Assembly: GCA_029261595.1 (NCBI GenBank)
Contig: JAJDAZ010000041.1
Coordinates: forward strand, 1-64,000
From: Nitrospinaceae bacterium
Lineage (GTDB): Bacteria; Nitrospinota; Nitrospinia; Nitrospinales; VA-1
Length of the DNA stretch: 64,000 bases
Direction: 5' to 3'
Shown: piece by piece, positions 1-64,000 of the stretch
How positions within the stretch are numbered: position 1 is the stretch's first letter
Layout: each line of letters starts with the position of its first letter
The notes under the pieces: model-generated
The model's database searches: none
The model's input: the letters and a program-made list of their open reading frames with translations, nothing else
What the model was told of the DNA's origin: nothing
Made by a program: the position numbers and the translations under genes

Positions 1-100
1 ATAATCGACCAATTGAATTTAGAGACTCGCCTCTTTTCCAACGATCCCATATCTCTTGCTTCTGGGCAGGGGTATAATTAATTCGGGTTCTGTATGTCAT
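1..100 (-). mobile_element. IS30-family transposase, N-terminal start (cut by window edge)
   Basis: The minus strand from the ATG at 98-100 reads MTYRTRINYTPAQKQEIWD, then RWKRGESLNSIGRL, and runs off the window. This matches the N-terminal helix-turn-helix of IS30-family transposases, where a basic start is followed by a W-RW-GES motif. Only about 33 residues are visible, so completeness of the element cannot be judged. It is missing from the ORF track because it is short. It lies just downstream of the CPXCG gene in the same direction, with a strong hairpin in between. The family call rests on motif recognition. Confidence 0.7.
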
Positions 101-103
101 TTA

Positions 104-140
104 CAACACTCCATCTTTTTATTTAAAGATTATAGTGTTG
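104..140. terminator. Inverted repeat between CPXCG gene and IS30 transposase
   Basis: CAACACT and AGTGTTG form the outer arms and ATCTTT and AAAGAT the inner arms, around a short AT loop. The hairpin covers the stop codon of the CPXCG gene and ends four bases from the transposase start. It could be a terminator for the upstream gene, a hairpin limiting read-through into the transposase, or part of the insertion-sequence end. Confidence 0.5.
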
Positions 141-312
141 CATCGACCACTTGAGAACACCCTCCCTGGTGGACATTGTAGCCGATTTCAATCGGACGGC
201 AACAGACTTCGCAGTCTTCGGTATAGGTTTGTCCCGTAACCGACAAATCCAGTAGCATGGAAATGGTCTCGCCGCAATAGGGGCAGGTGAAGAATTGCTC
301 GGTTTGATGCAT
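130..312 (-). CDS. CPXCG-motif cysteine-rich small protein
   Basis: This 60-residue protein has CPYCG near residue 10 and DCEVCCRPI near residue 33. That is the paired-cysteine layout of the CPXCG family, thought to bind one zinc ion; its function is not known. The start at 312 is supported by GGAGG five bases upstream. The gene follows the DUF1499 lipoprotein gene by about 18 bp, so the two are probably cotranscribed. The last residues (SQVVDATL) lie inside the hairpin next to the IS30 transposase. The C-terminus may therefore have been changed by the element, though I cannot show this without a homologue. Confidence 0.75.
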   Translation of the reverse strand: MHQTEQFFTCPYCGETISMLLDLSVTGQTYTEDCEVCCRPIEIGYNVHQGGCSQVVDATL

Positions 313-330
313 GGATTCCTCCGGTCCCGG

Positions 331-789
331 TCAAGGTTGGATAGCGGGAGCTAACGCAATGAAACGCGACCGAAGGGTTTCCATCCGCTTACGATTGGCG
401 CCAAGATCAGAATGCCCTATGCGGGAAGCCGAGCGGAAATGAATCACCTGGTCTTCTATTCCCAGATAAAATTCCACGTCATCGACAAAGCGAAAAACCC
501 GCGATGCAAACTCGACATGGAGATAGTCTGCTTTATCGACCACCACCCGCGATCGAGGTGAGGAGAGGATGGTTTTAAGAAGTTGTTTCTTAGCCTGGTC
601 TTTGTTTGCTGAGTATGAAATGGAACCTATGCCATGTTCTTCGTCTGTCGCTTGGGTGGAAACGCAATTTGGGGAACTGGGGCAGGGTGCGAATTGACCT
701 AAGGTTGTCGGCGGGGTTCCCCCGCAACCGGAGATCGCAAGCGCCTGGGCCAAACTCAAAATAACAAAAAACTTTTTTCCTCCCGTCAT
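331..789 (-). CDS. DUF1499-family lipoprotein
   Basis: The protein has about 152 residues. A lipoprotein signal peptide ends in AISGC, predicting lipidation of the cysteine and membrane anchoring. The mature part begins with CPSSPNCVST, the hallmark of DUF1499 proteins, and continues with the family's beta-rich segment (VVVDKADYLHVEF, then FRFVDDVEF) and the RIGHSDLGANRKR motif. The biochemical role of DUF1499 is unknown. I use the ATG at 789 rather than the GTG at 795, because GGAGG lies five bases before the ATG. The gene is in a same-strand run with the phosphatase upstream (about 50 bp) and the CPXCG gene downstream. Confidence 0.8.
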   Translation of the reverse strand: MTGGKKFFVILSLAQALAISGCGGTPPTTLGQFAPCPSSPNCVSTQATDEEHGIGSISYSANKDQAKKQLLKTILSSPRSRVVVDKADYLHVEFASRVFRFVDDVEFYLGIEDQVIHFRSASRIGHSDLGANRKRMETLRSRFIALAPAIQP

Positions 790-839
790 GTCCACCTCCT
801 GCAGTCCGGGTCGCCCGGCCCCTTAAACGGTCACGAATT

Positions 840-2180
840 TCATAAAACTTTGAAAGCCAGCAAGGTCAAGTCGTCCTGCAGGGTCACTTTGTGGGTGTAT
901 TTTTCTATGGCTTTTTGCATTTCCACGATCATTTTCCTGGGCGAGTCGTTGCTCTTCTGCAAAATCTGATGCAACCGGTCCAGGCCAAAGGATTCTCTGT
1001 TTTCATTGAACGGTTCCGTGGCCCCATCCGTATAAAGCAAAGCCAGGTCCCCTTCCTGAAGTTGAATTTCTTCAGATGAATATTGCGCGTCGGGCAGAAT
1101 CCCCAGGGGGATTCCCCCCGATTGCCCCACTTCACGGATATTTTGAGCGATTCCTTTGAGCAAGGCGGGGTGATGCCCGGCATTGGAAATTTGTAATTTG
1201 TTCGTGGACCGGTCCAACAGGAGATAAATGGCGGTGGCGAACATTCCATGACGCGACCGTTCACACACGATCTGGTTCACTTGTTGCAAAACATTTTCGG
1301 GAGTGGGGTCGGCTTGAGCAATATAGCGGAAATCACTCAACAACCTCGCCATATAGAGTGCAGCGGAAACGCCTTTCCCGGAAACATCGCCGAGCACGAT
1401 CCCCATGCGATTATTTTTAAGAGGAATGAAATCAAAAAAATCACCGCCGACATATTTCGCCGGGAGCATTTCGGCGGCAAAATCATAATTTGGGAAGCTT
1501 GGCGGTTCCTGCGGTAAAAATCCCTCCTGCACCAGTTTCGCAAACTTCAGTTCGGATTCGATGCGTTCCTTTTCCGCAGTCACCTTTTCCAGTTCATTAA
1601 AAGCGCGAGCGTTGGAAAGTGCCGCTCCAATATGATCCGCGATGATTCTTCCCCAGACCTGCCCTTCCTCGGGTGAGTCGATCACCATGCGGGTGAACTG
1701 CATCGACACTCCCAGCACTTTATTTTTAAACTTAAGCGGAAACCCCCGGATGGTATGAATATCCTGTTGCCTTGCCCATTCCCGGTTTTCTTCTCTCTTG
1801 GAATCCTCCGCCAGATCCTTGATAGCAATGTCTTGTGATTCGGCGGCGATGCGTCCCACTTTTCGGACTCCCAGAGGAACGCGTTTGAATCGGTCGTCTA
1901 TAATCTGCGTTGGCTGTCCCGTTTCTGAAAAGGGATGCCCCTTGCTTGCCACCAGATGCAGACATTCGGTTTGGTCGGGGCATTCCTGACGCATGGGGCA
2001 GGTGGGACAAATATCGCCTGGCAGGATGAGCCAGATGCGGCCCAAAACCATGTGCGGGCGTCCCAGGAGACGGTCTCCAATCATATCGAGAAGAGCTTCC
2101 CAGGATCTCTCCTGGGCCATGTCCAGCAAGAGGGTTTTTAAGGAGTCAAATTCCGGCTTATAGTTGGGCTCAAGATCCAT
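840..2180 (-). CDS. GAF-SpoIIE (RsbU-type) serine/threonine phosphatase
   Basis: The protein has 446 residues. Residues about 20-200 resemble a GAF sensor, followed by a short helical linker (about 200-220) and a PP2C/SpoIIE phosphatase domain to the end. Metal-binding aspartates are visible in YVGGDFFDF, GDVSGKG, YTDGATE and QDDLTLL, so the catalytic core looks intact. Such enzymes dephosphorylate anti-sigma-factor antagonists or similar signalling partners; no partner switch is encoded nearby. The GAF region carries C58-x2-C61-x5-C67-x5-C73, followed by LHLVASKG. That cysteine set could hold an Fe-S cluster or zinc and make this a redox-responsive phosphatase, which is inference. The neighbouring response regulator is likely part of the same signalling group. 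Confidence 0.85.
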   Translation of the reverse strand: MDLEPNYKPEFDSLKTLLLDMAQERSWEALLDMIGDRLLGRPHMVLGRIWLILPGDICPTCPMRQECPDQTECLHLVASKGHPFSETGQPTQIIDDRFKRVPLGVRKVGRIAAESQDIAIKDLAEDSKREENREWARQQDIHTIRGFPLKFKNKVLGVSMQFTRMVIDSPEEGQVWGRIIADHIGAALSNARAFNELEKVTAEKERIESELKFAKLVQEGFLPQEPPSFPNYDFAAEMLPAKYVGGDFFDFIPLKNNRMGIVLGDVSGKGVSAALYMARLLSDFRYIAQADPTPENVLQQVNQIVCERSRHGMFATAIYLLLDRSTNKLQISNAGHHPALLKGIAQNIREVGQSGGIPLGILPDAQYSSEEIQLQEGDLALLYTDGATEPFNENRESFGLDRLHQILQKSNDSPRKMIVEMQKAIEKYTHKVTLQDDLTLLAFKVL

Positions 2181-2311
2181 GCGGGGAGTTTATACGATTT
2201 TTTAATTTCAGGAAAACTTTTGTAACTGTTTTTTAAAATCCGGAGGGCTTGGCCAGGATCGGTTTTCATTCCATTCCGGCTAAAGCGGATGAGGAGTGTG
2301 ATAGGGCAGGA

Positions 2312-3244
2312 TCAAATGAGGCATTCATCCGCTTGTTGGATGCAATCCTCGATTTTCAATGAGGGATCATCGTAAACCCCGGCGCTGAAGCTCATGGTCA
2401 GGCCCGTTTCCCGTCCATTGACAAGAAATTTTTCCTCTTCCACCTTCGCACAGAGTTTTTCAATGAATAAGCTGGCTCCTTCCAATTCGGTCTCCGGTAA
2501 CAGCAGGACAAACCGTTTCTTACCCCAATGACAGACAATGTCCTGTTTTCTGGTATTTGAACTGAGCCACTGGCCCACCTGAATCAGGATGTCGTTTCCT
2601 ACTCTGGGGCCATGAGAACTACGAAGGATATTGAAATCATCTATGTCCGCCATGACCATGGAAAAGGGTTTTCTGTTGCGCTCGAACCGGCAGGATTCAT
2701 AGTGTAATTTTTCCAGCATACTCCCCCGATTGGGCAACCCGGTCATGGGATCGATTCCCACAGACGATTCCAGCTTTTTTTCCAGGGTTTCGATTTCGGA
2801 GATCAGTTCGGCCTTTTTCTTTTTGCCCCAGTCAGGGTTGACCGGTTTGTCAGAGGTTTCGAGGCAATTTAAAATGCTTTCCTTCAGGGAGGCGGGAGTC
2901 ATAACGTCCTTGACGAGGTAATCCTTGGCTCCTTCCTTCAAAGCCAGAACGGCAATCGTTTCATCTCCCTGTCCCGTCAGCATGATGACGGGAACGGAAA
3001 CGGACCGGTATTTCAGCTGAAGCAAAAATTCCAGTCCGTCGATATCGGGTAAAATGTAATCCAATAAAACGCAGTCCGGGTTTTCCTTTTTGCAAAGATC
3101 CAACCCTTCCTCTCCCGTTTCCGATTCTACGATGGACCACTCGATCCCATTGGCGGTTTGCAAAAGCCGTTTGTAAAGAACCCGGTCGTCAGGATTGTCA
3201 TCCACGATCAATAATTTTACCTGGGAGTCTGTTTGAGAAATCAT
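2312..3244 (-). CDS. Response regulator with degenerate GGDEF domain
   Basis: The protein has 310 residues. An N-terminal receiver domain (about 9-125) has the acidic pair at 15-16, D62 in VLLDYILPD and a lysine in DYLVKD. A coiled linker leads to a GGDEF domain starting at DPMTGLPNR. The active-site loop that should read GGDEF reads GKKRF, so cyclase activity is very unlikely. The RxxD inhibitory site is kept as RKQD at the expected five-residue distance. The protein ends at QADECLI and lacks the usual YRAKxxGRN tail. It is better read as a c-di-GMP-binding or scaffold response regulator than an enzyme. About 130 bp separate it from the phosphatase gene downstream. Confidence 0.85.
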   Translation of the reverse strand: MISQTDSQVKLLIVDDNPDDRVLYKRLLQTANGIEWSIVESETGEEGLDLCKKENPDCVLLDYILPDIDGLEFLLQLKYRSVSVPVIMLTGQGDETIAVLALKEGAKDYLVKDVMTPASLKESILNCLETSDKPVNPDWGKKKKAELISEIETLEKKLESSVGIDPMTGLPNRGSMLEKLHYESCRFERNRKPFSMVMADIDDFNILRSSHGPRVGNDILIQVGQWLSSNTRKQDIVCHWGKKRFVLLLPETELEGASLFIEKLCAKVEEEKFLVNGRETGLTMSFSAGVYDDPSLKIEDCIQQADECLI

Positions 3245-3439
3245 ACAATGCTCTCCCTTTTCAGGAGCTCCTTATTGGAATACTGGAAGGCTTTTAATAT
3301 AAACACTAAATGTAATTTTATACCTCCAGACTACCCCACAAATCAAATAAAATCAAATAAATTAATAGGTTATAAGAATTTCGAGGGGAAAAGCGGGGCT
3401 GAAGGAAGCCGGGAGTATTATTGATTATCCGCCACTTAA

Positions 3440-3467
3440 AAGGGCTTTCGGGGGGCTGAAAACCCTT
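3440..3467. terminator. Hairpin downstream of purC, possibly bidirectional terminator
   Basis: AAGGGCTTTC and GAAAACCCTT pair with one G-U wobble around a G-rich loop. The hairpin lies 42 bp beyond the purC stop on the minus strand. The better T-run (GTTTTTT) follows it on the plus strand, so its direction is uncertain. The rest of 3245-3508 is AT-rich, with a short direct repeat (AAATCAAATA twice) near 3342 and no gene. Confidence 0.5.
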
Positions 3468-3508
3468 GTTTTTTGCTGGGTTATGGATTGATTAACGCTG
3501 TTTTCCGC

Positions 3509-4222
3509 TCATACCCCCTCACCGCAAACCAGTTTGTACACTTCCTGATATTTTTCTTCCACACTGCCGAGATTAAAGCGGAAGCGATCCTTGTCCATTT
3601 TTTCTCCGGTTTCCAGGTCCCACAGGCGGCACCCGTCCGGGCTGATTTCATCTCCAAGTAACACTTCGCCTTTGTGCCGGCCATATTCCAATTTAAAATC
3701 CACCAGCCGGATGCCGCGCGCCTTAAAAAATTCCTCCAGCAACTGATTGACTTTGGACCCGCTGGCTTTTAAAAACGCTACTTCCTTTTCGGTCGCCCAT
3801 TCAAAGGTTTTGATATGCGATTCGTTGATCATCGGGTCGTGCAGGGGGTCGTCCTTTAGAAAAAATTCCTGAATGGGCGGGTCCAGGTGTTTTGCTTCCT
3901 CAATCCCCAGACGCTTGCACAAACTGCCCGCCGCCACGTTTCTAAAGACCACTTCCACCGGAATGATCTCAAGGCTTTTGACCAGCATCTCCCGGTCGTT
4001 TAACTGCTCCACATAATGCGTGGCCACGCCCTTTTCTTCCAGGTATTGAAATATCCGCGTGGACACCTGATTGTTGATGACGCCCTTGTCCACGATGGTG
4101 CCTTTTTTGATGCCGTCATTCGCGGTGGCGTCGTCTTTGAAATATTGAATCACCAGATCAGGGTCCTCGGTGGCGTAGATGATCTTGGCCTTGCCTTCGT
4201 ATAATTTTTCCAGTCGTTTCAT
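3509..4222 (-). CDS. purC: Phosphoribosylaminoimidazole-succinocarboxamide synthase (SAICAR synthetase)
   Basis: The protein has 237 residues, the usual length for bacterial PurC. It ligates aspartate to CAIR using ATP in de novo purine synthesis, in the cytoplasm. The N-terminus LYEGKAKIIYAT is the family's ATP-binding start. Other conserved parts are FKDDATANDG, the VVFRNVAAGSLCKRLG region, the DDPLHDPMI segment and LVDFKLEYGR with GDEISPDGCRLWD. The gene lies 77 bp downstream of purB on the same strand. The two form a purine-synthesis pair, since PurB acts on the product of PurC. Nothing looks unusual. Confidence 0.97.
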   Translation of the reverse strand: MKRLEKLYEGKAKIIYATEDPDLVIQYFKDDATANDGIKKGTIVDKGVINNQVSTRIFQYLEEKGVATHYVEQLNDREMLVKSLEIIPVEVVFRNVAAGSLCKRLGIEEAKHLDPPIQEFFLKDDPLHDPMINESHIKTFEWATEKEVAFLKASGSKVNQLLEEFFKARGIRLVDFKLEYGRHKGEVLLGDEISPDGCRLWDLETGEKMDKDRFRFNLGSVEEKYQEVYKLVCGEGV

Positions 4223-4299
4223 AAAAATTCCCGTTTAAATAATTTAAAGTAAATTGAAATTTTACATCCGTCAGGTACATTTCTAGTGAAAGGATTCTT

Positions 4300-5592
4300 C
4301 TATTTAAAAACCCGACTGAATATTTTATCCACGTTTTTAAACTGCGCTTTCAAGTTAAATGCCTTTTCCAGTTCGCTCGCCGACAAATATTTTTTGATGT
4401 CCTTGTCCTTCTTTAAAAGCGGGAGAAAATCCCTGCTCTTTTCCCAGACCTGCATGGCGTTTCTCTGGACCATGCGGTAGGCATCCTCCCTCGTCACCCC
4501 CTTTTGCACCAGGGCCAGCAGGATGCTCTGAGAAAATACCAGCCCTCGGGTGATTTCCAGATTCTTCATCATGTTTTTCGGATAGACCATCAGCCGGTCC
4601 ATCATTCGTGTCATGCGGTTCAGCATATAGTGCAGAAGAATGGTGCTGTCCGGGCCGATCACCCGTTCCACGGACGAATGACTGATGTCGCGTTCGTGCC
4701 AGAGGGCGATGTTTTCCATCGCCGCCTGAGCGTTGGCGCGTATGATCCGCGCCAGGCCGGACATTTGCTCGGAGACTATGGGATTACGCTTGTGCGGCAT
4801 GGCGGACGATCCCTTTTGCCCGCTGGAAAAAAATTCCTCCGCCTCCAGAACCTCGGTTCTTTGCAGATGGCGAATCTCCACCGCGATCTTGTCTAGAGTT
4901 CCCGCGAGAATCGCCAGAGTGGAAAAATATTCCGCGTGCCGGTCGCGCTGGATGATCTGGCTGGACACCGGCGCCGCCTTCAAGCCCAGTTTTTTGCAGA
5001 CATACTCTTCCACGGCAGGATCGATGCTGGCAAACGTCCCCATCGCTCCTGAAATCTGACCGTACGCGATGCGTTGCCGCGCCCGTTTCAAGCGTTCGAT
5101 ATTGCGCCCCAACTCCTCGTACCAGATCGCAAGCTTGAACCCAAAGGTGATGGGTTCGCCGTGAATGCCGTGCGAGCGTCCGATCATCGGCGTGTTTTTA
5201 TGCAGAAACGCCTGCTTTTTCACGGCTTCCTGCAGTCCGACGGCACCCTTGATAATCAGTGAAGCGGCGTCTTTCAACTGCACCGCAAGCGCCGTGTCCA
5301 GCACATCTGAGGACGTCATTCCCAGATGCATGTAACGGGCGGATTCCCCGACATTCTCCGCCACACAGGTGAGAAATGCGATGACATCGTGTTTGACTTC
5401 GCGCTCGATCTCGTCTATGCGTGGTATGTCAAAACGGGCTTTTTTCTTGATTTCCTCGACGGCCGCTTTGGGGATTTCCTTGCGGTTTGCCAAGGCTTCA
5501 CAGGCCAGGATTTCAATTTTGAGCCAGATGCCGAATTTGTTTTCCGGCTCCCAGATGGCCGCCATTTCGGGGAGTGTGTAGCGTTCAATCAA
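4300..5592 (-). CDS. purB: Adenylosuccinate lyase
   Basis: The protein has 430 residues. It cleaves SAICAR to AICAR and adenylosuccinate to AMP. Family signatures are visible: the N-terminal YTLPEMAAIW, MTSSDVLDTA, the catalytic-histidine segment MIGRSHGIHGEP and the fumarase/lyase signature SSAMPHKRNP. The length fits the short bacterial PurB class. It is the first gene of the purB-purC pair. The 232 bp between this start and the divergent phosphatase gene must hold its promoter, which I could not pin down. No oddities were seen. Confidence 0.97.
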   Translation of the reverse strand: MIERYTLPEMAAIWEPENKFGIWLKIEILACEALANRKEIPKAAVEEIKKKARFDIPRIDEIEREVKHDVIAFLTCVAENVGESARYMHLGMTSSDVLDTALAVQLKDAASLIIKGAVGLQEAVKKQAFLHKNTPMIGRSHGIHGEPITFGFKLAIWYEELGRNIERLKRARQRIAYGQISGAMGTFASIDPAVEEYVCKKLGLKAAPVSSQIIQRDRHAEYFSTLAILAGTLDKIAVEIRHLQRTEVLEAEEFFSSGQKGSSAMPHKRNPIVSEQMSGLARIIRANAQAAMENIALWHERDISHSSVERVIGPDSTILLHYMLNRMTRMMDRLMVYPKNMMKNLEITRGLVFSQSILLALVQKGVTREDAYRMVQRNAMQVWEKSRDFLPLLKKDKDIKKYLSASELEKAFNLKAQFKNVDKIFSRVFK

Positions 5593-5734
5593 AGCGATTT
5601 CCTCATGATTTTACAGGCCCAGATAAAGTTGATGCGGCCCCGGCAGTTTTATAGAATAGATGGATAAGGCAACCAAAAATTTGATGTTTCCCGGGCCTTG
5701 CAATCGCCAATCCTTAACTTCAGGAGGTTGGCTC

Positions 5735-5770
5735 ATGGACCGGATTAAATTTTTTAATGCGCCCAAATGA
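5735..5770 (+). other. Possible 11-residue leader ORF with strong ribosome binding site
   Basis: AGGAGG at 5722-5727 sits seven bases before an ATG that opens MDRIKFFNAPK and then stops. It lies in the purB/phosphatase intergenic region, about 55 bp before the phosphatase start, on the same strand. The spacing is ideal for translation, and the phosphatase gene itself has only a weak site. It could be a leader peptide or chance. Confidence 0.25.
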
Positions 5771-5824
5771 TAACGCGCCAATCTTAAACGCATTCGTGAG
5801 CTAAATCAATCAAGAGATTTTTCT

Positions 5825-6310
5825 ATGATCGTCGTCTGTTTTGTATGTCTCGGAAACATCTGCCGTTCCCCGCTCGCCCAGGGGGTTTTTGAAAAATGTG
5901 TCGCCGAACAAGGCCTAGAGAATCATATCCAAGTGGCCTCCGCCGGCACCGGAAGCTGGCACATCGGGTCGCCCCCGGATGAGCGCATGCAACAAACAGC
6001 CAATAAATACGGCGTCCAGCTCAATTCGCGCGGCCAGCAATTTCAAAGCTCAGATTATAATGATTTCGACCTCATTCTGGCCATGGACCACAGCAACTTC
6101 AGCATCCTGGAACAATTGTGCCCCCGCCCTGAGAAAGCCCAAAACCTGAGAATGTTCCGATCCTTTGACCCGGAAGCCAACGGCGATTTGAATGTTCCCG
6201 ACCCCTATTATGGCGGCGGCAAAGGATTCGAAATCGTCTATGAAATCGTCAACCGCACCTGCCCGAACATTCTGGAGTTTCTCAAGGACCGCGCCGGTTT
6301 GAAGGCATGA
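5825..6310 (+). CDS. Low-molecular-weight protein-tyrosine phosphatase
   Basis: The protein has 161 residues. The phosphate-binding loop CLGNICRS (C-x5-R-S) is at residues about 7-14 of VCFVCLGNICRSPLAQG. The general-acid aspartate lies in the C-terminal VPDPYYGGGKGFE motif, so both catalytic parts are present. These enzymes remove phosphate from tyrosine or arginine; in bacteria they often control exopolysaccharide kinases or stress responses, but no such kinase is nearby. The stop overlaps the start of the next gene in an ATGA arrangement, so the two are translationally coupled. Coupling with a fructosamine-kinase-like gene is also seen in cyanobacteria, which hints at a shared protein-repair or sugar-adduct role. 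Confidence 0.93.
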   Translation: MIVVCFVCLGNICRSPLAQGVFEKCVAEQGLENHIQVASAGTGSWHIGSPPDERMQQTANKYGVQLNSRGQQFQSSDYNDFDLILAMDHSNFSILEQLCPRPEKAQNLRMFRSFDPEANGDLNVPDPYYGGGKGFEIVYEIVNRTCPNILEFLKDRAGLKA

Positions 6311-7188
6311 AAGAGGCCCTCCTTGAGGTGTTGGAATCGATTTACGGCCAACCCGTGCAGGTCCTGGACACCCGTCCGGTGGGCGGCGGTTCGATCAACC
6401 AGACCCAGGCCCTGACCCTGTCCAACCGGGAGACCGTTTTTTTGAAAACCAACACGCACCCTCCAAAAGATTTTTTCAATGCGGAATCAAAGGGGCTTGA
6501 CCGGTTGCGACAGGCCCAAGGCGGACCGAAAATCCCCAAACCTCTGGGGCTGGAACCCGGCTCGACCCCCCGGTTTTTTCTCATAGAATATGTGGAAAGC
6601 TCGCCACCGAACGGAGAATTCGATGTTCAATTCGCCCGGGCGCTGGCCAACATGCACCGCGTGTCTCAGGAGTTTCACGGATTGGATCATGATAATTTTA
6701 TCGGCTCCACGGTGCAGAAAAATACCCAGGAAAAGGATGGCCTGAAATTTTTCCGCGACCATCGCATTCGCTTTCAACAGGAATTGGCCCGCAAAAGAGG
6801 CAAGTTGCCGGCACCGCTTGATAACAAACTGGACCGGCTTTGTGACAGGATGGAATCTTTGCTCGACAACACCGGAGAACCGCCCGCCTTGTTACACGGG
6901 GATTTGTGGTCGGGCAATTATTTTCAAGCCAAATCGGATCGGCAACCGTGCATTTTTGACCCTGCCGTTTATTACGGTTTGAGGGAAAGCGACCTGGCCA
7001 TGACCCAACTGTTCGGAAGTCTTTCGGACGCTTTCTATCGGGCCTATCACGAAGCGTTCCCGATCCACCCCGGCTACGAGGAGCGCAGGGACATTTACAA
7101 TCTTTACCACATGCTCAATCATCTGAATCTGTTTGGAGGTTCCTATCTTTCATCGGTCGAGTCCATCGTCACCCGTTTCACCGACTGA
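6307..7188 (+). CDS. Fructosamine kinase/ketosamine-3-kinase-like protein
   Basis: The protein has 293 residues, typical of the family. It belongs to the aminoglycoside-phosphotransferase-like kinase fold. The early GGGSINQT loop, the VFLKTN lysine and LLHGDLWSGNYF, which holds the catalytic aspartate, are all present. IFDPAVYYGLRESDLAM contains the metal-binding aspartate and the family-specific YYG-RE-DLAM. Family members phosphorylate sugars attached to protein lysines, which starts deglycation. The gene overlaps the tyrosine phosphatase gene by four bases. Its 3' end lies 25 bp before the alpha-2-macroglobulin start, so all three may share a transcript. Confidence 0.92.
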   Translation: MKEALLEVLESIYGQPVQVLDTRPVGGGSINQTQALTLSNRETVFLKTNTHPPKDFFNAESKGLDRLRQAQGGPKIPKPLGLEPGSTPRFFLIEYVESSPPNGEFDVQFARALANMHRVSQEFHGLDHDNFIGSTVQKNTQEKDGLKFFRDHRIRFQQELARKRGKLPAPLDNKLDRLCDRMESLLDNTGEPPALLHGDLWSGNYFQAKSDRQPCIFDPAVYYGLRESDLAMTQLFGSLSDAFYRAYHEAFPIHPGYEERRDIYNLYHMLNHLNLFGGSYLSSVESIVTRFTD

Positions 7189-7213
7189 ACCCATCTTGGA
7201 TGGAGGCATCATC

Positions 7214-10200
7214 ATGAAGCTGAAAAATCTCTTGTGGTTTATCATCCTTGCCGCCGGATTATTGCTCCCCGTCGACCATCTAAATGCCCAGCCGGGCGAC
7301 TACAAACGGCTGAAAGCGGAGGCGGAAAAATACTTCCACCAGGGCTCCTTTTCCAAGGCACGCAAACTCTATGTTGAAACCAATGCGTTGAGACTCTCCA
7401 ACAGAGAAAAACGCTGGGTCGATTTCCGCCTTGCGGACACTCTGTGGCGGGCGCAGGCGGGAACCAAAACCCCCGACTCTTCCAATTATGATAAAGCCAA
7501 ACAACAGCTTGAAAACCTGATCCGTGACGTGAAGCGGGTGGAAGGCCGGGACCGGGTGTGGGTCGAAATTCAGGAATCGCTGGGAGACTTCTGGTGGCAA
7601 CGCTCCACCTCCAAAAACTGGAGCTCCGGCTGGAAATATTATCAACAGGCCCTGGACTGGTGGGCCGGCGCAAAAGACATCGAGCGGGCCAGAGCCCGCT
7701 ACCTCAAAATCGTCTGGGCCATCGCCAGCCCCACCTGGCGGGAACCCTATTACTACTACGGTTATTACGGCAATCAATTGCCGCTCAACATTCTGGAAAA
7801 CGCGCTTAAAATTTCCAAGACCCAAAACGATAAAGCCCGGGCGCATTACCTGATCGCCATGACCCTGAGAAACCGGGGAGATATCTATCAGCAGGACCGG
7901 GTGGTTGAGGAATTTCAGGCTGTCATCGATGCAGGCAAAACGTTTCAGTGGTACGACGACGCCCTGTTCCAGTACGCGGAATGGTTGTCCAATTACGGCG
8001 ATGTCATCGTTCTTGAAAATGGCGAACGCCGGCGTCAAAAAAATTATCCCGAGGCTTTAAAATACTATCGCCGCCTCCTCAAAGAATTCAAAAAAGGCGA
8101 AACGCGTCATCACGACAACGCCAAACAAAGGATTAAAAATATCACCCAACCGGTTTTAGGACTCAGCGTCTCCAACATTTTCTTACCCGAATCGGAAATT
8201 CAGTTTCATCTGAACTGGCGCAACCTGGAAAACGTGTCTTACACCGTTTACCCGGTGGACCTCACCCGCGACTTGGAATTTGATGGTGAGCAGGGCGTCG
8301 GCCAGTGGGTCCGGAACATCAACCTGCCGCTTGAAGATAAAATATTTTCCAGCGCCCACAAAACCGATGACAAGGGAGATTATCGTCCCGGCCAAAAAAC
8401 CGTTCACCTGGAACAGAAATTGCCAAAAGGGGCCTATGTCATAGAAGCCACCGGAGGCGGCAAACGCACCCGCGACATGATTCTGGTGACGGACAGTTCT
8501 CTGGTCATTAAATCCTCCGGCACTCAGGCCCTGGTTTATTTCTGCTACGCGCTCGACGGCTCGCCCCTGGCCAAGGCACGCGTCACCTTGTGGGAACGAT
8601 ATTACACCGGCAGAAAATGGGTGTGGAAGGAGCATAGCTCAAAAACCAACAAACAGGGTCTCGCGCTATTTTCTTTGAAGGATTCCAGAAACAATGGAGA
8701 GCTCTTTGCCAGTGCGAGGGCCGGGGATCGACAGGCGTTCAGCCGGGGTCACAGCAGGCGATATTATTCCAATCCGGAACAATGGAAACTTTATGTATTC
8801 ACCGACCGCCCCGCCTACCGGCCCAACGAAACCGCGCATTGGAAAGTGATCGCCCGCAATTACGACGGGTCGACGTATTCCATTCCCGACGACGAAATTC
8901 TTAATTTCCAGATCACTGATCCGAGAGGCGCGAAGCTCAAAGAGGGGACTTTGACACTGAACGAGTTTGGCAGTGCCTGGGATTCCTTTGATCTCACCCT
9001 GTCCAACCCTTTGGGCGCGTACCAGGTCACGTTTCGCGACAAAGAAAAAAAGAACACGATCGGCCGTGCCACCTTGTTCCGGCTGGAAGAATACAAACTC
9101 CCGGAATTTAAAGTCACGGTCCAAACCCCGACGGTAGACGGAAAACCAAAAACCTTTCGCTTGGGCGATGAGGTGGAAGTCAATATTGAGGCGGAGTATT
9201 ATTTCGGCGGCCCTGTGGCCAACGCCAATGTGGAGGTGCTGGTGTATCAGCGTTCGTTCCGGCCTTATTGGCGGCCATCGCACCCCTATCCCTGGTATTA
9301 CCAGGACCGCTATCGGTCGCATTACGGGGGCGGCAGGGGCCAGCAGATCAAACGTGAGGTCCTGAAAACCGACGCAAAAGGAAAAGCCTCCCTCACCCTC
9401 GACACCGGAAGAAACAGTCAGGATCTCGAATACCTGATCGAAACACGGGTGACCGACGCATCACGGCGGGAAATCGTCGCCAGTGAAAAAATCCGCGTTA
9501 CCCGGCAAAGCTACGCCATCTATTTGCATCCCGAGCACAACATCCACCGCCCCCAGGACAAGGTCAGGATAGACCTCACGTCGCTGGATGCAAACAATAA
9601 CCCCGTCCAGGCAAATGGTGTCGTCCGCGTTACCCGGGACTATTGGTTTGAAATCTGGCTCGATCCTGAAGGCCGGGAAGTGCAGGGCAAAGAGTTGAAA
9701 AATCTACGCGGGAAATCCGCGATCTTTCCCCCGCCGCCCCTTCCCGGCAAACCGTCCTGGAAACCCAAGTTCCGCGGCCACCAGCACGATGAAATTCTCA
9801 CGCGATCGGTCAATACCGACAAAGAAGGAAAGGCCGAATTCAGCTTCACCCCGGAGCGCGAAGGCAATTACCGGGTGGAATGGGTAGGGCCGGAAAAAAA
9901 CGCACCGCCGGTTAAAGGGTCCACCACCGTTTGGGTGGCGACGAAAGCCACCACCGATCTCAACACCCGCCACGGCGGTTTGGAAATCATCGTCGATAAA
10001 GACACGTTTCACTCCGGGCAAAAAACTCCGGTCATGCTGATGGCACCCGGCAGTGGCCACTATGTGCTTTTCAGTGTGGAGGGCGACGATCTTTACAGTT
10101 ACCAATTGGTGCATATGGACGGTCCGGTCAAACTCATCCAATTGGATATCGAAGAAAAACACGTTCCCAATATTTTTTTAAACGCCGTCATGATCACAGA

Positions 10201-13159
10201 CCGGCAGATGTTTCAGGACTCCAAACAAGTGATCGTCCCGCCGGTTAAAAATTTCCTTGAGGTCGAGGTCACATCGGACAAAGACCGCTATCAGCCGCAG
10301 GAAGAGGGGACGCTGACCGTCACGACTCGCGACCACGCTGGACATCCTGTATCGACGGAAGTGGCGTTGGGCCTTGTGGACGAATCGGTTTTTGCTATTC
10401 AAAAGGATCTCGCCCCGGACCCTCGTCAATTTTTCTTTGGCCGAAAAAGGACGCAACAACTGCAGACCCGAAGCACGTTTCAATTTAAATCCTACCTGAA
10501 ACTGGTGGAAGGAGAAAAAGGGCAATTACTCGATGACAATGAATGGAGGAAAGCTAAAAACAATGCGCCTACTCTTTATGACTACAAAAAAGAGGACGGC
10601 TCTGGAATGAGAAGCGAATTGGCCCAAAAAATGCGAAAACCTCCAGCGCCCTCCAGGCAGGCGGGGATGGTGGCCAGCGACCGCATGGCTTCTAAAGCCA
10701 TGGGAGCCGCCTCAATGATGGAGGCTGACGAAAGCGTTGCCCAGGAAGCCGACCCAGGACCCGCAGTCGAGGTGCGATCGGATTTTCGCGCCACCGCATT
10801 CTGGCAACCCGACTTGAAAACCGACCGGGACGGTAAGGCCACCGTCAAAGTGAAGTTTCCCGATTCCCTCACCAAATGGCGAACCACGGCGCGCGCCGTT
10901 TCCAGAAGCAATCAGTTGGGAATTGCGTCCACCGACATGCAGACGAGAAAGCCTTTGATCGTCCGCCTGCAGGCTCCGAGATTTTTTGTCGTCGGGGACG
11001 CGCTCACGGTTTCCGCCCTCATCAACAATAATACCGATGCTTTGATGAAGGTCCGCCCCTCGATAGAGGCTTTGGGCCTGACTCTTCTGGGCGCGATCAT
11101 TGACGGGAAACTGGTTGAAGGCATCAAAGAAATCCAGGTCCCGGCGGAGAGTGAAAAACGCATCGACTGGAAGGTACGTGTGGATCGGGCCGGATCGGCC
11201 AAAATCACGGTCGCCGCCAGGGAAAAACAATATGCCGATGCGATGGAAAAAACTTTTATCGTTCACGAGCACGGGATCGAGAAATTGATTGCCCGATCCG
11301 GGAAAATGCGCGGCGATGAAATAAGTGTCCGTTTGGACATCCCTAAAGAACGCAAACCGGGTAGCCTCAACATGGTGGTTCAGGTAGCACCCAGCATGGC
11401 CGTCACCATGCTCGACTCTTTGCCCTACCTGATCGACTTTCCTTACGGGTGTACCGAGCAGACTATGAGCCGGTTTCTGCCTGCCGTGGTCACGGCCAAA
11501 ACCCTGACGGATCTTGGCTTGAAACCGGAATCGATTGCCGGTAGGATTTTTGGCGGCATCGACGCATCCGTGACCGAGAAGACGCATCCCAAAGGCAAAA
11601 AAGATCTCGGCTCACTCGATCAGATGGTGGATAAAGGTCTCGAACGCTTATACGATTTCCAGCACAGCGACGGCGGATGGGGCTGGTGGAAAAAAGGCGA
11701 CAGCGATCACTTCATGTCGGCTTACGTGTTATGGGGGTTGGCTTTGGCGAACGATTCCGGTATCGATGTTGATACGGATGTGTTGGAGCGGGCCTTTCGG
11801 TTTCTTGAGCGGGAACTGGTGGAAGAGGAAGCGCGATTCGATCAACAGGCCTGGATGCTGCACGCATTGGCCTCCGCTCATGTTTCATTGAAGCGGGGCA
11901 AGATCAGTGAATTTCAATCCACGGCGCTCAAGAATCTTTGGAACAACCGGACCAAACTGAACGCCTACACGCGGTCCCTGCTCGCTGTGGCCGCGCATCA
12001 TTACGGTGACAAGAAAAAGGCCGCCATTTTGATCGAGAACCTTGAAAACGGCGTCAAGATCGACAACACCCCGGACACTTCTATCGTCCAGCGAGGCGGA
12101 CAGAAAACCGGCGAGGGCGTCCTGTCCACCGCGCACTGGGGGGAAGACGGGATTCACTGGCGCTGGTCCGATGGTGGGGTGGAGGCCACGGCTTTCGCCT
12201 TGCGAGCTTTTCTTCTCATCGATCCGGAAAATAAATTGATCGAACCGGTGACCAACTGGCTGATCAAAAACCGGCGCGGCGCACACTGGAGCAATACGCG
12301 CAACACAGCCATCACCGTGCTTGCGCTCAACGATTATCTTAACAAGTCCGGTGAACTGGACACGGATATGGAATACGAAATTTTTGCGAACGGTCAATCC
12401 ATCGCCCGGACCAAAGTGGAGGATGTTTTGCTGGCTCCAAGCGTTTATCCCGTCGATTCCAAGCTCATCGAAGACGATGCGAATGAAATTAAAATCGTCC
12501 GTCATGAAGGGAAAGGACCTTTGTATTTTTCCATTCAGGCGAAGTTTTTCAGCCTGGAGGAGCCGGTCACTCCGGCGGGCAACGAAATCTTCCTACGCCG
12601 GCAATATTACAAACTGGTGGGCCGGCCCACATTGCTCAAAGGTCATGTCTACGACCGGGTCCCCTTAAACGACGGAGATACCGTAAAAAGCGGCGAACGG
12701 ATTGAAACACTCATCACGCTGGAGGCCAAAAACAATTATGAATACCTGATCATCGAAGATTTAAAACCGGCGGGATTTGAGTCGGTGAAAATCAAGAGTG
12801 GAGAGAGCCTGTATGCAAGGGAATTGAAATCCTCTGCAACCAAACGAAAGCTTGGAAAACCTAAAAGGGCCATTTCAGGCCAACCGGTCAAATCTTTTTC
12901 TTCCGCCATCCGGCCGCCGGGTCCCGCTCCAAAAAGCGATTACACGGGCCGCAGCCGATGGGTGTATCAGGAGCTCAGGGACCGGAAAATGGCGATGTTC
13001 ATCGATAAGCTGCCCGAGGGTATATGGGAAATCAGCACCTCGCTTCGGGCCGAGATTCCTGGCAAGTTTCATGCCCTGCCGGTGATGGGACGCGCCATGT
13101 ATATCCCGGAAATCCGGGCCAATGGCCGGGAGATCCGCTTGACGGTTAAGGACCGATAA
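7214..13159 (+). CDS. Very large bacterial alpha-2-macroglobulin family protein
   Basis: The ORF track begins at 7133, but the real start is the ATG at 7214, which has GGAGG seven bases upstream and opens a signal peptide (LLWFIILAAGLLLP, likely cut after LNA). That gives 1981 residues. Residues about 30-300 look helical and TPR-like. Macroglobulin beta domains follow (FTDRPAYRPNETAHWK is the typical bait-side motif), then the helical thioester domain. The thioester Cys-Glu-Gln is in PYGCTEQTM (C1413), and the QHSDGGWGWW segment is typical of the helical barrel. No lipobox is seen, so it is probably soluble in the periplasm rather than anchored. Family members trap proteases. No penicillin-binding-protein partner gene is adjacent. 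Confidence 0.92.
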   Translation: MKLKNLLWFIILAAGLLLPVDHLNAQPGDYKRLKAEAEKYFHQGSFSKARKLYVETNALRLSNREKRWVDFRLADTLWRAQAGTKTPDSSNYDKAKQQLENLIRDVKRVEGRDRVWVEIQESLGDFWWQRSTSKNWSSGWKYYQQALDWWAGAKDIERARARYLKIVWAIASPTWREPYYYYGYYGNQLPLNILENALKISKTQNDKARAHYLIAMTLRNRGDIYQQDRVVEEFQAVIDAGKTFQWYDDALFQYAEWLSNYGDVIVLENGERRRQKNYPEALKYYRRLLKEFKKGETRHHDNAKQRIKNITQPVLGLSVSNIFLPESEIQFHLNWRNLENVSYTVYPVDLTRDLEFDGEQGVGQWVRNINLPLEDKIFSSAHKTDDKGDYRPGQKTVHLEQKLPKGAYVIEATGGGKRTRDMILVTDSSLVIKSSGTQALVYFCYALDGSPLAKARVTLWERYYTGRKWVWKEHSSKTNKQGLALFSLKDSRNNGELFASARAGDRQAFSRGHSRRYYSNPEQWKLYVFTDRPAYRPNETAHWKVIARNYDGSTYSIPDDEILNFQITDPRGAKLKEGTLTLNEFGSAWDSFDLTLSNPLGAYQVTFRDKEKKNTIGRATLFRLEEYKLPEFKVTVQTPTVDGKPKTFRLGDEVEVNIEAEYYFGGPVANANVEVLVYQRSFRPYWRPSHPYPWYYQDRYRSHYGGGRGQQIKREVLKTDAKGKASLTLDTGRNSQDLEYLIETRVTDASRREIVASEKIRVTRQSYAIYLHPEHNIHRPQDKVRIDLTSLDANNNPVQANGVVRVTRDYWFEIWLDPEGREVQGKELKNLRGKSAIFPPPPLPGKPSWKPKFRGHQHDEILTRSVNTDKEGKAEFSFTPEREGNYRVEWVGPEKNAPPVKGSTTVWVATKATTDLNTRHGGLEIIVDKDTFHSGQKTPVMLMAPGSGHYVLFSVEGDDLYSYQLVHMDGPVKLIQLDIEEKHVPNIFLNAVMITDRQMFQDSKQVIVPPVKNFLEVEVTSDKDRYQPQEEGTLTVTTRDHAGHPVSTEVALGLVDESVFAIQKDLAPDPRQFFFGRKRTQQLQTRSTFQFKSYLKLVEGEKGQLLDDNEWRKAKNNAPTLYDYKKEDGSGMRSELAQKMRKPPAPSRQAGMVASDRMASKAMGAASMMEADESVAQEADPGPAVEVRSDFRATAFWQPDLKTDRDGKATVKVKFPDSLTKWRTTARAVSRSNQLGIASTDMQTRKPLIVRLQAPRFFVVGDALTVSALINNNTDALMKVRPSIEALGLTLLGAIIDGKLVEGIKEIQVPAESEKRIDWKVRVDRAGSAKITVAAREKQYADAMEKTFIVHEHGIEKLIARSGKMRGDEISVRLDIPKERKPGSLNMVVQVAPSMAVTMLDSLPYLIDFPYGCTEQTMSRFLPAVVTAKTLTDLGLKPESIAGRIFGGIDASVTEKTHPKGKKDLGSLDQMVDKGLERLYDFQHSDGGWGWWKKGDSDHFMSAYVLWGLALANDSGIDVDTDVLERAFRFLERELVEEEARFDQQAWMLHALASAHVSLKRGKISEFQSTALKNLWNNRTKLNAYTRSLLAVAAHHYGDKKKAAILIENLENGVKIDNTPDTSIVQRGGQKTGEGVLSTAHWGEDGIHWRWSDGGVEATAFALRAFLLIDPENKLIEPVTNWLIKNRRGAHWSNTRNTAITVLALNDYLNKSGELDTDMEYEIFANGQSIARTKVEDVLLAPSVYPVDSKLIEDDANEIKIVRHEGKGPLYFSIQAKFFSLEEPVTPAGNEIFLRRQYYKLVGRPTLLKGHVYDRVPLNDGDTVKSGERIETLITLEAKNNYEYLIIEDLKPAGFESVKIKSGESLYARELKSSATKRKLGKPKRAISGQPVKSFSSAIRPPGPAPKSDYTGRSRWVYQELRDRKMAMFIDKLPEGIWEISTSLRAEIPGKFHALPVMGRAMYIPEIRANGREIRLTVKDR

Positions 13160-13176
13160 AACAGGGAGAATGCAAA

Positions 13177-13207
13177 AAAGCGCCCTTCCGATTGGAAGGA
13201 CGCTTTC
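13177..13207 (+). terminator. Rho-independent terminator after the macroglobulin gene
   Basis: AAAGCGCCCTTCC and GGAAGGACGCTTT pair with a single C/A mismatch around GATT, 18 bp after the stop codon, followed by TCT. The A-run on the other side could also serve the convergent gene at 13302-14063. Confidence 0.75.
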
Positions 13208-13301
13208 TAACGAGAGATATAACTGTGTACTTCTTACCTGTTAGATGTCCCTGAAATCGAAAGGATTCATAATATATCGGGACAGGGAAACAAATGCCGG
13301 C

Positions 13302-14063
13302 TTAAAATCCACCGCCTATTTTTGCGATGAACGTGTTCAACTCCTTTTGAACATCGCCATCCCAGTTGGTCTTTTCTCTGGTCAGGGTGGTCAAAACCGG
13401 GTGCCCGGTGCTCATTTCCAGGCCTTTGGCGATGCTCACCAATATACGGGTACCAAAATATTCCACCAGACCATGTTCCTCGGCGGCTCGAAATGCCATC
13501 TCAGGACCCAATAATATAGCCCAGGTCTGGATGACGCAGACCTGGGTGGATTCCCGGAATTGCAAGGATTCGATGCCTTCCAAATAGGTTTCCGCATCGA
13601 TCTCGTCGGCTTCAAATTTTTCAATCAAACTGGTGAGCGTTTCTTCTTTGGAGTCTATTTTGTCGCGAATGTAATCGATAATTTTAGGCTCCAGTTTTCC
13701 CAATTCGTCCAGGTTCCACGGGCAATAAAAATCGTCTACCGGTTTGTTGCCCGCACGTTTGTTTTCCCTGTCAATTTTCCGAATGCAGACGGGGCATCTC
13801 TTCCCGGCATCGTGGCTGAAATTATTGCCACAGGAGCAGGGCGCCAGGACGGTTTCCAAGGCTAAAGCCAGGGGCTCGCCCTTGAGACCCAGCACGGCCC
13901 GTAACGTTGCGCGAACCGCTTCTCCACGGCCTATCGAGTAACAATTGGTGCAGGACGAACAATATAAATTATATGCGGATTGATCCTCTGCTGGTTCGAT
14001 GTCAGGAGAATAGGTCTCTCTGCAAAGAACGCATTGGGTTTCTTTTGAAATTGTATCCACCAT
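13302..14063 (-). CDS. Cysteine-rich protein of unknown function (multiple zinc-ribbon-like pairs)
   Basis: This 253-residue protein is not recognised. The N-terminal half has several close cysteine groups: CVLC, CSSCTNC, CSCG and CPVC. This suggests two zinc ribbons or a rubredoxin-like metal site. The C-terminal half is acidic and helical (KIDSKEETLTSLIEKFEADEID), then contains a hydrophobic stretch around VCVIQTWAILLGPEMAF. It has no signal peptide and is probably cytoplasmic. It lies downstream of the oxidoreductase operon on the same strand, but a terminator separates them, so it is probably an independent transcript. Function cannot be inferred from context. Confidence 0.7.
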   Translation of the reverse strand: MVDTISKETQCVLCRETYSPDIEPAEDQSAYNLYCSSCTNCYSIGRGEAVRATLRAVLGLKGEPLALALETVLAPCSCGNNFSHDAGKRCPVCIRKIDRENKRAGNKPVDDFYCPWNLDELGKLEPKIIDYIRDKIDSKEETLTSLIEKFEADEIDAETYLEGIESLQFRESTQVCVIQTWAILLGPEMAFRAAEEHGLVEYFGTRILVSIAKGLEMSTGHPVLTTLTREKTNWDGDVQKELNTFIAKIGGGF

Positions 14064-14158
14064 GACTTGCTAGCTCCCAAAATTATTGGTCGGCAGTGTT
14101 TCTTTCTTAGATGAAAAAAAAAGCGTTTGAGTGCAAAATATTTTAGCGGCTCAAGAAA

Positions 14159-14193
14159 AAAGCCCCATGACCTTATAGGCCATGGGGCTTTGA
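14159..14193 (-). terminator. Rho-independent terminator of the oxidoreductase operon
   Basis: AAGCCCCATG and CATGGGGCTT form a perfect stem about 20 bp beyond the delta-subunit stop. On the minus strand it is followed by a T-rich run. It closes the five-gene operon and separates it from the cysteine-rich gene downstream. Confidence 0.85.
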
Positions 14194-14212
14194 TAGTGCG
14201 AATAAATTCCTG

Positions 14213-14491
14213 TTAACCGGAATAAGCCTGACCTAATCCAGCAGTCTCCCCGGCGTCTGCTTCTAACACGATTTTTCCATTGGTTGGATCCACCGGGTGC
14301 ATTGAAATCGCATTGTGGGTACTACAAACCACTTTACACAAATCGCACCCCTTACAACGATCGACAAAAACATAGGCTTTTTTATTGTCATTCATCATGA
14401 TGCAGTCTGCTTCAGGACAATACATGATGCAAAGTCGGCAACCTTTTTCAGCTATACATTTCGATTCATCAACCAATGCAACGTTATACAC
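14213..14491 (-). CDS. 2-oxoacid:ferredoxin oxidoreductase, delta (ferredoxin-like) subunit
   Basis: This 92-residue protein has two 4Fe-4S cysteine sets: C-x4-GCRLCIMYCPE near the N-terminus and CKGCDLCKVVC near residue 45. It would pass electrons between external ferredoxin and the catalytic subunits. The first set has a slightly longer gap before its second cysteine than the plain CxxCxxCxxxCP ferredoxin pattern. It is the last gene of the operon, 79 bp after the gamma gene and directly before the terminator. It could serve a pyruvate or a 2-oxoglutarate enzyme; sequence alone does not decide. Confidence 0.88.
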   Translation of the reverse strand: MYNVALVDESKCIAEKGCRLCIMYCPEADCIMMNDNKKAYVFVDRCKGCDLCKVVCSTHNAISMHPVDPTNGKIVLEADAGETAGLGQAYSG

Positions 14492-14570
14492 AAACTTCTC
14501 CTTGATAATTTAATGTTTGAAAAAGGCTACCCAATCTATCGTCCCAATGCTTTCAGACAAACTCTCAAAA

Positions 14571-15281
14571 CTAAAATGATTTGGCAACCCCGGCCGCAAT
14601 ATTGGCCATAGCGGGTTTAGCCTTTTCAGACCATTCATCCGCCAACTCAAAAGATTTGGTGATGGTGTCCATGTTGGCTTTGAGCAACATTGCCTTTTTG
14701 GCGTATTTCTTGGTGATCGCCTGATCGAGAGTTGCAGTACCACCTGAAGCCACATAGCGTTTGCCAAACCGTTCCTGCAAAGCCACGTCCAGTGCTTCTA
14801 GTCCAACGATTTTTGTCACCCCTGCGCAGGCACCCAGCATCGCCATGTTGGTGGACAACTCGGTCTTACCGATTTCGAGAGCCAGTTTGGTCGCATCGTG
14901 GTTGAATACAGTTACATTGAGGTCTTTCAACCGCTGATGGTCTTCCTTATTCAGCAAATCAGCGCTGGTGTTGATTATGACAAGTCCATTTTCCTTAACC
15001 CCGTCATAAAATGGCGCGGTATAGCTTTTCTGCATGGTGATGACCTGAGGATGAAACACCATAATAACATCTGGGTATACCAACTCACCACGGTCATAAA
15101 TTCGCTCCACACCGATGCGCACATAACTTTCAGCCGGAGCCATACGTTTTTCCGCTCCAAAAAATGGATTCGAAATGGAGTACAGTCCGGCATTGTTCGC
15201 GGCCATCGCCAGGAGATGTGCGGCGGTTACCGCCCCCTGCCCGCCCAAACCCGAAATTCGTATATTGATCCTTTTAAACAT
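14571..15281 (-). CDS. 2-oxoacid:ferredoxin oxidoreductase, gamma subunit
   Basis: This 236-residue protein opens with IRISGLGGQGAVTAAHLLA, the conserved gamma-subunit start. The motif FGAEKRMAPAESYVRI follows, then VMVFHPQVI. It forms the coenzyme-A-side domain of the enzyme. The gene lies 22 bp after the beta gene. The C-terminal 50 residues (KKAMLLKANMDTITKSFELADEW) extend beyond the shortest gamma subunits and resemble those of the five-subunit enzymes in Aquificales. No frameshift or missing motif was seen. Confidence 0.93.
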   Translation of the reverse strand: MFKRINIRISGLGGQGAVTAAHLLAMAANNAGLYSISNPFFGAEKRMAPAESYVRIGVERIYDRGELVYPDVIMVFHPQVITMQKSYTAPFYDGVKENGLVIINTSADLLNKEDHQRLKDLNVTVFNHDATKLALEIGKTELSTNMAMLGACAGVTKIVGLEALDVALQERFGKRYVASGGTATLDQAITKKYAKKAMLLKANMDTITKSFELADEWSEKAKPAMANIAAGVAKSF

Positions 15282-15303
15282 AATAATCCTCTCTCCTAAT
15301 CAA

Positions 15304-16221
15304 TTAAGCGGAAACGGGTTTTTTAGCTTTTTTGGCTTCTTTTGCCGCTTTTTTCTTGGCTTTTTCCTCAGCCTCCATATCATCAATGAGTTGCTGAGCC
15401 TGGTCAGAAATATACTCTTTCATTACAAAACGGCCGCCAATGGATTCGGCATCCTTCATCTCATCCAAACCTTCCATACTCTGTTTGCCGATTTCGAGAA
15501 TGCAGGGCGTGTACAGTTGAACATAGGTCGGCCCAATTTCTCTGGCTATCATTACAGCCTGCCTGATTGCTTTTTCCACCCGGTTGGGTTTGCTCACGGT
15601 GAGCATGGCGACATAATGACATCCTGCTTCACGAGCGATTTCCGGCAACCGGACTTTATCAAAGTTTTTACCCGCAGGCGCCATTTTGGCAACAAACCCT
15701 TTTTGCATCAATCCACTTTCCTGACCGCCTGTATTGGCATAGAGCTCGTTGTCAAAACAGATGGTGGTGAATTTTTCCTGGCGAAACCAGGATTGCATCG
15801 TCATATCCAATCCGATATCAACCGTGGCTCCATCGCCCGCCAACACAACCACGTCTTTTTCTACGTCAGGGAAACGACGTTTGAGAGTGCGCTTCAAGCC
15901 TGAGGCAATGGCATTCTGATTACCAAATAGGGAATGGATATTTTGCACGGCAACATGTGGGAAGACCAAACTTGTACAACCGGTAGAACCGACGAAAACC
16001 GTGTTCTCAGGTGCAGGCAGACTTGCCAGAATATAACGAAAAGCAATCGACTCCGGACAACCCGCACATAAAGAATGTTGTTCAATCAATTCCTTGGAAG
16101 AACCAATGTCTTTCCAACCCCGGCCTTCTTTACCATATGTCGCGGTCTCAACCAACTCATGGTACTCCGGAGGCATGATGTCTGCCAGCTCCTCACAAAG
16201 AGTTATTTTATCTTTATTCAT
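15304..16221 (-). CDS. 2-oxoacid:ferredoxin oxidoreductase, beta (thiamine-diphosphate) subunit
   Basis: The protein has 305 residues. It carries the thiamine-diphosphate and magnesium site GDGATVDIG with the later asparagine in CFDNELYANTGGQ. Iron-sulfur ligand cysteines include LCAGCPE. It forms the catalytic centre together with alpha. The C-terminal tail is highly charged (KAKKKAAKEAKKAKK), a lysine-alanine extension unlikely to be part of the fold. The gene is placed 90 bp after alpha. It catalyses reversible oxidative decarboxylation of pyruvate or 2-oxoglutarate with ferredoxin, used reductively for carbon fixation in reverse-TCA organisms. Confidence 0.93.
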   Translation of the reverse strand: MNKDKITLCEELADIMPPEYHELVETATYGKEGRGWKDIGSSKELIEQHSLCAGCPESIAFRYILASLPAPENTVFVGSTGCTSLVFPHVAVQNIHSLFGNQNAIASGLKRTLKRRFPDVEKDVVVLAGDGATVDIGLDMTMQSWFRQEKFTTICFDNELYANTGGQESGLMQKGFVAKMAPAGKNFDKVRLPEIAREAGCHYVAMLTVSKPNRVEKAIRQAVMIAREIGPTYVQLYTPCILEIGKQSMEGLDEMKDAESIGGRFVMKEYISDQAQQLIDDMEAEEKAKKKAAKEAKKAKKPVSA

Positions 16222-16310
16222 TAGGTTTCCCCTTTTATTGTGATTTTCCCGTAGGAAAATTTACGATTAGATATTTACAGGTTTTTCCAATTTAGCTACC
16301 GCGATTGCTG

Positions 16311-17540
16311 TTACTTTCTGGCAACTTCTATTCCCAGATACTTTTTAATTTCCTCAACAATAACTTCAGAAGGCATGGTCATGCCGCCTGCAACATGGGG
16401 ACCTGCAACGACCCGCTCGTTGTTGGGAACAATGGCTTTGATTTCGCGGGCCAACCAACCGGCCATATTGAACTCAGGCACAAAGATGTGTTTGGCGCGC
16501 TTGGTGGCTTCCTTGATTTCTTCGTGCGGGAAAGGCCGAATGGTTTTGATCTTGACCAATCCGACTTTGATGCCCTCTTCTTCAAGCAAACGAATGGCTT
16601 CCCGTCCCTGCGAAACAGCAGTTCCGGAAGAAACAAGGAGGATCTCACGGTCAATATTTTCGACATCGATCAAGCCATCCAACAATGGAATGGTGTGCTT
16701 GCGAGACCGCTCCACAGCCGCACGAACCTCCTGCTGCCAGGATGCGTGGGTTGAATAACTGATGTAATTGGACTTCATAACGAATGGATCCCGCATCATC
16801 CGAATCGGGGGACATTCCATATCCATACACGGTACCGGAGATTTATAAGGATCGTAAGGCGTCAGGCAAAGGTTTTCCGGTGGAAGCATGACGGTGTCCT
16901 TCGTGTGGGTCACGAAGAAACCATCGCACATGGTCGCGATGGGAATATGCACATCGGGCTGTTCCGCAACAATAAAACCTTTAAGGATAAAATCGTATAG
17001 ATCTTGCGCTGTTTCCGCATGCCACATCAGCATCCCGGTTTCCAGAAGATAAGACGCTTCCAGAGTATCGGGCTGAATGCTCAAGGGAGAATTGACGCCG
17101 CGCATGGTCACACACACCTGAATCGGCAAACGAGAGCCCGCCCACATGGGAAAGTTTTCCATGGCGCGCAGGGTTCCAGGACCGGCCGTGGTGGTGAAAA
17201 CCCGATGCCCGCCAAAGGCGGCTCCGGCGCACTGGCCCATAACAGCAAATTCACTTTCGCCACGAAAATACTCTTCCAGATAACCTTCTGAATACAGCTC
17301 ACCGATCAAAGCCGCCGCCTCACTTTGTGGGGTGATCGGGTAAGCCACTGAGGTGCCCACACTGGCTACCTTGATCGCCTGTCGAATGACCTCACTGCCA
17401 GTCATGAAGCTCGGAGTCCTTTCGGCATCGTAAAACATGGTATTGATGTCAGTGTAAGTCTGGTCCATTTTATTCTTGGTACCCAACTTCACATGCTGAG
17501 ATTTTATTACTCTATTTGGACTTGCAACCGGCTTATTCAT
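16311..17540 (-). CDS. 2-oxoacid:ferredoxin oxidoreductase, alpha subunit
   Basis: The protein has 409 residues. The pyrimidine-binding domain begins near FMTGSEVIRQAIKVASVG; VAYPITPQSEAA is the classic alpha-subunit motif. GECAGA appears here as GQCAGAAFGGHRVFTTTAGPG. The C-terminal part (LVSSGTAVSQGREAIRLL, then VGLVKIKTIRPFP) is the transketolase-C-like domain. About 25 residues precede the first conserved region, so MDQTYTDINTM could be an alternative start. The gene is second in the operon, 71 bp after the epsilon gene. Whether the substrate is pyruvate or 2-oxoglutarate is not decided by what I can see. Confidence 0.93.
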   Translation of the reverse strand: MNKPVASPNRVIKSQHVKLGTKNKMDQTYTDINTMFYDAERTPSFMTGSEVIRQAIKVASVGTSVAYPITPQSEAAALIGELYSEGYLEEYFRGESEFAVMGQCAGAAFGGHRVFTTTAGPGTLRAMENFPMWAGSRLPIQVCVTMRGVNSPLSIQPDTLEASYLLETGMLMWHAETAQDLYDFILKGFIVAEQPDVHIPIATMCDGFFVTHTKDTVMLPPENLCLTPYDPYKSPVPCMDMECPPIRMMRDPFVMKSNYISYSTHASWQQEVRAAVERSRKHTIPLLDGLIDVENIDREILLVSSGTAVSQGREAIRLLEEEGIKVGLVKIKTIRPFPHEEIKEATKRAKHIFVPEFNMAGWLAREIKAIVPNNERVVAGPHVAGGMTMPSEVIVEEIKKYLGIEVARK

Positions 17541-17611
17541 AAAATCACTCCCTTGGAAATGACATTCAACAGAGCTGATCCAACGCTCAATTTATAAAAA
17601 ATTTTCCCGCT

Positions 17612-18244
17612 CTAGGCCACTCGCCCGGAACTGGTCATTTTAATCTGTACAAACGATTCCGCCTGACTTTTTACGCCTTCTTTTTTCAATTTATTGACCG
17701 CGTCCATAAGTTTCGTGATCTTCTCCACGGAAGCATCGCGAAATGACAGGCACGCATCTTCATGACCGGCCTGGGCACACATTGCCATGGTGAAACAATC
17801 GGTTCCGCCGCGAATGATTTTCAGCGCCAGATTTGCCTGATGACAGTGTACACCGACAAATATGCACACATCTATTTTATTATGCCAAATTGTCAAATTA
17901 GGATGATTGGGATTGATTTCCGCTTCCGCGTCAATTTTTGGGTATTTGGGGCGGTAATCCGCCATCGGAATCAATCGAGCCGGGAGCGCGTCAGCCAAAG
18001 CCCGGATAGCCTTTGCCTTTTTGGTGGCGTTTTCATTCCAATTCCAAAGAACCAAGGGGCCTGGGAAAATGGTCGGCACTTTCGCTTCAAGAAATTTCCG
18101 GGCGGCATATTCATAACCTTCTTCTTCTGGAGCGATTCTTCCTTCTATATGGCATTCTCCCGGATCGGGTAAAATAACTCCCATTGAAGCGGCGGCAGGA
18201 GGGAGGAAGGCCTCCGGCCCAGCTTTGACCTGATATTGGCTCAT
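17612..18244 (-). CDS. 2-oxoacid:ferredoxin oxidoreductase, fifth (epsilon-type) subunit
   Basis: The protein has 210 residues. It lacks the motifs of the four classic subunits. The core (GPLVLWNWNENA, ADYRPKYPKID, HPNLTIWHNKIDVCIFVGVHCHQANLALKIIRGGTDCFTMAMC) resembles the Rossmann-like epsilon subunit of CO dehydrogenase/acetyl-CoA synthase and the extra subunit of five-subunit oxidoreductases in Hydrogenobacter and Nitrospina. The similarity is from memory of the family, so the name is tentative. It is the first gene of the operon, 71 bp before alpha, about 118 nt after the predicted transcription start. A structural or electron-transfer role is likely; no catalytic residues are apparent. 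Confidence 0.75.
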   Translation of the reverse strand: MSQYQVKAGPEAFLPPAAASMGVILPDPGECHIEGRIAPEEEGYEYAARKFLEAKVPTIFPGPLVLWNWNENATKKAKAIRALADALPARLIPMADYRPKYPKIDAEAEINPNHPNLTIWHNKIDVCIFVGVHCHQANLALKIIRGGTDCFTMAMCAQAGHEDACLSFRDASVEKITKLMDAVNKLKKEGVKSQAESFVQIKMTSSGRVA

Positions 18245-18368
18245 TCTAAAGTCCTTTACGGGTGATTAACAATTTGAAAGAGAGTCACTATAAACTACAG
18301 CCCTCAAGCTTGTCAAACCTTTTCACTTAAAGCGGGTTAGACCGGTTTCTGCACATAATCTGGTTGAT

Positions 18369-18397
18369 ATTATACGGTTTAAAATGGCCTTGACCAA
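18369..18397 (-). promoter_or_regulatory. Sigma-70-type promoter of the oxidoreductase operon
   Basis: On the minus strand TTGGTC (18392-18397) and TATAAT (18369-18374) are separated by exactly 17 bp. Transcription would start near 18362, giving a leader of roughly 118 nt. ACCGGTT occurs on both sides (18341 and 18404), 63 bp apart, and could be a regulator site. Confidence 0.7.
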
Positions 18398-18691
18398 CTC
18401 TCTACCGGTTTTATTTTCTACTCGGGATATCCTTGTTCTGAATTTCGAGCTTAAGCTAAGGAAATGGCAAAGCAGGTTCCAAGTCTTCAGACAAGACGGA
18501 CTGAGCCCCGATCCAGCGGATTTTTATGAGGTTTCGGCTATCTGAAGGGGTGAGTTTCTCCGGAAAAACCCGCTTTCGCTCAACAATGGCCTAAAGGGCA
18601 CCGAGTCTTCAAGACATCATTACTACAGGCTTTCATGCAATGATACGGTGGTTGAGGAGCCCTGGATGCGGAAAGACCACGATTCCTTATT
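18398..18691. other. Intergenic stretch with no recognised gene
   Basis: The stretch between the oxidoreductase promoter and the rubrerythrin-like gene stop holds no ORF I believe. The plus-strand ORF at 18640-18909 is the shadow of the rubrerythrin-like gene. A GC-rich partial inverted repeat near 18548-18573 is too weak to call. I see no tRNA or other RNA gene. Confidence 0.5.
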
Positions 18692-19228
18692 TTATGAAGA
18701 AAACGACTTTTTCAACTCCTCCAATCCGGCGAGATGTTTTTTTTCCTCCGCCAGCAGATGCAGGAAAATGGTCCGGACATCCAGTTTCTTCTCGTGTACC
18801 AGAAGGTCACTCAACACCTGAATGGATCTTTGTTCCGACTGAATTCCCAATTCCAGAGCTTCGGCGTCGGTTGCAAAATCGGGAATTTTTCCGTCGCGTC
18901 CGCTTTTGATATCCGGGAACACTTTGCCCTTCAATTCCAGGGCGATGAAATTATCCACATGCTGGCGGGAGCTGGATTTTTTCTGCAGGACCGGTTGCAG
19001 AAACCGGGCTTTGGCCTGCAAGGTCTGGATATGTTCTTTTTCCTCATCCGCCAGGTGCTGAAACATTTTTTTTACCTGAGGGTCTTTGGCTTTTTTGGCG
19101 GCTTTTTCGTAAAAATTCAGCCCCTGCTTTTCAATACACAGGCTCACCGCAATGGCATCTACGCAATGAAAACTGATGGGCGGTTTTGTTTCCGCCGGCT
19201 CTTGATCTTTCACCCCATCGTCCTTCAT
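18692..19228 (-). CDS. Rubrerythrin-like (ferritin-fold) diiron protein
   Basis: The protein has 178 residues. Two helical repeats carry the diiron pattern: a first glutamate in CIEKQGLNFYEKAA with EEKEH, then a second in GIQSEQRSIQVLSD with EEKKH. The C-terminal rubredoxin domain of classical rubrerythrin is absent; the protein ends shortly after the second ExxH helix. A segment rich in lysine, serine and phenylalanine joins the two halves. Such proteins handle peroxide or iron in the cytoplasm, which would suit protection of the oxygen-sensitive Fe-S enzyme encoded upstream. That link is inference. It appears monocistronic. Confidence 0.85.
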   Translation of the reverse strand: MKDDGVKDQEPAETKPPISFHCVDAIAVSLCIEKQGLNFYEKAAKKAKDPQVKKMFQHLADEEKEHIQTLQAKARFLQPVLQKKSSSRQHVDNFIALELKGKVFPDIKSGRDGKIPDFATDAEALELGIQSEQRSIQVLSDLLVHEKKLDVRTIFLHLLAEEKKHLAGLEELKKSFSS

Positions 19229-19528
19229 ATTAAGATGATTATTCAGGCCCTTCTATCTCCAGGACACTCAACCCATTGGACCGGTTTATCGCGGAAAAGT
19301 TTCAAACCAATTGCAATCTGACCGTTGAATCATGATATATTGCTGGCGTCGAAGGCCCGGTTAACAAAGGGCGCCTGGCGACACTTCGTCTGCAAACCAT
19401 TCTGTCATCCCTTTTATTTACGGCCTTTATTCGACCAGCTCGGCTTCATTGAAATCGTTGAAAAGGAAACCGTTCCTTTATGATGCCCCTGCCTGGCAAA
19501 CCTGCTTAAGGATTATAATGATATCGAC
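19229..19528. promoter_or_regulatory. Divergent intergenic region (rubrerythrin-like / rnhA)
   Basis: The region must hold promoters in both directions. An extended -10-like TGATATATT lies near 19336, but no -35 at standard spacing accompanies it. No ORF or RNA gene is recognised. AAGGA just before the rnhA start (about 19508-19512) is a modest ribosome binding site. Confidence 0.3.
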
Positions 19529-19960
19529 ATGAAAAAAATAACAATATTTACGGATGGCTGTTGCAAAGGCAACCCCGGACCGGGAGGCTATGGTTGCCTC
19601 ATAAAATTCAACGGAAAAGTCAAAGAGTTGAAGGGCGGCGAAAAATCGACCACCAATAACATCATGGAACTCACCGCCGCCATCGTCGCTTTGCAATCCC
19701 TCAAAGAACCTTGTGAGGTGGATTTGACCACCGACTCCCAGTACATGAAAAAGGGAATGACGGAATGGATCAACGGCTGGATCCGCAAGGGGTGGCTCAC
19801 GGCGTCTCGCCAGCCTGTAAAAAACAAGGACCTGTGGCAGGAGCTTCACCGTTTGAGTAAGGTGCACAAAGTCAAGTGGCACTGGGTCAAGGCCCATAAC
19901 GGGCATCCCGAAAATGAACGCGCCGACGCCCTGGCTAACGAAGGGCTCAGTTTAATCTAA
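19529..19960 (+). CDS. rnhA: Ribonuclease HI
   Basis: The protein has 143 residues. It cuts the RNA strand of RNA-DNA hybrids. The four catalytic acids are visible: D in [16 protein letters not shown] in [11 protein letters not shown] in [11 protein letters not shown] and D in [10 protein letters not shown]. The flap histidine lies in [12 protein letters not shown]. The basic tryptophan-rich handle ([10 protein letters not shown]) marks the E. coli-type enzyme. It lies 19 bp before mltA on the same strand and is probably cotranscribed, though the functions are unrelated. No anomalies. Confidence 0.97.
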
Positions 19961-19979
19961 CCAACCGGCTTTTATAAAA

Positions 19980-21344
19980 ATGTCTGCCCCGCCTGAAGAC
20001 TCACCAAAGAAATCGGCTGTTATAAAGCGGATCGGTCTGGCCATGGGTTTATTGTCCCTCACCGCGATTTTATTCCTCATTGATTCCTGCACCACTTTTT
20101 CTCCCGCCAAGGGGGAAAGCCCGTCCCGCATTGTGCGGGATCGTGATTCGAGCCTTAAACCTTCCACCGTTCAAGAGAAAAAGGATCGCCCTGCCTTTAA
20201 AAAAGTAGACTCTCTACCGAATGCTCCGACGAGCCTCCCCCCTTCCACAGCGGGCGGGGATGTCTCAAGTCTGGCTCCTCTGGACCTGCCGATCAATGTG
20301 CAGGACGATATGGACTGGAACAGCCTGGAACGAGTCATCCAAAATCAGCTCGCTGTCATGGAGGCTCAAAATGACTTCGAACCGGTGACCCTGGAAGGTT
20401 TGAATTTAACCAGGGGGGATTTGAAAAACTCTCTCAGGTTATTTCTGGGTTTATTGAGACAAAATCTTACACCGGATGAATTCAACCACCGGGTCAGGAA
20501 AGAATTCAAGTTTTTTAAGGCCGGTCAGGGCAAAGACAAAAAATTTCTGTTCACCGGGTACTACACCCCTGTTATCCCGGCCAGCCCCGTTAAAACAGAG
20601 GAATACATCTACCCCCTGTACCGTTTGCCCGATGATTCTCCGGAGTTTAATTTCGTGAGTCACGCGCCGTCCGGCAATCCAGAAAACTTCTCCCTCACTT
20701 CCTGGAAAAATTTAACCCGCAAACAAATCGACCATCACCGGGCGCTAAAAAACAAACACCTGGAGATTGCCTGGCTGAAGGACGACCTGGAACGGTTTTT
20801 CCTGCACATTCAGGGGTCGGCCATGCTCCGGTTTCCGGACGGCAAGCTCCAGAGCGTGGGTTACGCAGGCGCCAATAATTATGGTTACCAGGGCATCGGT
20901 AAATTGATGGTGAAAGACGGCCTTCTCGGCAAAGGCCAGCGCTCCATGCAAGGCATCAAAAAATACCTGAGAAGCCATCCGGAAAAAATTCCTTATTACT
21001 TTTACCAAAACAAACGCTATATCTTTTTCACCTACAAAGACCAGGGGCCGCAGGGTTCAGGAGGTGGGGTGCTGGTTGGCGGGCGCTCGCTTGCGACCGA
21101 CAAATCGATTTATCCGGCAGGCGGGCTGGCACTCATTTTCGTCAGAAAACCCGTTCTCAATCGGGACAATAAAATAGTGCGCTGGAAACGGACCTTTCGC
21201 TTTGTGGTGGATCAGGACACCGGAAGCGATATCAAGGGACCGGGACGCGCCGATCTTTTTTTCGGCATCGGCCAGCGGCCAGGAATCATGGCGGGAAGTT
21301 TCAAGGAATGGGGTGACGTCTACTACCTGATAAAAAAGAAATAG
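19980..21344 (+). CDS. mltA: MltA-type membrane-bound lytic murein transglycosylase
   Basis: The protein has 454 residues. An N-terminal hydrophobic segment (about 18-36) ends in LIDSC; this is a poor lipobox because of the aspartate, so it may be lipidated or stay as a membrane anchor. Residues about 45-110 are a low-complexity linker. The MltA domain includes FTGYYTPVIPAS, YPLYRLPDD, LRFPDGK and GYAGANNYGYQGIG. The C-terminal 3D domain carries the catalytic aspartates in DQDTGSDIKGPGRADLFFG. The enzyme cleaves glycan strands to 1,6-anhydro products during wall turnover. About 19 bp separate it from rnhA. Confidence 0.93.
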   Translation: MSAPPEDSPKKSAVIKRIGLAMGLLSLTAILFLIDSCTTFSPAKGESPSRIVRDRDSSLKPSTVQEKKDRPAFKKVDSLPNAPTSLPPSTAGGDVSSLAPLDLPINVQDDMDWNSLERVIQNQLAVMEAQNDFEPVTLEGLNLTRGDLKNSLRLFLGLLRQNLTPDEFNHRVRKEFKFFKAGQGKDKKFLFTGYYTPVIPASPVKTEEYIYPLYRLPDDSPEFNFVSHAPSGNPENFSLTSWKNLTRKQIDHHRALKNKHLEIAWLKDDLERFFLHIQGSAMLRFPDGKLQSVGYAGANNYGYQGIGKLMVKDGLLGKGQRSMQGIKKYLRSHPEKIPYYFYQNKRYIFFTYKDQGPQGSGGGVLVGGRSLATDKSIYPAGGLALIFVRKPVLNRDNKIVRWKRTFRFVVDQDTGSDIKGPGRADLFFGIGQRPGIMAGSFKEWGDVYYLIKKK

Positions 21345-21438
21345 CCGACCAAGGTGACGCTGGACCCAATATTAAGGTTCGGTGGATTATGGCTGAACGA
21401 CTTCTTTTTCATTCACTTTCAGGGCCTCGCGTGGCGTC

Positions 21439-21483
21439 AGGCCCAAACTTCCTCCCCACGTAGTGGGGGGGGGGGGGGGGGGG
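21439..21483. repeat. Dispersed hairpin repeat, copy 1, running into a G19 tract
   Basis: AGGCCCAAACTTCCTCCCC then ACGTAGTGGGG forms a hairpin (CCCCAC-GTA-GTGGGG) that matches copies at 23384 and 38094. The right arm extends into 19 consecutive G residues (21465-21483) ending at the stop codon of the minus-strand gene. It sits between convergent genes and could act as a terminator. The rest of 21345-21438 shows no gene. Confidence 0.7.
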
Positions 21484-22029
21484 TTACATCGGTTCGCTGT
21501 ACAGGGAAACCAGCCGCTTGTCGATAAAATCAAACCGCTCGGACCGCACATTGAACTGTTCTTTTTCCGGGTCGCCGCTGACTGCTGAAAAGTCCATGTT
21601 CTTGAGATTCCTTCGAATCATGCTGGCAAACGTGATGGTCTCGGGCTTCTCCTCGATTTCCAGATATTCCACCGCACGAAGAAACGTCGAACCGGTGCTG
21701 GCAATGTCGTCGACAATCAACCAGTGCGTATCTTTTGGGTACACGGGCATTTCCATTTGCGCAGAGTCGATTCTCTTTTTCGGCATGATATGAAAAGGCA
21801 ATCCCATCAATTTTGACAATTGAAAACCGATCCTGATTCCCTGGGTCTCACATCCTATCACCACATTGAATTTCCCGTGTTCTGCCTGCCAGGTTTTCAG
21901 TTTGTGGTGGAGCATTTCGCAGTAAGCTTCGTTCATCGCATCGGACAATAATTCATATTCATAGGTGTAATTCGACTTTACGCCATTGCTCAAGACAAAC
22001 ACACCATCCTTAATGATTCTCGAAAACAC
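21484..22029 (-). CDS. Orotate phosphoribosyltransferase-like protein
   Basis: The protein has 181 residues. The PRPP-binding motif HWLIVDDIASTGSTFLRA (about 102-119) and the earlier VIGCETQGIRIGFQLSKLMGLP loop define a type I phosphoribosyltransferase, closest to PyrE-like proteins. The C-terminal 45 residues are less typical, so the substrate may not be orotate. The start at 2029 in the 22 kb line lies 60 bp from the PIMT stop on the same strand, so the two may be one transcript. The stop codon abuts the G19 tract, so replication slippage there would change only the 3' untranslated region. Confidence 0.8.
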   Translation of the reverse strand: MFSRIIKDGVFVLSNGVKSNYTYEYELLSDAMNEAYCEMLHHKLKTWQAEHGKFNVVIGCETQGIRIGFQLSKLMGLPFHIMPKKRIDSAQMEMPVYPKDTHWLIVDDIASTGSTFLRAVEYLEIEEKPETITFASMIRRNLKNMDFSAVSGDPEKEQFNVRSERFDFIDKRLVSLYSEPM

Positions 22030-22089
22030 GTACCGTTCTCCTTACAGGTTGGACAAACCTTCGTCCCATGGATCAAACATATTTTAAAT

Positions 22090-22788
22090 TCACAGCGAGT
22101 TTCTGGACGGCCCCGTACCCTCCGGCCAGCCATATCTTCCCACAAGAGGAACAAATTTGCAGTACCCAATTTCCTGGGACGTGGTGCGGCCATTTTCCCG
22201 GGTCAAAATAGTCATGCTCTGTTTGTCCAGCCCTCCCACCGGCACGACCAGCCGCCCCCCTTCTCCCAGTTGATCGACCAGCATTTTGGGAATCTCCTGG
22301 GTGGATGCGGTGATGAGAATCACATCGAACGGCGCCTGATCCGGCCAGCCATAAGTCCCGTCAAACACCTTGAACACGATATTCATATAATTCAATCGCT
22401 CCAAAAGACTTTGCGCCTTCAAGCCCAGGGAGCGTATCCGCTCAATGGTAAAAACCTGGCCGGCCAGTTCCGCGAGCAGGGCCGTCTGATATCCGGAACC
22501 GGTGCCGATTTCCAACACCCGGTCGGTGTCTTTCAGGTTTAAAGCCTCGGTCATGGCGGCCACGATATAAGGTTGCGAAATGGTCTGGTTGTCGCCGATG
22601 GGCAACGGAAAATCACCATAAGCCTTGTGCTGAAATGTTTCATGCACAAACATATGCCGCGGGATCCGGTTCATCGCTTCCATGATTCTTAAATCTTTCA
22701 CACCCCGATCCACTAACTGCTCTTCGACCATCTTTCTCCTTTGACCGGAAAAAGATGTTATCGCCCGGTCAGCAGGATTCATCCGCAC
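22090..22788 (-). CDS. pcm: Protein-L-isoaspartate O-methyltransferase
   Basis: The protein has 232 residues. It methylates isoaspartyl residues in aged proteins so they can be repaired. RRKMVEEQLVDRGVKD, the PRHMFV segment, DNQTISQPYIVAAMTEAL (substrate binding) and VLEIGTGSGYQTALLA (S-adenosylmethionine motif I) are all family hallmarks. The late VVPVGGLDKQSM segment is also typical. The C-terminus is followed by a short extension with no clear role. It shares direction with the phosphoribosyltransferase gene. Together with the fructosamine kinase elsewhere in the window it adds to a protein-repair inventory. Confidence 0.96.
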   Translation of the reverse strand: MRMNPADRAITSFSGQRRKMVEEQLVDRGVKDLRIMEAMNRIPRHMFVHETFQHKAYGDFPLPIGDNQTISQPYIVAAMTEALNLKDTDRVLEIGTGSGYQTALLAELAGQVFTIERIRSLGLKAQSLLERLNYMNIVFKVFDGTYGWPDQAPFDVILITASTQEIPKMLVDQLGEGGRLVVPVGGLDKQSMTILTRENGRTTSQEIGYCKFVPLVGRYGWPEGTGPSRNSL

Positions 22789-22898
22789 ATCCTCTCATAA
22801 CCAATTCATTTCTTTGGACTTTTTCCATTAACAGTGATACAAATAAGGCCATCAATAAAAGTATAAACGTTGCGCTTTGAAACTTTCAGGATTGAAGC

Positions 22899-22938
22899 CC
22901 CGAACAAGCCGTTTTAAAACGGGCTCCGCCGTTTCGGG
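22899..22938. terminator. Large inverted repeat between pcm and the small unknown gene
   Basis: CCCGAA and TTCGGG form the outer arms; the inner CCGTTTTAAAACGG is a perfect 14-bp palindrome. A TTTTAT run follows only on the plus strand, where no gene leads into it. On the minus strand it lies about 80 bp after the stop of the gene at 23018. It may be a terminator or another extragenic palindrome. Confidence 0.45.
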
Positions 22939-23017
22939 TTTTATATGATCCACTTAAGGTGCGAACGTTTCCTTAAAAGGTTTTCGATCAATGGATGAAA
23001 AGCAGGCTCCGAAAATT

Positions 23018-23359
23018 TTAGTGCAGGGGGGTGAACCTTCGGGAATTTGGCGCTTCGTGCGGGGACTTGGGAAAAAAACCGGACCCACCCTGGGACTCTG
23101 GCAACGAGTTCAGTTTTTTGGGATTCTGGTAAAAAACCAATTCCCAGCAATCTTCCCATCCATCGTATTTCAGAAGGTAAATATTGTCATCATCGGCTTT
23201 GACTTTGAAATAACTCGTGCCTTCGCCATACCACCGGTCGACGATGTCTACGACTTCGTAGCGACGATCGATGAGGTTGAAGGCGATCGGCCTCTCGTTA
23301 AGCTTATAGCCTGACAAGCATTCCACCTTAATCATGCGGGTATGGTATGCCGAACTCAT
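23018..23359 (-). CDS. Small conserved protein of unknown function
   Basis: The ORF has 113 residues. The part from about residue 9 (MIKVECLSGYKLNERP, then IVDRWYGEGTSYFKVKADDDNIYLLKYD) looks like a small conserved family in Deltaproteobacteria-like genomes: a beta-rich protein ending shortly after WELVFY. The function is unknown. Either the first ATG or the internal ATG at residue 9 could be the start; neither has a good ribosome binding site, but homology favours the internal one. The last 30 residues (proline- and serine-rich) look unconserved. A dispersed repeat lies 25 bp upstream of the start. Confidence 0.6.
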   Translation of the reverse strand: MSSAYHTRMIKVECLSGYKLNERPIAFNLIDRRYEVVDIVDRWYGEGTSYFKVKADDDNIYLLKYDGWEDCWELVFYQNPKKLNSLPESQGGSGFFPKSPHEAPNSRRFTPLH

Positions 23360-23383
23360 AAAAAAGTAAACGTTTTTCTCCCG

Positions 23384-23436
23384 CCCCGTTACACGGGGAA
23401 AAAAGTTTGGGCTCCGCTCACTTTACCCCTACGGGG
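23384..23436 (-). repeat. Dispersed hairpin repeat, copy 2 (double hairpin)
   Basis: On the minus strand AGCCCAAACTTTTTTCCCC then GTGTAACGGGG matches the copies at 21439 and 38094. The hairpin is CCCCGT-TAC-ACGGGG, and a second one (CCCC-TAC-GGGG) follows at 23426-23436. Directly after it comes GGGGCATGAAGGCAA, which also occurs next to copy 3. It lies in a divergent intergenic region, so it is not simply a terminator. Confidence 0.7.
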
Positions 23437-23509
23437 CATGAAGGCAAAGGTCGAATATCACATGTTCACGAGCCCCGGGAATCTTTCTAGAAAAACATCA
23501 GGATAAAAA

Positions 23510-24415
23510 ATGCAGGAACCCAACTTAAAAAATATTGAGAAACATCTCGGTGAACTGGTTCGTGAGCGCAACCTGTTCACCACACCGGACCAGCTGGCGA
23601 CCGCCGGGGAATACATCCACCAGCAAATGCTGTCCTTGAACCTGTCGGTGAGTGAGGAAACCGTTCCCTTTGAAGGCAAGCAATCTAAAAACATTCTGGG
23701 GCTCAAAAAAGGCGCCGACCCGTCGGCAGGCACCTTCGTTCTGGCGGCGCATTACGATACGGTGGAAGGCTCACCGGGGGCCGATGACAATGCCAGCGCC
23801 GTTTCCGCTCTTCTTGAAACCGCGCGTTGCCTGGAAGCTTTGCAATTTGAAAAGTCACTTCTTTTTGCTGCATTCACTTTGGAAGAATACGGTTTCGTGG
23901 GAAGCCATCACTTTCTTGAACAGAGGCAAAACGAGGGTGAGCGTTTCTCAGGCATGATCTCGCTTGAAATGTTGGGTTTTTGTAGCCATGAAGCCGGGTC
24001 GCAGAATTACCCTCCCTACGTAGACGCCAGCCAATACCCGGATTCGGGGGATTTCATCGCCGTCGTGGGCAACGAACCCTCCGCAACCCTGGCCCATTCC
24101 CTGGCCGATACGATGGACCGGGCCGTTCCTCCCCTTGCGGTGGAAAAACTGGTGGTGCCGGGTCGCGGGGATCAGTTTCGCGAGGTGACCCTGAGCGATC
24201 ATTTCCCGTTCTGGGAAAATAACATTCCCGCAGTCATGGTCACGGACACGGCATTTCTCAGAAACCCGAATTACCATCAACCTTCGGACACGCTCGACAC
24301 GCTGGACATCGAGTTCATCGGCCAGGTAACGGCAGGCATCTGCAGATTTTTGGAAGCGCATTTAGGGACGCGCCATAAAAAGCAATCGCAACAGGGCGCC
24401 AATCCCTTAACCTGA
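23510..24415 (+). CDS. M28-family zinc aminopeptidase
   Basis: The protein has 301 residues. The metal-ligand series of M28 peptidases is complete: H in LAAHYDTV, D in GADDNASAV, the EE pair in LEEYGFVG, the acid in SLEMLGF and H in NYHQPSDTLDTLD. No signal peptide is seen at the N-terminus (MQEPNLKNIEKHLGELV), so it is probably cytoplasmic, whereas many M28 enzymes are exported. The stop is 17 bp before the giant AsmA-like gene, so cotranscription is possible. Substrate preference cannot be read from the sequence. Confidence 0.92.
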   Translation: MQEPNLKNIEKHLGELVRERNLFTTPDQLATAGEYIHQQMLSLNLSVSEETVPFEGKQSKNILGLKKGADPSAGTFVLAAHYDTVEGSPGADDNASAVSALLETARCLEALQFEKSLLFAAFTLEEYGFVGSHHFLEQRQNEGERFSGMISLEMLGFCSHEAGSQNYPPYVDASQYPDSGDFIAVVGNEPSATLAHSLADTMDRAVPPLAVEKLVVPGRGDQFREVTLSDHFPFWENNIPAVMVTDTAFLRNPNYHQPSDTLDTLDIEFIGQVTAGICRFLEAHLGTRHKKQSQQGANPLT

Positions 24416-24432
24416 CAAACTTATTTTAGGGC

Positions 24433-27400
24433 ATGAATCAGGATCAGGTCGATATGAACGAGTTCATACATCCCAGCCAGCACTTAGAGCTTCCAAATAC
24501 GGGAGAGCCGCCTCCACTTGAAAAAACGCCCCCTGAAGAACCCAAACCCAAAGAGAAAAAAAAGCGCTCCTGGCTGAAACGATTGTTTCTTTTTATCACT
24601 TACGGATTGCTTTTTTTCATCGTCCTTCTGGTCGGTGCGGGAGTCGTCTTGTCCTATTACTTTCCTTCGGAACGTCTGAGACCCGTCGCCGAAGAAAAGC
24701 TGACCGAGTTTTTAAAAGTTCCTGTATCGATCGGGTCTTTGGACTTGAGCCTGCTTCGCGGAGTGAATATTTCCCGTTTGACGCTGGGCGAGAACCAACC
24801 CATTTTTGACGTTCAAAATATCATTCTGGATTACGACCTGACAGAGCTCATGCAGGGACGCTTCGTGATCAATCAGGTGCTCGTTGACGAACCTAAACTG
24901 AATCTTATTTCGGAAAACGGGGTCTGGAACTTCCAGCCACTTCTGGAACTGGGAGGCTCTGAAGAGGCACCGCCTCCCGAAAAGCCTTCGGAAGGCCTTC
25001 CCATCATCCCCCTGGCCGTGGACTTGAGGGAATTCGCCATTCGCAATATCCAGGTGAACCTAGACATGGATGGAGAAACGACCAGCCAGCTGGAAGGGTT
25101 GAGTCTTGAGGCGCGCGGCAAAATCAACCGCGAGGAAATCGATGTGGCCCTCAATACGACCATGGGTCCGCCTGCAAAAGGCGAGCACAACCTGGAATTT
25201 TTTTCCAGTCAGGGAGAAGGCATCGACGTTAAAACCCTTTCTTTTATGGATATAAAAGTCAGCACCCAGGATTTAAACAACATCCGGCTTTCGGGGGTCC
25301 TGCGGTTAAATAATAATCAGTTTCATGTGGGAACCCCTCTGCCTTCGCCGGACCTGTCCACGGTAATCGACCTCACCGCCATCCTTCAGGGCCAGGGGGT
25401 GAACATTCAGAGACTGACCTTGAACATCGGTGAGAATAACCGGGTGGACCTTTCCGGCTCCGCGACGCAAATCGCCAAGGACCCGCGTTTCGACATCAAG
25501 CTCAACGAGGCGGCGTTCAACATTGAAGACCTCGTCGCCTGGGCGGGGAAGATGATTCCGGATATCAAAGCCAGCGGGAATCTTCAGGTCACAAACGTGC
25601 AGGTTAAAGGCCACATGCCTGGGTTCCAACCTGAGGATATCGAAGTGGTGAGCGCGAAGGTTGGCATCAAGGATCTTTCCGCTCAATACCCGGCGCTCTC
25701 AGCTGACTTAAAAGGGGTCGATTTGGATATCGACCTTGCCAACGTGCAATTAAAAAACAGCGTCCCTGAAAATGTCGACGGAACCCTCCGGCTCACAATG
25801 GATCGAGGTCAAGCTCAGGATTTTAAAATTAAGGATTTAATTCAGGATCTAAAATTCAATGCCAAAGGCTCAAACCTCACCGATGTCTCCCTGATTTTTT
25901 CTACAGCATTTGATGAAGCGGAGTTCTCATCCCCTGAACTGGGAGCAATAAAAACCGGCCTCGACCTGAAGGGTTCCTTAGGCGCTAATATTGATTCCGG
26001 AGACATTCAATTCTTCAAAGCAGATTATTCTTTAGGGTCGGCCGCTATTGGAAAACTAAAAGCAAACGCAACCAATTTTGGCAAATCCTCGTTTCATCTC
26101 GAGCAGGATCTTAATATCAAACTGTCACCCTTGCGCTCACTCATCCCGAAAAAAATACTGCAAACCATTGACGGTTACCCCACAGCAGGGGAAACCACAG
26201 TGCATTCCACCGTACAAGGGCGGCTGGATAAAAATTTCAAGCCCGTTCAGGCTCTCCTGAATACCCGGATCAAACTTAAGGACATAGACACGCAATTAAA
26301 AAATCCTCCCGCCGAGGTAAAACAGGTATCCGCGACGATTTCTTTTCCTCTGGATTATCTGCCTGACCGAGGCGTCAAAATTCCCCGCCTTGATTTGGAC
26401 GCCAGGTTCAAGAACGTGAAAGCTTTGGACAAGTGGGAACTGGGCGCAGGTTCCATCAATACCCAGTTGACCATGGGCGGTTATTACCCCTTGACCGGGG
26501 GAGCCAAATTTAAGATCCCGATAACCAACAAAACCACCATCAAACTGGATCGCGTGGCGTCCAGCGAACCTAAGCTTGTTGTGAGCGGTCTTGATATCGC
26601 CACCTCTTTAAAAACCGATTTGAACGGGCAGGACCCTGAAAATATCGAGTTGCAGGGAAAGGTCCAGGTGCTGGATGTCGAAGGGGTGAAAGAAGTGAAA
26701 ACCGGAAAAATCGAGACCACCTTCGCCGTGGATGTCAACGATCTTTCACTGACCCAAACCAAGGTCGATTTTGATCTTCAAGTAGACGCGCCGTCGCCTG
26801 GAAAGTTAAACGGTGAAATTCCCATCGGGCCGATCACCTTCTCCAGCCGGTCCAGGCAAAATCTGAAAACAGGCGACATTGAAATCGATCGGGCCACCCT
26901 CAATGCGCCTTCCATGCTCAACCTCGACCTCACGGCCCATCTCAAAAACTGGGGGAAAACATTTGTTGTCGATACCCAGGTCACTGACACCCAGCTCGCC
27001 GCCCTGTGGGGGAAAGTGCCTCAGGCTCTGCGCACCGACATGAAAGACCTGGACATTGCAGGCGCGGTCAACTTCGCACTCAAGGCCCATGGCTCTATCC
27101 CGGAAAAAATAGAGATGAAAAAATCCTCCCTGCCTATCGTGGCTGAAGCTGGCTTTGATTTGGCTGACGCGTCTATCAACTGGCCCAGCCAGGGCATTGC
27201 CGTTGACAAACTGAGCACCAAAGCCCAAATGGACTTTAAGGAAGGTTCGGGGGGAGTCTCAGGAAATTTTGCGATTGCAAAATTGTTTCTGAAAAACGTG
27301 CTGGGCGAGGAGTGGCTGAACCCGCAATTTGATTTCAATTATGTGCTCGAAGACTTCAACAAATTCACGATCGCGGAACATGATTTTTCCATCAAAAAAT

Positions 27401-28533
27401 ATGGTGTCCACCATTCACTGTCAGGACAGGTCGATGGCTTGCGACCCTTCCTCACAGGCAAGGTTCCGATAAAGGCTCAGGAGTTGACCCGCCATTTGGA
27501 TATTTCACTTTCCACCAGCAATAAACTGGAAATCCAGAAAGCGATTAATGAAGGCACCCGACAATTTTTAGAAGGCATTCAGGCCAGCGGAGCCCTGATG
27601 GCTGATCTGGCCCTAAAAATTGCCCCCGATAAAATGATCGCCTTAGACGGCAAGGTCGCATTCGACCAATTCAACGCCCAGATGGGAGAGGGTGTTCAGC
27701 TAACCAACCTGACTGGCCGGTTTCCGTTTAACAAAACCCTGTTTCTCGACCGCAGTCTGGTGCAGCCTTTGGATAAATCCTTCCTGGCGTCCCGCAAAGG
27801 ATTTTTCACCCAGCTTCGGGGTTTCTCGCAGCATAAAAATAACCTGACCATAATGGATGTGCAGGTCGGCGGTCAGCAGGTGTCTAACATCGCCCTGGAC
27901 CTGCTGTATAAAAACAACCGGTTGATGGCGGAGAAATTCCTGTTCGATATTCTGGACGGGTCGGTGGCGGGAAATTTATTCGTCATTCCCACCGAGGAAG
28001 GCCCGGAGCTCAGTTTTTCCACCGAATTTGCCGGGCTCAATCTAGGGGCACTGATCGGCCGGGCCAAAAGCACGGAAAAAACCGAATCAGAAATCGACGG
28101 CAACCTGCAACTTGGGGTCAAGTTGAAGCAGGGCCAGGCCACCGAGCCGATTTCGCTCGATCAAATTGTCGCCAATATAGCCGTCACCCGCATCGGCGCG
28201 GAAACCCTGGACCGCTTTCTATTGTTTCTAGACCCGGAGGAAAGCAAACCCGCCATCGTGGACACCCGCGCCAAGTTGAAACTGGCTTCGCCGCACCGAA
28301 TTGTCATCACGGTGGAAAACGGCAACCTGAACGTCTCTGCGTGGTTGAAAAATAAAATCCTGGGAGATATCATACAGGCGCCGGAATTGAAGCGGGTGCC
28401 GATCACCAGTCTCAAGGAATTCCGCAATTTAACCGGCCAGTTGAAAACCCTCACCGGCCTTAGGGACGCTCTGGGTTATCTGGCCGCCAGGGGAATCGAG
28501 TTCACCGAGGATGGCGAAATCCTGCTTTACTGA
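24433..28533 (+). CDS. Giant AsmA/TamB-like inner-membrane protein
   Basis: The protein has 1366 residues. Residues about 1-45 are charged and proline-rich, then one membrane segment (about 49-72, LFLFITYGLLFFIVLLVGAGV) is followed by an AsmA-type start: LRPVAEEKLTEFLKVPVSIGSLDLSLLRGVNISRLTL. The rest is long, repetitive, beta-rich periplasmic sequence. Such proteins are thought to form grooves that carry phospholipids to the outer membrane. The soluble cytoplasmic-side N-terminal extension (PPPLEKTPPEEPKPKEKKK) is unusual compared with classic AsmA. A second gene of the same type lies at 38144-41974 on the other strand. No internal frameshift was seen. Confidence 0.82.
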   Translation: MNQDQVDMNEFIHPSQHLELPNTGEPPPLEKTPPEEPKPKEKKKRSWLKRLFLFITYGLLFFIVLLVGAGVVLSYYFPSERLRPVAEEKLTEFLKVPVSIGSLDLSLLRGVNISRLTLGENQPIFDVQNIILDYDLTELMQGRFVINQVLVDEPKLNLISENGVWNFQPLLELGGSEEAPPPEKPSEGLPIIPLAVDLREFAIRNIQVNLDMDGETTSQLEGLSLEARGKINREEIDVALNTTMGPPAKGEHNLEFFSSQGEGIDVKTLSFMDIKVSTQDLNNIRLSGVLRLNNNQFHVGTPLPSPDLSTVIDLTAILQGQGVNIQRLTLNIGENNRVDLSGSATQIAKDPRFDIKLNEAAFNIEDLVAWAGKMIPDIKASGNLQVTNVQVKGHMPGFQPEDIEVVSAKVGIKDLSAQYPALSADLKGVDLDIDLANVQLKNSVPENVDGTLRLTMDRGQAQDFKIKDLIQDLKFNAKGSNLTDVSLIFSTAFDEAEFSSPELGAIKTGLDLKGSLGANIDSGDIQFFKADYSLGSAAIGKLKANATNFGKSSFHLEQDLNIKLSPLRSLIPKKILQTIDGYPTAGETTVHSTVQGRLDKNFKPVQALLNTRIKLKDIDTQLKNPPAEVKQVSATISFPLDYLPDRGVKIPRLDLDARFKNVKALDKWELGAGSINTQLTMGGYYPLTGGAKFKIPITNKTTIKLDRVASSEPKLVVSGLDIATSLKTDLNGQDPENIELQGKVQVLDVEGVKEVKTGKIETTFAVDVNDLSLTQTKVDFDLQVDAPSPGKLNGEIPIGPITFSSRSRQNLKTGDIEIDRATLNAPSMLNLDLTAHLKNWGKTFVVDTQVTDTQLAALWGKVPQALRTDMKDLDIAGAVNFALKAHGSIPEKIEMKKSSLPIVAEAGFDLADASINWPSQGIAVDKLSTKAQMDFKEGSGGVSGNFAIAKLFLKNVLGEEWLNPQFDFNYVLEDFNKFTIAEHDFSIKKYGVHHSLSGQVDGLRPFLTGKVPIKAQELTRHLDISLSTSNKLEIQKAINEGTRQFLEGIQASGALMADLALKIAPDKMIALDGKVAFDQFNAQMGEGVQLTNLTGRFPFNKTLFLDRSLVQPLDKSFLASRKGFFTQLRGFSQHKNNLTIMDVQVGGQQVSNIALDLLYKNNRLMAEKFLFDILDGSVAGNLFVIPTEEGPELSFSTEFAGLNLGALIGRAKSTEKTESEIDGNLQLGVKLKQGQATEPISLDQIVANIAVTRIGAETLDRFLLFLDPEESKPAIVDTRAKLKLASPHRIVITVENGNLNVSAWLKNKILGDIIQAPELKRVPITSLKEFRNLTGQLKTLTGLRDALGYLAARGIEFTEDGEILLY

Positions 28534-28575
28534 CCCTTTCAGAATCCTGTATCTTCTTCCGGGCAGGTCCATTTA

Positions 28576-28604
28576 TTGACAATGCCATTTGAGTTTGCTA
28601 GCGT
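28576..28604 (+). promoter_or_regulatory. Possible promoter of hflK-hflC-trkA-trkH
   Basis: A perfect -35 TTGACA (28576-28581) is followed after 17 bp by a weak -10 TAGCGT. It lies 57 bp before the hflK start. The -10 is poor, so an activator or another promoter may be used. Confidence 0.4.
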
Positions 28605-28660
28605 ACCTCAATTGCGTATGAATTTAACTTTCAATCATTTTTTTAATAAATAAAAATATT

Positions 28661-29716
28661 ATGGCTTGGGACGACCTGCACGAACAAAGACCCCCTGATG
28701 ATCCCTTCAAAGGAGGCGGCGGAGGCCCCCCAGGAGGGGGAGGTGGAAAGCCTCCTTTTGATATTCCACAACTCAACCTGCCAAAATTCAAACCTTCCAT
28801 GTTTATTGGAATCATCATCCTTTTGTTGCTGGTTTGGATTCTGCCGGGCACGTTTTATTTTGTCGAACCGGACGAAGAAGGCGTTGTCACCACTTTTGGA
28901 AAATTCAGCCACACCACAGGACCGGGGGTGCATTTCAAGTTCCCTTCGCCGATACAACATTCCGCCACCCCTAAAATCCGTCAAATCCGACGGGCGGAGA
29001 TCGGCTTTCGCGCCAACGCTTCGGGACAAATTCAAAGGGTGCCTGCGGAATCACTGATGCTGACCGGCGATCAAAATATCGTCGACATCAATCTGGTGGT
29101 GCAATACCGGATTACCGACTCGGTGGCCTACCTGTTCAACATCAGACGGCCTCATAAAATGGTACGTGACGCCGCCGAAACGGTCATTCGCGGGATCACC
29201 GGCAGTCGCAACATTGATGAAGCCCTGACCACCGGAAAAGCGGATATCCAGATCACTTCAAGAGAACAGATACAAAGCCTTTTGGATACCTTCCAGGCGG
29301 GAATCCAGGTGGTCACGGTTCAGCTTCAAGGCGTGAACCCGCCGGAGCAGGTGGCCGGCGCCTTTAAGGACGTTGTCAGCGCCCGCGAAGATAAGGAGCG
29401 GATGATCAATGAAGCGCAGGGTTACAGAAACGCCGTGATTCCAGAAGCGCGTGGTCAGGCGGCACAAATCCTCCGGGAAGCGGAAGCTTATCGGGAACAA
29501 AAAATCAAACGGGCGGAAGGTGACGTGATGCGTTTTCTTTCGCAATACGAAGAGTACAAAAAAGCTCCCGACATCACCCGCAAGCGGATTTACCTGGAAA
29601 CCATGGAAGAAATTTTGCCAACCGTTGATAAATTTGTCATGGGCGACCAGAACCAGGGAGTATTGCCCATTCTACCTTTGTCTAAAAATCCGATTTTACC
29701 GGGTTCAAATAAATAA
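28661..29716 (+). CDS. hflK: HflK, stomatin-like membrane protease regulator
   Basis: The protein has 351 residues. The N-terminus is rich in glycine and proline (DPFKGGGGGPPGGGGGKPP), as in other HflK proteins. A single membrane segment at about 46-64 is followed by the SPFH/band-7 domain (FYFVEPDEEGVVTTFGKFSHTTGPGVHFKFP). A long coiled region runs from about 235 to 300 (ARGQAAQILREAEAYREQKIKRAEGD). With HflC it forms a large complex around the FtsH protease and modulates membrane-protein turnover. hflC follows after 6 bp. All family features are present. Confidence 0.95.
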   Translation: MAWDDLHEQRPPDDPFKGGGGGPPGGGGGKPPFDIPQLNLPKFKPSMFIGIIILLLLVWILPGTFYFVEPDEEGVVTTFGKFSHTTGPGVHFKFPSPIQHSATPKIRQIRRAEIGFRANASGQIQRVPAESLMLTGDQNIVDINLVVQYRITDSVAYLFNIRRPHKMVRDAAETVIRGITGSRNIDEALTTGKADIQITSREQIQSLLDTFQAGIQVVTVQLQGVNPPEQVAGAFKDVVSAREDKERMINEAQGYRNAVIPEARGQAAQILREAEAYREQKIKRAEGDVMRFLSQYEEYKKAPDITRKRIYLETMEEILPTVDKFVMGDQNQGVLPILPLSKNPILPGSNK

Positions 29717-29722
29717 AAAACT

Positions 29723-30574
29723 ATGAAACAAAACTCTGTCATTATTATAGGTGTCCTGGCAATCGTTCTGGCCTCGTCTTCCATGTTCACGGTGAATATG
29801 ACGCAGACCGCTATTATCCTGGAACTGCAAAAGCCAAAAAAAATCGTCAGTGAACCGGGACTGTATTTCAAAATTCCTTTCATCCAAAAGGTCCTTTACT
29901 TTTCCAAACAACTGCTGGACAACGATTCGCCTCCCGCCGAGGTCATCACCAAGGATAAGAAAAACCTTTTGATCGATAATTTTACGGTCTGGAAAATTGT
30001 CGATCCCTTAAAATTTCTCGAAACGGTGCGTAACATTCAGGGCGCTGAAGCCAGGCTGGACGATCTGCTTTTCTCCGAGCTCCGGGTAGAAATCGGTACC
30101 CACGGCCTCATCGATATCGTTACAGAAACTCGCGAAGCCATCATGGAAAAAGTTTCTACCGAAGCCAACAAGAAAGCCTCCGAATACGGAATCGAAATCG
30201 TTGCGGTTCGGATCAAGAGAACCGATCTGCCGCCGGAAATCGCCAACTCCATTTTCAACCGCATGAGAACCGAGCGTGAAAGAATCGCCAAGGAGTACCG
30301 TTCCGAAGGACGCGAAGAAGCTACAAAAATCCGCGCTGAAACGGATAAAGAAAAAACCATCCTGATCGCAGACGCCTACAAAAAGGAACAGGAAACCCGG
30401 GGTGAAGGAGACGGGATATCGACCAGAATTTATGCTGAGGCCTATCAAAAGGACTCTAAGTTTTACTCCTTCATGCGCTCCATGGAAGCTTATAAAAAAT
30501 CTCTGAAAACCGACACAACGATTCTCCTTTCAAAGGAATCCAATTTCCTGGAATTCCTGAACAATCCCAAATAA
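29723..30574 (+). CDS. hflC: HflC, stomatin-like membrane protease regulator
   Basis: The protein has 283 residues. An N-terminal membrane segment (about 5-24) precedes the SPFH domain, with FTVNMTQTAIILELQKP, GLYFKIPFIQKV and FTVWKIVDPLKF. The coiled C-terminal part includes RSEGREEATKIRAETDKEKTILIADAYK, typical of HflC. The protein partners HflK encoded 6 bp upstream. About 90 bp without an obvious terminator separate it from trkA, so the two pairs may share a transcript. Confidence 0.95.
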   Translation: MKQNSVIIIGVLAIVLASSSMFTVNMTQTAIILELQKPKKIVSEPGLYFKIPFIQKVLYFSKQLLDNDSPPAEVITKDKKNLLIDNFTVWKIVDPLKFLETVRNIQGAEARLDDLLFSELRVEIGTHGLIDIVTETREAIMEKVSTEANKKASEYGIEIVAVRIKRTDLPPEIANSIFNRMRTERERIAKEYRSEGREEATKIRAETDKEKTILIADAYKKEQETRGEGDGISTRIYAEAYQKDSKFYSFMRSMEAYKKSLKTDTTILLSKESNFLEFLNNPK

Positions 30575-30666
30575 TTTTTAAGGCCTGTAACATTTTTTGT
30601 AGAACCTCAATATGACAGACCACGGCCTCATCTTTTGAAACTGCTCAACCGGCAGAAACCGAACCC

Positions 30667-32034
30667 ATGAGAATCCTCATTGTTGGCGCGGGTGTGGTTG
30701 GCTTCAACCTGGCCCAGGAACTTTCCAAGGAAGGTCATGACATCGCGATCATTGACCAGGACCCGGAAAAAATGCGTCGTATTTCAGACACCCTGGACGT
30801 TCTGAGCGTCATCGGCAACGCCTGTCACCCCAGTATTCTGATGCGGGCGGGCATCGAAAACATAGAGATGGTGATCGCCGTCACCGACAAGGATGAAATC
30901 AACCTTCTGGTTTGTTCCTTAGCCTCCAAGTTCAATGTAAAAAAAAGATTTGCCCGTCTGCGCAATCAGGAGTACACGCAGGCGGACCATGTCTTCTCCC
31001 TGGAAGAACTTTCCATCGATCACGCCATCAACCCCGGCCATATCATCATCGACACCATCGTCAAGATCATCAGCACCCCTGGCGTGGTCAACGTGGCTGA
31101 ATTTGCCGAAGGGGAAATCCTGCTGCGCGAGTTTGACATTCCCGAAAACGCCCCCATTGCAGGTAAAAAGATTCAGGAACTCAGCGGGGTTTCCTCAATG
31201 GATTCGTTTGTCATCGTCGCTATTGTCCGTGAAGGAAAACTGGTCATACCAAGGGCCAGCGACGTCATCCAGCCGGGCGATAAAATATATACCATCGTTG
31301 ATAAGGATTTTTTACCTTTCCTTCTTCCCATGCTGAACAAGTCTGTAGAGGAAGTGGCAAAAGTTGTGATCTTCGGGGCCAATCAGGTTTCTGTCAATCT
31401 GGCAAAAGCCCTTGAGGAAAATATCCGCGATGTTTCCATCATTGAACCCTCCAGGGAAAAAGCCAACCTGGCCGCGGAGGAGCTTTCAAGATGCGTCGTT
31501 CATCACGGTAGCGGGACGGATATGAATCTGTTCAATGATATCAATATGGAAGACGCCGATTTTTTCCTGGCACTTTCTGAGGACGATGAGGACAATATCC
31601 TGGCCGCCCTCCTGGCCAAAAAACATGGCGCCAAGCGGGCTCTGGTCATCACCAACGATCCGGAATACCTGCCCATTCTGGATTCCATCGGCATGGACAT
31701 CACGATCAATCCGCGGTTGATCACGGTCAGTGCCATTCTCAAGCACCTCAGAAAAGGCCGGGTCATGTCGGTTTTCAAACTGATCGAGGATGCCGAAGTC
31801 ATGGAAATCGGCGTCGACGATAATTCATCGATCGTCAATAAAAAGATCGCGAAAGTTAAATTTCCCGAAAATGCGATGATCGGAGCGCTCCTTAGAAAAG
31901 GGGAAATGATAGTACCGACCGAAGATATCGAGATTAAAGTCGGTGACTCCGTCATCGTCGTCGCTCAACCCCAGGCCATTGAAAAAATCGAGAAACTGTT
32001 TGGAAGCAAAAGAAACTTTCTCCCTTTCCGATGA
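30667..32034 (+). CDS. trkA: TrkA, NAD-binding regulator of potassium uptake
   Basis: The protein has 455 residues. It contains two RCK units. The first Rossmann fold starts IVGAGVVGFNLAQEL with the acidic residue in IAIIDQDPE. A first RCK-C domain runs from about 140 to 225. The second fold starts VVIFGANQVSVNLAKAL, where the glycine pattern is reduced (G-N-S), so its nucleotide affinity may be lower. A second RCK-C ends the protein. TrkA is cytoplasmic and gates the TrkH channel in response to nucleotides. Its stop overlaps the trkH start by four bases (ATGA), so the two are translationally coupled. Confidence 0.96.
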   Translation: MRILIVGAGVVGFNLAQELSKEGHDIAIIDQDPEKMRRISDTLDVLSVIGNACHPSILMRAGIENIEMVIAVTDKDEINLLVCSLASKFNVKKRFARLRNQEYTQADHVFSLEELSIDHAINPGHIIIDTIVKIISTPGVVNVAEFAEGEILLREFDIPENAPIAGKKIQELSGVSSMDSFVIVAIVREGKLVIPRASDVIQPGDKIYTIVDKDFLPFLLPMLNKSVEEVAKVVIFGANQVSVNLAKALEENIRDVSIIEPSREKANLAAEELSRCVVHHGSGTDMNLFNDINMEDADFFLALSEDDEDNILAALLAKKHGAKRALVITNDPEYLPILDSIGMDITINPRLITVSAILKHLRKGRVMSVFKLIEDAEVMEIGVDDNSSIVNKKIAKVKFPENAMIGALLRKGEMIVPTEDIEIKVGDSVIVVAQPQAIEKIEKLFGSKRNFLPFR

Positions 32035-33503
32035 ACATCAAGGCAATATTCAACGTTGTCGGCGTTTTGCTGGTTCTTCTTTCCGGCCTTCTGCTGATTC
32101 CCCTGGCGGTCTCCCTGCACTACCAGACCCCCGCTCTACCCAATTACATGAGCGGATTGCAGGCGTTTTCATATACCCTGGTGGCCTCCCTGGTCACCGG
32201 ATTGATCCTGTGGCGGCTGTTGCCCTCGGGCATTGAAAAACTGAGAGACCGGGAAGGGTTTGCCATTGTCGCGGTTTCCTGGGTGTGCATCTCCTTTTTC
32301 GGGTCCATCCCCTTTGTCCTGACAGGCGTCTGCCCCGAGTTCATAGACGCTTTCTTTGAAAGTATGAGCGGGTTCACCACAACGGGGGCCTCGGTTTTGA
32401 CGGATATTGAGTCCGCCCCCAGAGAAATTTTATTCTGGCGGAATTTGACCCAATGGGTCGGCGGGATGGGAATCATTCTGCTGTCTCTGGCAATTTTCCC
32501 CATGCTCGGCATCGGCAGTTTTCATCTGTTCAAAGCGGAAATCCCCGGAGGCACCACGGTCGAGCGCATGCAACCACGGCTCGCGGAAACAGCAAAGATG
32601 CTGTGGAAAACCTATATCGTTCTCACCCTGCTGGAAATCATCCTCCTGCAGGCAGGAGGCGTCGGAATTTTCGATGCCGTCTGTCACACCTTTTCCACCG
32701 TCGCCACCGGGGGGTTCTCACCGCATAACGAAAGCATTTCCTACTTTAACAGCCGCTATGTGGAATCCGTCATCATCCTTTTCATGTTCCTCGGAGGCAT
32801 CAACTTCGTCCTGCATTACCAGCTGGTGACCCGAAATTTCAGCGCTATTTTCAAAAACCCGGAGTTTCGCGGGTATTGCTCCATGGTGTTTATCGGAATC
32901 CTGATCGCCACATGGGGGTTGATCGAAACTGGCACCGAACCGGATGGGGCCAAAGCGCTTCAAAAAGCCGCGTTCACCGTCGTTTCCATCAACTCCACCA
33001 CCGGATTCGTCACCGATGATTTCGACCGATGGCCGGACTTTTTGCGGGTTCTGATTTTTGGGATCATGATGGTCGGCGGCTGTTCGGGGTCCACCAGCGG
33101 TTCTTTGAAAGTGATCCGGTTCATTATTCTGTCCAAAGTGATTTTAAGGGAATTCCAGAAACTGGTTCACCCCAGAGCCATTTTCCACGTCAAGGTGGGT
33201 GGAAAAACCATCGCCCCGGACCACCTGACCAACGTCGTCGCTCTGACGTTTCTTTTTCTTGGGCTCTCCGCCCTCAGTTGCATTCTACTTGCATTCATGG
33301 GACTCGATCTAACCACCTCGCTTTCGGCCTCGGTGGCGACTCTATTCAACATCGGCCCTGGCTTAGGGAATGTAGGGCCTGCCGGTAATTACGCGGACCT
33401 GCCGGGCCTCGGAAAGATTATTTTAATCACCTGGATGTTGATGGGCCGGTTGGAAATATTTGGCGTCATCCTGATTTTTCTGCCCATGACCTGGAAAAAA
33501 TAA
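32031..33503 (+). CDS. trkH: TrkH-family potassium uptake protein
   Basis: The protein has 490 residues with about ten membrane segments. Selectivity-filter-like loops are visible as MSGFTTTGASVL, TFSTVATGGFSPHNES, INSTTGFVTDDF and ATLFNIGPGLGNVGPAG, one per pore repeat. MMVGGCSGSTSGSLKVIRF is the typical third-repeat intramembrane loop. It is coupled to trkA through a four-base overlap. It takes up potassium in exchange for membrane potential. The gene completes the Trk pair; no potassium-sensor kinase is nearby. Confidence 0.96.
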   Translation: MNIKAIFNVVGVLLVLLSGLLLIPLAVSLHYQTPALPNYMSGLQAFSYTLVASLVTGLILWRLLPSGIEKLRDREGFAIVAVSWVCISFFGSIPFVLTGVCPEFIDAFFESMSGFTTTGASVLTDIESAPREILFWRNLTQWVGGMGIILLSLAIFPMLGIGSFHLFKAEIPGGTTVERMQPRLAETAKMLWKTYIVLTLLEIILLQAGGVGIFDAVCHTFSTVATGGFSPHNESISYFNSRYVESVIILFMFLGGINFVLHYQLVTRNFSAIFKNPEFRGYCSMVFIGILIATWGLIETGTEPDGAKALQKAAFTVVSINSTTGFVTDDFDRWPDFLRVLIFGIMMVGGCSGSTSGSLKVIRFIILSKVILREFQKLVHPRAIFHVKVGGKTIAPDHLTNVVALTFLFLGLSALSCILLAFMGLDLTTSLSASVATLFNIGPGLGNVGPAGNYADLPGLGKIILITWMLMGRLEIFGVILIFLPMTWKK

Positions 33504-33835
33504 TGGGGCCTTTGGCAAATTATTATCCCGGCCTCCCAAAGAAGAAATAAAAATTGATTTTACCCTCCCGATAATCTAGTATTCCTAGGTTCCCCCTCAC
33601 CGCTTGGTCCGTTTTTCAAAGGTTTGTGGGAAAATTTGTCAAAAGGGATTTTAAAAGATTCTGCTAAAATTGAAATCTTCAATTCCCTGCAACATATAAA
33701 CCTGAATCGCTCTTGGGTCACCTCGAAAAATTCTACATTTCCATAGTCCCACTCTTTTTCGTTAAAGAGCGGTCTAAAGTAAATGCCGAAAAAATCGAAT
33801 GTTGAGAGGTCCCTTTAAAAATTAAAGGATTCCTT
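33504..33835 (+). promoter_or_regulatory. Intergenic region before the oxaloacetate decarboxylase operon
   Basis: The region of 332 bp has no ORF. A possible promoter is TTGATT (33554-33559), a 17-bp spacer and TAGTAT (33577-33582). A short hairpin (CTCTTT/AAAGAG) lies near 33750. AAAGGA about seven bases before the oadA ATG is the ribosome binding site. A 255-nt leader would result if this promoter is right; I see no known riboswitch in it. Confidence 0.35.
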
Positions 33836-35629
33836 ATGGGTGCGTCACCTCGTCCAATAAAAATTACCGAAGTTGTTTTGCGGGATGCCCATCAATCCCT
33901 GCTCGCGACACGAATGCGAACAGAGGACATGCTTCCCATTGCTGAAAAACTCGATCAGGTCGGATTCTTTTCGCTGGAGATGTGGGGCGGAGCCACGTTC
34001 GATTCCTGCATCCGCTTTCTCAATGAAGACCCCTGGGACCGCCTTAGAAAACTCAAACAGAAGATTCCCAACACGCCCTTCCAGATGCTGTTGCGCGGAC
34101 AAAACTGCGTGGGCTACCGGCATTACGCCGACGATGTCGTGGAGCGTTTTGTCAAGCATTCGGCGGACGAAGGCATGGACATCTTCCGGATTTTTGACGC
34201 GCTGAATGATTTTCGCAATATTGAAACGGCGGTAAACACCGTAAAAAAATGTAATAAAACGGTCGAAGGGACCATCAGCTATACCGTCAGCCCGGTGCAC
34301 AATATTGAACTTTATATCCAAATGGCCAAACAGCTTGAGGACATGGGGTCGGATATTCTATGTATCAAGGACATGGCGGGCCTTCTGACTCCCAAAGCGA
34401 CTTTTGATTTGATCTCCGAAATCAAAAAGAACACCAAATTACCCATTCACCTGCACACCCATTCCACCACTGGCCTGGCGGGCATGAACATCCAAAGCGC
34501 CATAGACGCAGGCGTGGATATGGTGGACACGGCGATCTCCAGCATGTCGATGGGGACCTCGCATTACCCCACGGAAAGTCTGGTGGCGGCCCTCCAGGGA
34601 ACGGCTTACGATACCGGCCTCGACCTGAATCTACTGGAAGAAATTTCCGATTATTTCGAGGAAGTCAGAAAAAACTATACCGAGTTCGAGAGTGATTTCA
34701 AGGGCGTCGACATCAATATTCTGAAATCTCAAATTCCAGGCGGCATGATCTCCAATATGGAAAACCAGCTTAGGGAACAAAACGCCCTGGACAAGATGGA
34801 CGAAGTTTTAGAGGAAGTCCCAAGGGTGCGAAAGGACATGGGCTACCCGCCCCTGGTCACGCCCACCAGTCAGATCGTCGGGTCACAGGCGACGCTCAAT
34901 GTCCTCACCGGCGAACGTTATAAAATCATCACCAAGGAAACGCGTGGATGCGTATTGGGTAAATACGGCAAACTTCCCGGTCCCTTGAACGAGGAGTTAT
35001 TAGCCAAAGTAACCGAGGATGACAAGGTCATCGACTGCCGGCCAGCGGACCTTCTGGAACCGGAATGGAAAACAGTGACTACGGAACTTGGAAATGACCA
35101 CACATCCGAAGACGATCGGTTGACTTACGCCATGTTTCCCAAAGTCGCGCTGACATTTTTTCAAACCCGCAATCAGCCGAGGGCGCCCAAACCGGCCCCC
35201 GCAAGCAAAGCCCCGGCCCAGGCCGCGGTTGCAACTCAGGCGCCACCAGCGGCGGCTCAGGCACACGCCATGTACAATGTAAAAGTAAATGGCCGGGATT
35301 ATCATGTCGAAGTGGGACCTGCGGGTTCGGCTTCGGTTGCACAGGCCCCCGCGGTTCAGGCCGCACCTCAGCCCGCACCGAGCGCGGTCGCGGCGCCACC
35401 AGCCACAGGGCCCGCAAAAGAAGTGGTCACCTCGCCACTTCCTGGATCGGTTTTCTCCATGAAGGTTAAAGTGGGAGATTCCGTCAATTCGGGCGACACA
35501 TTGGTTGTTCTGGAATCCATGAAAATGGAGTCCGAGGTGAAGTCCCACACCAGCGGCGTCATTCAATCTATCTCCGTCAACGAGGGAGATAAAATCAATA
35601 CCGGCGACGAACTACTCACCATCGGCTAA
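33836..35629 (+). CDS. oadA: Oxaloacetate decarboxylase alpha subunit / pyruvate carboxylase B subunit
   Basis: The protein has 597 residues. The carboxyltransferase domain (about 8-280) shows [31 protein letters not shown] and [15 protein letters not shown] conserved PYC/OADA domain runs to about 440. A long alanine-proline linker (about 450-525) leads to the biotin carrier domain with [11 protein letters not shown] (biotinyl K563). It moves carboxyl groups between oxaloacetate/pyruvate and biotin. The beta and gamma subunits encoded next favour a Na+-pumping decarboxylase. A pyruvate-carboxylase role would need a separate biotin carboxylase, which is not in the window. The stop overlaps the oadB start by one base. 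Confidence 0.92.
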
Positions 35630-36828
35630 TGGAACTAACCTTCTCAGGAGCCGCAATCCAGATTCTGCAATCGACCGGTTTTTCGGCCATCGTCCCTGGA
35701 CAGGCCATCATGCTGGTCGTTGCCTGTGTCCTGCTCTACCTCGCCATCTGGAAAAAATTCGAGCCGCTTCTGCTGTTGCCCATCGGGTTCGGTTGTCTCA
35801 TGGCCAACCTGCCGATGAGCATGATGATGAGCACCGATGACGGCGGGCTACTGAACTTTTTCTATCAGGGAGTGAAGCACGAAGTGTTGCCGCCCTTGAT
35901 TTTTCTGGGTGTGGGCGCACTCACGGATTTTGGCCCCCTGTTGGCCAATCCAACCACGTTACTGCTAGGAGCCGCCGCCCAAATTGGCGTATACACCACG
36001 CTGGTCGGGGCCGTGTTTCTGGGCTTCAACCTGCAAGAAGCCAGTGCCATCGGTATCATCGGCGGCGCCGACGGACCCACTTCCATTTTTATCGCCAGCA
36101 AACTGGCCCCCCATCTGCTTGCGCCCATTGCGGTCGCCGCGTATTCTTATATGTCCCTGGTCCCCTTGATTCAACCGCCCATCATGCGCTGGTTGACCAC
36201 GGACAAGGAACGCAAAATAAAAATGGCGCAGTTGAAACCCATTTCACAAACGGTCAAGATCATTTTCCCCATCGTGGTGACGATCATCTGTTGCCTTATG
36301 TTGCCGGGTGTCACCCCGCTTCTGGGGATGTTGATGCTGGGAAATTTGTTCCGGGAAAGCGGCGTCACCGCCCGCTTGCATGAAACGGCTGAAACACATC
36401 TCATCAATATCGTCACGATATTGCTGGCGCTTGCGGTCGGCTCCTCCATGACAGCAGAATCATTTTTGAAACTTGAGACCATCAAAATCATTGTTCTTGG
36501 CCTACTGGCTTTCTGCATGGCCACGGCCAGCGGCGTGCTGTTTGGAAAACTCATGAGCAAATTATCGGGCGGCAAAGTCAATCCTCTGATCGGCTCGGCA
36601 GGGGTTTCCGCTGTTCCCATGGCCGCGCGTGTGTCCCAGAAAGTAGGGGCCGAAGAAGACCACACCAATTTTCTGCTGATGCATGCGATGGGCCCCAATG
36701 TAGCAGGGGTCATTGGAAGCGCCGTGGCGGCAGGGGTCTTTTTGTCCTTATTCGGCGACCCCACCGCACCGGGTCCGGAAACGCATGCGGCCATTGAAAC
36801 CATCGTTCAATCGATGGTCCAACGCTGA
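35629..36828 (+). CDS. oadB: Na+-translocating oxaloacetate decarboxylase beta subunit
   Basis: The protein has 399 residues and is a polytopic membrane protein. [13 protein letters not shown] holds the key aspartate (about D148) of the sodium channel; [18 protein letters not shown] is the second signature. [14 protein letters not shown] is also typical. It removes CO2 from carboxybiotin and pumps two Na+ out of the cell. The start overlaps the oadA stop by one base, which suggests tight translational coupling. The protein is close to the usual 380-430 residues, so it appears complete. Confidence 0.95.
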
Positions 36829-36837
36829 GGAATTGCC

Positions 36838-37122
36838 ATGAATGAAGCCGTCTTCACATCCCTCACCGTCTCAGCAATAGCCATCTGTGTCATATTTCTG
36901 GTTCTCACCATTCTCATCTACACCATCAAAATTCTGGTCCATTTCATTCCCTACGAGGCACCGCCTCCTAAACCCCAGCCAGCCCCCAGGACGGCCCCAA
37001 AGACGGCCCCTGCCGCGACTTCGGACGCGGACGAGGATATCGCGGTCATCACATCCGTCATGGCCTCTCATCTTGGCGGATCGCCTGGCAATCTTCAGGT
37101 GGTCAATATTCAATCCCGATGA
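36838..37122 (+). CDS. oadG: Oxaloacetate decarboxylase gamma-like small membrane subunit
   Basis: The protein has 94 residues. One membrane segment (about 9-31, VSAIAICVIFLVLTILIYTIKI) is followed by a proline-alanine-rich linker. The C-terminus (DADEDIAVITSVMASHLGG) resembles the alpha-binding end of gamma subunits, though the usual zinc-binding histidine cluster is not obvious. The subunit anchors alpha to beta. It lies 9 bp after oadB. In Klebsiella the order is gamma-alpha-beta; here gamma comes last, as in several other bacteria. The call rests mainly on position, size and topology. Confidence 0.75.
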   Translation: MNEAVFTSLTVSAIAICVIFLVLTILIYTIKILVHFIPYEAPPPKPQPAPRTAPKTAPAATSDADEDIAVITSVMASHLGGSPGNLQVVNIQSR

Positions 37123-37168
37123 ATTTATTCCCGATCCATGATGACATCCGGCGCATTGCATTGAAACG

Positions 37169-38023
37169 ATGAACTGGACGAATGAAAAACCCTGGCATGA
37201 AATTGGCGTGGAGGTCGATGCCAAAGTCTCTGCCAGGGAAATGCTGGCCAAAGGGAAAATCGATCGTCAGGTCTCCAAAAACAAACGGCTGAAATCGATC
37301 GAAAACGAGAAGGCGTTCCGCTTCTTCAAATCTTTTGCCGAAGCTGGCGATACGCATATAGAAACTATCGGGCACCTGGAAAACGAACGCATCGTCTGGG
37401 CCCTGGCACGTTTGAACGAGGGTTTTACCCTGAATGATGTTGACAAGGTGGAAGGGTATCTATTGCTGGCTTCGAGGAATGAAACCCGGGAGTCCATTCA
37501 AGCCCAGTTCCTCGCGGTGCGAATGGTTTGTCACAACATGCAACCGGTGGCCATCAAAGCAAGAACCACCTTCGGAAACATTTTCCTGACCGCCACAAAA
37601 TTTGATCAGGCTCTTGAAAAAAAAGCACAGGAGACCCTCACTCATGGGAGATCCGCGATAGCATCGTTCGCGTCCGAAGCCCGTCTCCTGGCAAGTAAAA
37701 AGGTGGACGAGAATACCGCCCATCGCTACATGCTCGACGTGTTCCAGCCGGAAACTTCAAAGACCCTGCCCACCATCGGCCAAAAAGAAATAGCAGAATT
37801 GGCTGAGGATAAGACCCGGAATGCTTTGGAGGCGATTGCAAAAGCTCCGGGAAATGATTTGCCAACCGCTAAGATGACGGCCTGGGGCCTGGTGAACGCC
37901 GCGACGTACATGGTCGATCACCATCTTGGCAAAAATCCGGATTTTCGCTTGCGGCAGGCCTGGTTCGGGACCAATGCAAAAACCAAACAAAGGGCGCTCG
38001 ATCTTGCTTTGGCTTTGCCCTGA
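37169..38023 (+). CDS. DUF932 (phage/plasmid-type) protein, internally shortened
   Basis: The protein has 284 residues. KPWHEIGVEV near the start, ENEKAFRFFKSFAEAG, HIETIGHLENERIVWALARL and the YLLLASRNETRES with VRMVCHNM segment match DUF932/TIGR03299 proteins, which are mainly found on phages and plasmids. The usual stretch with a YTPVQN-type motif between the N-terminus and ENEKAF is reduced to a few residues, so it looks internally shortened. Function is unknown. It follows oadG by 46 bp on the same strand with no other phage gene near, so it is probably a domesticated relic or a stand-alone gene. Confidence 0.7.
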   Translation: MNWTNEKPWHEIGVEVDAKVSAREMLAKGKIDRQVSKNKRLKSIENEKAFRFFKSFAEAGDTHIETIGHLENERIVWALARLNEGFTLNDVDKVEGYLLLASRNETRESIQAQFLAVRMVCHNMQPVAIKARTTFGNIFLTATKFDQALEKKAQETLTHGRSAIASFASEARLLASKKVDENTAHRYMLDVFQPETSKTLPTIGQKEIAELAEDKTRNALEAIAKAPGNDLPTAKMTAWGLVNAATYMVDHHLGKNPDFRLRQAWFGTNAKTKQRALDLALALP

Positions 38024-38093
38024 CTCACCCGCCTGGGGAATCGAGGAAATACCACAGGGGCATGAAGGCAACGGAAAGCATGATACAAACGAA

Positions 38094-38143
38094 AGTCCAA
38101 ATTTTCCTCCCCGTGTAACGGGGTCCTCCCCACATAGTGGAGG
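38094..38143. repeat. Dispersed hairpin repeat, copy 3 (double hairpin)
   Basis: AGTCCAAATTTTCCTCCCC then GTGTAACGGGG matches copies 1 and 2. A second hairpin CCTCCCCAC-ATA-GTGGAGG (38125-38143) follows and abuts the stop codon of the giant minus-strand gene, just as copy 1 abuts a stop codon. GGGGCATGAAGGCAA, seen next to copy 2, occurs 37 bp to the left. It lies between convergent genes. Confidence 0.7.
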
Positions 38144-41100
38144 TCAATTGGTTTCTTCGCGCAGGGGATCTAAAATATATTTCGGGGTTTGCCAGAAGCC
38201 CTGAAAAATACCGACCACTTTTTTGGTCAATGAGGTGAAGGGGATGGCTTTCAATTCGGGGTTATCGAACTTTCCTTTAACGGTGAAATAAGTTTTGACC
38301 AGACTTTCCTCATCGCCGCCGGTGAGTATTTTCCCGAACACCGGGATCTTGGTCAAAATTTTATCGAGGGCCGCAAGCGGCGCCACGCCCAACACCGTAT
38401 CCATTTCATACTTGTCCAGGTCGAACGTTCCCACAAGAGAACTTCGTCGTTTTTTGTCTTCGTAAATAAAGTTTTCCGTAGAAGCGATGCCCTTGACCAA
38501 AGAAAATTTTCCAGCAATCTGTTCGTAGGGAGAAAAACTTTCTTCAAGGCTTTTTTCATCGGAGGCGTCGACCTCCTCCTGAAAACCAAACAATCGAAGG
38601 GCCCCGTCTTTTAACCTCCCGTGGTCGATCTGGCCGGAACCAAAATCGAAAGAGGTTTTGACCACCAGGGACTTTCCTATTTCCTTCAATTCATTGCCCT
38701 GGCCTTTCACCCGGATGTCCAGGGTTTTTAACTGGCCCGTCAACCCGTTTTCAAACGTGTCTCCAAACAAGGCAAAAAATTCCTGGGCCGGGATTTGTTC
38801 CGCCTGAATCAAGCCCTTGAAACGCAACGAATCCGATTCGCCCATCTCAAATATTCCGCGCCCGCGAATATTGCCTTCCTTACCCACATCCATTTTACTG
38901 ATTTTAATTTTCTTTTTTTCTACCGAGACCTTTCCGGAAACCATTTTCAAAGTCAACCGCTTGTAATCCAGCTCATCCAGATCGAACGAAATTTGGGTCA
39001 CCCCTTTGGAGAACAGGTCCGACGAGTTCAACAAACTGCCCAAATCGGCATCTCCAGCATTTTCCGCCGGGAGCAACTCCTCCACCACCAGGCGTTCGCC
39101 GGAAACCTGGATGTCCAGTTTCGGATTGGGGCCTCTTTGATAGACGCCATCGAAAATAACCGTGGACAAATCACACAACAGACTTCCTTTATCGATCTGG
39201 ACCGTTTTTCCGGAGAACTTGATTCCCGCATTCAGGATCAAATTCTGGTCATAATCCTCCGGAAGAATTTCCACATTTTTAAGATTCACCCAGCCTTCAA
39301 ACTTGGATTTTTCCAGGTGATTGAAATTTCCCTGGCCTTGTATTTGAAAGTCCACGGAACCTTTTCGATTGATCCTGAAAGGTTTAATAAATTGCCCAAG
39401 CAACTGCGTTTTAAAATTGCTGGATTTCATCTGGATAAAAAATTCCGGCTTGTCCAGGCTCCTGATATTTGCTTTCCCTGCGATCCGGTTTTCTTCCAGG
39501 TCATAAACAATATTTCTAACAACGATTCCCTCTTTGGAATCGAAATGCCCCGCAAGTTCGACTTTATTAAAAACATTCCTGGACTTGACGAACGAATCCT
39601 CATACTGGTAGGAAGCCTGCGATAAATTAAGGATATGATCAAACTCCAGGTCATGTATCGACCCCTTGAGTTTGAGCTCGGTTTCCACGGTGCCGGAGTA
39701 TTTTATTTTTTGCAGGAAAGGAACGTTTTTCAGGCCCGAAGGATGAAAGTTTGGCGATTTCGCCACCAGATCAAACTCCGGGCCATTTGGGGCATACGGG
39801 GTGAGCTCGCCATCCAGCTGGACCGGAGAATCCCCATACCATCCTTTCACCTCAACCAGACGCAACGGTCCTTCTCCAAACCCAATCACTCCGGACAGGT
39901 TGGACACCGGCCAATAGTCGTCCTCGTATTGCAGGGACAAATCCTGAAGGTGTATCTCCCCCCAGTCTTTTACCGTCTCGGGAGCCATCGGATCGCCGAG
40001 GGACTTGAAATTCACCAGAACCCGTCCTCTGGTGTACCGGGTCCCTGCATGAAGCACGTCGAAAGGATATTCCAGTTCGAGGTCTGAGATGATTGCCGGC
40101 AACTCCTCAACGTCGAGATTGTACGTACCGACCATCTCTTTTGAAGACACATCGTTTTCCACGACCACTTTGCCAAACACTTTCGAGAAGGTGCTCTTGC
40201 CGAAGTTGCCGGAAAAATTATCGAACACGATAATGGGGGGCAGGGGCTCTTTATTGTCCTTTGCTCCCGGAGGAATCAGGTTGTAATCGATCCTACCATT
40301 CAAATGTTCGATCCTTGGTCCGATGCCTACCTGGTACAAAGAAACATCTTCCATGAAAATATTTCCCGTCAATGATAGTTTATCAGGCTCCAAAAGCGGT
40401 CCTTTAAGTTGGATCCGAACACTGCCGGGCCCGGCCATTTCACTGTAGATGCTGATAAAATCCTGAAAAGAATTTCCGTCCAGCGCTTTCATCAGGGTCG
40501 GGTGAAACAGACTGAGGTCAATTTTATTTTCCAGGGAAACATTTATGAACGGGTTTTCGATCACCCGTTCGATCGTTCCCTTGACGTTTACGATGGGATG
40601 ATTCAGGTAACGGGCTTTCTCGATTTTCAACACTCCGTTTCCTGATTCCAACTTAAAAGAACCGGTCACATGCTTGAGCAGAGGCAGGGGGTCCTGCCAG
40701 TCCATGTGCTTGAGACGCACCTTTGCCGAAAGACGTTTAATATTTTCCTCGACCGTCAGGTTTTTGAGCTGGGATAAAGTCCCGTTGAATTTCAAGGTTT
40801 CAACCTCAAAGGTTCCGTTCCTGAACTGGTTTTGAACCTTTTGGTGATACTCCTGGGGAATGATTTTGAGCGGCAGGTAACTATTGCTGTTGTTGACCTT
40901 GAACCCTCCGGTTTTGAAGTCGAAAGAAATGTCCGGATTTTTTGAAAGATATTTGCCCAGCGTTGCTTTGGCGCTGAAACTGAAAGAGTCGGAATCCATT
41001 TTAATTTTGCTGAAGCGGAGCGTGTCCTTGTCGACGCTGACTTCATAATCCAGGGTGCCGCGATGCGGAACCGCCGGGTCGCGCAAGACCGGCCCGGACG

Positions 41101-41974
41101 CTTCCCGTTCAGAATGAAATTTCAGTTGGCCCGCAGACTTCATGTCTCCTGACAAATGACCCGAAAAATTTGACACCAACGAGATCCTGCCTTCACGGAA
41201 CATGGCGGGATTGATATTTTTTAAATACGGTTCAAACCGGGCCAAAGGCAGGTCCTGAATGGTGGCCTTGCCGTCAACGGAGAACCCCGCAAGATCCCAC
41301 TGCCTAGCGGGGTTGTCCAGGATACCGGAAAGTTTTATTTTGGTGGGCCGGTCGGGGTTCAGAATTTCCCCTTGCAGAAGAAATTCATAGGGAATTTTCA
41401 AAAACTTCTTTTTGATTAAAACGTGAACGTTGTTTAACTGAACCGGTTCGGGTTTTTCTCCCGGAAAAGTTTTAAAATCAAAGAAACGGATTTCCCCGCC
41501 TTTGATTTCCAGTTTTTTGACCAAGCTCCCTTTGAGCACCTCCAGAAAATCATCTTTCTCCGGGGGGGAGGCCGCTTTCGGCAAGCGGACCAGGTTCAAC
41601 TCACCTTTTTGGTCGCGGATCAATTGCAAAAATATTCCTTCGACCTCAATTTTTTTTACTTCAATGCGCTTATCCAGAAGGGGCAACAGTTTGATCACCA
41701 TCCAGAGACTTTTGGCGTAGAATTTTGGTTTCCCCTCAAAGGCCCCGGCAATCGTCACCTCCTTGAGTTTGACGCGCAACCCTTTGATAAAATCAACCTC
41801 CGCCGACCCGATGGACACTTTTTTCCCGGTCAGCGCCTCCAGCCGTTCAACGGCCATTTCCTTGAATCTTTCCAGATCACTGAATTTTACATACAGCGTT
41901 CCTGCAAAAGCGACAATAATAACCAGAACGCCTGCCAGGCTATAGAGAGCGATCTTTTTTTTGGAAACAACCAT
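38144..41974 (-). CDS. Second giant AsmA-like inner-membrane protein
   Basis: The protein has 1276 residues. A short N-terminus and one membrane segment (about 8-29) precede the AsmA signature: ERFKEMAVERLEALTGKKVSIGSAEVDFIKGLRVKLKEVTI. Long beta-rich periplasmic sequence follows. The C-terminal third (KEIGKSLVVKTSFDFGSGQID, ASTENFIYEDKKRRSSLVGTFDLDKYEMDTVLGVAPLAALDKILTKIPVFGKIL) resembles the AsmA_2/YhdP C-terminal domain. A role in phospholipid transport to the outer membrane is inferred from the family. It differs from the 24433 gene in lacking the proline-rich cytoplasmic extension and in having a YhdP-type end. The stop codon abuts a hairpin repeat. Confidence 0.83.
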   Translation of the reverse strand: MVVSKKKIALYSLAGVLVIIVAFAGTLYVKFSDLERFKEMAVERLEALTGKKVSIGSAEVDFIKGLRVKLKEVTIAGAFEGKPKFYAKSLWMVIKLLPLLDKRIEVKKIEVEGIFLQLIRDQKGELNLVRLPKAASPPEKDDFLEVLKGSLVKKLEIKGGEIRFFDFKTFPGEKPEPVQLNNVHVLIKKKFLKIPYEFLLQGEILNPDRPTKIKLSGILDNPARQWDLAGFSVDGKATIQDLPLARFEPYLKNINPAMFREGRISLVSNFSGHLSGDMKSAGQLKFHSEREASGPVLRDPAVPHRGTLDYEVSVDKDTLRFSKIKMDSDSFSFSAKATLGKYLSKNPDISFDFKTGGFKVNNSNSYLPLKIIPQEYHQKVQNQFRNGTFEVETLKFNGTLSQLKNLTVEENIKRLSAKVRLKHMDWQDPLPLLKHVTGSFKLESGNGVLKIEKARYLNHPIVNVKGTIERVIENPFINVSLENKIDLSLFHPTLMKALDGNSFQDFISIYSEMAGPGSVRIQLKGPLLEPDKLSLTGNIFMEDVSLYQVGIGPRIEHLNGRIDYNLIPPGAKDNKEPLPPIIVFDNFSGNFGKSTFSKVFGKVVVENDVSSKEMVGTYNLDVEELPAIISDLELEYPFDVLHAGTRYTRGRVLVNFKSLGDPMAPETVKDWGEIHLQDLSLQYEDDYWPVSNLSGVIGFGEGPLRLVEVKGWYGDSPVQLDGELTPYAPNGPEFDLVAKSPNFHPSGLKNVPFLQKIKYSGTVETELKLKGSIHDLEFDHILNLSQASYQYEDSFVKSRNVFNKVELAGHFDSKEGIVVRNIVYDLEENRIAGKANIRSLDKPEFFIQMKSSNFKTQLLGQFIKPFRINRKGSVDFQIQGQGNFNHLEKSKFEGWVNLKNVEILPEDYDQNLILNAGIKFSGKTVQIDKGSLLCDLSTVIFDGVYQRGPNPKLDIQVSGERLVVEELLPAENAGDADLGSLLNSSDLFSKGVTQISFDLDELDYKRLTLKMVSGKVSVEKKKIKISKMDVGKEGNIRGRGIFEMGESDSLRFKGLIQAEQIPAQEFFALFGDTFENGLTGQLKTLDIRVKGQGNELKEIGKSLVVKTSFDFGSGQIDHGRLKDGALRLFGFQEEVDASDEKSLEESFSPYEQIAGKFSLVKGIASTENFIYEDKKRRSSLVGTFDLDKYEMDTVLGVAPLAALDKILTKIPVFGKILTGGDEESLVKTYFTVKGKFDNPELKAIPFTSLTKKVVGIFQGFWQTPKYILDPLREETN

Positions 41975-42168
41975 AAAAGTTTTTTAGGGCGTTGGGAAAA
42001 CGTTACAATAGCCCACAAGTTTTTTCATCGGGCAAGAGCGACCACGGTTTTTGAGGAAAAGACTGTTCATTGCAAGAGATGCGCTGAGAGCAATGGGAAA
42101 TTAAACTATATATATCATGATGTTATAGAACTTTCAATCCTGTGGAGCCGGTGCCGGAGCTTAGCCCT

Positions 42169-42927
42169 ATGGAAGACTCAAAACCCTCGATTTTATATGG
42201 CATCAACCCCGTCATGGAAGCTTTAAAAGCCGGGATCAGAGTCTGCCATAATATCGTCGTCAAAGAAAAAGTTTCCAACCCCAGAATCCAATCGGTTTTA
42301 ACGCTTGCCAGATCCCTCCGGGTCAAAGTTGAAACCCTCCCGCAAAAAGAGTTTCAGCAAAAATACGGGGCCTATGCCCACCAAAGTATTATAGGGTATT
42401 TTTCGTCCAAGAAACCGCTCGAATTGAATGATTTGATCGAACAGGCATTTCAGGCCACACCCACTCCGTCTCTCGCCCTGTTGGACGGAATTCAGGACCC
42501 GCAAAATCTGGGGGCCATCATTCGCGCGGCCCAGACCCTGGGAGTCCAGGGCATTATTATTCCCGATCGAAGGAGCGCCTCGCTCACGGAAACCGTCGCC
42601 AAATGTTCGGCAGGCGCCATCGAACGATTGCCCATCGCCTGTGTGACTAACCTCGTCCAAACGGTGGAACGGTTGCAAAAAGCCGGGTTCTGGATGGTGG
42701 GGGTGGATTCTAAAGGCAAGACGCCGTGCTATGAATTCAAATTTGATATGCCGACGGCTCTGGTCATCGGAGGTGAGGAGAAAGGCATTCGGCCCCTGCT
42801 CAGAAAAAAATGCGATTTTACCATCAACATTCCCATGCCGGGGGAATTGGATTCTTTAAACGCCGCCACCGCCTGCGCCGTGGTTTTTTATGAGGTTTTG
42901 AGACAAAAAAAAGGTGAGAAACCCTGA
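42169..42927 (+). CDS. rlmB: TrmH/SpoU-family rRNA 2'-O-methyltransferase (RlmB-like)
   Basis: I take the ATG at 42169 (GGAG nine bases upstream) rather than the GTG at 42142, giving 252 residues. The N-terminal substrate-binding domain begins ILYGINPVMEALKAG, typical of RlmB. SPOUT motifs follow: DPQNLGAIIRAAQTLG (motif 1), LVIGGEEKGIRPL (motif 2) and IPMPGELDSLNAATACAV (motif 3), which form the knot that binds S-adenosylmethionine. RlmB methylates G2251 of 23S rRNA. The 3' end of the coding region overlaps the predicted terminator of the convergent rpsU gene. Confidence 0.93.
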   Translation: MEDSKPSILYGINPVMEALKAGIRVCHNIVVKEKVSNPRIQSVLTLARSLRVKVETLPQKEFQQKYGAYAHQSIIGYFSSKKPLELNDLIEQAFQATPTPSLALLDGIQDPQNLGAIIRAAQTLGVQGIIIPDRRSASLTETVAKCSAGAIERLPIACVTNLVQTVERLQKAGFWMVGVDSKGKTPCYEFKFDMPTALVIGGEEKGIRPLLRKKCDFTINIPMPGELDSLNAATACAVVFYEVLRQKKGEKP

Positions 42928-42938
42928 GGTTCCTCACC
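42904..42938 (-). terminator. Rho-independent terminator of rpsU inside the rlmB 3' end
   Basis: On the minus strand GGTGAGGAACC and GGTTTCTCACC pair with one mismatch around TCAG and are followed by TTTTTTTTG. It lies 28 bp after the rpsU stop. The stem includes the rlmB stop codon and its last codons. Confidence 0.88.
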
Positions 42939-42965
42939 GTCGTACAGATTCAACCGTTGGCTCGT

Positions 42966-43166
42966 TTACATCGTAAAAGACCGTCGTCTTTTTAGAGCCG
43001 CTTTTCTTTTCTTCTTGGCCTCTTTTTGTTTGCGCTTTTTCTTTACGGAAGGTTTTTCGTAAAACCTTCGTCGCTTTAATTCCTTAAGCAACCCTTCCTT
43101 CGTCATTTGACGTTTCAGCACCTTCAAGGCTTTTTCAACCTGGTTTTGGTAGACTGTTACTTCCAA
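42966..43166 (-). CDS. rpsU: Ribosomal protein bS21
   Basis: This 66-residue, very basic protein matches bS21: EVTVYQNQVEKALKVLKRQMTKEGLLKELKRRRFYEKPSVKKKRK is the conserved core, with a lysine/arginine tail. It binds the 30S platform near the 3' end of 16S rRNA and affects initiation. The gene stands alone with its own promoter and terminator, whereas in E. coli it heads the rpsU-dnaG-rpoD operon. Neither dnaG nor rpoD is near. Confidence 0.96.
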   Translation of the reverse strand: MEVTVYQNQVEKALKVLKRQMTKEGLLKELKRRRFYEKPSVKKKRKQKEAKKKRKAALKRRRSFTM

Positions 43167-43484
43167 AAAGTATTCCCCTCCCTCCCAATGTTTTAGGGTC
43201 CTTCAAAAGCATCCTTAGAGATGCCGTCACAAACGATTAATTCCATCCACCCTTCCAATTAAGGAAGAGAACTTCTTGGGCACAATCAAAAACCCATGAC
43301 AGATTTACATGATTTTTTTAGCAAGCTAAGAATTATGCAGAGAATTTTTTAATAAGTCAATGCCTAAATGACTGAAAATCAATCCTCCCCGGAAATCCCG
43401 GCAACTGGCGATTTGACTGACCCCAAATATTAGGTATATTTATTGAAGATCCTAAAATCCCCAATAATCTTGGAAAAATATATT
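43167..43484 (-). promoter_or_regulatory. rpsU leader and promoter, with the start region of the divergent ChaN gene
   Basis: On the minus strand TTGACT (43355-43360), a 17-bp spacer and CATAAT (43332-43337) make a convincing promoter. Transcription would start near 43325, giving a leader of about 160 nt before rpsU. A small hairpin (CTTCC/GGAAG) lies in the leader near 43255-43270. Such a long leader for a ribosomal protein gene may serve regulation. I see nothing else in the 318 bp. Confidence 0.7.
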
Positions 43485-44705
43485 ATGCAACGGACCCCTG
43501 TCCACCTGGCCATCAAAATCGTCCTGGGAACCCTATTTCTCATCTGGGTCCTTTCTGCCGCCCAAAAGATCAAGGCGGAAGAATATGCGGTGCCTAATTC
43601 TGGCTCTCCCTATCTCGATTTGAACGACCTTGGAATCGATCAGATTCTGCACCTTCCCACTGGAATCCAGGTGACCAAGGACCAAATGATAGACATCGTC
43701 TCTGGGTCCCGGGTCATTTATGTCGGAGAAACCCACGACAACCTGGAAGCCCATCGCGCTCAGTTGGAAGTCATTGAACGGCTGAACAATATTTTTCCTG
43801 GAAAGATCACGGTGGGCCTGGAAATGTTCCGTCAGTCGGCGCAACCCGATCTTGACCGCTGGCATAACGGGGAATTGACTCAGGGCGAATTCAAAGCGCT
43901 CTTTCACAAAAACTGGGGACCGGGATTTAAACTTTATCGGTCCATTTTTGATTTCGCCAAAGAAAACTCCATTCGGCTCATCGGGCTCAAATCCTCCAGG
44001 GAAACCGAAACCCGGTTACGCAACGAAGGGCCGACCGCCCATCCCGAAAATTTTCCCGAAATGGACGAAACGGACATCCACCACAAGACCTTTTCCATGT
44101 CCATGTTCGGCGGCCATAACGATCATGCGGAGGCACTCGTCAAGCCCTACCAGATGCTCCTGCTCTGGGAGGAGGCGATGGCCCATGCCGTGGGAGAATT
44201 CCTGCAACATAATGCGGACGGGAAGCTCGTGGTCCTGGCGGGAGGCTTCCACGTGCAATACGGATTCGGAATCCCCAAGCGGGCCTTTCGCAGAATCCCG
44301 CACCCCTACTCCATCATCCTCCCCACGGTGACCCAACTGCCGGAAGAATTGAAAGACCGGGAAATGAAGGTGGAACATGTTTCCATTCCCCTGTATGCCG
44401 GCGATTTCGCCTGGCGGCTGGAGTATAAAGTTTTGCCAGTAAACAAAGTCAAGCTTGGGGTTCAACTCAAAGAAAGCGAGTCGAAAGTCCAAGTCCTTTT
44501 TGTGGGAGAAAACTCGAACGCCGATCAGGCGGGAATCCTGACAGGCGATGTTCTTCTGGCCCTGGGCGAAGAAAAAATTCTCGGCGTCGATGATCTGGTC
44601 ACCCGCCTGCAAACCTTCAATGTCGGCGACCGCGCCTTAATCCGTCTGCGCCGTGGTATGGAGGAGATGGACGTGGATGTCCTGTTACGGGAAGTCACGC
44701 CCTGA
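43485..44705 (+). CDS. ChaN-family protein with C-terminal PDZ domain
   Basis: The ORF track starts at a TTG (43443); I prefer the ATG at 43485, giving 406 residues and a signal-anchor-like N-terminus (LAIKIVLGTLFLIWVLSAA). The ChaN/Tiki-like domain (about 45-290) shows VIYVGETHDNLEAH, VGLEMFRQSAQP, SMFGGHNDHAE and LAGGFHVQYGFGIP, where the histidines may bind metal or haem. A PDZ domain follows (about 325-404, SNADQAGILTGDVLLALG). ChaN-PDZ fusions are periplasmic and of unclear role; haem or iron handling is a family-based guess. No lipobox is seen. Confidence 0.85.
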   Translation: MQRTPVHLAIKIVLGTLFLIWVLSAAQKIKAEEYAVPNSGSPYLDLNDLGIDQILHLPTGIQVTKDQMIDIVSGSRVIYVGETHDNLEAHRAQLEVIERLNNIFPGKITVGLEMFRQSAQPDLDRWHNGELTQGEFKALFHKNWGPGFKLYRSIFDFAKENSIRLIGLKSSRETETRLRNEGPTAHPENFPEMDETDIHHKTFSMSMFGGHNDHAEALVKPYQMLLLWEEAMAHAVGEFLQHNADGKLVVLAGGFHVQYGFGIPKRAFRRIPHPYSIILPTVTQLPEELKDREMKVEHVSIPLYAGDFAWRLEYKVLPVNKVKLGVQLKESESKVQVLFVGENSNADQAGILTGDVLLALGEEKILGVDDLVTRLQTFNVGDRALIRLRRGMEEMDVDVLLREVTP

Positions 44706-44718
44706 ATGGGCTAACGCC

Positions 44719-45498
44719 TCATCCGGCGGACTTGAGGGAGTCCACCAGGGATTGCATGTCGTTATCGCCGGTCAGTTTCAGGAATATTTCTTCCAGACCG
44801 CCCTGATCCTGCTCGGCCTTATGGCGTAATTCGGCAATCGACCCGTCCGCAATCATCTTTCCCTTCAAAATAATACCCACACGATGGCACATCGCTTCTG
44901 CGATCCCTAAAGAATGGGTGGACATGAACACCGTGGTGCCTTCTTTGCATAAGTCGCGGAACAGGTCTTTCACCTGCCTTGCGCCGCGCGGGTCAAGGCC
45001 TACCATCGGCTCATCGACGATGACCACTTTGGGGGCGTGGATCAGGGCTCCTGAAATGATCAACTTTTGTTTCATCCCGTGGGAATAGCCCTCGATCAAT
45101 TCGTGGGTAAAATCTTTCAGATCAAAAAATTCCAGAAACTTCATGGCGCGGGACCGGACCAACGGTTTTTCCATGGAATACAAATCGGCGATGAACTCCA
45201 GATACTCCATCCCGGTCAGTTTGTTGTATATATAAGGGCGGTCGGGAATGTAGCCCACCTGGGTCTTGGCCCGGACCGGGTCTTCATGAATATTCACGCC
45301 GCCAATGGTGATGGAACCGCTGGTGGGTTTGAGTAAACCCATCAATAATTTGATGGTGGTGGTTTTGCCCGCTCCGTTCGGCCCTAAAAACCCGAACAAC
45401 TGGCCTTTGGGGATTTCCAGGTTCAGGCCATCCAGAGCCAGCAGGGATTGATATTTTTTTACCAGGTTTTCAATTTTAATCACGAGTCCGTTCTCCAT
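44719..45498 (-). CDS. ABC transporter ATP-binding protein (ABC-2 type)
   Basis: The protein has 259 residues. Walker A is GPNGAGKTTT, the Q-loop is in TQVGYIPDRPYIY, the signature is YSHGMKQKL (in place of LSGGQ, usual in ABC-2 exporters), and Walker B with the catalytic glutamate is VVIVDEP. The H-loop reads STHSLGIAE. No permease gene is adjacent; only acylphosphatase and a small gene lie upstream on the same strand. The partner must be encoded elsewhere. The reading frame ends 13 bp from the convergent ChaN-PDZ gene. Confidence 0.93.
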   Translation of the reverse strand: MENGLVIKIENLVKKYQSLLALDGLNLEIPKGQLFGFLGPNGAGKTTTIKLLMGLLKPTSGSITIGGVNIHEDPVRAKTQVGYIPDRPYIYNKLTGMEYLEFIADLYSMEKPLVRSRAMKFLEFFDLKDFTHELIEGYSHGMKQKLIISGALIHAPKVVIVDEPMVGLDPRGARQVKDLFRDLCKEGTTVFMSTHSLGIAEAMCHRVGIILKGKMIADGSIAELRHKAEQDQGGLEEIFLKLTGDNDMQSLVDSLKSAG

Positions 45499-45504
45499 CG
45501 GAAT

Positions 45505-45777
45505 TTATCGGATAAAAAACTTGTCCATCGACTTCGGAGGAACCGGGGTTTCATTGATCCGGGTCACCTCCGCCTGAGGCGGCCCCTGCCGGCACCATTT
45601 AACGAATTCATCCAAATGAGCGCGGTCGCCTTCGACATGAATCTCCACGGTTCCGTCCGGGCAATTCTTGGCCCAACCGGTAAGGCCCCGTTCGGTGGCG
45701 AAGGACTGAGCGCTACCCCTGTACCAAACCCCCTGAACCCGTCCATGCACAACAATATGAACCGCTTCAATACCCAT
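45505..45777 (-). CDS. acyP: Acylphosphatase
   Basis: The ORF track extends to 45873, but the conserved domain starts at the ATG at 45777 (MGIEAVHIVVHGRVQGVWYRG), giving 90 residues, the normal length. The catalytic arginine is in VQGVWYRGS and the catalytic asparagine in LTGWAKNCPDGTVEIHVEG. It hydrolyses acyl phosphates such as acetyl phosphate and carbamoyl phosphate. It lies 6 bp before the ABC ATPase gene and 10 bp after the small unknown gene, so all three are one transcript. No cysteine-motif or frame oddity affects the domain. Confidence 0.94.
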   Translation of the reverse strand: MGIEAVHIVVHGRVQGVWYRGSAQSFATERGLTGWAKNCPDGTVEIHVEGDRAHLDEFVKWCRQGPPQAEVTRINETPVPPKSMDKFFIR

Positions 45778-45787
45778 CAAACTGAAT

Positions 45788-46024
45788 TTATTTTTTATGT
45801 TTCGGTTTCTCGAACAAATGCTGGATTTCCCGGTAAACCCCAAATATGGACCCGTCACTGATTTTGGGCCCAAATTTTCCCAGATCCCGCATAATGCGCT
45901 GAAATTCCGAGGTGCTCCCGGAAAATTTTTCTATCAAGGGGCCAAAATAGGCTTGCTCGTCGGGATCGAGCCGATCCAAAATAATGCGAAGACGAGCTTT
46001 CAGGGGTTCGAAATCTTTTTCCAT
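45788..46024 (-). CDS. Small helical protein of unknown function
   Basis: This 78-residue, charged protein is not recognised. It looks entirely helical (MEKDFEPLKARLRIILDRLDPDEQAYFGPLIEKF, then FQRIMRDLGKF) and ends in a basic tail (EKPKHKK). It lacks a signal peptide. It is the first gene of a minus-strand set with acyP and the ABC ATPase, 10 bp apart, which supports it as real. GGATATGG-like sequence lies just before its ATG. Confidence 0.6.
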   Translation of the reverse strand: MEKDFEPLKARLRIILDRLDPDEQAYFGPLIEKFSGSTSEFQRIMRDLGKFGPKISDGSIFGVYREIQHLFEKPKHKK

Positions 46025-46179
46025 ATCCTTTCTATACTAGCCCCACCCTAAGTTATTTTCAAGCCTGCAACGGAATGGTTTCCCTGGTCTTATCCCAAGG
46101 CTTGGAAAACCAACCCTCTTCAAAAAACCTGGAACCCCACAACCCGGTTCTTCTGCCAGGAAAGTCATGCCCTCCTTGT

Positions 46180-46493
46180 GCTCTTCTGATTAGATTTTAT
46201 TCGGAAGAATCAGTTTATCAAAGGTTTTACCTTAGATTATTCCCAAAAATACCCTAATTATCATGTGCAAAGACATTTAAACTAAGATAAAACAACACTT
46301 ATACCGAATATAAATATATAGGAATTATTGCAATTCCCAGGTTATCCCTTTACACTGAATTATCGGAAGAAACAATAATCCATTTATTTTCAAATGGTTA
46401 AAGACACTGAAATCCGCCAGCAATTCGATACTTTCATATTGGATAACCGAAAATGGACTCTCACCTTATTAATAATTCACTAAACCAACAGCC
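46180..46493 (+). promoter_or_regulatory. Conserved leader of TonB receptor 1
   Basis: About 310 nt before the receptor are colinear with the region before the second receptor. Shared blocks include TTCTGAT-AGATTT-ATTCG, GTTTATCAA-GGTTTT, AATATAA-TATAT followed by TTATTGCAA, and TTTA-ACTGAAT. The block with TATAA probably contains a promoter. No known riboswitch motif was recognised. The preceding 46025-46180 has no gene. Confidence 0.6.
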
Positions 46494-48560
46494 ATGAAAA
46501 CAAAATCCCTCCTCACTCTGCCTGAAAAGCCCTCGTTCGATGTTTGGAAATTAATTTGTATCTTCCTGGTGGTCTTGTTTTATTTGCATGGAAACGCTGA
46601 GGGAAATAATCAGACCGAACAAAATCCATTAAACTTGGCGGACCTCAGCTTGGAAGAACTGATGGACATCAAAGTCACATCAGTCTCCAAAAAGGAACAG
46701 ACGCTTTCACAGGCGGCGGCGGCTATTTTTGTTATCACGCAGGAGGATATTCGCCGCTCAGGGGTGACCACCATTCCAGAAGCGTTGCGCATGGCCCCAG
46801 GTGTGGAAGTCGCGCAGGTGGATGCCAACAAATGGGCCATCACCATACGCGGGTTCAACAACCTGTTCGCTAGCAAGCTGTTGGTGATGATTGACGGCCG
46901 GACCATCTACACGCCTTTATTCTCCGGGGTTTACTGGGATGTGCAGGACACGGTACTGGAAGACATCGACCGTATCGAGGTGATCCGCGGACCTGGAGGA
47001 ACCCTGTGGGGCGCCAACGCCGTTAACGGAGTCATCAACATCATCACCAAAAACGCCAAGGATACCCAGGGCGGCATGGTCACCGCCGGTGGAGGAACAT
47101 TAGAGAATGGCTTCGGCAGTATCCGTTACGGCGGCAAATTGGGGGAAGGGGATAAGGCTCATTACCGTGTATTCGCCAAGTATTTCAACCGCGATTCGTT
47201 CGATGAAGCCGCCGGCGCCGATGGCGCCGATGAATGGGAAGCAATTCGCGGCGGATTCCGTATGGATTTAACGCCTTCGGAAAATAACTCCTGGACGGTT
47301 CAGGGTGATTATTATGATGGGGAATCCGGCCAAAGGGTGAGCGAAGTGACTTCGTTGACCGCGCCCTTCTTAACCACCACAGACGATGACGTCCATGTGA
47401 AAGGCACCAACCTGCTGGCCCGCTGGAAACATTCCATTTCGGAGCAGTCCAGCACCACGCTTCAGGTTTATTACGACCGGGCGGAACGCGATGCAAAACC
47501 TCTCAAACAGACCATCGACACGTTTGATATGGATTTCCATCACCAATTTGGTATGGGCGAGCGCCATGACATCATCTGGGGAATTGGACAACGCTTTGTA
47601 TATGACGATATTGAGAACACGCTCGCTTTCTCATTTGCCCCCGACAACCGCCTGGCCCATACAACCAGCGCTTTTATTCAGGATGACATCACCCTTATCG
47701 AAAACAGGCTCCGTTTGACCCTGGGTTCCAAATTCGAGTGGAACTCATATACGGAGTTTGAATATCAGCCCAATGCCCGTGTTTTGTGGACCCCACACCC
47801 CAATCACTCGGTTTGGGCCTCGGTTTCGCGGGCGGTGAGAACTCCGGCGCGAACGGATGACAGTTTCCGTCTCAATTTCCTGGCAGTCCCCGGCTTTGGG
47901 CTCAATAGTCTTTTTACTATATTCGGTAATAATAATTTAAAATCCGAAGACCTCGTGGCCTACGAACTGGGCTATCGTTTGCAACCGAACGAAAAAATTT
48001 TCCTGGATATAGCCACGTACTTTCATTCCTATGATGATCTTGTATCTCAGGAACCTATAACCCCCTTTACCGAAACCACTCCGGCGCCGACCCATCTGGT
48101 AATTGCCACCCAATTCCAAAATAAGCTGTCCGGAAAAGCGTATGGCGTGGAAATCGCCGGAAAGTGGAAAGTTTTTGACTGGTGGGAGTTAAATACCGCC
48201 TTCAACTGGTTTCAATTTGACCTGGATCAAACCCCTCCTAGCGCAGACACCACTACTAAGTTAGATGACGGAAACAGCCCAAAATATCAGTTCAACATCC
48301 GCTCCCACCTCAAACTCCCATATCACCTGGAACTGGATACGGCATTGTTTGTCACTGACGAGCTCGACAACCTGCGAATTCCCAGTTACAACCGGCTGGA
48401 CGCCCGCATTGGCTGGCTACCCACGGAAACCCTGGAAATGAGCCTGGTGTTTCAAAACCTGACGGACCCACGGCATAAGGAATTTGGCGGCAGTGAAGGA
48501 GGGTCTGTGAGAAATGAAGTTCCGCGTAGTGTCTATGGAAAGGTGGTCTGGAAATTTTGA
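46494..48560 (+). CDS. TonB-dependent outer-membrane receptor 1
   Basis: The protein has 688 residues. After a signal peptide (about 19-37, WKLICIFLVVLFYLHGNAEG) comes DLSLEELMDIKVTSVSKKEQ, which likely includes the TonB-interaction segment. The plug domain (about 70-185) includes VITQEDIRRSG, APGVEVAQVD, RGFNNLFASKLLVMIDGR, IEVIRGPGGTLWGANAVNGVINIITK. The beta-barrel follows and ends in the aromatic VYGKVVWKF. The substrate is not evident. Its neighbour at 48986 is a paralogue with nearly the same N-terminus, and both share a leader. No TonB-ExbB-ExbD genes are in the window. Confidence 0.92.
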   Translation: MKTKSLLTLPEKPSFDVWKLICIFLVVLFYLHGNAEGNNQTEQNPLNLADLSLEELMDIKVTSVSKKEQTLSQAAAAIFVITQEDIRRSGVTTIPEALRMAPGVEVAQVDANKWAITIRGFNNLFASKLLVMIDGRTIYTPLFSGVYWDVQDTVLEDIDRIEVIRGPGGTLWGANAVNGVINIITKNAKDTQGGMVTAGGGTLENGFGSIRYGGKLGEGDKAHYRVFAKYFNRDSFDEAAGADGADEWEAIRGGFRMDLTPSENNSWTVQGDYYDGESGQRVSEVTSLTAPFLTTTDDDVHVKGTNLLARWKHSISEQSSTTLQVYYDRAERDAKPLKQTIDTFDMDFHHQFGMGERHDIIWGIGQRFVYDDIENTLAFSFAPDNRLAHTTSAFIQDDITLIENRLRLTLGSKFEWNSYTEFEYQPNARVLWTPHPNHSVWASVSRAVRTPARTDDSFRLNFLAVPGFGLNSLFTIFGNNNLKSEDLVAYELGYRLQPNEKIFLDIATYFHSYDDLVSQEPITPFTETTPAPTHLVIATQFQNKLSGKAYGVEIAGKWKVFDWWELNTAFNWFQFDLDQTPPSADTTTKLDDGNSPKYQFNIRSHLKLPYHLELDTALFVTDELDNLRIPSYNRLDARIGWLPTETLEMSLVFQNLTDPRHKEFGGSEGGSVRNEVPRSVYGKVVWKF

Positions 48561-48689
48561 CCGCGTCCGCAATATTTTAATCGCTGACGTGGATTCTTTT
48601 CTGACTAAAAGGTATTCAGAGAATTTGTTCTTTTCTTCTGAGCTTTTCTGGCCGAGAAAAGTTTGCCGTCTGCTTTCCTCAATAATGGC

Positions 48690-48985
48690 TTTCTGATGAG
48701 ATTTCATTCGAAAGTAACGGTTTATCAAGGGTTTTCCATAGAGCCCTCTTTCACATACCATATTCTTCATGAGCAAGGCATCTAACTTCATATAAAACAA
48801 TCATTAAACCCAATATAATTATATGGAAATTATTGCAAATCGCTGACCTTCCATTTATACTGAATCATATAAAATACTTTATTTCAAATAGTTATGATCG
48901 GGAACCTTCCTGTTCCAAGGAGCCGGGGAATGCCTATCGGAAAACCGAATATCGTCTTTCATCTCATTAACAATGTACTAAACAA
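48690..48985 (+). promoter_or_regulatory. Conserved leader of TonB receptor 2
   Basis: This is the second copy of the conserved upstream region. It shares TTCTGATGAGATTTCATTCG, GTTTATCAAGGGTTTTCC, AATATAATTATATGG and ATTATTGCAAAT, TTTATACTGAATCAT, then TATTTCAAATAGTTA, in the same order as the first copy. TATAAT near 48814 may be a -10. A direct sigma-54 site is not present because the GG-GC spacing is 8 instead of 10. 48561-48689 shows no gene. Confidence 0.6.
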
Positions 48986-51061
48986 ATGGTCATTAAAAAA
49001 AAATTTCTCCTCACCCTGTCTGAAAAGCTCTCACTCGATTTTTGGAAATTAATGTGTATTTCCATGGTGGCCTCGTTTTATTTAAATGGAAACGCTGAAG
49101 GAAAAGAGCAGGATGAACAAATTCCCATAAATTTGGCGGACCTCAGCTTGGAAGAACTGATGGACATCAAAGTCACCTCGGTGGCAAAAAAGGAACAGAA
49201 GCTCTCACAAGCGGCCGCGGCGATTCATGTGATCACCCAGGAAGACATCCGTCGTTCGGGGATGAACAGTATTCCGGAACTTTTACGCACGGTTCCGGGA
49301 TTGCAGGTGGCTAAATTCGATTCAAATACCTGGGCCATCTCGGCCCGCGGATTCAATTTTCGTTTTGCCAGCAAACTTTTGGTGTTGATCGACGGTCGGT
49401 CCATATACACACCCGTTTTTTCAGGGATCAACTGGGACGATCACGATCTGCCTTTGGAAGACATTGAACGCATTGAAGTCATACGAGGTCCGGGAGGCAC
49501 CTTGTGGGGAGCAAATGCCGTCAATGGCGTGATCAATATCATCACCAAGCACACCGAAGACACCCAGGGAGGTCTGGTTAGCGGGGGGGCGGGGACCGAA
49601 GAAAAAGGATTCACCACGATTCGCTATGGCGGCAAAATCAGCGAAGATGCTAAATATCGCGTGTATGGAAAATATTTCAACCGGGATGAATCGGTCACAC
49701 GAACCGGTGGCTCTGGAAACGATGATTGGCATGCCACTCGCGGAGGGTTTCGCGTTGATTGGAAGGCATCGGAAAAAAACTCTCTGATGTTTACCGGAGA
49801 TTATTTCGAGGGAGAATCGAATTTTAGGGTTCGCAATCAAGTGAAATCTTTAACCGCTCCTTTTGCGGCCAGTTTCAATACGACCGCTGAAGTTGATGGC
49901 GCTCACTTTCTCACCAAGTGGAAACGTCAACTTTCTGCGAATTCGGATTTGGCTCTTCAAGTCTATTACAATCGGGAAAGGCGAAGGAGCCGCTTCATTC
50001 CACAATTGTTAGAGGATACGTTCGACATTGATTTTCAGCACCACTTTAAATTAAATGACCGGAACAAAATCTTTTGGGGATTGGGACAGCGTTTTGTTTA
50101 TGATTCTTTAGAAGGTAATTTGGGTTTTTCATTCAGCCCGAAATACCGGCTCAACCACCGTTCCAGCCTTTTTGTTCAAGATGAAATCACCATCGTCCCC
50201 GACCAAGTCCGTTTGACCTTAGGGTCGAAGTTCGAAGAAAATTCCTACACCGGGTTTGAGATTCAGCCCAGCGCGCGAATATTATGGACCCCAAATGAAA
50301 ATCATTCAATTTGGGCCGCTGTTTCTCGAGCCGTAAGAACTCCGTCCCGCACTGAGGATACGGGCCGTATCAATGTCACTGCATCAGCAGGCCCGGTTTT
50401 ACTCACCAAATTTGGTTCCAACGATTATGGGTCCGAAGAGCTTCTTGCCCTGGAGTTGGGTTACAGAGGCCAGCTCAGGAAAGATTTTTATTTCGACATA
50501 GCCACGTTTGCGCACGTTTACGAAAACCTACTCACTCAGGAGAGACAATCTCCATTTGTAGAAACAACCCCGGCGCCCGCCCATACAGTCGTTCCGTTTG
50601 TCGTTGACAATCTGGGTTCGGGAGAAATATTTGGAGTGGAGCTATTCGCCAACTGGAAACCAATAAACTGGTGGACTTTGAAAGGTGGGCTGACCTTTTT
50701 GGCAGTCGATTTCCATTTGAATGCCGCAAGTACGGACACAGCCTTGATTCAATCGGAAGATAACGATCCCAATGTTCAGTGGCAATTGCACTCGCATATG
50801 GATTTGCCGCACCAATTGGAACTCGATACGGCGCTGTATTACGTTGACGAGCTGGAAAACCTCAATGTACCCGATTACACCCGGCTGGATATAAGGCTGG
50901 GCTGGCATCCCACCGATGAAGTTGAATTGAGCCTCGTCGGTCAAAATCTGACGGACCCAGAACACCCGGAGTTTGGCAATTCCATACTTTCAACCGGGAC
51001 GGCCACTCAAGTGGAACGCTCTGTTTATGGGAAAGTCACCTGGAAATTTGGCGAGAAATGA
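48986..51061 (+). CDS. TonB-dependent outer-membrane receptor 2 (paralogue)
   Basis: The protein has 691 residues and the same layout as receptor 1: signal peptide (FWKLMCISMVASFYLNGNAEG), DLSLEELMDIKVTSVAKKEQ, plug domain with RRSGMNSIPELLRTVPGLQVAKF, RGFNFRFASKLLVLIDGR, and the barrel ending in VYGKVTWKF plus GEK. The N-terminal 150 residues are almost identical to receptor 1, while the barrel strands and loops differ more. This suggests duplication followed by divergence in ligand-binding loops. It lies 425 bp after receptor 1 with its own leader. The YfiR gene follows after 83 bp. Confidence 0.92.
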   Translation: MVIKKKFLLTLSEKLSLDFWKLMCISMVASFYLNGNAEGKEQDEQIPINLADLSLEELMDIKVTSVAKKEQKLSQAAAAIHVITQEDIRRSGMNSIPELLRTVPGLQVAKFDSNTWAISARGFNFRFASKLLVLIDGRSIYTPVFSGINWDDHDLPLEDIERIEVIRGPGGTLWGANAVNGVINIITKHTEDTQGGLVSGGAGTEEKGFTTIRYGGKISEDAKYRVYGKYFNRDESVTRTGGSGNDDWHATRGGFRVDWKASEKNSLMFTGDYFEGESNFRVRNQVKSLTAPFAASFNTTAEVDGAHFLTKWKRQLSANSDLALQVYYNRERRRSRFIPQLLEDTFDIDFQHHFKLNDRNKIFWGLGQRFVYDSLEGNLGFSFSPKYRLNHRSSLFVQDEITIVPDQVRLTLGSKFEENSYTGFEIQPSARILWTPNENHSIWAAVSRAVRTPSRTEDTGRINVTASAGPVLLTKFGSNDYGSEELLALELGYRGQLRKDFYFDIATFAHVYENLLTQERQSPFVETTPAPAHTVVPFVVDNLGSGEIFGVELFANWKPINWWTLKGGLTFLAVDFHLNAASTDTALIQSEDNDPNVQWQLHSHMDLPHQLELDTALYYVDELENLNVPDYTRLDIRLGWHPTDEVELSLVGQNLTDPEHPEFGNSILSTGTATQVERSVYGKVTWKFGEK

Positions 51062-51143
51062 ATCAAATGATAATCAGGCTTTTCCCTATAATGAAGAAAT
51101 CAGACATAAAGTCAAAAATCGCGGAACCTACACGGAACCTGTC

Positions 51144-51713
51144 TTGATAAAAAAGCTAAATAAAATTTTAATCGTCGCCTTTGTTTCATTATGGGCCCAT
51201 TTGATGACGCCATCGGATTCCTCTGGTGCGGCTCCTATGGAATATCAGGTCAAGGCGGCTTTTATATATAAGTTTATCAATTTCATCGAGTGGCCTGCCA
51301 AGGCATGGAAAAATGCCGAGGATACGCTGGTGATCGGTGTCTTAGGAGAAAACCCTATTTTAGAGGCTCTCCATTCCCTTCCCCTAAATAAAGTTCAGAA
51401 CCGCCAGATAAAAATTAAACGCATAAAAAACCTTCAGGATTTAAAGTCCACTCATATCGTTTTTATCGATGAATCAGAAAAGCCCGATTTGAAAAATATT
51501 TTGGACCATTTGAAGGAAACATGGGTTTTAACGATCAGCGACACTAAAGAATTTGCAAAAATGGGCGGCATGATTAATTTTTTCCTCGACAATGAAAAAA
51601 TCCGGTTTGAAATGAACCCCGAGGCCGCAGAAGAAGCAGAATTAAAAATCAGCTCCAAAATATTGAGACTGGCTACGATTGTTAAGACCCAACGTTCCTC
51701 CGAGGCAAATTAA
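51144..51713 (+). CDS. YfiR/DUF4154-family periplasmic protein
   Basis: The track ORF starts inside the receptor (50973). I place the start at the TTG at 51144, which opens a clear signal peptide ([19 protein letters not shown]), giving 189 residues. The domain starts [20 protein letters not shown], the YfiR signature, and ends near [11 protein letters not shown]. In Pseudomonas, YfiR is a periplasmic repressor of the diguanylate cyclase YfiN. There is no cysteine in the mature protein, so the disulfide switch known for YfiR is absent. The stop is one base before the kinase start, so the pair is tightly coupled. Confidence 0.88.
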
Positions 51714-51714
51714 A

Positions 51715-53670
51715 ATGCACTTTCTTAAAAATGTTTCTATCAAGCATAAGTTGACCTGGATCATCATGGTCACAACGGGGGTGGCATTATTAATTGCGTG
51801 TACAGCTTTTGTGTTTTATCAGTTTGCTCAATACCGTTCCTCCATGGTTAAGGAAATGTTGAGTCTGGCAGAAATTATCGAAACCAACAGCGCCGCTCCT
51901 CTGGAGTTTAATGATCCTAAGGCGGGAAAAGAAACCCTGGAAGCATTGAGGGCCGACCCTCGAATCATGGCGGCAAAAATTTATAACCAAAAGGGAGAAG
52001 TATTCACTTCCTATCGAAGCCAGAGAATTGATAAATTGTCCGGAAAAGAAAACTCTCTTTTGGATGGTGAATATTGGGAAAATGGAGAATTATCTATAAT
52101 TAAAGCTCTAACCCATGACAATAAACGAATTGGAACGATTTACATCCATTCTCGCTTAAGCGAAATGAACGCAGAGCTGAGAAAGTATGGAATCATCATC
52201 GGCTTTGTTCTTCTGGGCTCTTCTCTGGTGGCTTTCCTGTTATCTTCATGGCTTCAGAAAATGGTATCCCAACCGATTCTTCATTTGGCGCAAACGGCGG
52301 ACCGTGTGTCACAGGATAAGGACTTTTCTCTGAGAGCCTCAAAAGCAAGTCAGGATGAAGTGGGACACCTTATCGGTCGATTCAACGAAATGCTATCGCA
52401 AATTCAAGATCGGGACCTGGAACTTCTGAAGGCTTATGATGTGCTTGAAGAACGGGTCAAAGAGCGGACTCACGAATTATCCCGTGCCAAAGAACAGGCG
52501 GAAAAGGCCAACCAGGCCAAATCTGAGTTTCTTTCCCGCATGAGCCATGAATTGCGCACACCCATGAACGCGATTTTGGGCTTTGGCCAGCTTCTGGATT
52601 ACGATAGCAATGAACCGCTGACCAATTCCCAGAAAACCAAGGTAACTGAAATTCTGAAAGCGGGAAATCATCTGCTGAAATTGATCAATGAAGTTCTGGA
52701 CCTTTCTCACGTGGAATCCGGTCTATTGAACCTGTCCGTTGAAGATTTTCCTCTGATGAGTGTGCTTGACGAGGCGCTCACTTTGATCGGTCCGATGGCC
52801 GAGAAACGAAATATCCAGATCATCAATCATCTGTCCAGTCACCCGGAGCTCAGTCTTAGAGCCGATCCTACGCGGGTCAAACAAGTATTGCTGAACCTGC
52901 TTTCAAATGCCGTTAAATATAATAAGGAAGGTGGCTCCATCACTTTGAGTTTTCAGAAAAGTGATGAATACAAGATACGCATCGATATCACCGATACCGG
53001 TGAGGGCATTTCAGAAGACAACCTGAAGCAATTGTTTCAGCCGTTCAACCGGCTGGATGCCGAAAATTCGGCTGTGGAGGGAACAGGAATCGGGCTCATT
53101 ATCACAAAACGCCTGATCGAAATGATGAAGGGGACAATCTCCGTTGACAGCGTTTCCGGAGAGGGCAGTCGGTTTTCGATCGAAATCCCGGCGGGTAAAC
53201 AAGTGGCTCCGGCACAAGATAACCGGGTAATCAACCCTGTACGTAAAGGATCTGGAAAAATGAATGAACAAAAATATACAGTGCTTTATGTGGAAGATAA
53301 TGCAGCTAATTTGTTGCTGATCGAACAGATTCTTCTATCGAGATCGGATATCAATCTGCTTTCCGCATCACGAGCCCGATTGGGAATCGATCTGGCCCGA
53401 GCCCACAAACCGGACCTGATTCTCATGGATATCAACATGCCGGAAATGGACGGCATGACGGCAATGAAAAAACTACAGGACTACGAAGAAACCTGCAACA
53501 TTCCAGTCATCGCGGTCACTGCAAATGCCATGGAGGCTGATATCAAAAAAGGGCTGGATGCTGGATTCAAAGGGTATATTACAAAACCATTTAATATTCC
53601 AAAGCTCTTTATGGAGATTGACCGTTTCCTGAAACTTGAAAATTCAACTTTAGTTGACTCTACCCAATAA
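51715..53670 (+). CDS. CHASE8-HAMP hybrid histidine kinase
   Basis: Starting at the ATG at 51715, the protein has 651 residues. Membrane segments at about 12-38 and 157-177 enclose a periplasmic CHASE8-like domain ([22 protein letters not shown]), as in YfiN. HAMP (about 178-230), a coiled segment, HisKA with H278 (RMSHELRTP), HATPase with NAVKYN, DTGEGIS and GTGIGL, and a C-terminal receiver (about 520-640, [13 protein letters not shown]) follow. It differs from YfiN in having a kinase instead of a GGDEF output. YfiR encoded directly upstream probably regulates it through the periplasmic domain. The next gene starts 13 bp later. Confidence 0.9.
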
Positions 53671-53683
53671 ACGGAGAACAATA

Positions 53684-54247
53684 ATGATCGATAACGAACA
53701 AATCCTTGAAGCCAAGATCCTTATAATTGATGATGAACCTGCCAATGTCATGGTGCTTGAAGAAACCCTCAAGCAAAGGGGATATACATCCATAAAAAGC
53801 ATCACCGACCCCAGAGAGGCCCTTGAGTCCTATCAGACTTATAAGCCGGATTTGGTACTACTGGATCTGAATATGCCCCACCTGACCGGGTTTCAGGTAA
53901 TGGACCAGATAAAGGAAGCAGACCCGGCAAGCAAGATTCCCATCATGATACTGACCGCACAAGTCGACCAGGCCACTCGACTGCGATCCCTGGATGCTGG
54001 AGCCCGGGATTTTCTGACAAAACCGTTCGATGTTCTGGAAGTATCACTGAGAATCCAAAACATGCTGGAAATAAGCCTGTTCTACAGTCGAATCCACTCC
54101 GCCAACGCGGATCTGGAAGCAAAATACGAACAGGCGATCATCGACTGCGCGACGACTAAAGGCAAACTGCAAAGAGAAATTTCCCACAGGGAAGAGCTCG
54201 AAAAACAGTTGAAAGATTCTTCCCCGGATATGGGCCGGGTCGGATGA
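53684..54247 (+). CDS. Stand-alone receiver protein with coiled-coil tail
   Basis: The ATG at 53684 has GGAG seven bases upstream, so I prefer it to the track start; this gives 187 residues. The receiver domain (about 12-130) has IIDDEPANV, D61 in LVLLDLNMP, T in MILTAQ and K in DFLTKPF. Residues about 135-180 are a coiled-coil (ANADLEAKYEQ, then TTKGKLQREISHREELEKQLKDSS). No DNA-binding or enzymatic output is present. The tail resembles linkers that normally lead into a PAS or kinase domain, so this could be a shortened receiver-kinase or a phosphorelay intermediate. It is 13 bp after the hybrid kinase gene. Confidence 0.88.
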   Translation: MIDNEQILEAKILIIDDEPANVMVLEETLKQRGYTSIKSITDPREALESYQTYKPDLVLLDLNMPHLTGFQVMDQIKEADPASKIPIMILTAQVDQATRLRSLDAGARDFLTKPFDVLEVSLRIQNMLEISLFYSRIHSANADLEAKYEQAIIDCATTKGKLQREISHREELEKQLKDSSPDMGRVG

Positions 54248-54726
54248 ATCCATCGCCTGAAATCCCGGGTTCAATATTAAATTCTTACCATTTGCCCATT
54301 CCGCCCCCAAGCCAGGGTCGATATTTTCTGCGCCCTTACACTTCAGGGTTCCATCCTGACCGCCTGGGCACCGGACATCAGATATTTGGTTTGCCAAATT
54401 TTTCCGAGTTCAGATTTTCAAGAGCCGAGTTCAAGCCCTTACCCACCCAGCCAGACTCGCAATTAAATCAATTAATATAATAATTTATGATTTTTTTTGA
54501 GTGAGCTCCTGGAAAAACCGGGAGAGTGAAATTTATTTGGTTATCGGAATTAATGTATTTAAATTTAGTGTAATTTATATTAAAATACACAAAGAACCCA
54601 TATTGGATCTATCCAGCCCTTGCCCGGTAAACGGGAACCTGGCAAGGATTATGATCACAAATTTCATTTGAATAGTGGTCAGGACTGGAATTAATCTCTT
54701 TTTAATTCCCGGATCTTTACGATCAA
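54248..54726 (+). promoter_or_regulatory. Leader region of the large hybrid kinase with two hairpins
   Basis: The region has no convincing gene; a 78-codon frame overlapping the receiver stop was judged spurious. From 54475 it is very AT-rich. Two hairpins lie close to the kinase start: CCTTGCC/GGCAAGG (54618-54647) and a perfect GGAATTAA/TTAATTCC with a 7-nt loop (54687-54709). They may shape the leader mRNA. I could not define a promoter. Confidence 0.4.
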
Positions 54727-57700
54727 ATGAATCTCTCCAACCCAACAAAACCCCGCCAAAACACTTTTTTAGCCACATCCAACAAATATGTACCTGTTCT
54801 CACTCTCCTGATCATTTTTGGAGTGGGCTTCTGGGGTTTCAAGACCTTGCAACAGGACTTTAAAAACGGGCTGGCTAACCAACTTTATGCCGTGCACAAA
54901 AACAGCCTGGAGGCTCTTAAAATTTGGGTGAAAGGAAAACAGGCGTTTGTGGATATATGGGCCAACCACCAGGAGGTTCGTAATAATATTCAATCCATGG
55001 TTCGGCTATCCAAGGAAAAAAAACCGGGGCTCGCAGGAAAACTGCTTCACTCCGATGAACTGCATACTCTCCGGGAAATACTGGCCCCCGTTGCCAAAAG
55101 ACTGGGAATGATCGGATTTGTCGTCGTGGATACGTCGGGTTTCCAAATTGCCGCTTTACTGGACGAACCGATCGGCAAAAGAACCCTTATTACCCGATCG
55201 GACTTTGTTGAGCGATCTCTGGCGGGTGAAACGGTGATTTCGGTTCCCTTCATTGCCGAAGTCGCCTTGCCGGACGTCAACGGGGAGTGGAGAAAAAACT
55301 GGCCGACCATGTTTGTCTCGGCCCCCGTGCGTGACGATGCAGGGAAAATCATCGCTGTGCTCACTTTCCGTATTCGTCCGGAGCTGGATTTTACCCGCAT
55401 TTTAAAAGTGGGCCGTTCAGGAAAAACGGGGGAAACTTACGCTTTTAATTCTTCGGGACAATTTCTCTCTGAAAGCCGTTTTGAATTGGATCTCAGAAAG
55501 ACAGGTCTCTTATCCGGGGACGTTAAAAGACAGTCCATCTTGAATATTGAGGTTCGCAACCCCGGCGGAAACTTATTGAAAGGATTTCAGCCCACTATCC
55601 CAAGGGACCAGCAACCTTTAACAAAGATGGCCGTTCAGGCTATCGCGGGAAAATCCGGAATCGATGTTGACGGATACAATGATTACCGGGGGGTTCCCGT
55701 CTTGGGAGCCTGGACCTGGCTCCCGGACCTTAAGTTTGGGGTGACCACGGAAATGGATTTGGAAGAAGCGCATGCTCCACGACGAAACCTGCTCTTACTA
55801 TTTGGAACGCTCTTCTTAATTTTAGTATTCAGCTGGTATGTATCGATCCGCATTCGCGCGCAGCAACTGAGCGAACAACGCGCCAAAGAACAACTGGGAG
55901 CGTCACTTAAAGAAAGTCACAGCCGTACCGCCTCGATCCTCAATAATACGGTCGATGCAATCATTACCATCGACCATAGAGGAATCATCGACCAATTCAA
56001 CTTCTCGGCCGAAAAAATGTTCGGGTACCGCATTGATGAATTGAAAGGAAAAAACATTTCTATGCTGATGCCTGAACCCTACCGCAGCGAACATGACGGT
56101 TACCTGGCACGGTATATGGCGACAAGAAAAGCCCACATCATTGGCATTGGCCGGGAGGTCACGGGTCTCAGGAAGGACAGCACCACTTTCCCGATAGATC
56201 TTTCAATCAGTGAAGCCTATGCCGAAGAGCGCCGGTTTTTCACGGGAACGGTCCGGGATATCACCAGGAGCAAACAGGAACAAGCTCGAAAAAACATGCA
56301 ACATGGTTTGACCAAAGTCCTGGCGGAATCCCAGTCGATCGACGAGGGAACCATTAAATTTCTGCAAACCCTTGTGGACCATCCCACATGGGATATGGCT
56401 TTTTACTGGTCCGTGGACCCAAAGTCCAACCTTTTGGATTGCAAGCTGGGCGCTCATTCAATGAGGGTTCGCCTGGAAGTCTATCATCATTTTTCCGAAA
56501 GGACTTTTAATACGCAATTTGAAAAAGGCGTGGGTCTGCCTGGAAGGGTTTGGAAAAGCAATCAACCGGCCTGGATAAAAGATGTGACTCAGGATGCCAA
56601 CTTTCCCCGGGCTCAAATGGCGGAAGACATGGGCGTCCATGGTGGATTTGGGTTCCCGATTTTTTCTGAAGGAAAACTCTGGGGCGTGGTGGAGATTTTC
56701 ACCATCGAATCGCCAGATCCCGATGAGGACCTGATCAACCTGCTGGAGAACATGGGCATTCAATTCGGCCAGTTCATGCGACGTATTGAAAGTGAAGTGG
56801 GATTGGCGCAAGCCATCCTCATCTCGGAAGCGGCAAAGAGAGAAGCAGAAGACGCCAACAAAACAAAAAGCGCGTTCCTCGCCAATATGAGCCATGAAAT
56901 TCGCACTCCCCTGAACGCCATTCTGGGATTTTCACAAATTCTGTTGGAAGACCAGAACCTTCAGGGAGAACAACGCCGATCCTTACAAACCATCGACAAG
57001 AGCGGAAAGCATCTTTTGGAATTGATCAATGACATTCTTGATATTTCAAAAATCGAAGCCGGCCACATGGAACTGGTCCTCACCGAATTTGATTTGAATA
57101 AACTGGCTCATGACCTCATTGAAATGTTCAGGGTGCGATGCAACGCAAATGGCTCATCGATCCAAACTCACGGCTTCACGTCAAGCCCCTGCCGGGTGCA
57201 GGGCGATGAAAAAAAATTGCGCCAGATCCTGACCAACCTGCTGGGAAATGCGGTGAAGTTCACCGATGCCGGTGAAATCACCCTGAGCCTGGATATTCTG
57301 GAAAATCACCGTTACCAGTTCACTGTGACGGATACCGGAATAGGAATTCCCCTGAGAGCGCAAGCCAAAATTTTTGAAGCCTTCAGGCAGGATGAGGAAG
57401 GCCGTAAAAAGGGCGGCACTGGACTCGGACTGGCGATCTCCCGAAAGTACCTGCAATTGATGGGGAGCGATTTGAAATTGGTATCGGCTCCCGGGAAAGG
57501 GTCCAGTTTTATTTTTATCCTGCATCTGCAGCCTGCCCATACGGGCACAGAAAACTATTCGACCCCCCATAATAAAGTGGTCGGGCTGGTTCCGGGGCAT
57601 CGTGTGAAAGCTCTGATTTGCGATGACATTGAAGAGAACAGAGAAGTGCTGTCGCAATTTTTGTCAAGCGTTGGCATCGACATACTATTGGCAAAAAACG

Positions 57701-58236
57701 GGCAGGAGGCCATTGAAATGGTCCGCCAGACTCTCCCCGACATTCTCCTTATGGACATTCGGATGGATGGAATGAGCGGGATTGAAGCGAGCCAGCAGAT
57801 CATCGAAGAGTTCGGCAAGGATCGGGTGAAAATCGTTTTGCATTCCGCATCCGTTTTGCAACATGAACAGAAGAAATTTAAAAAAATCGGCTGCCATGAT
57901 TTCATTTTAAAACCCTTCCGCAAGCAAACGGTATTAGATAGCATTCAAAAAGTTCTTGCGATCGAATACGAATATGAAGATACCGCCGAAAAACAGCAGG
58001 ACGATCCCCAGGCCGTGGCTCTGGATTTTTCAAAGTTCAAGCTTCCGCGAAACATCCATTCCCGCTTGCTGGAGGGTGCGGAACTGAGCAACATCACCCA
58101 CCTCGAAAAAACTCTGGCGGAGATTTGTCAATTGAAAGGAAACGAAAAAGAACTGGAACCTTATCTAAAAGAGTATGTCCTGAAATACGATATGGAAGGA
58201 ATTATGACTATTTTGAAACAGGTGACTTATGAGTAA
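54727..58236 (+). CDS. Large hybrid histidine kinase (periplasmic sensor, PAS, GAF, kinase, receiver)
   Basis: The protein has 1169 residues. Membrane segments at about 19-39 and 357-377 flank a periplasmic dCache-like sensor. PAS (about 400-510, [24 protein letters not shown]) and GAF (about 515-690) domains follow. HisKA has H723 ([16 protein letters not shown]); the ATPase domain shows [17 protein letters not shown] and [11 protein letters not shown] receiver has D1010 ([13 protein letters not shown]). The last about 100 residues are helical ([21 protein letters not shown]) and may be a degenerate phosphotransfer-like domain, but no HPt histidine is obvious. The stop overlaps the next gene by 8 bp. 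The signal is unknown. Confidence 0.9.
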
Positions 58237-59485
58237 AAATACGTTCGACCTCAGGGGCATGAAAATCCTCATCGTGGACGATACGTCCCCCAACATTGAT
58301 GTTTTGCGACAAACGCTTGAACCGCAACAGTATGAGATAGCCATCGCGCTCAGTGGAGAGGCGGCGTTGAAAGTCGCGCCTAAATTTTTACCGGACGTCA
58401 TTCTCCTGGACATCCGGATGCCTGGAATCGACGGATACGAAACCTGCCGGAAACTCAAAGAAAATGAATCCACCCGAGAGGCGCCGGTCATTTTTATTTC
58501 GGCAAACAATGAAACCGAAGACATTCTGGAAGGATTCCTCGTGGGGGGGGTGGACTACATCACAAAACCCTTCCAAATACAGGAGGTGGTGGCCAGGGTT
58601 GAGACCCATCTCAAGTTGCAACACTTGATAAAAGAACATGAAGCCAAACGACTGGAAATGAAACAAGTGGCGACGGAACTACTCAAGAAAAATAACCGGT
58701 TAAAAGAAACCATGGAACAGCTCAAATCGGCGCAAAAAAAATTGATCCAATCGGAAAAACTGGCCGGTATCGGACGCTTGACCGAAAGCATGTGTCATGA
58801 AATCCTCAATCCGCTCAACATCATTTTCGGGGTGACCCAGGCGATGGAAATGGAACGTCCAGAGGATGAAAACCTCCAGAAAGACTTGGCTTCCATTACA
58901 GAGGAAATAAAAAGAATAGAAAATATCACCAGCGCATTGTCAGATTTTTCGGCTCAAGGAGAAATCAGTCTCGAATCTGTAAATATCAACCAGTTGATTC
59001 AGCAGATCCTGGAAAAACAAAAAAGCAAGGGACGGCTTGATTCGGTCAAAGTCAATCAGGACCTCGCTACGGATTTGCCCGATTCTTTACTGGACACCCA
59101 ACTGATGCAACAGGTGTTCGTCAATCTCGTCAACAACGCCAGGCATGCCATGGAAGAAAACGGAACACTGACCGTTTCCACGCAATTCCTTGCCGTTAAT
59201 GAAAATACCAATCAAATCTCCAGCAATGGTTCCCCCGTTCCCCAGGGCCTGGGTCACCTCAGGGTCAAGTTTTCAGACACGGGTAAAGGCATCCCGCCGG
59301 AAAATATAGGGAAAATTTTTGACCCGTTTTTCTCAACCGATCCAGAACAAACCGGAATGGGTCTGTCCATCAGCCACTCGGTGGTGGAAAAACACGGAGG
59401 AAGCATCACCGCCGACAGCGATGGAGAAAAAGGGGCCACTTTCATTATCGACTTGCCCGTCGTCCATCGGGACGCCCAGGCTTAA
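58229..59485 (+). CDS. Receiver-histidine kinase protein
   Basis: The protein has 418 residues and no membrane segment. The N-terminal receiver (about 11-128) has D61 in [13 protein letters not shown] and K in DYITKPF. A coiled-coil (about 130-180) leads to a histidine kinase with H190 in [16 protein letters not shown] in [22 protein letters not shown] and [16 protein letters not shown]. The layout suggests a kinase controlled by phosphorylation from the upstream hybrid kinase, with which it overlaps by 8 bp. The output target is not encoded nearby; there is no DNA-binding response regulator in the cluster. Confidence 0.92.
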
Positions 59486-59518
59486 GTCCAATGATTAAGC
59501 TCCAGGGTTCCTGCAGAG

Positions 59519-59574
59519 CCCGCATTTTTATTTTAAATTCAAGCTCGCCGACCCGATGCGGGGAAGATTTTTTC
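59519..59574 (+). terminator. Possible terminator after the signalling cluster
   Basis: CCCGCAT and ATGCGGG form a 7-bp stem with a long (about 30 nt) AT-rich loop, followed by GAAGATTTTTT. It lies 34 bp after the stop codon, between convergent genes. The long loop lowers confidence. Confidence 0.4.
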
Positions 59575-59680
59575 GTCCAGGTCTTTTTTGAAAACTAGCT
59601 TTGGCCCCGGTGGCACCGTAGACCAAAGATCAGGACCTTCTAGAGTTTTTCCCGCTCTCAATCAGGCCCTTGTTGCGCCC

Positions 59681-60175
59681 TCACCTTTGCCCTTCTTCGG
59701 GTTGAATCCCGTATTTACTGAAAAATGTTCTGAGGTATCTCTGGGAGGTTCGTATTCCCCGATGGTTCCGTTGCGCAGAATAAATCTGCCGCGCTCTCAA
59801 CATGTGGTGGACGGCGAGGGGACCGTTTTCCAACAAATCATAAGACAGCCCCAGGTTATAATGCGCTTCGGCGAAATCGGGTTGCAACCGCACCGCTTCG
59901 AGATACTCGGCGATTTCCTCCTCATGCCGTCCCAGGGCCATATAAGACAGTCCCAGTTGGAAATGCTTCTTTGGATCCGACGGATCTTTTTTAAGGGACG
60001 CTTTACTTTCCTCAATCTGCTTTAAAACGCTTTCCCTGTATTTCTGGAATCCCGACTCTGCCCCACTGGCCACGGGAAGGGAAACAAAAACGGCTTGCAA
60101 AAATATCACGATGCAAATTAAATGACGCCGGGGATTCATCTTCATTTTTTCCATTAATTTTTTTCTGTTGTGCAA
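59681..60175 (-). CDS. Small exported TPR protein A
   Basis: The protein has 164 residues. A signal peptide (ICIVIFLQAVFVSLPVASGAES) indicates export to the periplasm. Two TPR units follow: KKHFQLGLSYMALGRHEEEIAEYLEAVRLQP and AEAHYNLGLSYDLLENGPLAVHHMLRARQIY. The end has a basic helix (TSQRYLRTFFSKYG). Several ATGs (residues 1, 8, 11, 13) could be the start; one of the inner ones would give a normal signal peptide. It belongs to a set of three similar TPR proteins in the last 5 kb. Binding partner unknown. Confidence 0.8.
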   Translation of the reverse strand: MHNRKKLMEKMKMNPRRHLICIVIFLQAVFVSLPVASGAESGFQKYRESVLKQIEESKASLKKDPSDPKKHFQLGLSYMALGRHEEEIAEYLEAVRLQPDFAEAHYNLGLSYDLLENGPLAVHHMLRARQIYSAQRNHRGIRTSQRYLRTFFSKYGIQPEEGQR

Positions 60176-60286
60176 TCAATGTCATACTAATGCGGTTTTA
60201 CAATCATAACATTTTATAGAATCGCTCACACTGGCGTCCACCGGGTCAATGGATAACGCTGTGAGATCCATTTTCAGGGGGAGAAT

Positions 60287-61270
60287 ATGAAATTCAGAAA
60301 ATTTGCCGATGCTCAGGAACCGGTTTCCGAAATCGGTTTGGGCACCTGGCAACTGGGCGCGGATTGGGGACATCTGGACGACGCCGCCGCAGAACGCATT
60401 CTGGCTCAGGCGGTGGATTCCGGGGTAAATTTTTTTGACACGGCGGATGTCTATGGAAAGGGACTGAGCGAACAAAGAATCGGCAAATTCATGAAATCGC
60501 ACGCTGATAAATGTTTCATCGCCACCAAGCTGGGACGTTTCCCGGAACCGGGGGGCGATGAAAATTTTTCTTTGAAACAATTTCGCCTGCACACCGAAAA
60601 CTCCCTGCGCCGATTGGGAGTGGATGCCCTGGATCTGACCCAGGTCCACTGCCTTCCCACCGAGATCTTAAAACAGGGCGACCTGTTTGAATGGTTGCGC
60701 ACCTTGAAGCGGGAAGGAAAAATCAAACGGTTTGGGTTGAGCGTGGAATCCATGGAAGAAGCGGATATCTGTCTGAAGCAGGAAGGCGTCTCATCCCTCC
60801 AGGTCATCTTCAACATCTTCAGGCAAAAACCGATCACGGAATTGTTCGACCAGGCCAAAGCCAAAAACGTGGCGCTGATCATCCGCCTGCCGTTGGCCTC
60901 CGGCCTGCTGTCGGGAAAATTCAACTCTGCGTCCACCTTCCCGGACAACGATCATCGAAACTACAACCAGAACGGGGATCAGTTCAATGTCGGGGAAACC
61001 TTCGCCGGGATTCCATTCGAAAAAGGCGTCGAGCTGTCCGACGCGCTCAAGCCCCTGATTCCTGATGGAATGACTTTAGCCCAAATGGCCCTGCGCTGGG
61101 TTCTGGACTTCGACGCAGTCACGGTCGCCATCCCCGGAGCGACTACGCCCGAACAGGCAATATCAAACTGTTCCGCCAGTGAGCTCTCCCCTCTACTACA
61201 GGATCTGCATCGGAAATTGCAAGCGTTTTACGAGACGCATGCCGCCCCGCTCATTCGCGGAAAATATTGA
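60287..61270 (+). CDS. Aldo/keto reductase
   Basis: The protein has 327 residues. The catalytic tetrad is visible: D and Y in FFDTADVYGKG, K in FIATKLGRF and H in LTQVHCLP. IGLGTWQLGADWG is the typical N-terminal strand; the C-terminal VTVAIPGATTPEQA is the NADPH-binding segment. It is cytoplasmic and reduces aldehydes or ketones with NADPH, substrate not determinable. GGGGAG lies about six bases before the ATG. It stands divergently beside TPR protein A, about 110 bp away, and is convergent with TPR protein B. Confidence 0.93.
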   Translation: MKFRKFADAQEPVSEIGLGTWQLGADWGHLDDAAAERILAQAVDSGVNFFDTADVYGKGLSEQRIGKFMKSHADKCFIATKLGRFPEPGGDENFSLKQFRLHTENSLRRLGVDALDLTQVHCLPTEILKQGDLFEWLRTLKREGKIKRFGLSVESMEEADICLKQEGVSSLQVIFNIFRQKPITELFDQAKAKNVALIIRLPLASGLLSGKFNSASTFPDNDHRNYNQNGDQFNVGETFAGIPFEKGVELSDALKPLIPDGMTLAQMALRWVLDFDAVTVAIPGATTPEQAISNCSASELSPLLQDLHRKLQAFYETHAAPLIRGKY

Positions 61271-61292
61271 GCGCCGGAGGACCGGGGAAAAT

Positions 61293-61760
61293 CTATTTCT
61301 GGAATCTGGGTTCCAGATCGACGGCTTTTTTTCGATGTTTCTCTGAGTATTCGGTCTGCCCGGTCATCCCGTATACCAGACTCAACCCCTGGTGCGCCTC
61401 CGCCATCTCTGGTTGAATGCGAATCGCCTCTTTGAAAGGGTCGATCCCCTCCTCAGGCCGGCCCAGAACCAGGAACGACAATCCCAGGTTGTAATGCGCT
61501 TGGGCCCAGTCCGGCGCAAGGAAGGCCGCTTCCTGAAAAGCGTCTACCATCTCTTCATACCGCTTGAACACGTCAAAAACCTTGGCCAGATAAAAATGCG
61601 CTTCAGGGTGATCGGGTTTCAGGCGGATGGCTTTTTGGAAGGCTTCCAGGGCCTCCTGATTCCTTCCTTCCGTGGTTAAGGCCTGGCCCAACTGAAAATG
61701 CAACTCCGAATCCTCGGGGTTTTTTAGAGTTTTTTCTTTTAGTTTATCGATGTCGTTCAT
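61293..61760 (-). CDS. Small cytoplasmic TPR protein B
   Basis: The track starts at 61808; I prefer the ATG at 61760 (MNDIDKLKEKTLKNP), with GGAGG ten bases upstream, giving 155 residues. It has about four TPR units: ELHFQLGQALTTEGRNQEAL, PEAHFYLAKVFDVFKRYEEM, AQAHYNLGLSFLVLGRPEEG, AEAHQGLSLVYGMTGQTEYS. It has no signal peptide in this version, so it is probably cytoplasmic, unlike the two exported relatives. The function would be protein binding; partner unknown. Confidence 0.8.
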   Translation of the reverse strand: MNDIDKLKEKTLKNPEDSELHFQLGQALTTEGRNQEALEAFQKAIRLKPDHPEAHFYLAKVFDVFKRYEEMVDAFQEAAFLAPDWAQAHYNLGLSFLVLGRPEEGIDPFKEAIRIQPEMAEAHQGLSLVYGMTGQTEYSEKHRKKAVDLEPRFQK

Positions 61761-61883
61761 CAGGCAATGACCTCCGGCCGCAAACAGCCCCATGCAGCGG
61801 ATTATCAAGTATAAATCCGGGAGGCTTATCCTAGCATCCTGTTAATCAAGGGGAAAGGGGCCATTTATATTTTTGAACCCCAG

Positions 61884-61897
61884 GCAGATATATCTGC
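61884..61897. promoter_or_regulatory. Perfect 14-bp palindrome upstream of the Nfu gene
   Basis: GCAGATATATCTGC is a perfect palindrome 140 bp before the Nfu start and about 120 bp before the divergent TPR-B start. It is the size of a dimeric regulator operator. No promoter could be placed next to it. Expect some such palindromes by chance. Confidence 0.3.
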
Positions 61898-62036
61898 ATC
61901 TAACCCACTTGTACCTGCCCGGCATAAAGTGCATTGATCCTGGAAAATACCCTTTATTTGCCATTCTTCTGCTAATATCAGTGTGTGCCCGTTGACATTT
62001 TTTTAAAATGACCCGGCCCCAAAAGGAATTTTATTG

Positions 62037-62648
62037 ATGAGTGAAAGCGACCCGACCAAATTCGAAGTATTAGACACAGAGATGACTCCCAACCCCAATG
62101 CTTTCAAATATGTCTTAAACGCCCCCGTCATAACGGGTGGAGCCAAATCCATCACGTCCGAAGAGGATGCCAAAGGAGATCATTTTGTCCGGTCTGTATT
62201 CGCTCTGGGGAATGTAGAGAGCATTTATCTGTCGGAAAATTTTGTCACGGTTTCTTTTCTTCCCTCACACAACCTCGAACTTCTTGTGGATGCGGTGGAG
62301 GAAACCATTGAGGAGCATCTGACGTTTTATGACGGTCAGGAGGCGGCTTCCGAAGAAAAAGAAGAGACTTCTATTCTGGAAAACCTGGATAAAATCGACT
62401 TTCCCAACCTTTCGGACCCTGAAAAAGGTGCGGTGATCGACGCGGTGCTTGATGAGACGGTCCGGCCCGCCCTGGCCAATGACGGCGGCGGCCTCACGGT
62501 TCTGGATTTTGAAGACAACACCCTGCGCATCCGTTATCAGGGCGCGTGCGGCAGTTGCCCGAGTTCAGCGACCGGCACACTTCGCGCCATTGAAAATATC
62601 CTGCACTCCAGCCTGAAACAGGAAATCCGCGTGATCTCCACCAGTTGA
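62037..62648 (+). CDS. nfuA: Nfu/NifU-type Fe-S cluster carrier
   Basis: The protein has 203 residues from the ATG at 62037 (AAGGA upstream). The N-terminal Nfu_N domain (about 8-95) shows TEMTPNPNAFKYVLN, AKGDHFVRSVFALGNVESIYLSENFVTVSF. An acidic linker follows. The C-terminal NifU-like domain (about 118-200) has VRPALANDGGGLTVLDF and the cluster-binding CxxC in YQGACGSCPSSATG. It carries 4Fe-4S clusters to target enzymes, for example the ferredoxin oxidoreductase in this window. It is the mitochondrial-type Nfu layout rather than E. coli NfuA, so the gene symbol is approximate. Confidence 0.92.
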   Translation: MSESDPTKFEVLDTEMTPNPNAFKYVLNAPVITGGAKSITSEEDAKGDHFVRSVFALGNVESIYLSENFVTVSFLPSHNLELLVDAVEETIEEHLTFYDGQEAASEEKEETSILENLDKIDFPNLSDPEKGAVIDAVLDETVRPALANDGGGLTVLDFEDNTLRIRYQGACGSCPSSATGTLRAIENILHSSLKQEIRVISTS

Positions 62649-62809
62649 CTCCATTCACGCGATATTCTTAAAGCGCCCTGAGCGCGATCGAAAGCCACCC
62701 CTAAAAAATTTATCACACAGAAAAGCCTAAAACCTTCCTCCTGGAATGTCTTCCGTTAGGGTTGGGTCATCATCGCGGTTGAGCTATGGTCGGGAGAAAA
62801 GTCGGGTCG

Positions 62810-63442
62810 TTACCGGGTTGCTGGCGGGTTGCCAGCGGAATCGCCAAATTTTTCATTGTATCGCTTCAGGCGGTCCCTGGCTTGACCCGCATACGTGGAA
62901 TAATGGTACTTTGTATAGATGGCTTCGGCTTTTTTAATATTGGCGATCGCCTCCGGGCCTTTGTCGCTTTCAGCATACAGCAAGCCAAGGTTCCAATGGG
63001 CGTGCGCGTTTTCCTGGTCCAGCCGGACCACTTCCTCAAACTGATGAATCGCCTCACCAAGGTTTTTGGAGGCCCAATACTCCAGACCGAGTTGGAAATG
63101 ACTTTGCGGGTCATCAGGGTCCAGTCGAACCACTTCATTGGCCTTTTCAATTCTATGCTCGGGGGTATTTGTTTCAGCCGGGTCCTTGGGAGTTTCCGGG
63201 CTTACGAAGCGTTCCAGCGGGTCCGTCGGGCCCGTCTCTTCTTTGGGAATTAACAAACTTTCGTTCATCCACCCATCTTTTTGCAGGTCCTCCAGCAACT
63301 TGAGCATGTCGTTGACATTTTGCTGGATATCGTTCTTCTGGACGGTTTCATCTGCTGAAATTTCCTCCTGCGCCAGGGACATACCGGCAAATCCGGTGTG
63401 TATCAGCACGATTATAAAAAACGGGCACATTATTTTCTTCAT
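62810..63442 (-). CDS. Exported TPR protein C
   Basis: The ATG at 63442 (GGAAGG eight bases upstream) opens a signal peptide (MCPFFIIVLIHTGFAGMSLAQ), so I prefer it to 63499; this gives 210 residues. An acidic, unconserved stretch (about 25-85) is followed by two TPR units: QSHFQLGLEYWASKNLGEAIHQFEEVVRL and AHAHWNLGLLYAESDKGPEAIANIKKAEAIY. The C-terminal basic helix (QARDRLKRYNEKFG) parallels TPR protein A, so the two are paralogues. It is likely periplasmic; partner unknown. Confidence 0.82.
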   Translation of the reverse strand: MKKIMCPFFIIVLIHTGFAGMSLAQEEISADETVQKNDIQQNVNDMLKLLEDLQKDGWMNESLLIPKEETGPTDPLERFVSPETPKDPAETNTPEHRIEKANEVVRLDPDDPQSHFQLGLEYWASKNLGEAIHQFEEVVRLDQENAHAHWNLGLLYAESDKGPEAIANIKKAEAIYTKYHYSTYAGQARDRLKRYNEKFGDSAGNPPATR

Positions 63443-63541
63443 GGATCGACCTTCCGGGTCAGTTGTGGGGATACCCAGATATACAATTTTTTCATACACG
63501 AATCAATCAATAATTTGCCGTGCGCCCGTCTATTAGTAACT

Positions 63542-63561
63542 TGTGGATAACCTGTGGAGAA
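63542..63561 (-). promoter_or_regulatory. Two tandem DnaA-box-like sites
   Basis: On the minus strand there is TTATCCACA (perfect DnaA box, 63542-63550) and TTCTCCACA (one mismatch, 63553-63561) in the same orientation with an 11-bp period, one helical turn. They lie between TPR-C and the edge gene. No dnaA or other origin gene is visible. Confidence 0.45.
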
Positions 63562-63585
63562 AAGAGATGTTGATCTGAGTTCTGT

Positions 63586-64000
63586 TCAATAGTCCCAGTC
63601 AAAAACCCAGACCGTGACAAAACCCAGTTCGGGAATATTCAGTTTATCTTCCAGCTCCTTCACCAGCAGGATTCGCTCCTGACGGTAAGGATTTTCCAGA
63701 GGATCTTCTTCAAAGACCTCCAGAAAGGGCTTTTTATATCGATTATGCAGTTTCCGGATGTCTTCGCCCGGCAAAACTGCTTCGTAAACCAGTTTCTCCG
63801 GCCCCAGGTCCAGTTTTTTAAAACGGGGGTCCCTGATCAATTCCAATTCATCCCACCAGGAAACCGTTTTCAGCGTCCACAGTATTTTTCCCTTCCCCTT
63901 ACGGGTCATGCCCGTCAATGCTAGCCCCAACGCCATAGAAAATTTATCCGTCCCGTAAGAAAAGTCGATTGAAAACCCGGTTGAAAATGAATGAACCCTC
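63586..64000 (-). CDS. Unknown protein, probably cut by the window edge
   Basis: The track gives 116 residues from the ATG at 63936. The same frame stays open to the window end (STGFSIDFSYGTDKFS precedes that ATG), so the real gene may be longer and partial. The visible part ends in VWVFDWDY. It is not recognised; it contains charged helical stretches (ERILLVKELEDKLN) and a hydrophobic strand (IPELGFVTVWVF). No signal peptide or motif was found. Confidence 0.5.
   Translation of the reverse strand, partial: RVHSFSTGFSIDFSYGTDKFSMALGLALTGMTRKGKGKILWTLKTVSWWDELELIRDPRFKKLDLGPEKLVYEAVLPGEDIRKLHNRYKKPFLEVFEEDPLENPYRQERILLVKELEDKLNIPELGFVTVWVFDWDY

Follow-up and report, generated by a model that had tools for sequence, protein, structure and literature searches.

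The window, a stretch of 64,000 nucleotides from a Nitrospinaceae bacterium, carries two TonB-dependent receptor genes, here called R1 and R2, with genes for a YfiR-like protein, a hybrid histidine kinase and a response regulator behind R2. All of them lie on the forward strand:

46494..48560, forward strand: R1, TonB-dependent receptor (Pfam plug and barrel).
48986..51061, forward strand: R2, TonB-dependent receptor (Pfam; its orthologue in genome G002 of the genus is 81% identical).
50973..51713, forward strand: frame with a YfiR/HmsC-like domain (DUF4154, Pfam); the gene probably begins after the end of R2.
51679..53670, forward strand: CHASE8-HAMP hybrid histidine kinase (Pfam; C-terminal part 59% identical to the kinase of an operon in genome G003 of the genus).
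53654..54247, forward strand: receiver-domain response regulator (Pfam; 68% identical to that of the G003 operon).

By Pfam, the gene content is that of an operon of YfiR, hybrid histidine kinase and response regulator with a TonB-dependent receptor. It is distinguished by the two receptors at its head, whereas G003 has a different small exported-looking protein at the same site. Among the papers searched, none joined TonB-dependent receptor, YfiR, histidine kinase and operon.

An earlier note had described many colinear blocks in about 300 nt of noncoding DNA before both receptors, and this similarity is real. The two leaders (46185-46493 for R1 and 48690-48985 for R2) are colinear over ~300 nt with 69-71% identity (69% across 290 aligned columns), and their global alignment score lies at a z of ~16 relative to shuffles. 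Searched against its own genome, the R1 leader finds the R2 leader as its sole match (73% identity over the first 180 nt, E 2.4e-22); with only two copies in the genome, a repeat or mobile element was rejected. The near-identical blocks singled out previously are present, GTTTATCAA.GGTTTT at 46213-46228 and 48720-48735 and TTATTGCAA ending at 46333 and 48838, but they are not surprising given a uniform identity of ~70%. The longest identical run in the pair is 11, the permutation mean is 13.2, and a run at least as long as that observed has a probability of 0.83, so that blocks of 9-11 nt are simply what is expected at 69% identity over 290 columns. Moreover, leader identity is not above third-position identity in the coding sequence that follows. 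By the criterion of the earlier note, the R1/R2 pair alone thus gives no sign of extra constraint on the leader. Identity to R2 falls to 40-57% in the first half of the transcribed part of the R1 leader, which is its less conserved portion. This leader also contains a 29-codon reading frame (46393-46482), whose start codon is not kept in the R2 leader.

The leaders do align over the ~300 nt first proposed, but this extent is too short, since the similarity continues past the start codons to about codon 74-90. Within the genes, R1-R2 identity is 0.81-0.84 (third positions, 0.67-0.80) until about codon 75-90 and 0.62 afterwards (third positions, 0.30). R2 and its G002 orthologue show the opposite trend, with 0.65-0.74 in the first 75 codons and mostly 0.75-0.93 later; this pattern may be partly due to a G002 signal peptide that has evolved faster. 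A breakpoint scan places the change at codon 74 (dlnL 34.7; informative sites 39 versus 13 to the left and 120 versus 516 to the right, Fisher p 1e-16; third positions alone, p 1e-7), near the start of the plug domain (residue 72, Pfam). The module is made up of an upstream region of ~140 nt, a predicted sigma70-like core promoter, a leader of ~125-135 nt without predicted structure and the first ~74 codons, laid out as follows:

46185..46327, forward strand: R1 promoter upstream region, common to R2 and to the G003 operon at the same site.
46213..46228, forward strand: block GTTTATCAAAGGTTTT before R1, one of only two exact copies in its own genome.
46328..46356, forward strand: predicted R1 core promoter, TTGCAA-N17-TACACT, with the same spacing in R2, G002 and G003.
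46357..46493, forward strand: R1 5' untranslated leader, without predicted structure; transcription would start a few bases past 46356.
46494..46715, forward strand: codons 1-74 of R1, where the module extends into the gene (signal peptide, pre-plug segment), from the breakpoint scan and sliding identity.
48690..48832, forward strand: R2 promoter upstream region, copy of 46185-46327.
48720..48735, forward strand: block GTTTATCAAGGGTTTT before R2.
48833..48861, forward strand: predicted R2 core promoter, TTGCAA-N17-TATACT, with the 17-nt spacer of all four sites.
48862..48985, forward strand: R2 5' untranslated leader, partly kept in the G002 orthologue.
48986..49213, forward strand: codons 1-76 of R2, where the module extends into the gene, from the breakpoint scan and sliding identity.

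Adjacent genes of the same family with similar leaders would ordinarily bring to mind a plain tandem duplication of the entire receptor gene and leader together, with age alone accounting for the retained leader, and near-adjacent receptors of the R1/R2 family also occur in G046, G048 and G041. The receptor bodies, however, make this history very unlikely. They are only 58% identical as proteins, with fourfold sites at 0.39 versus 0.275 by chance, and trees of 19 receptors reject them as sisters (AU p 7e-87), yet the 5' ends are close. The R1-R2 distance is 1.09 changes per site for the bodies and 0.27 for codons 1-74. A body grouping of R1, R2 and the G002 orthologue has an AU p of 0.006. In codons 1-74 the same three sequences are close (0.27-0.42), and a pairing of R2 with its orthologue is not rejected (AU p 0.099) in the weak tree of this short segment. 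Because the bodies are not sisters, the locus has a mosaic 5' module and not a simple gene duplication, which the body trees refute. As far as the sequences themselves go, it can safely be said that R1 and R2 have in common a 5' module far younger than the last ancestor of their bodies. In G002, an R1-like receptor is present only as its C-terminal part (contig C36, L054, 4041-4856; from R1 residue 453, 68% identical), directly ahead of the intact R2 orthologue.

The module contains a predicted promoter that recurs in other genomes. TTATTGCAA holds the -35 element of a sigma70-like promoter, TTGCAA-N17-TAYACT, and in five genomes of the genus the longer form ATTGCAA-N17-TAYACTRAAT has exact matches at four sites and no others: R1, R2, the R2 orthologue of G002 and the head of the G003 operon. 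A fifth site differs from it at one position, and the reversed control yields no site. The spacer between the hexamers is 17 nt at all four sites (4/4). The G002 orthologue has the same promoter and spacing, though at another chromosomal place; its leader retains the core promoter and parts of the 5' untranslated stretch but is ~150 nt shorter on the upstream side. In its hexamers, TTGCAA and TACACT/TATACT, and in its 17-nt spacer, the element resembles a sigma70-type promoter, but the conserved form is longer than the consensus and restricted to the R1/R2-related gene group within the genus. Shared regulation of the two receptors, suggested previously, is thereby favored in its simplest form, the same sigma70-like promoter and spacer that also recur in G002 and G003, whereas a discrete array of sites is unproven.

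Upstream of the promoter, ~140 nt match G003 (69% over 125 nt, E 6e-6), and the match lies at the same chromosomal site as R1, beside acylphosphatase, small-ORF and ABC-transporter genes. The G003 operon behind it begins with a small exported-looking protein, followed by a hybrid kinase and a response regulator, the latter two with the identities to the window listed above, and past the operon stands the same TPR gene (58% identical to window 59693-60181). G003 thus has a related operon here, whose head gene differs but whose promoter region has been retained. G001 has no such operon at this site; there the TPR gene comes directly after the small ORF. In the comparison of G000 with G003, identity is 47% at fourfold sites of the ABC gene and 55% (R1) and 61% (R2) in the leaders over ~185-190 columns, an excess that is small and comes partly from the gapped alignment. 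A profile of the three upstream regions found no further clear member in 46 genomes of the family, and three or four homologous leaders are found in total. The R2 leader has weak matches in other family genomes (E 0.002-0.009), each 22-33 nt long; those inspected (L063-L068) were taken as chance matches in AT-rich DNA.

The earlier note had proposed that the leaders might form a structured RNA, and a riboswitch or similar element governing translation of both receptors would suit the position and length of the ~125-135 noncoding nt before both start codons. Folding gives this idea no support. On the sense strand, the two leaders, their two upstream parts and the G002 leader all fold with shuffle-level stability (z -0.8 to +1.0), the consensus fold of the three-way upstream alignment has no pairs, and the best Rfam matches of the leaders fall far below gathering scores. 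Moreover, the portion in common with G003 is mostly upstream of the predicted transcription start, and the transcribed part is the less conserved one. We therefore rejected a structured RNA on the folds, the consensus fold and Rfam, and regard it as extremely improbable. On the antisense strand, the R1 upstream region (46185-46330, minus) folds with a z of -2.1 and its R2 copy with +0.9.

Alternatively, selection may keep the leaders alike for an array of binding sites (for example GGTTTATCAA, ATAAAACAA and an AT-rich dyad next to the -35) for one dedicated regulator. The upstream region is recognizable in G003 even though fourfold sites of the ABC gene have fallen so far, ATAAAACAA and TATTGCAA do not vary among the three copies, and the invariant columns of the three-way alignment with G003 show mild clumping (P 0.03), centered on these two blocks; for that alignment only scores (z 13-25) were used, since identities of the shuffled controls are inflated by gaps (0.69). 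Identity within the R1/R2 pair, however, is not clumped beyond chance, the G002 orthologue is without most of the upstream region, and there are no convincing further sites in the genome of the window or in the 46 family genomes. The GTTTATCAA block has 44 two-mismatch sites in its own genome versus 24 in the reversed control, with exact copies solely at R1 and R2, and no clear regulon was found for it there. Its one-mismatch site L106 in the same genome and a look-alike at L064 in another genus are both without the rest of the module. The latter, CGGTTTATCAAAGGTTTTCC (L064 1506-1530, G024), is almost the block of the window and lies ~145 nt before a frame with a signal-peptide-like start; it may be chance. 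An array of regulator sites, as the earlier note had envisaged, does not emerge from these comparisons and is rather unlikely, while individual regulator sites in the upstream region are possible.

We conclude that the two leaders probably represent a single promoter module that was exchanged between old TonB receptor genes that are not sisters, and that both genes are likely under the same control. Ectopic recombination or gene conversion may have joined one segment, with promoter, leader and signal peptide, to two receptor bodies of old origin. R1 and R2 would each have their own copy of the same promoter and should therefore respond to the same control, and the R2 copy would also serve the YfiR, kinase and response-regulator genes downstream of R2. 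The upstream region and promoter are probably an inherited part of the operon head; G003 has them at the corresponding site too, followed by another head gene and by the related kinase and regulator. As in gene conversion or ectopic recombination between paralogues, pairwise identity changes sharply at one point, and the histories on either side probably differ. In contrast to that pattern, the tract here covers promoter, leader and signal peptide only and ends at the start of the plug domain, and identity between the copies has since dropped to about 70-84%. The R1 body is nearest G019 by path and its 5' end groups with R2, which suggests transfer from R2 to R1; against this direction, the site beside R1 is where the upstream region natively belongs. 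A literature search on exchange of receptor 5' ends returned nothing directly relevant, nor did the titles of Nitrospina papers.

An extension of the exchange reading, which we consider quite unlikely, is that the stretch from the promoter through leader and signal peptide to the pre-plug segment acts as an exchangeable 5' cassette at a single sensory-operon site, with different receptor bodies, or the head gene of G003, placed behind it. If so, the input of the operon would change while the promoter, kinase and response regulator stay. The locus shows how, in uncultivated Nitrospinaceae, the head genes of a sensory operon can vary while the promoter region stays, and ATTGCAA-N17-TAYACTRAAT is a specific promoter to seek in transcript data. 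One candidate structured RNA can be removed from the list. Otherwise, the case is one of ordinary genome evolution, the usual outcome of sequence exchange between genes.

The chromosomal site itself, from the acylphosphatase/small-ORF genes (window 45505-46051) to the TPR gene (59693-60181), varies within the genus. The window has the receptors, YfiR and kinases there, G003 a kinase-regulator operon headed by another gene, G002 a relative of that operon, G004 a sensor kinase resembling window 54727-58236, and G001 nothing (loci L077, L075, L076, and L079).
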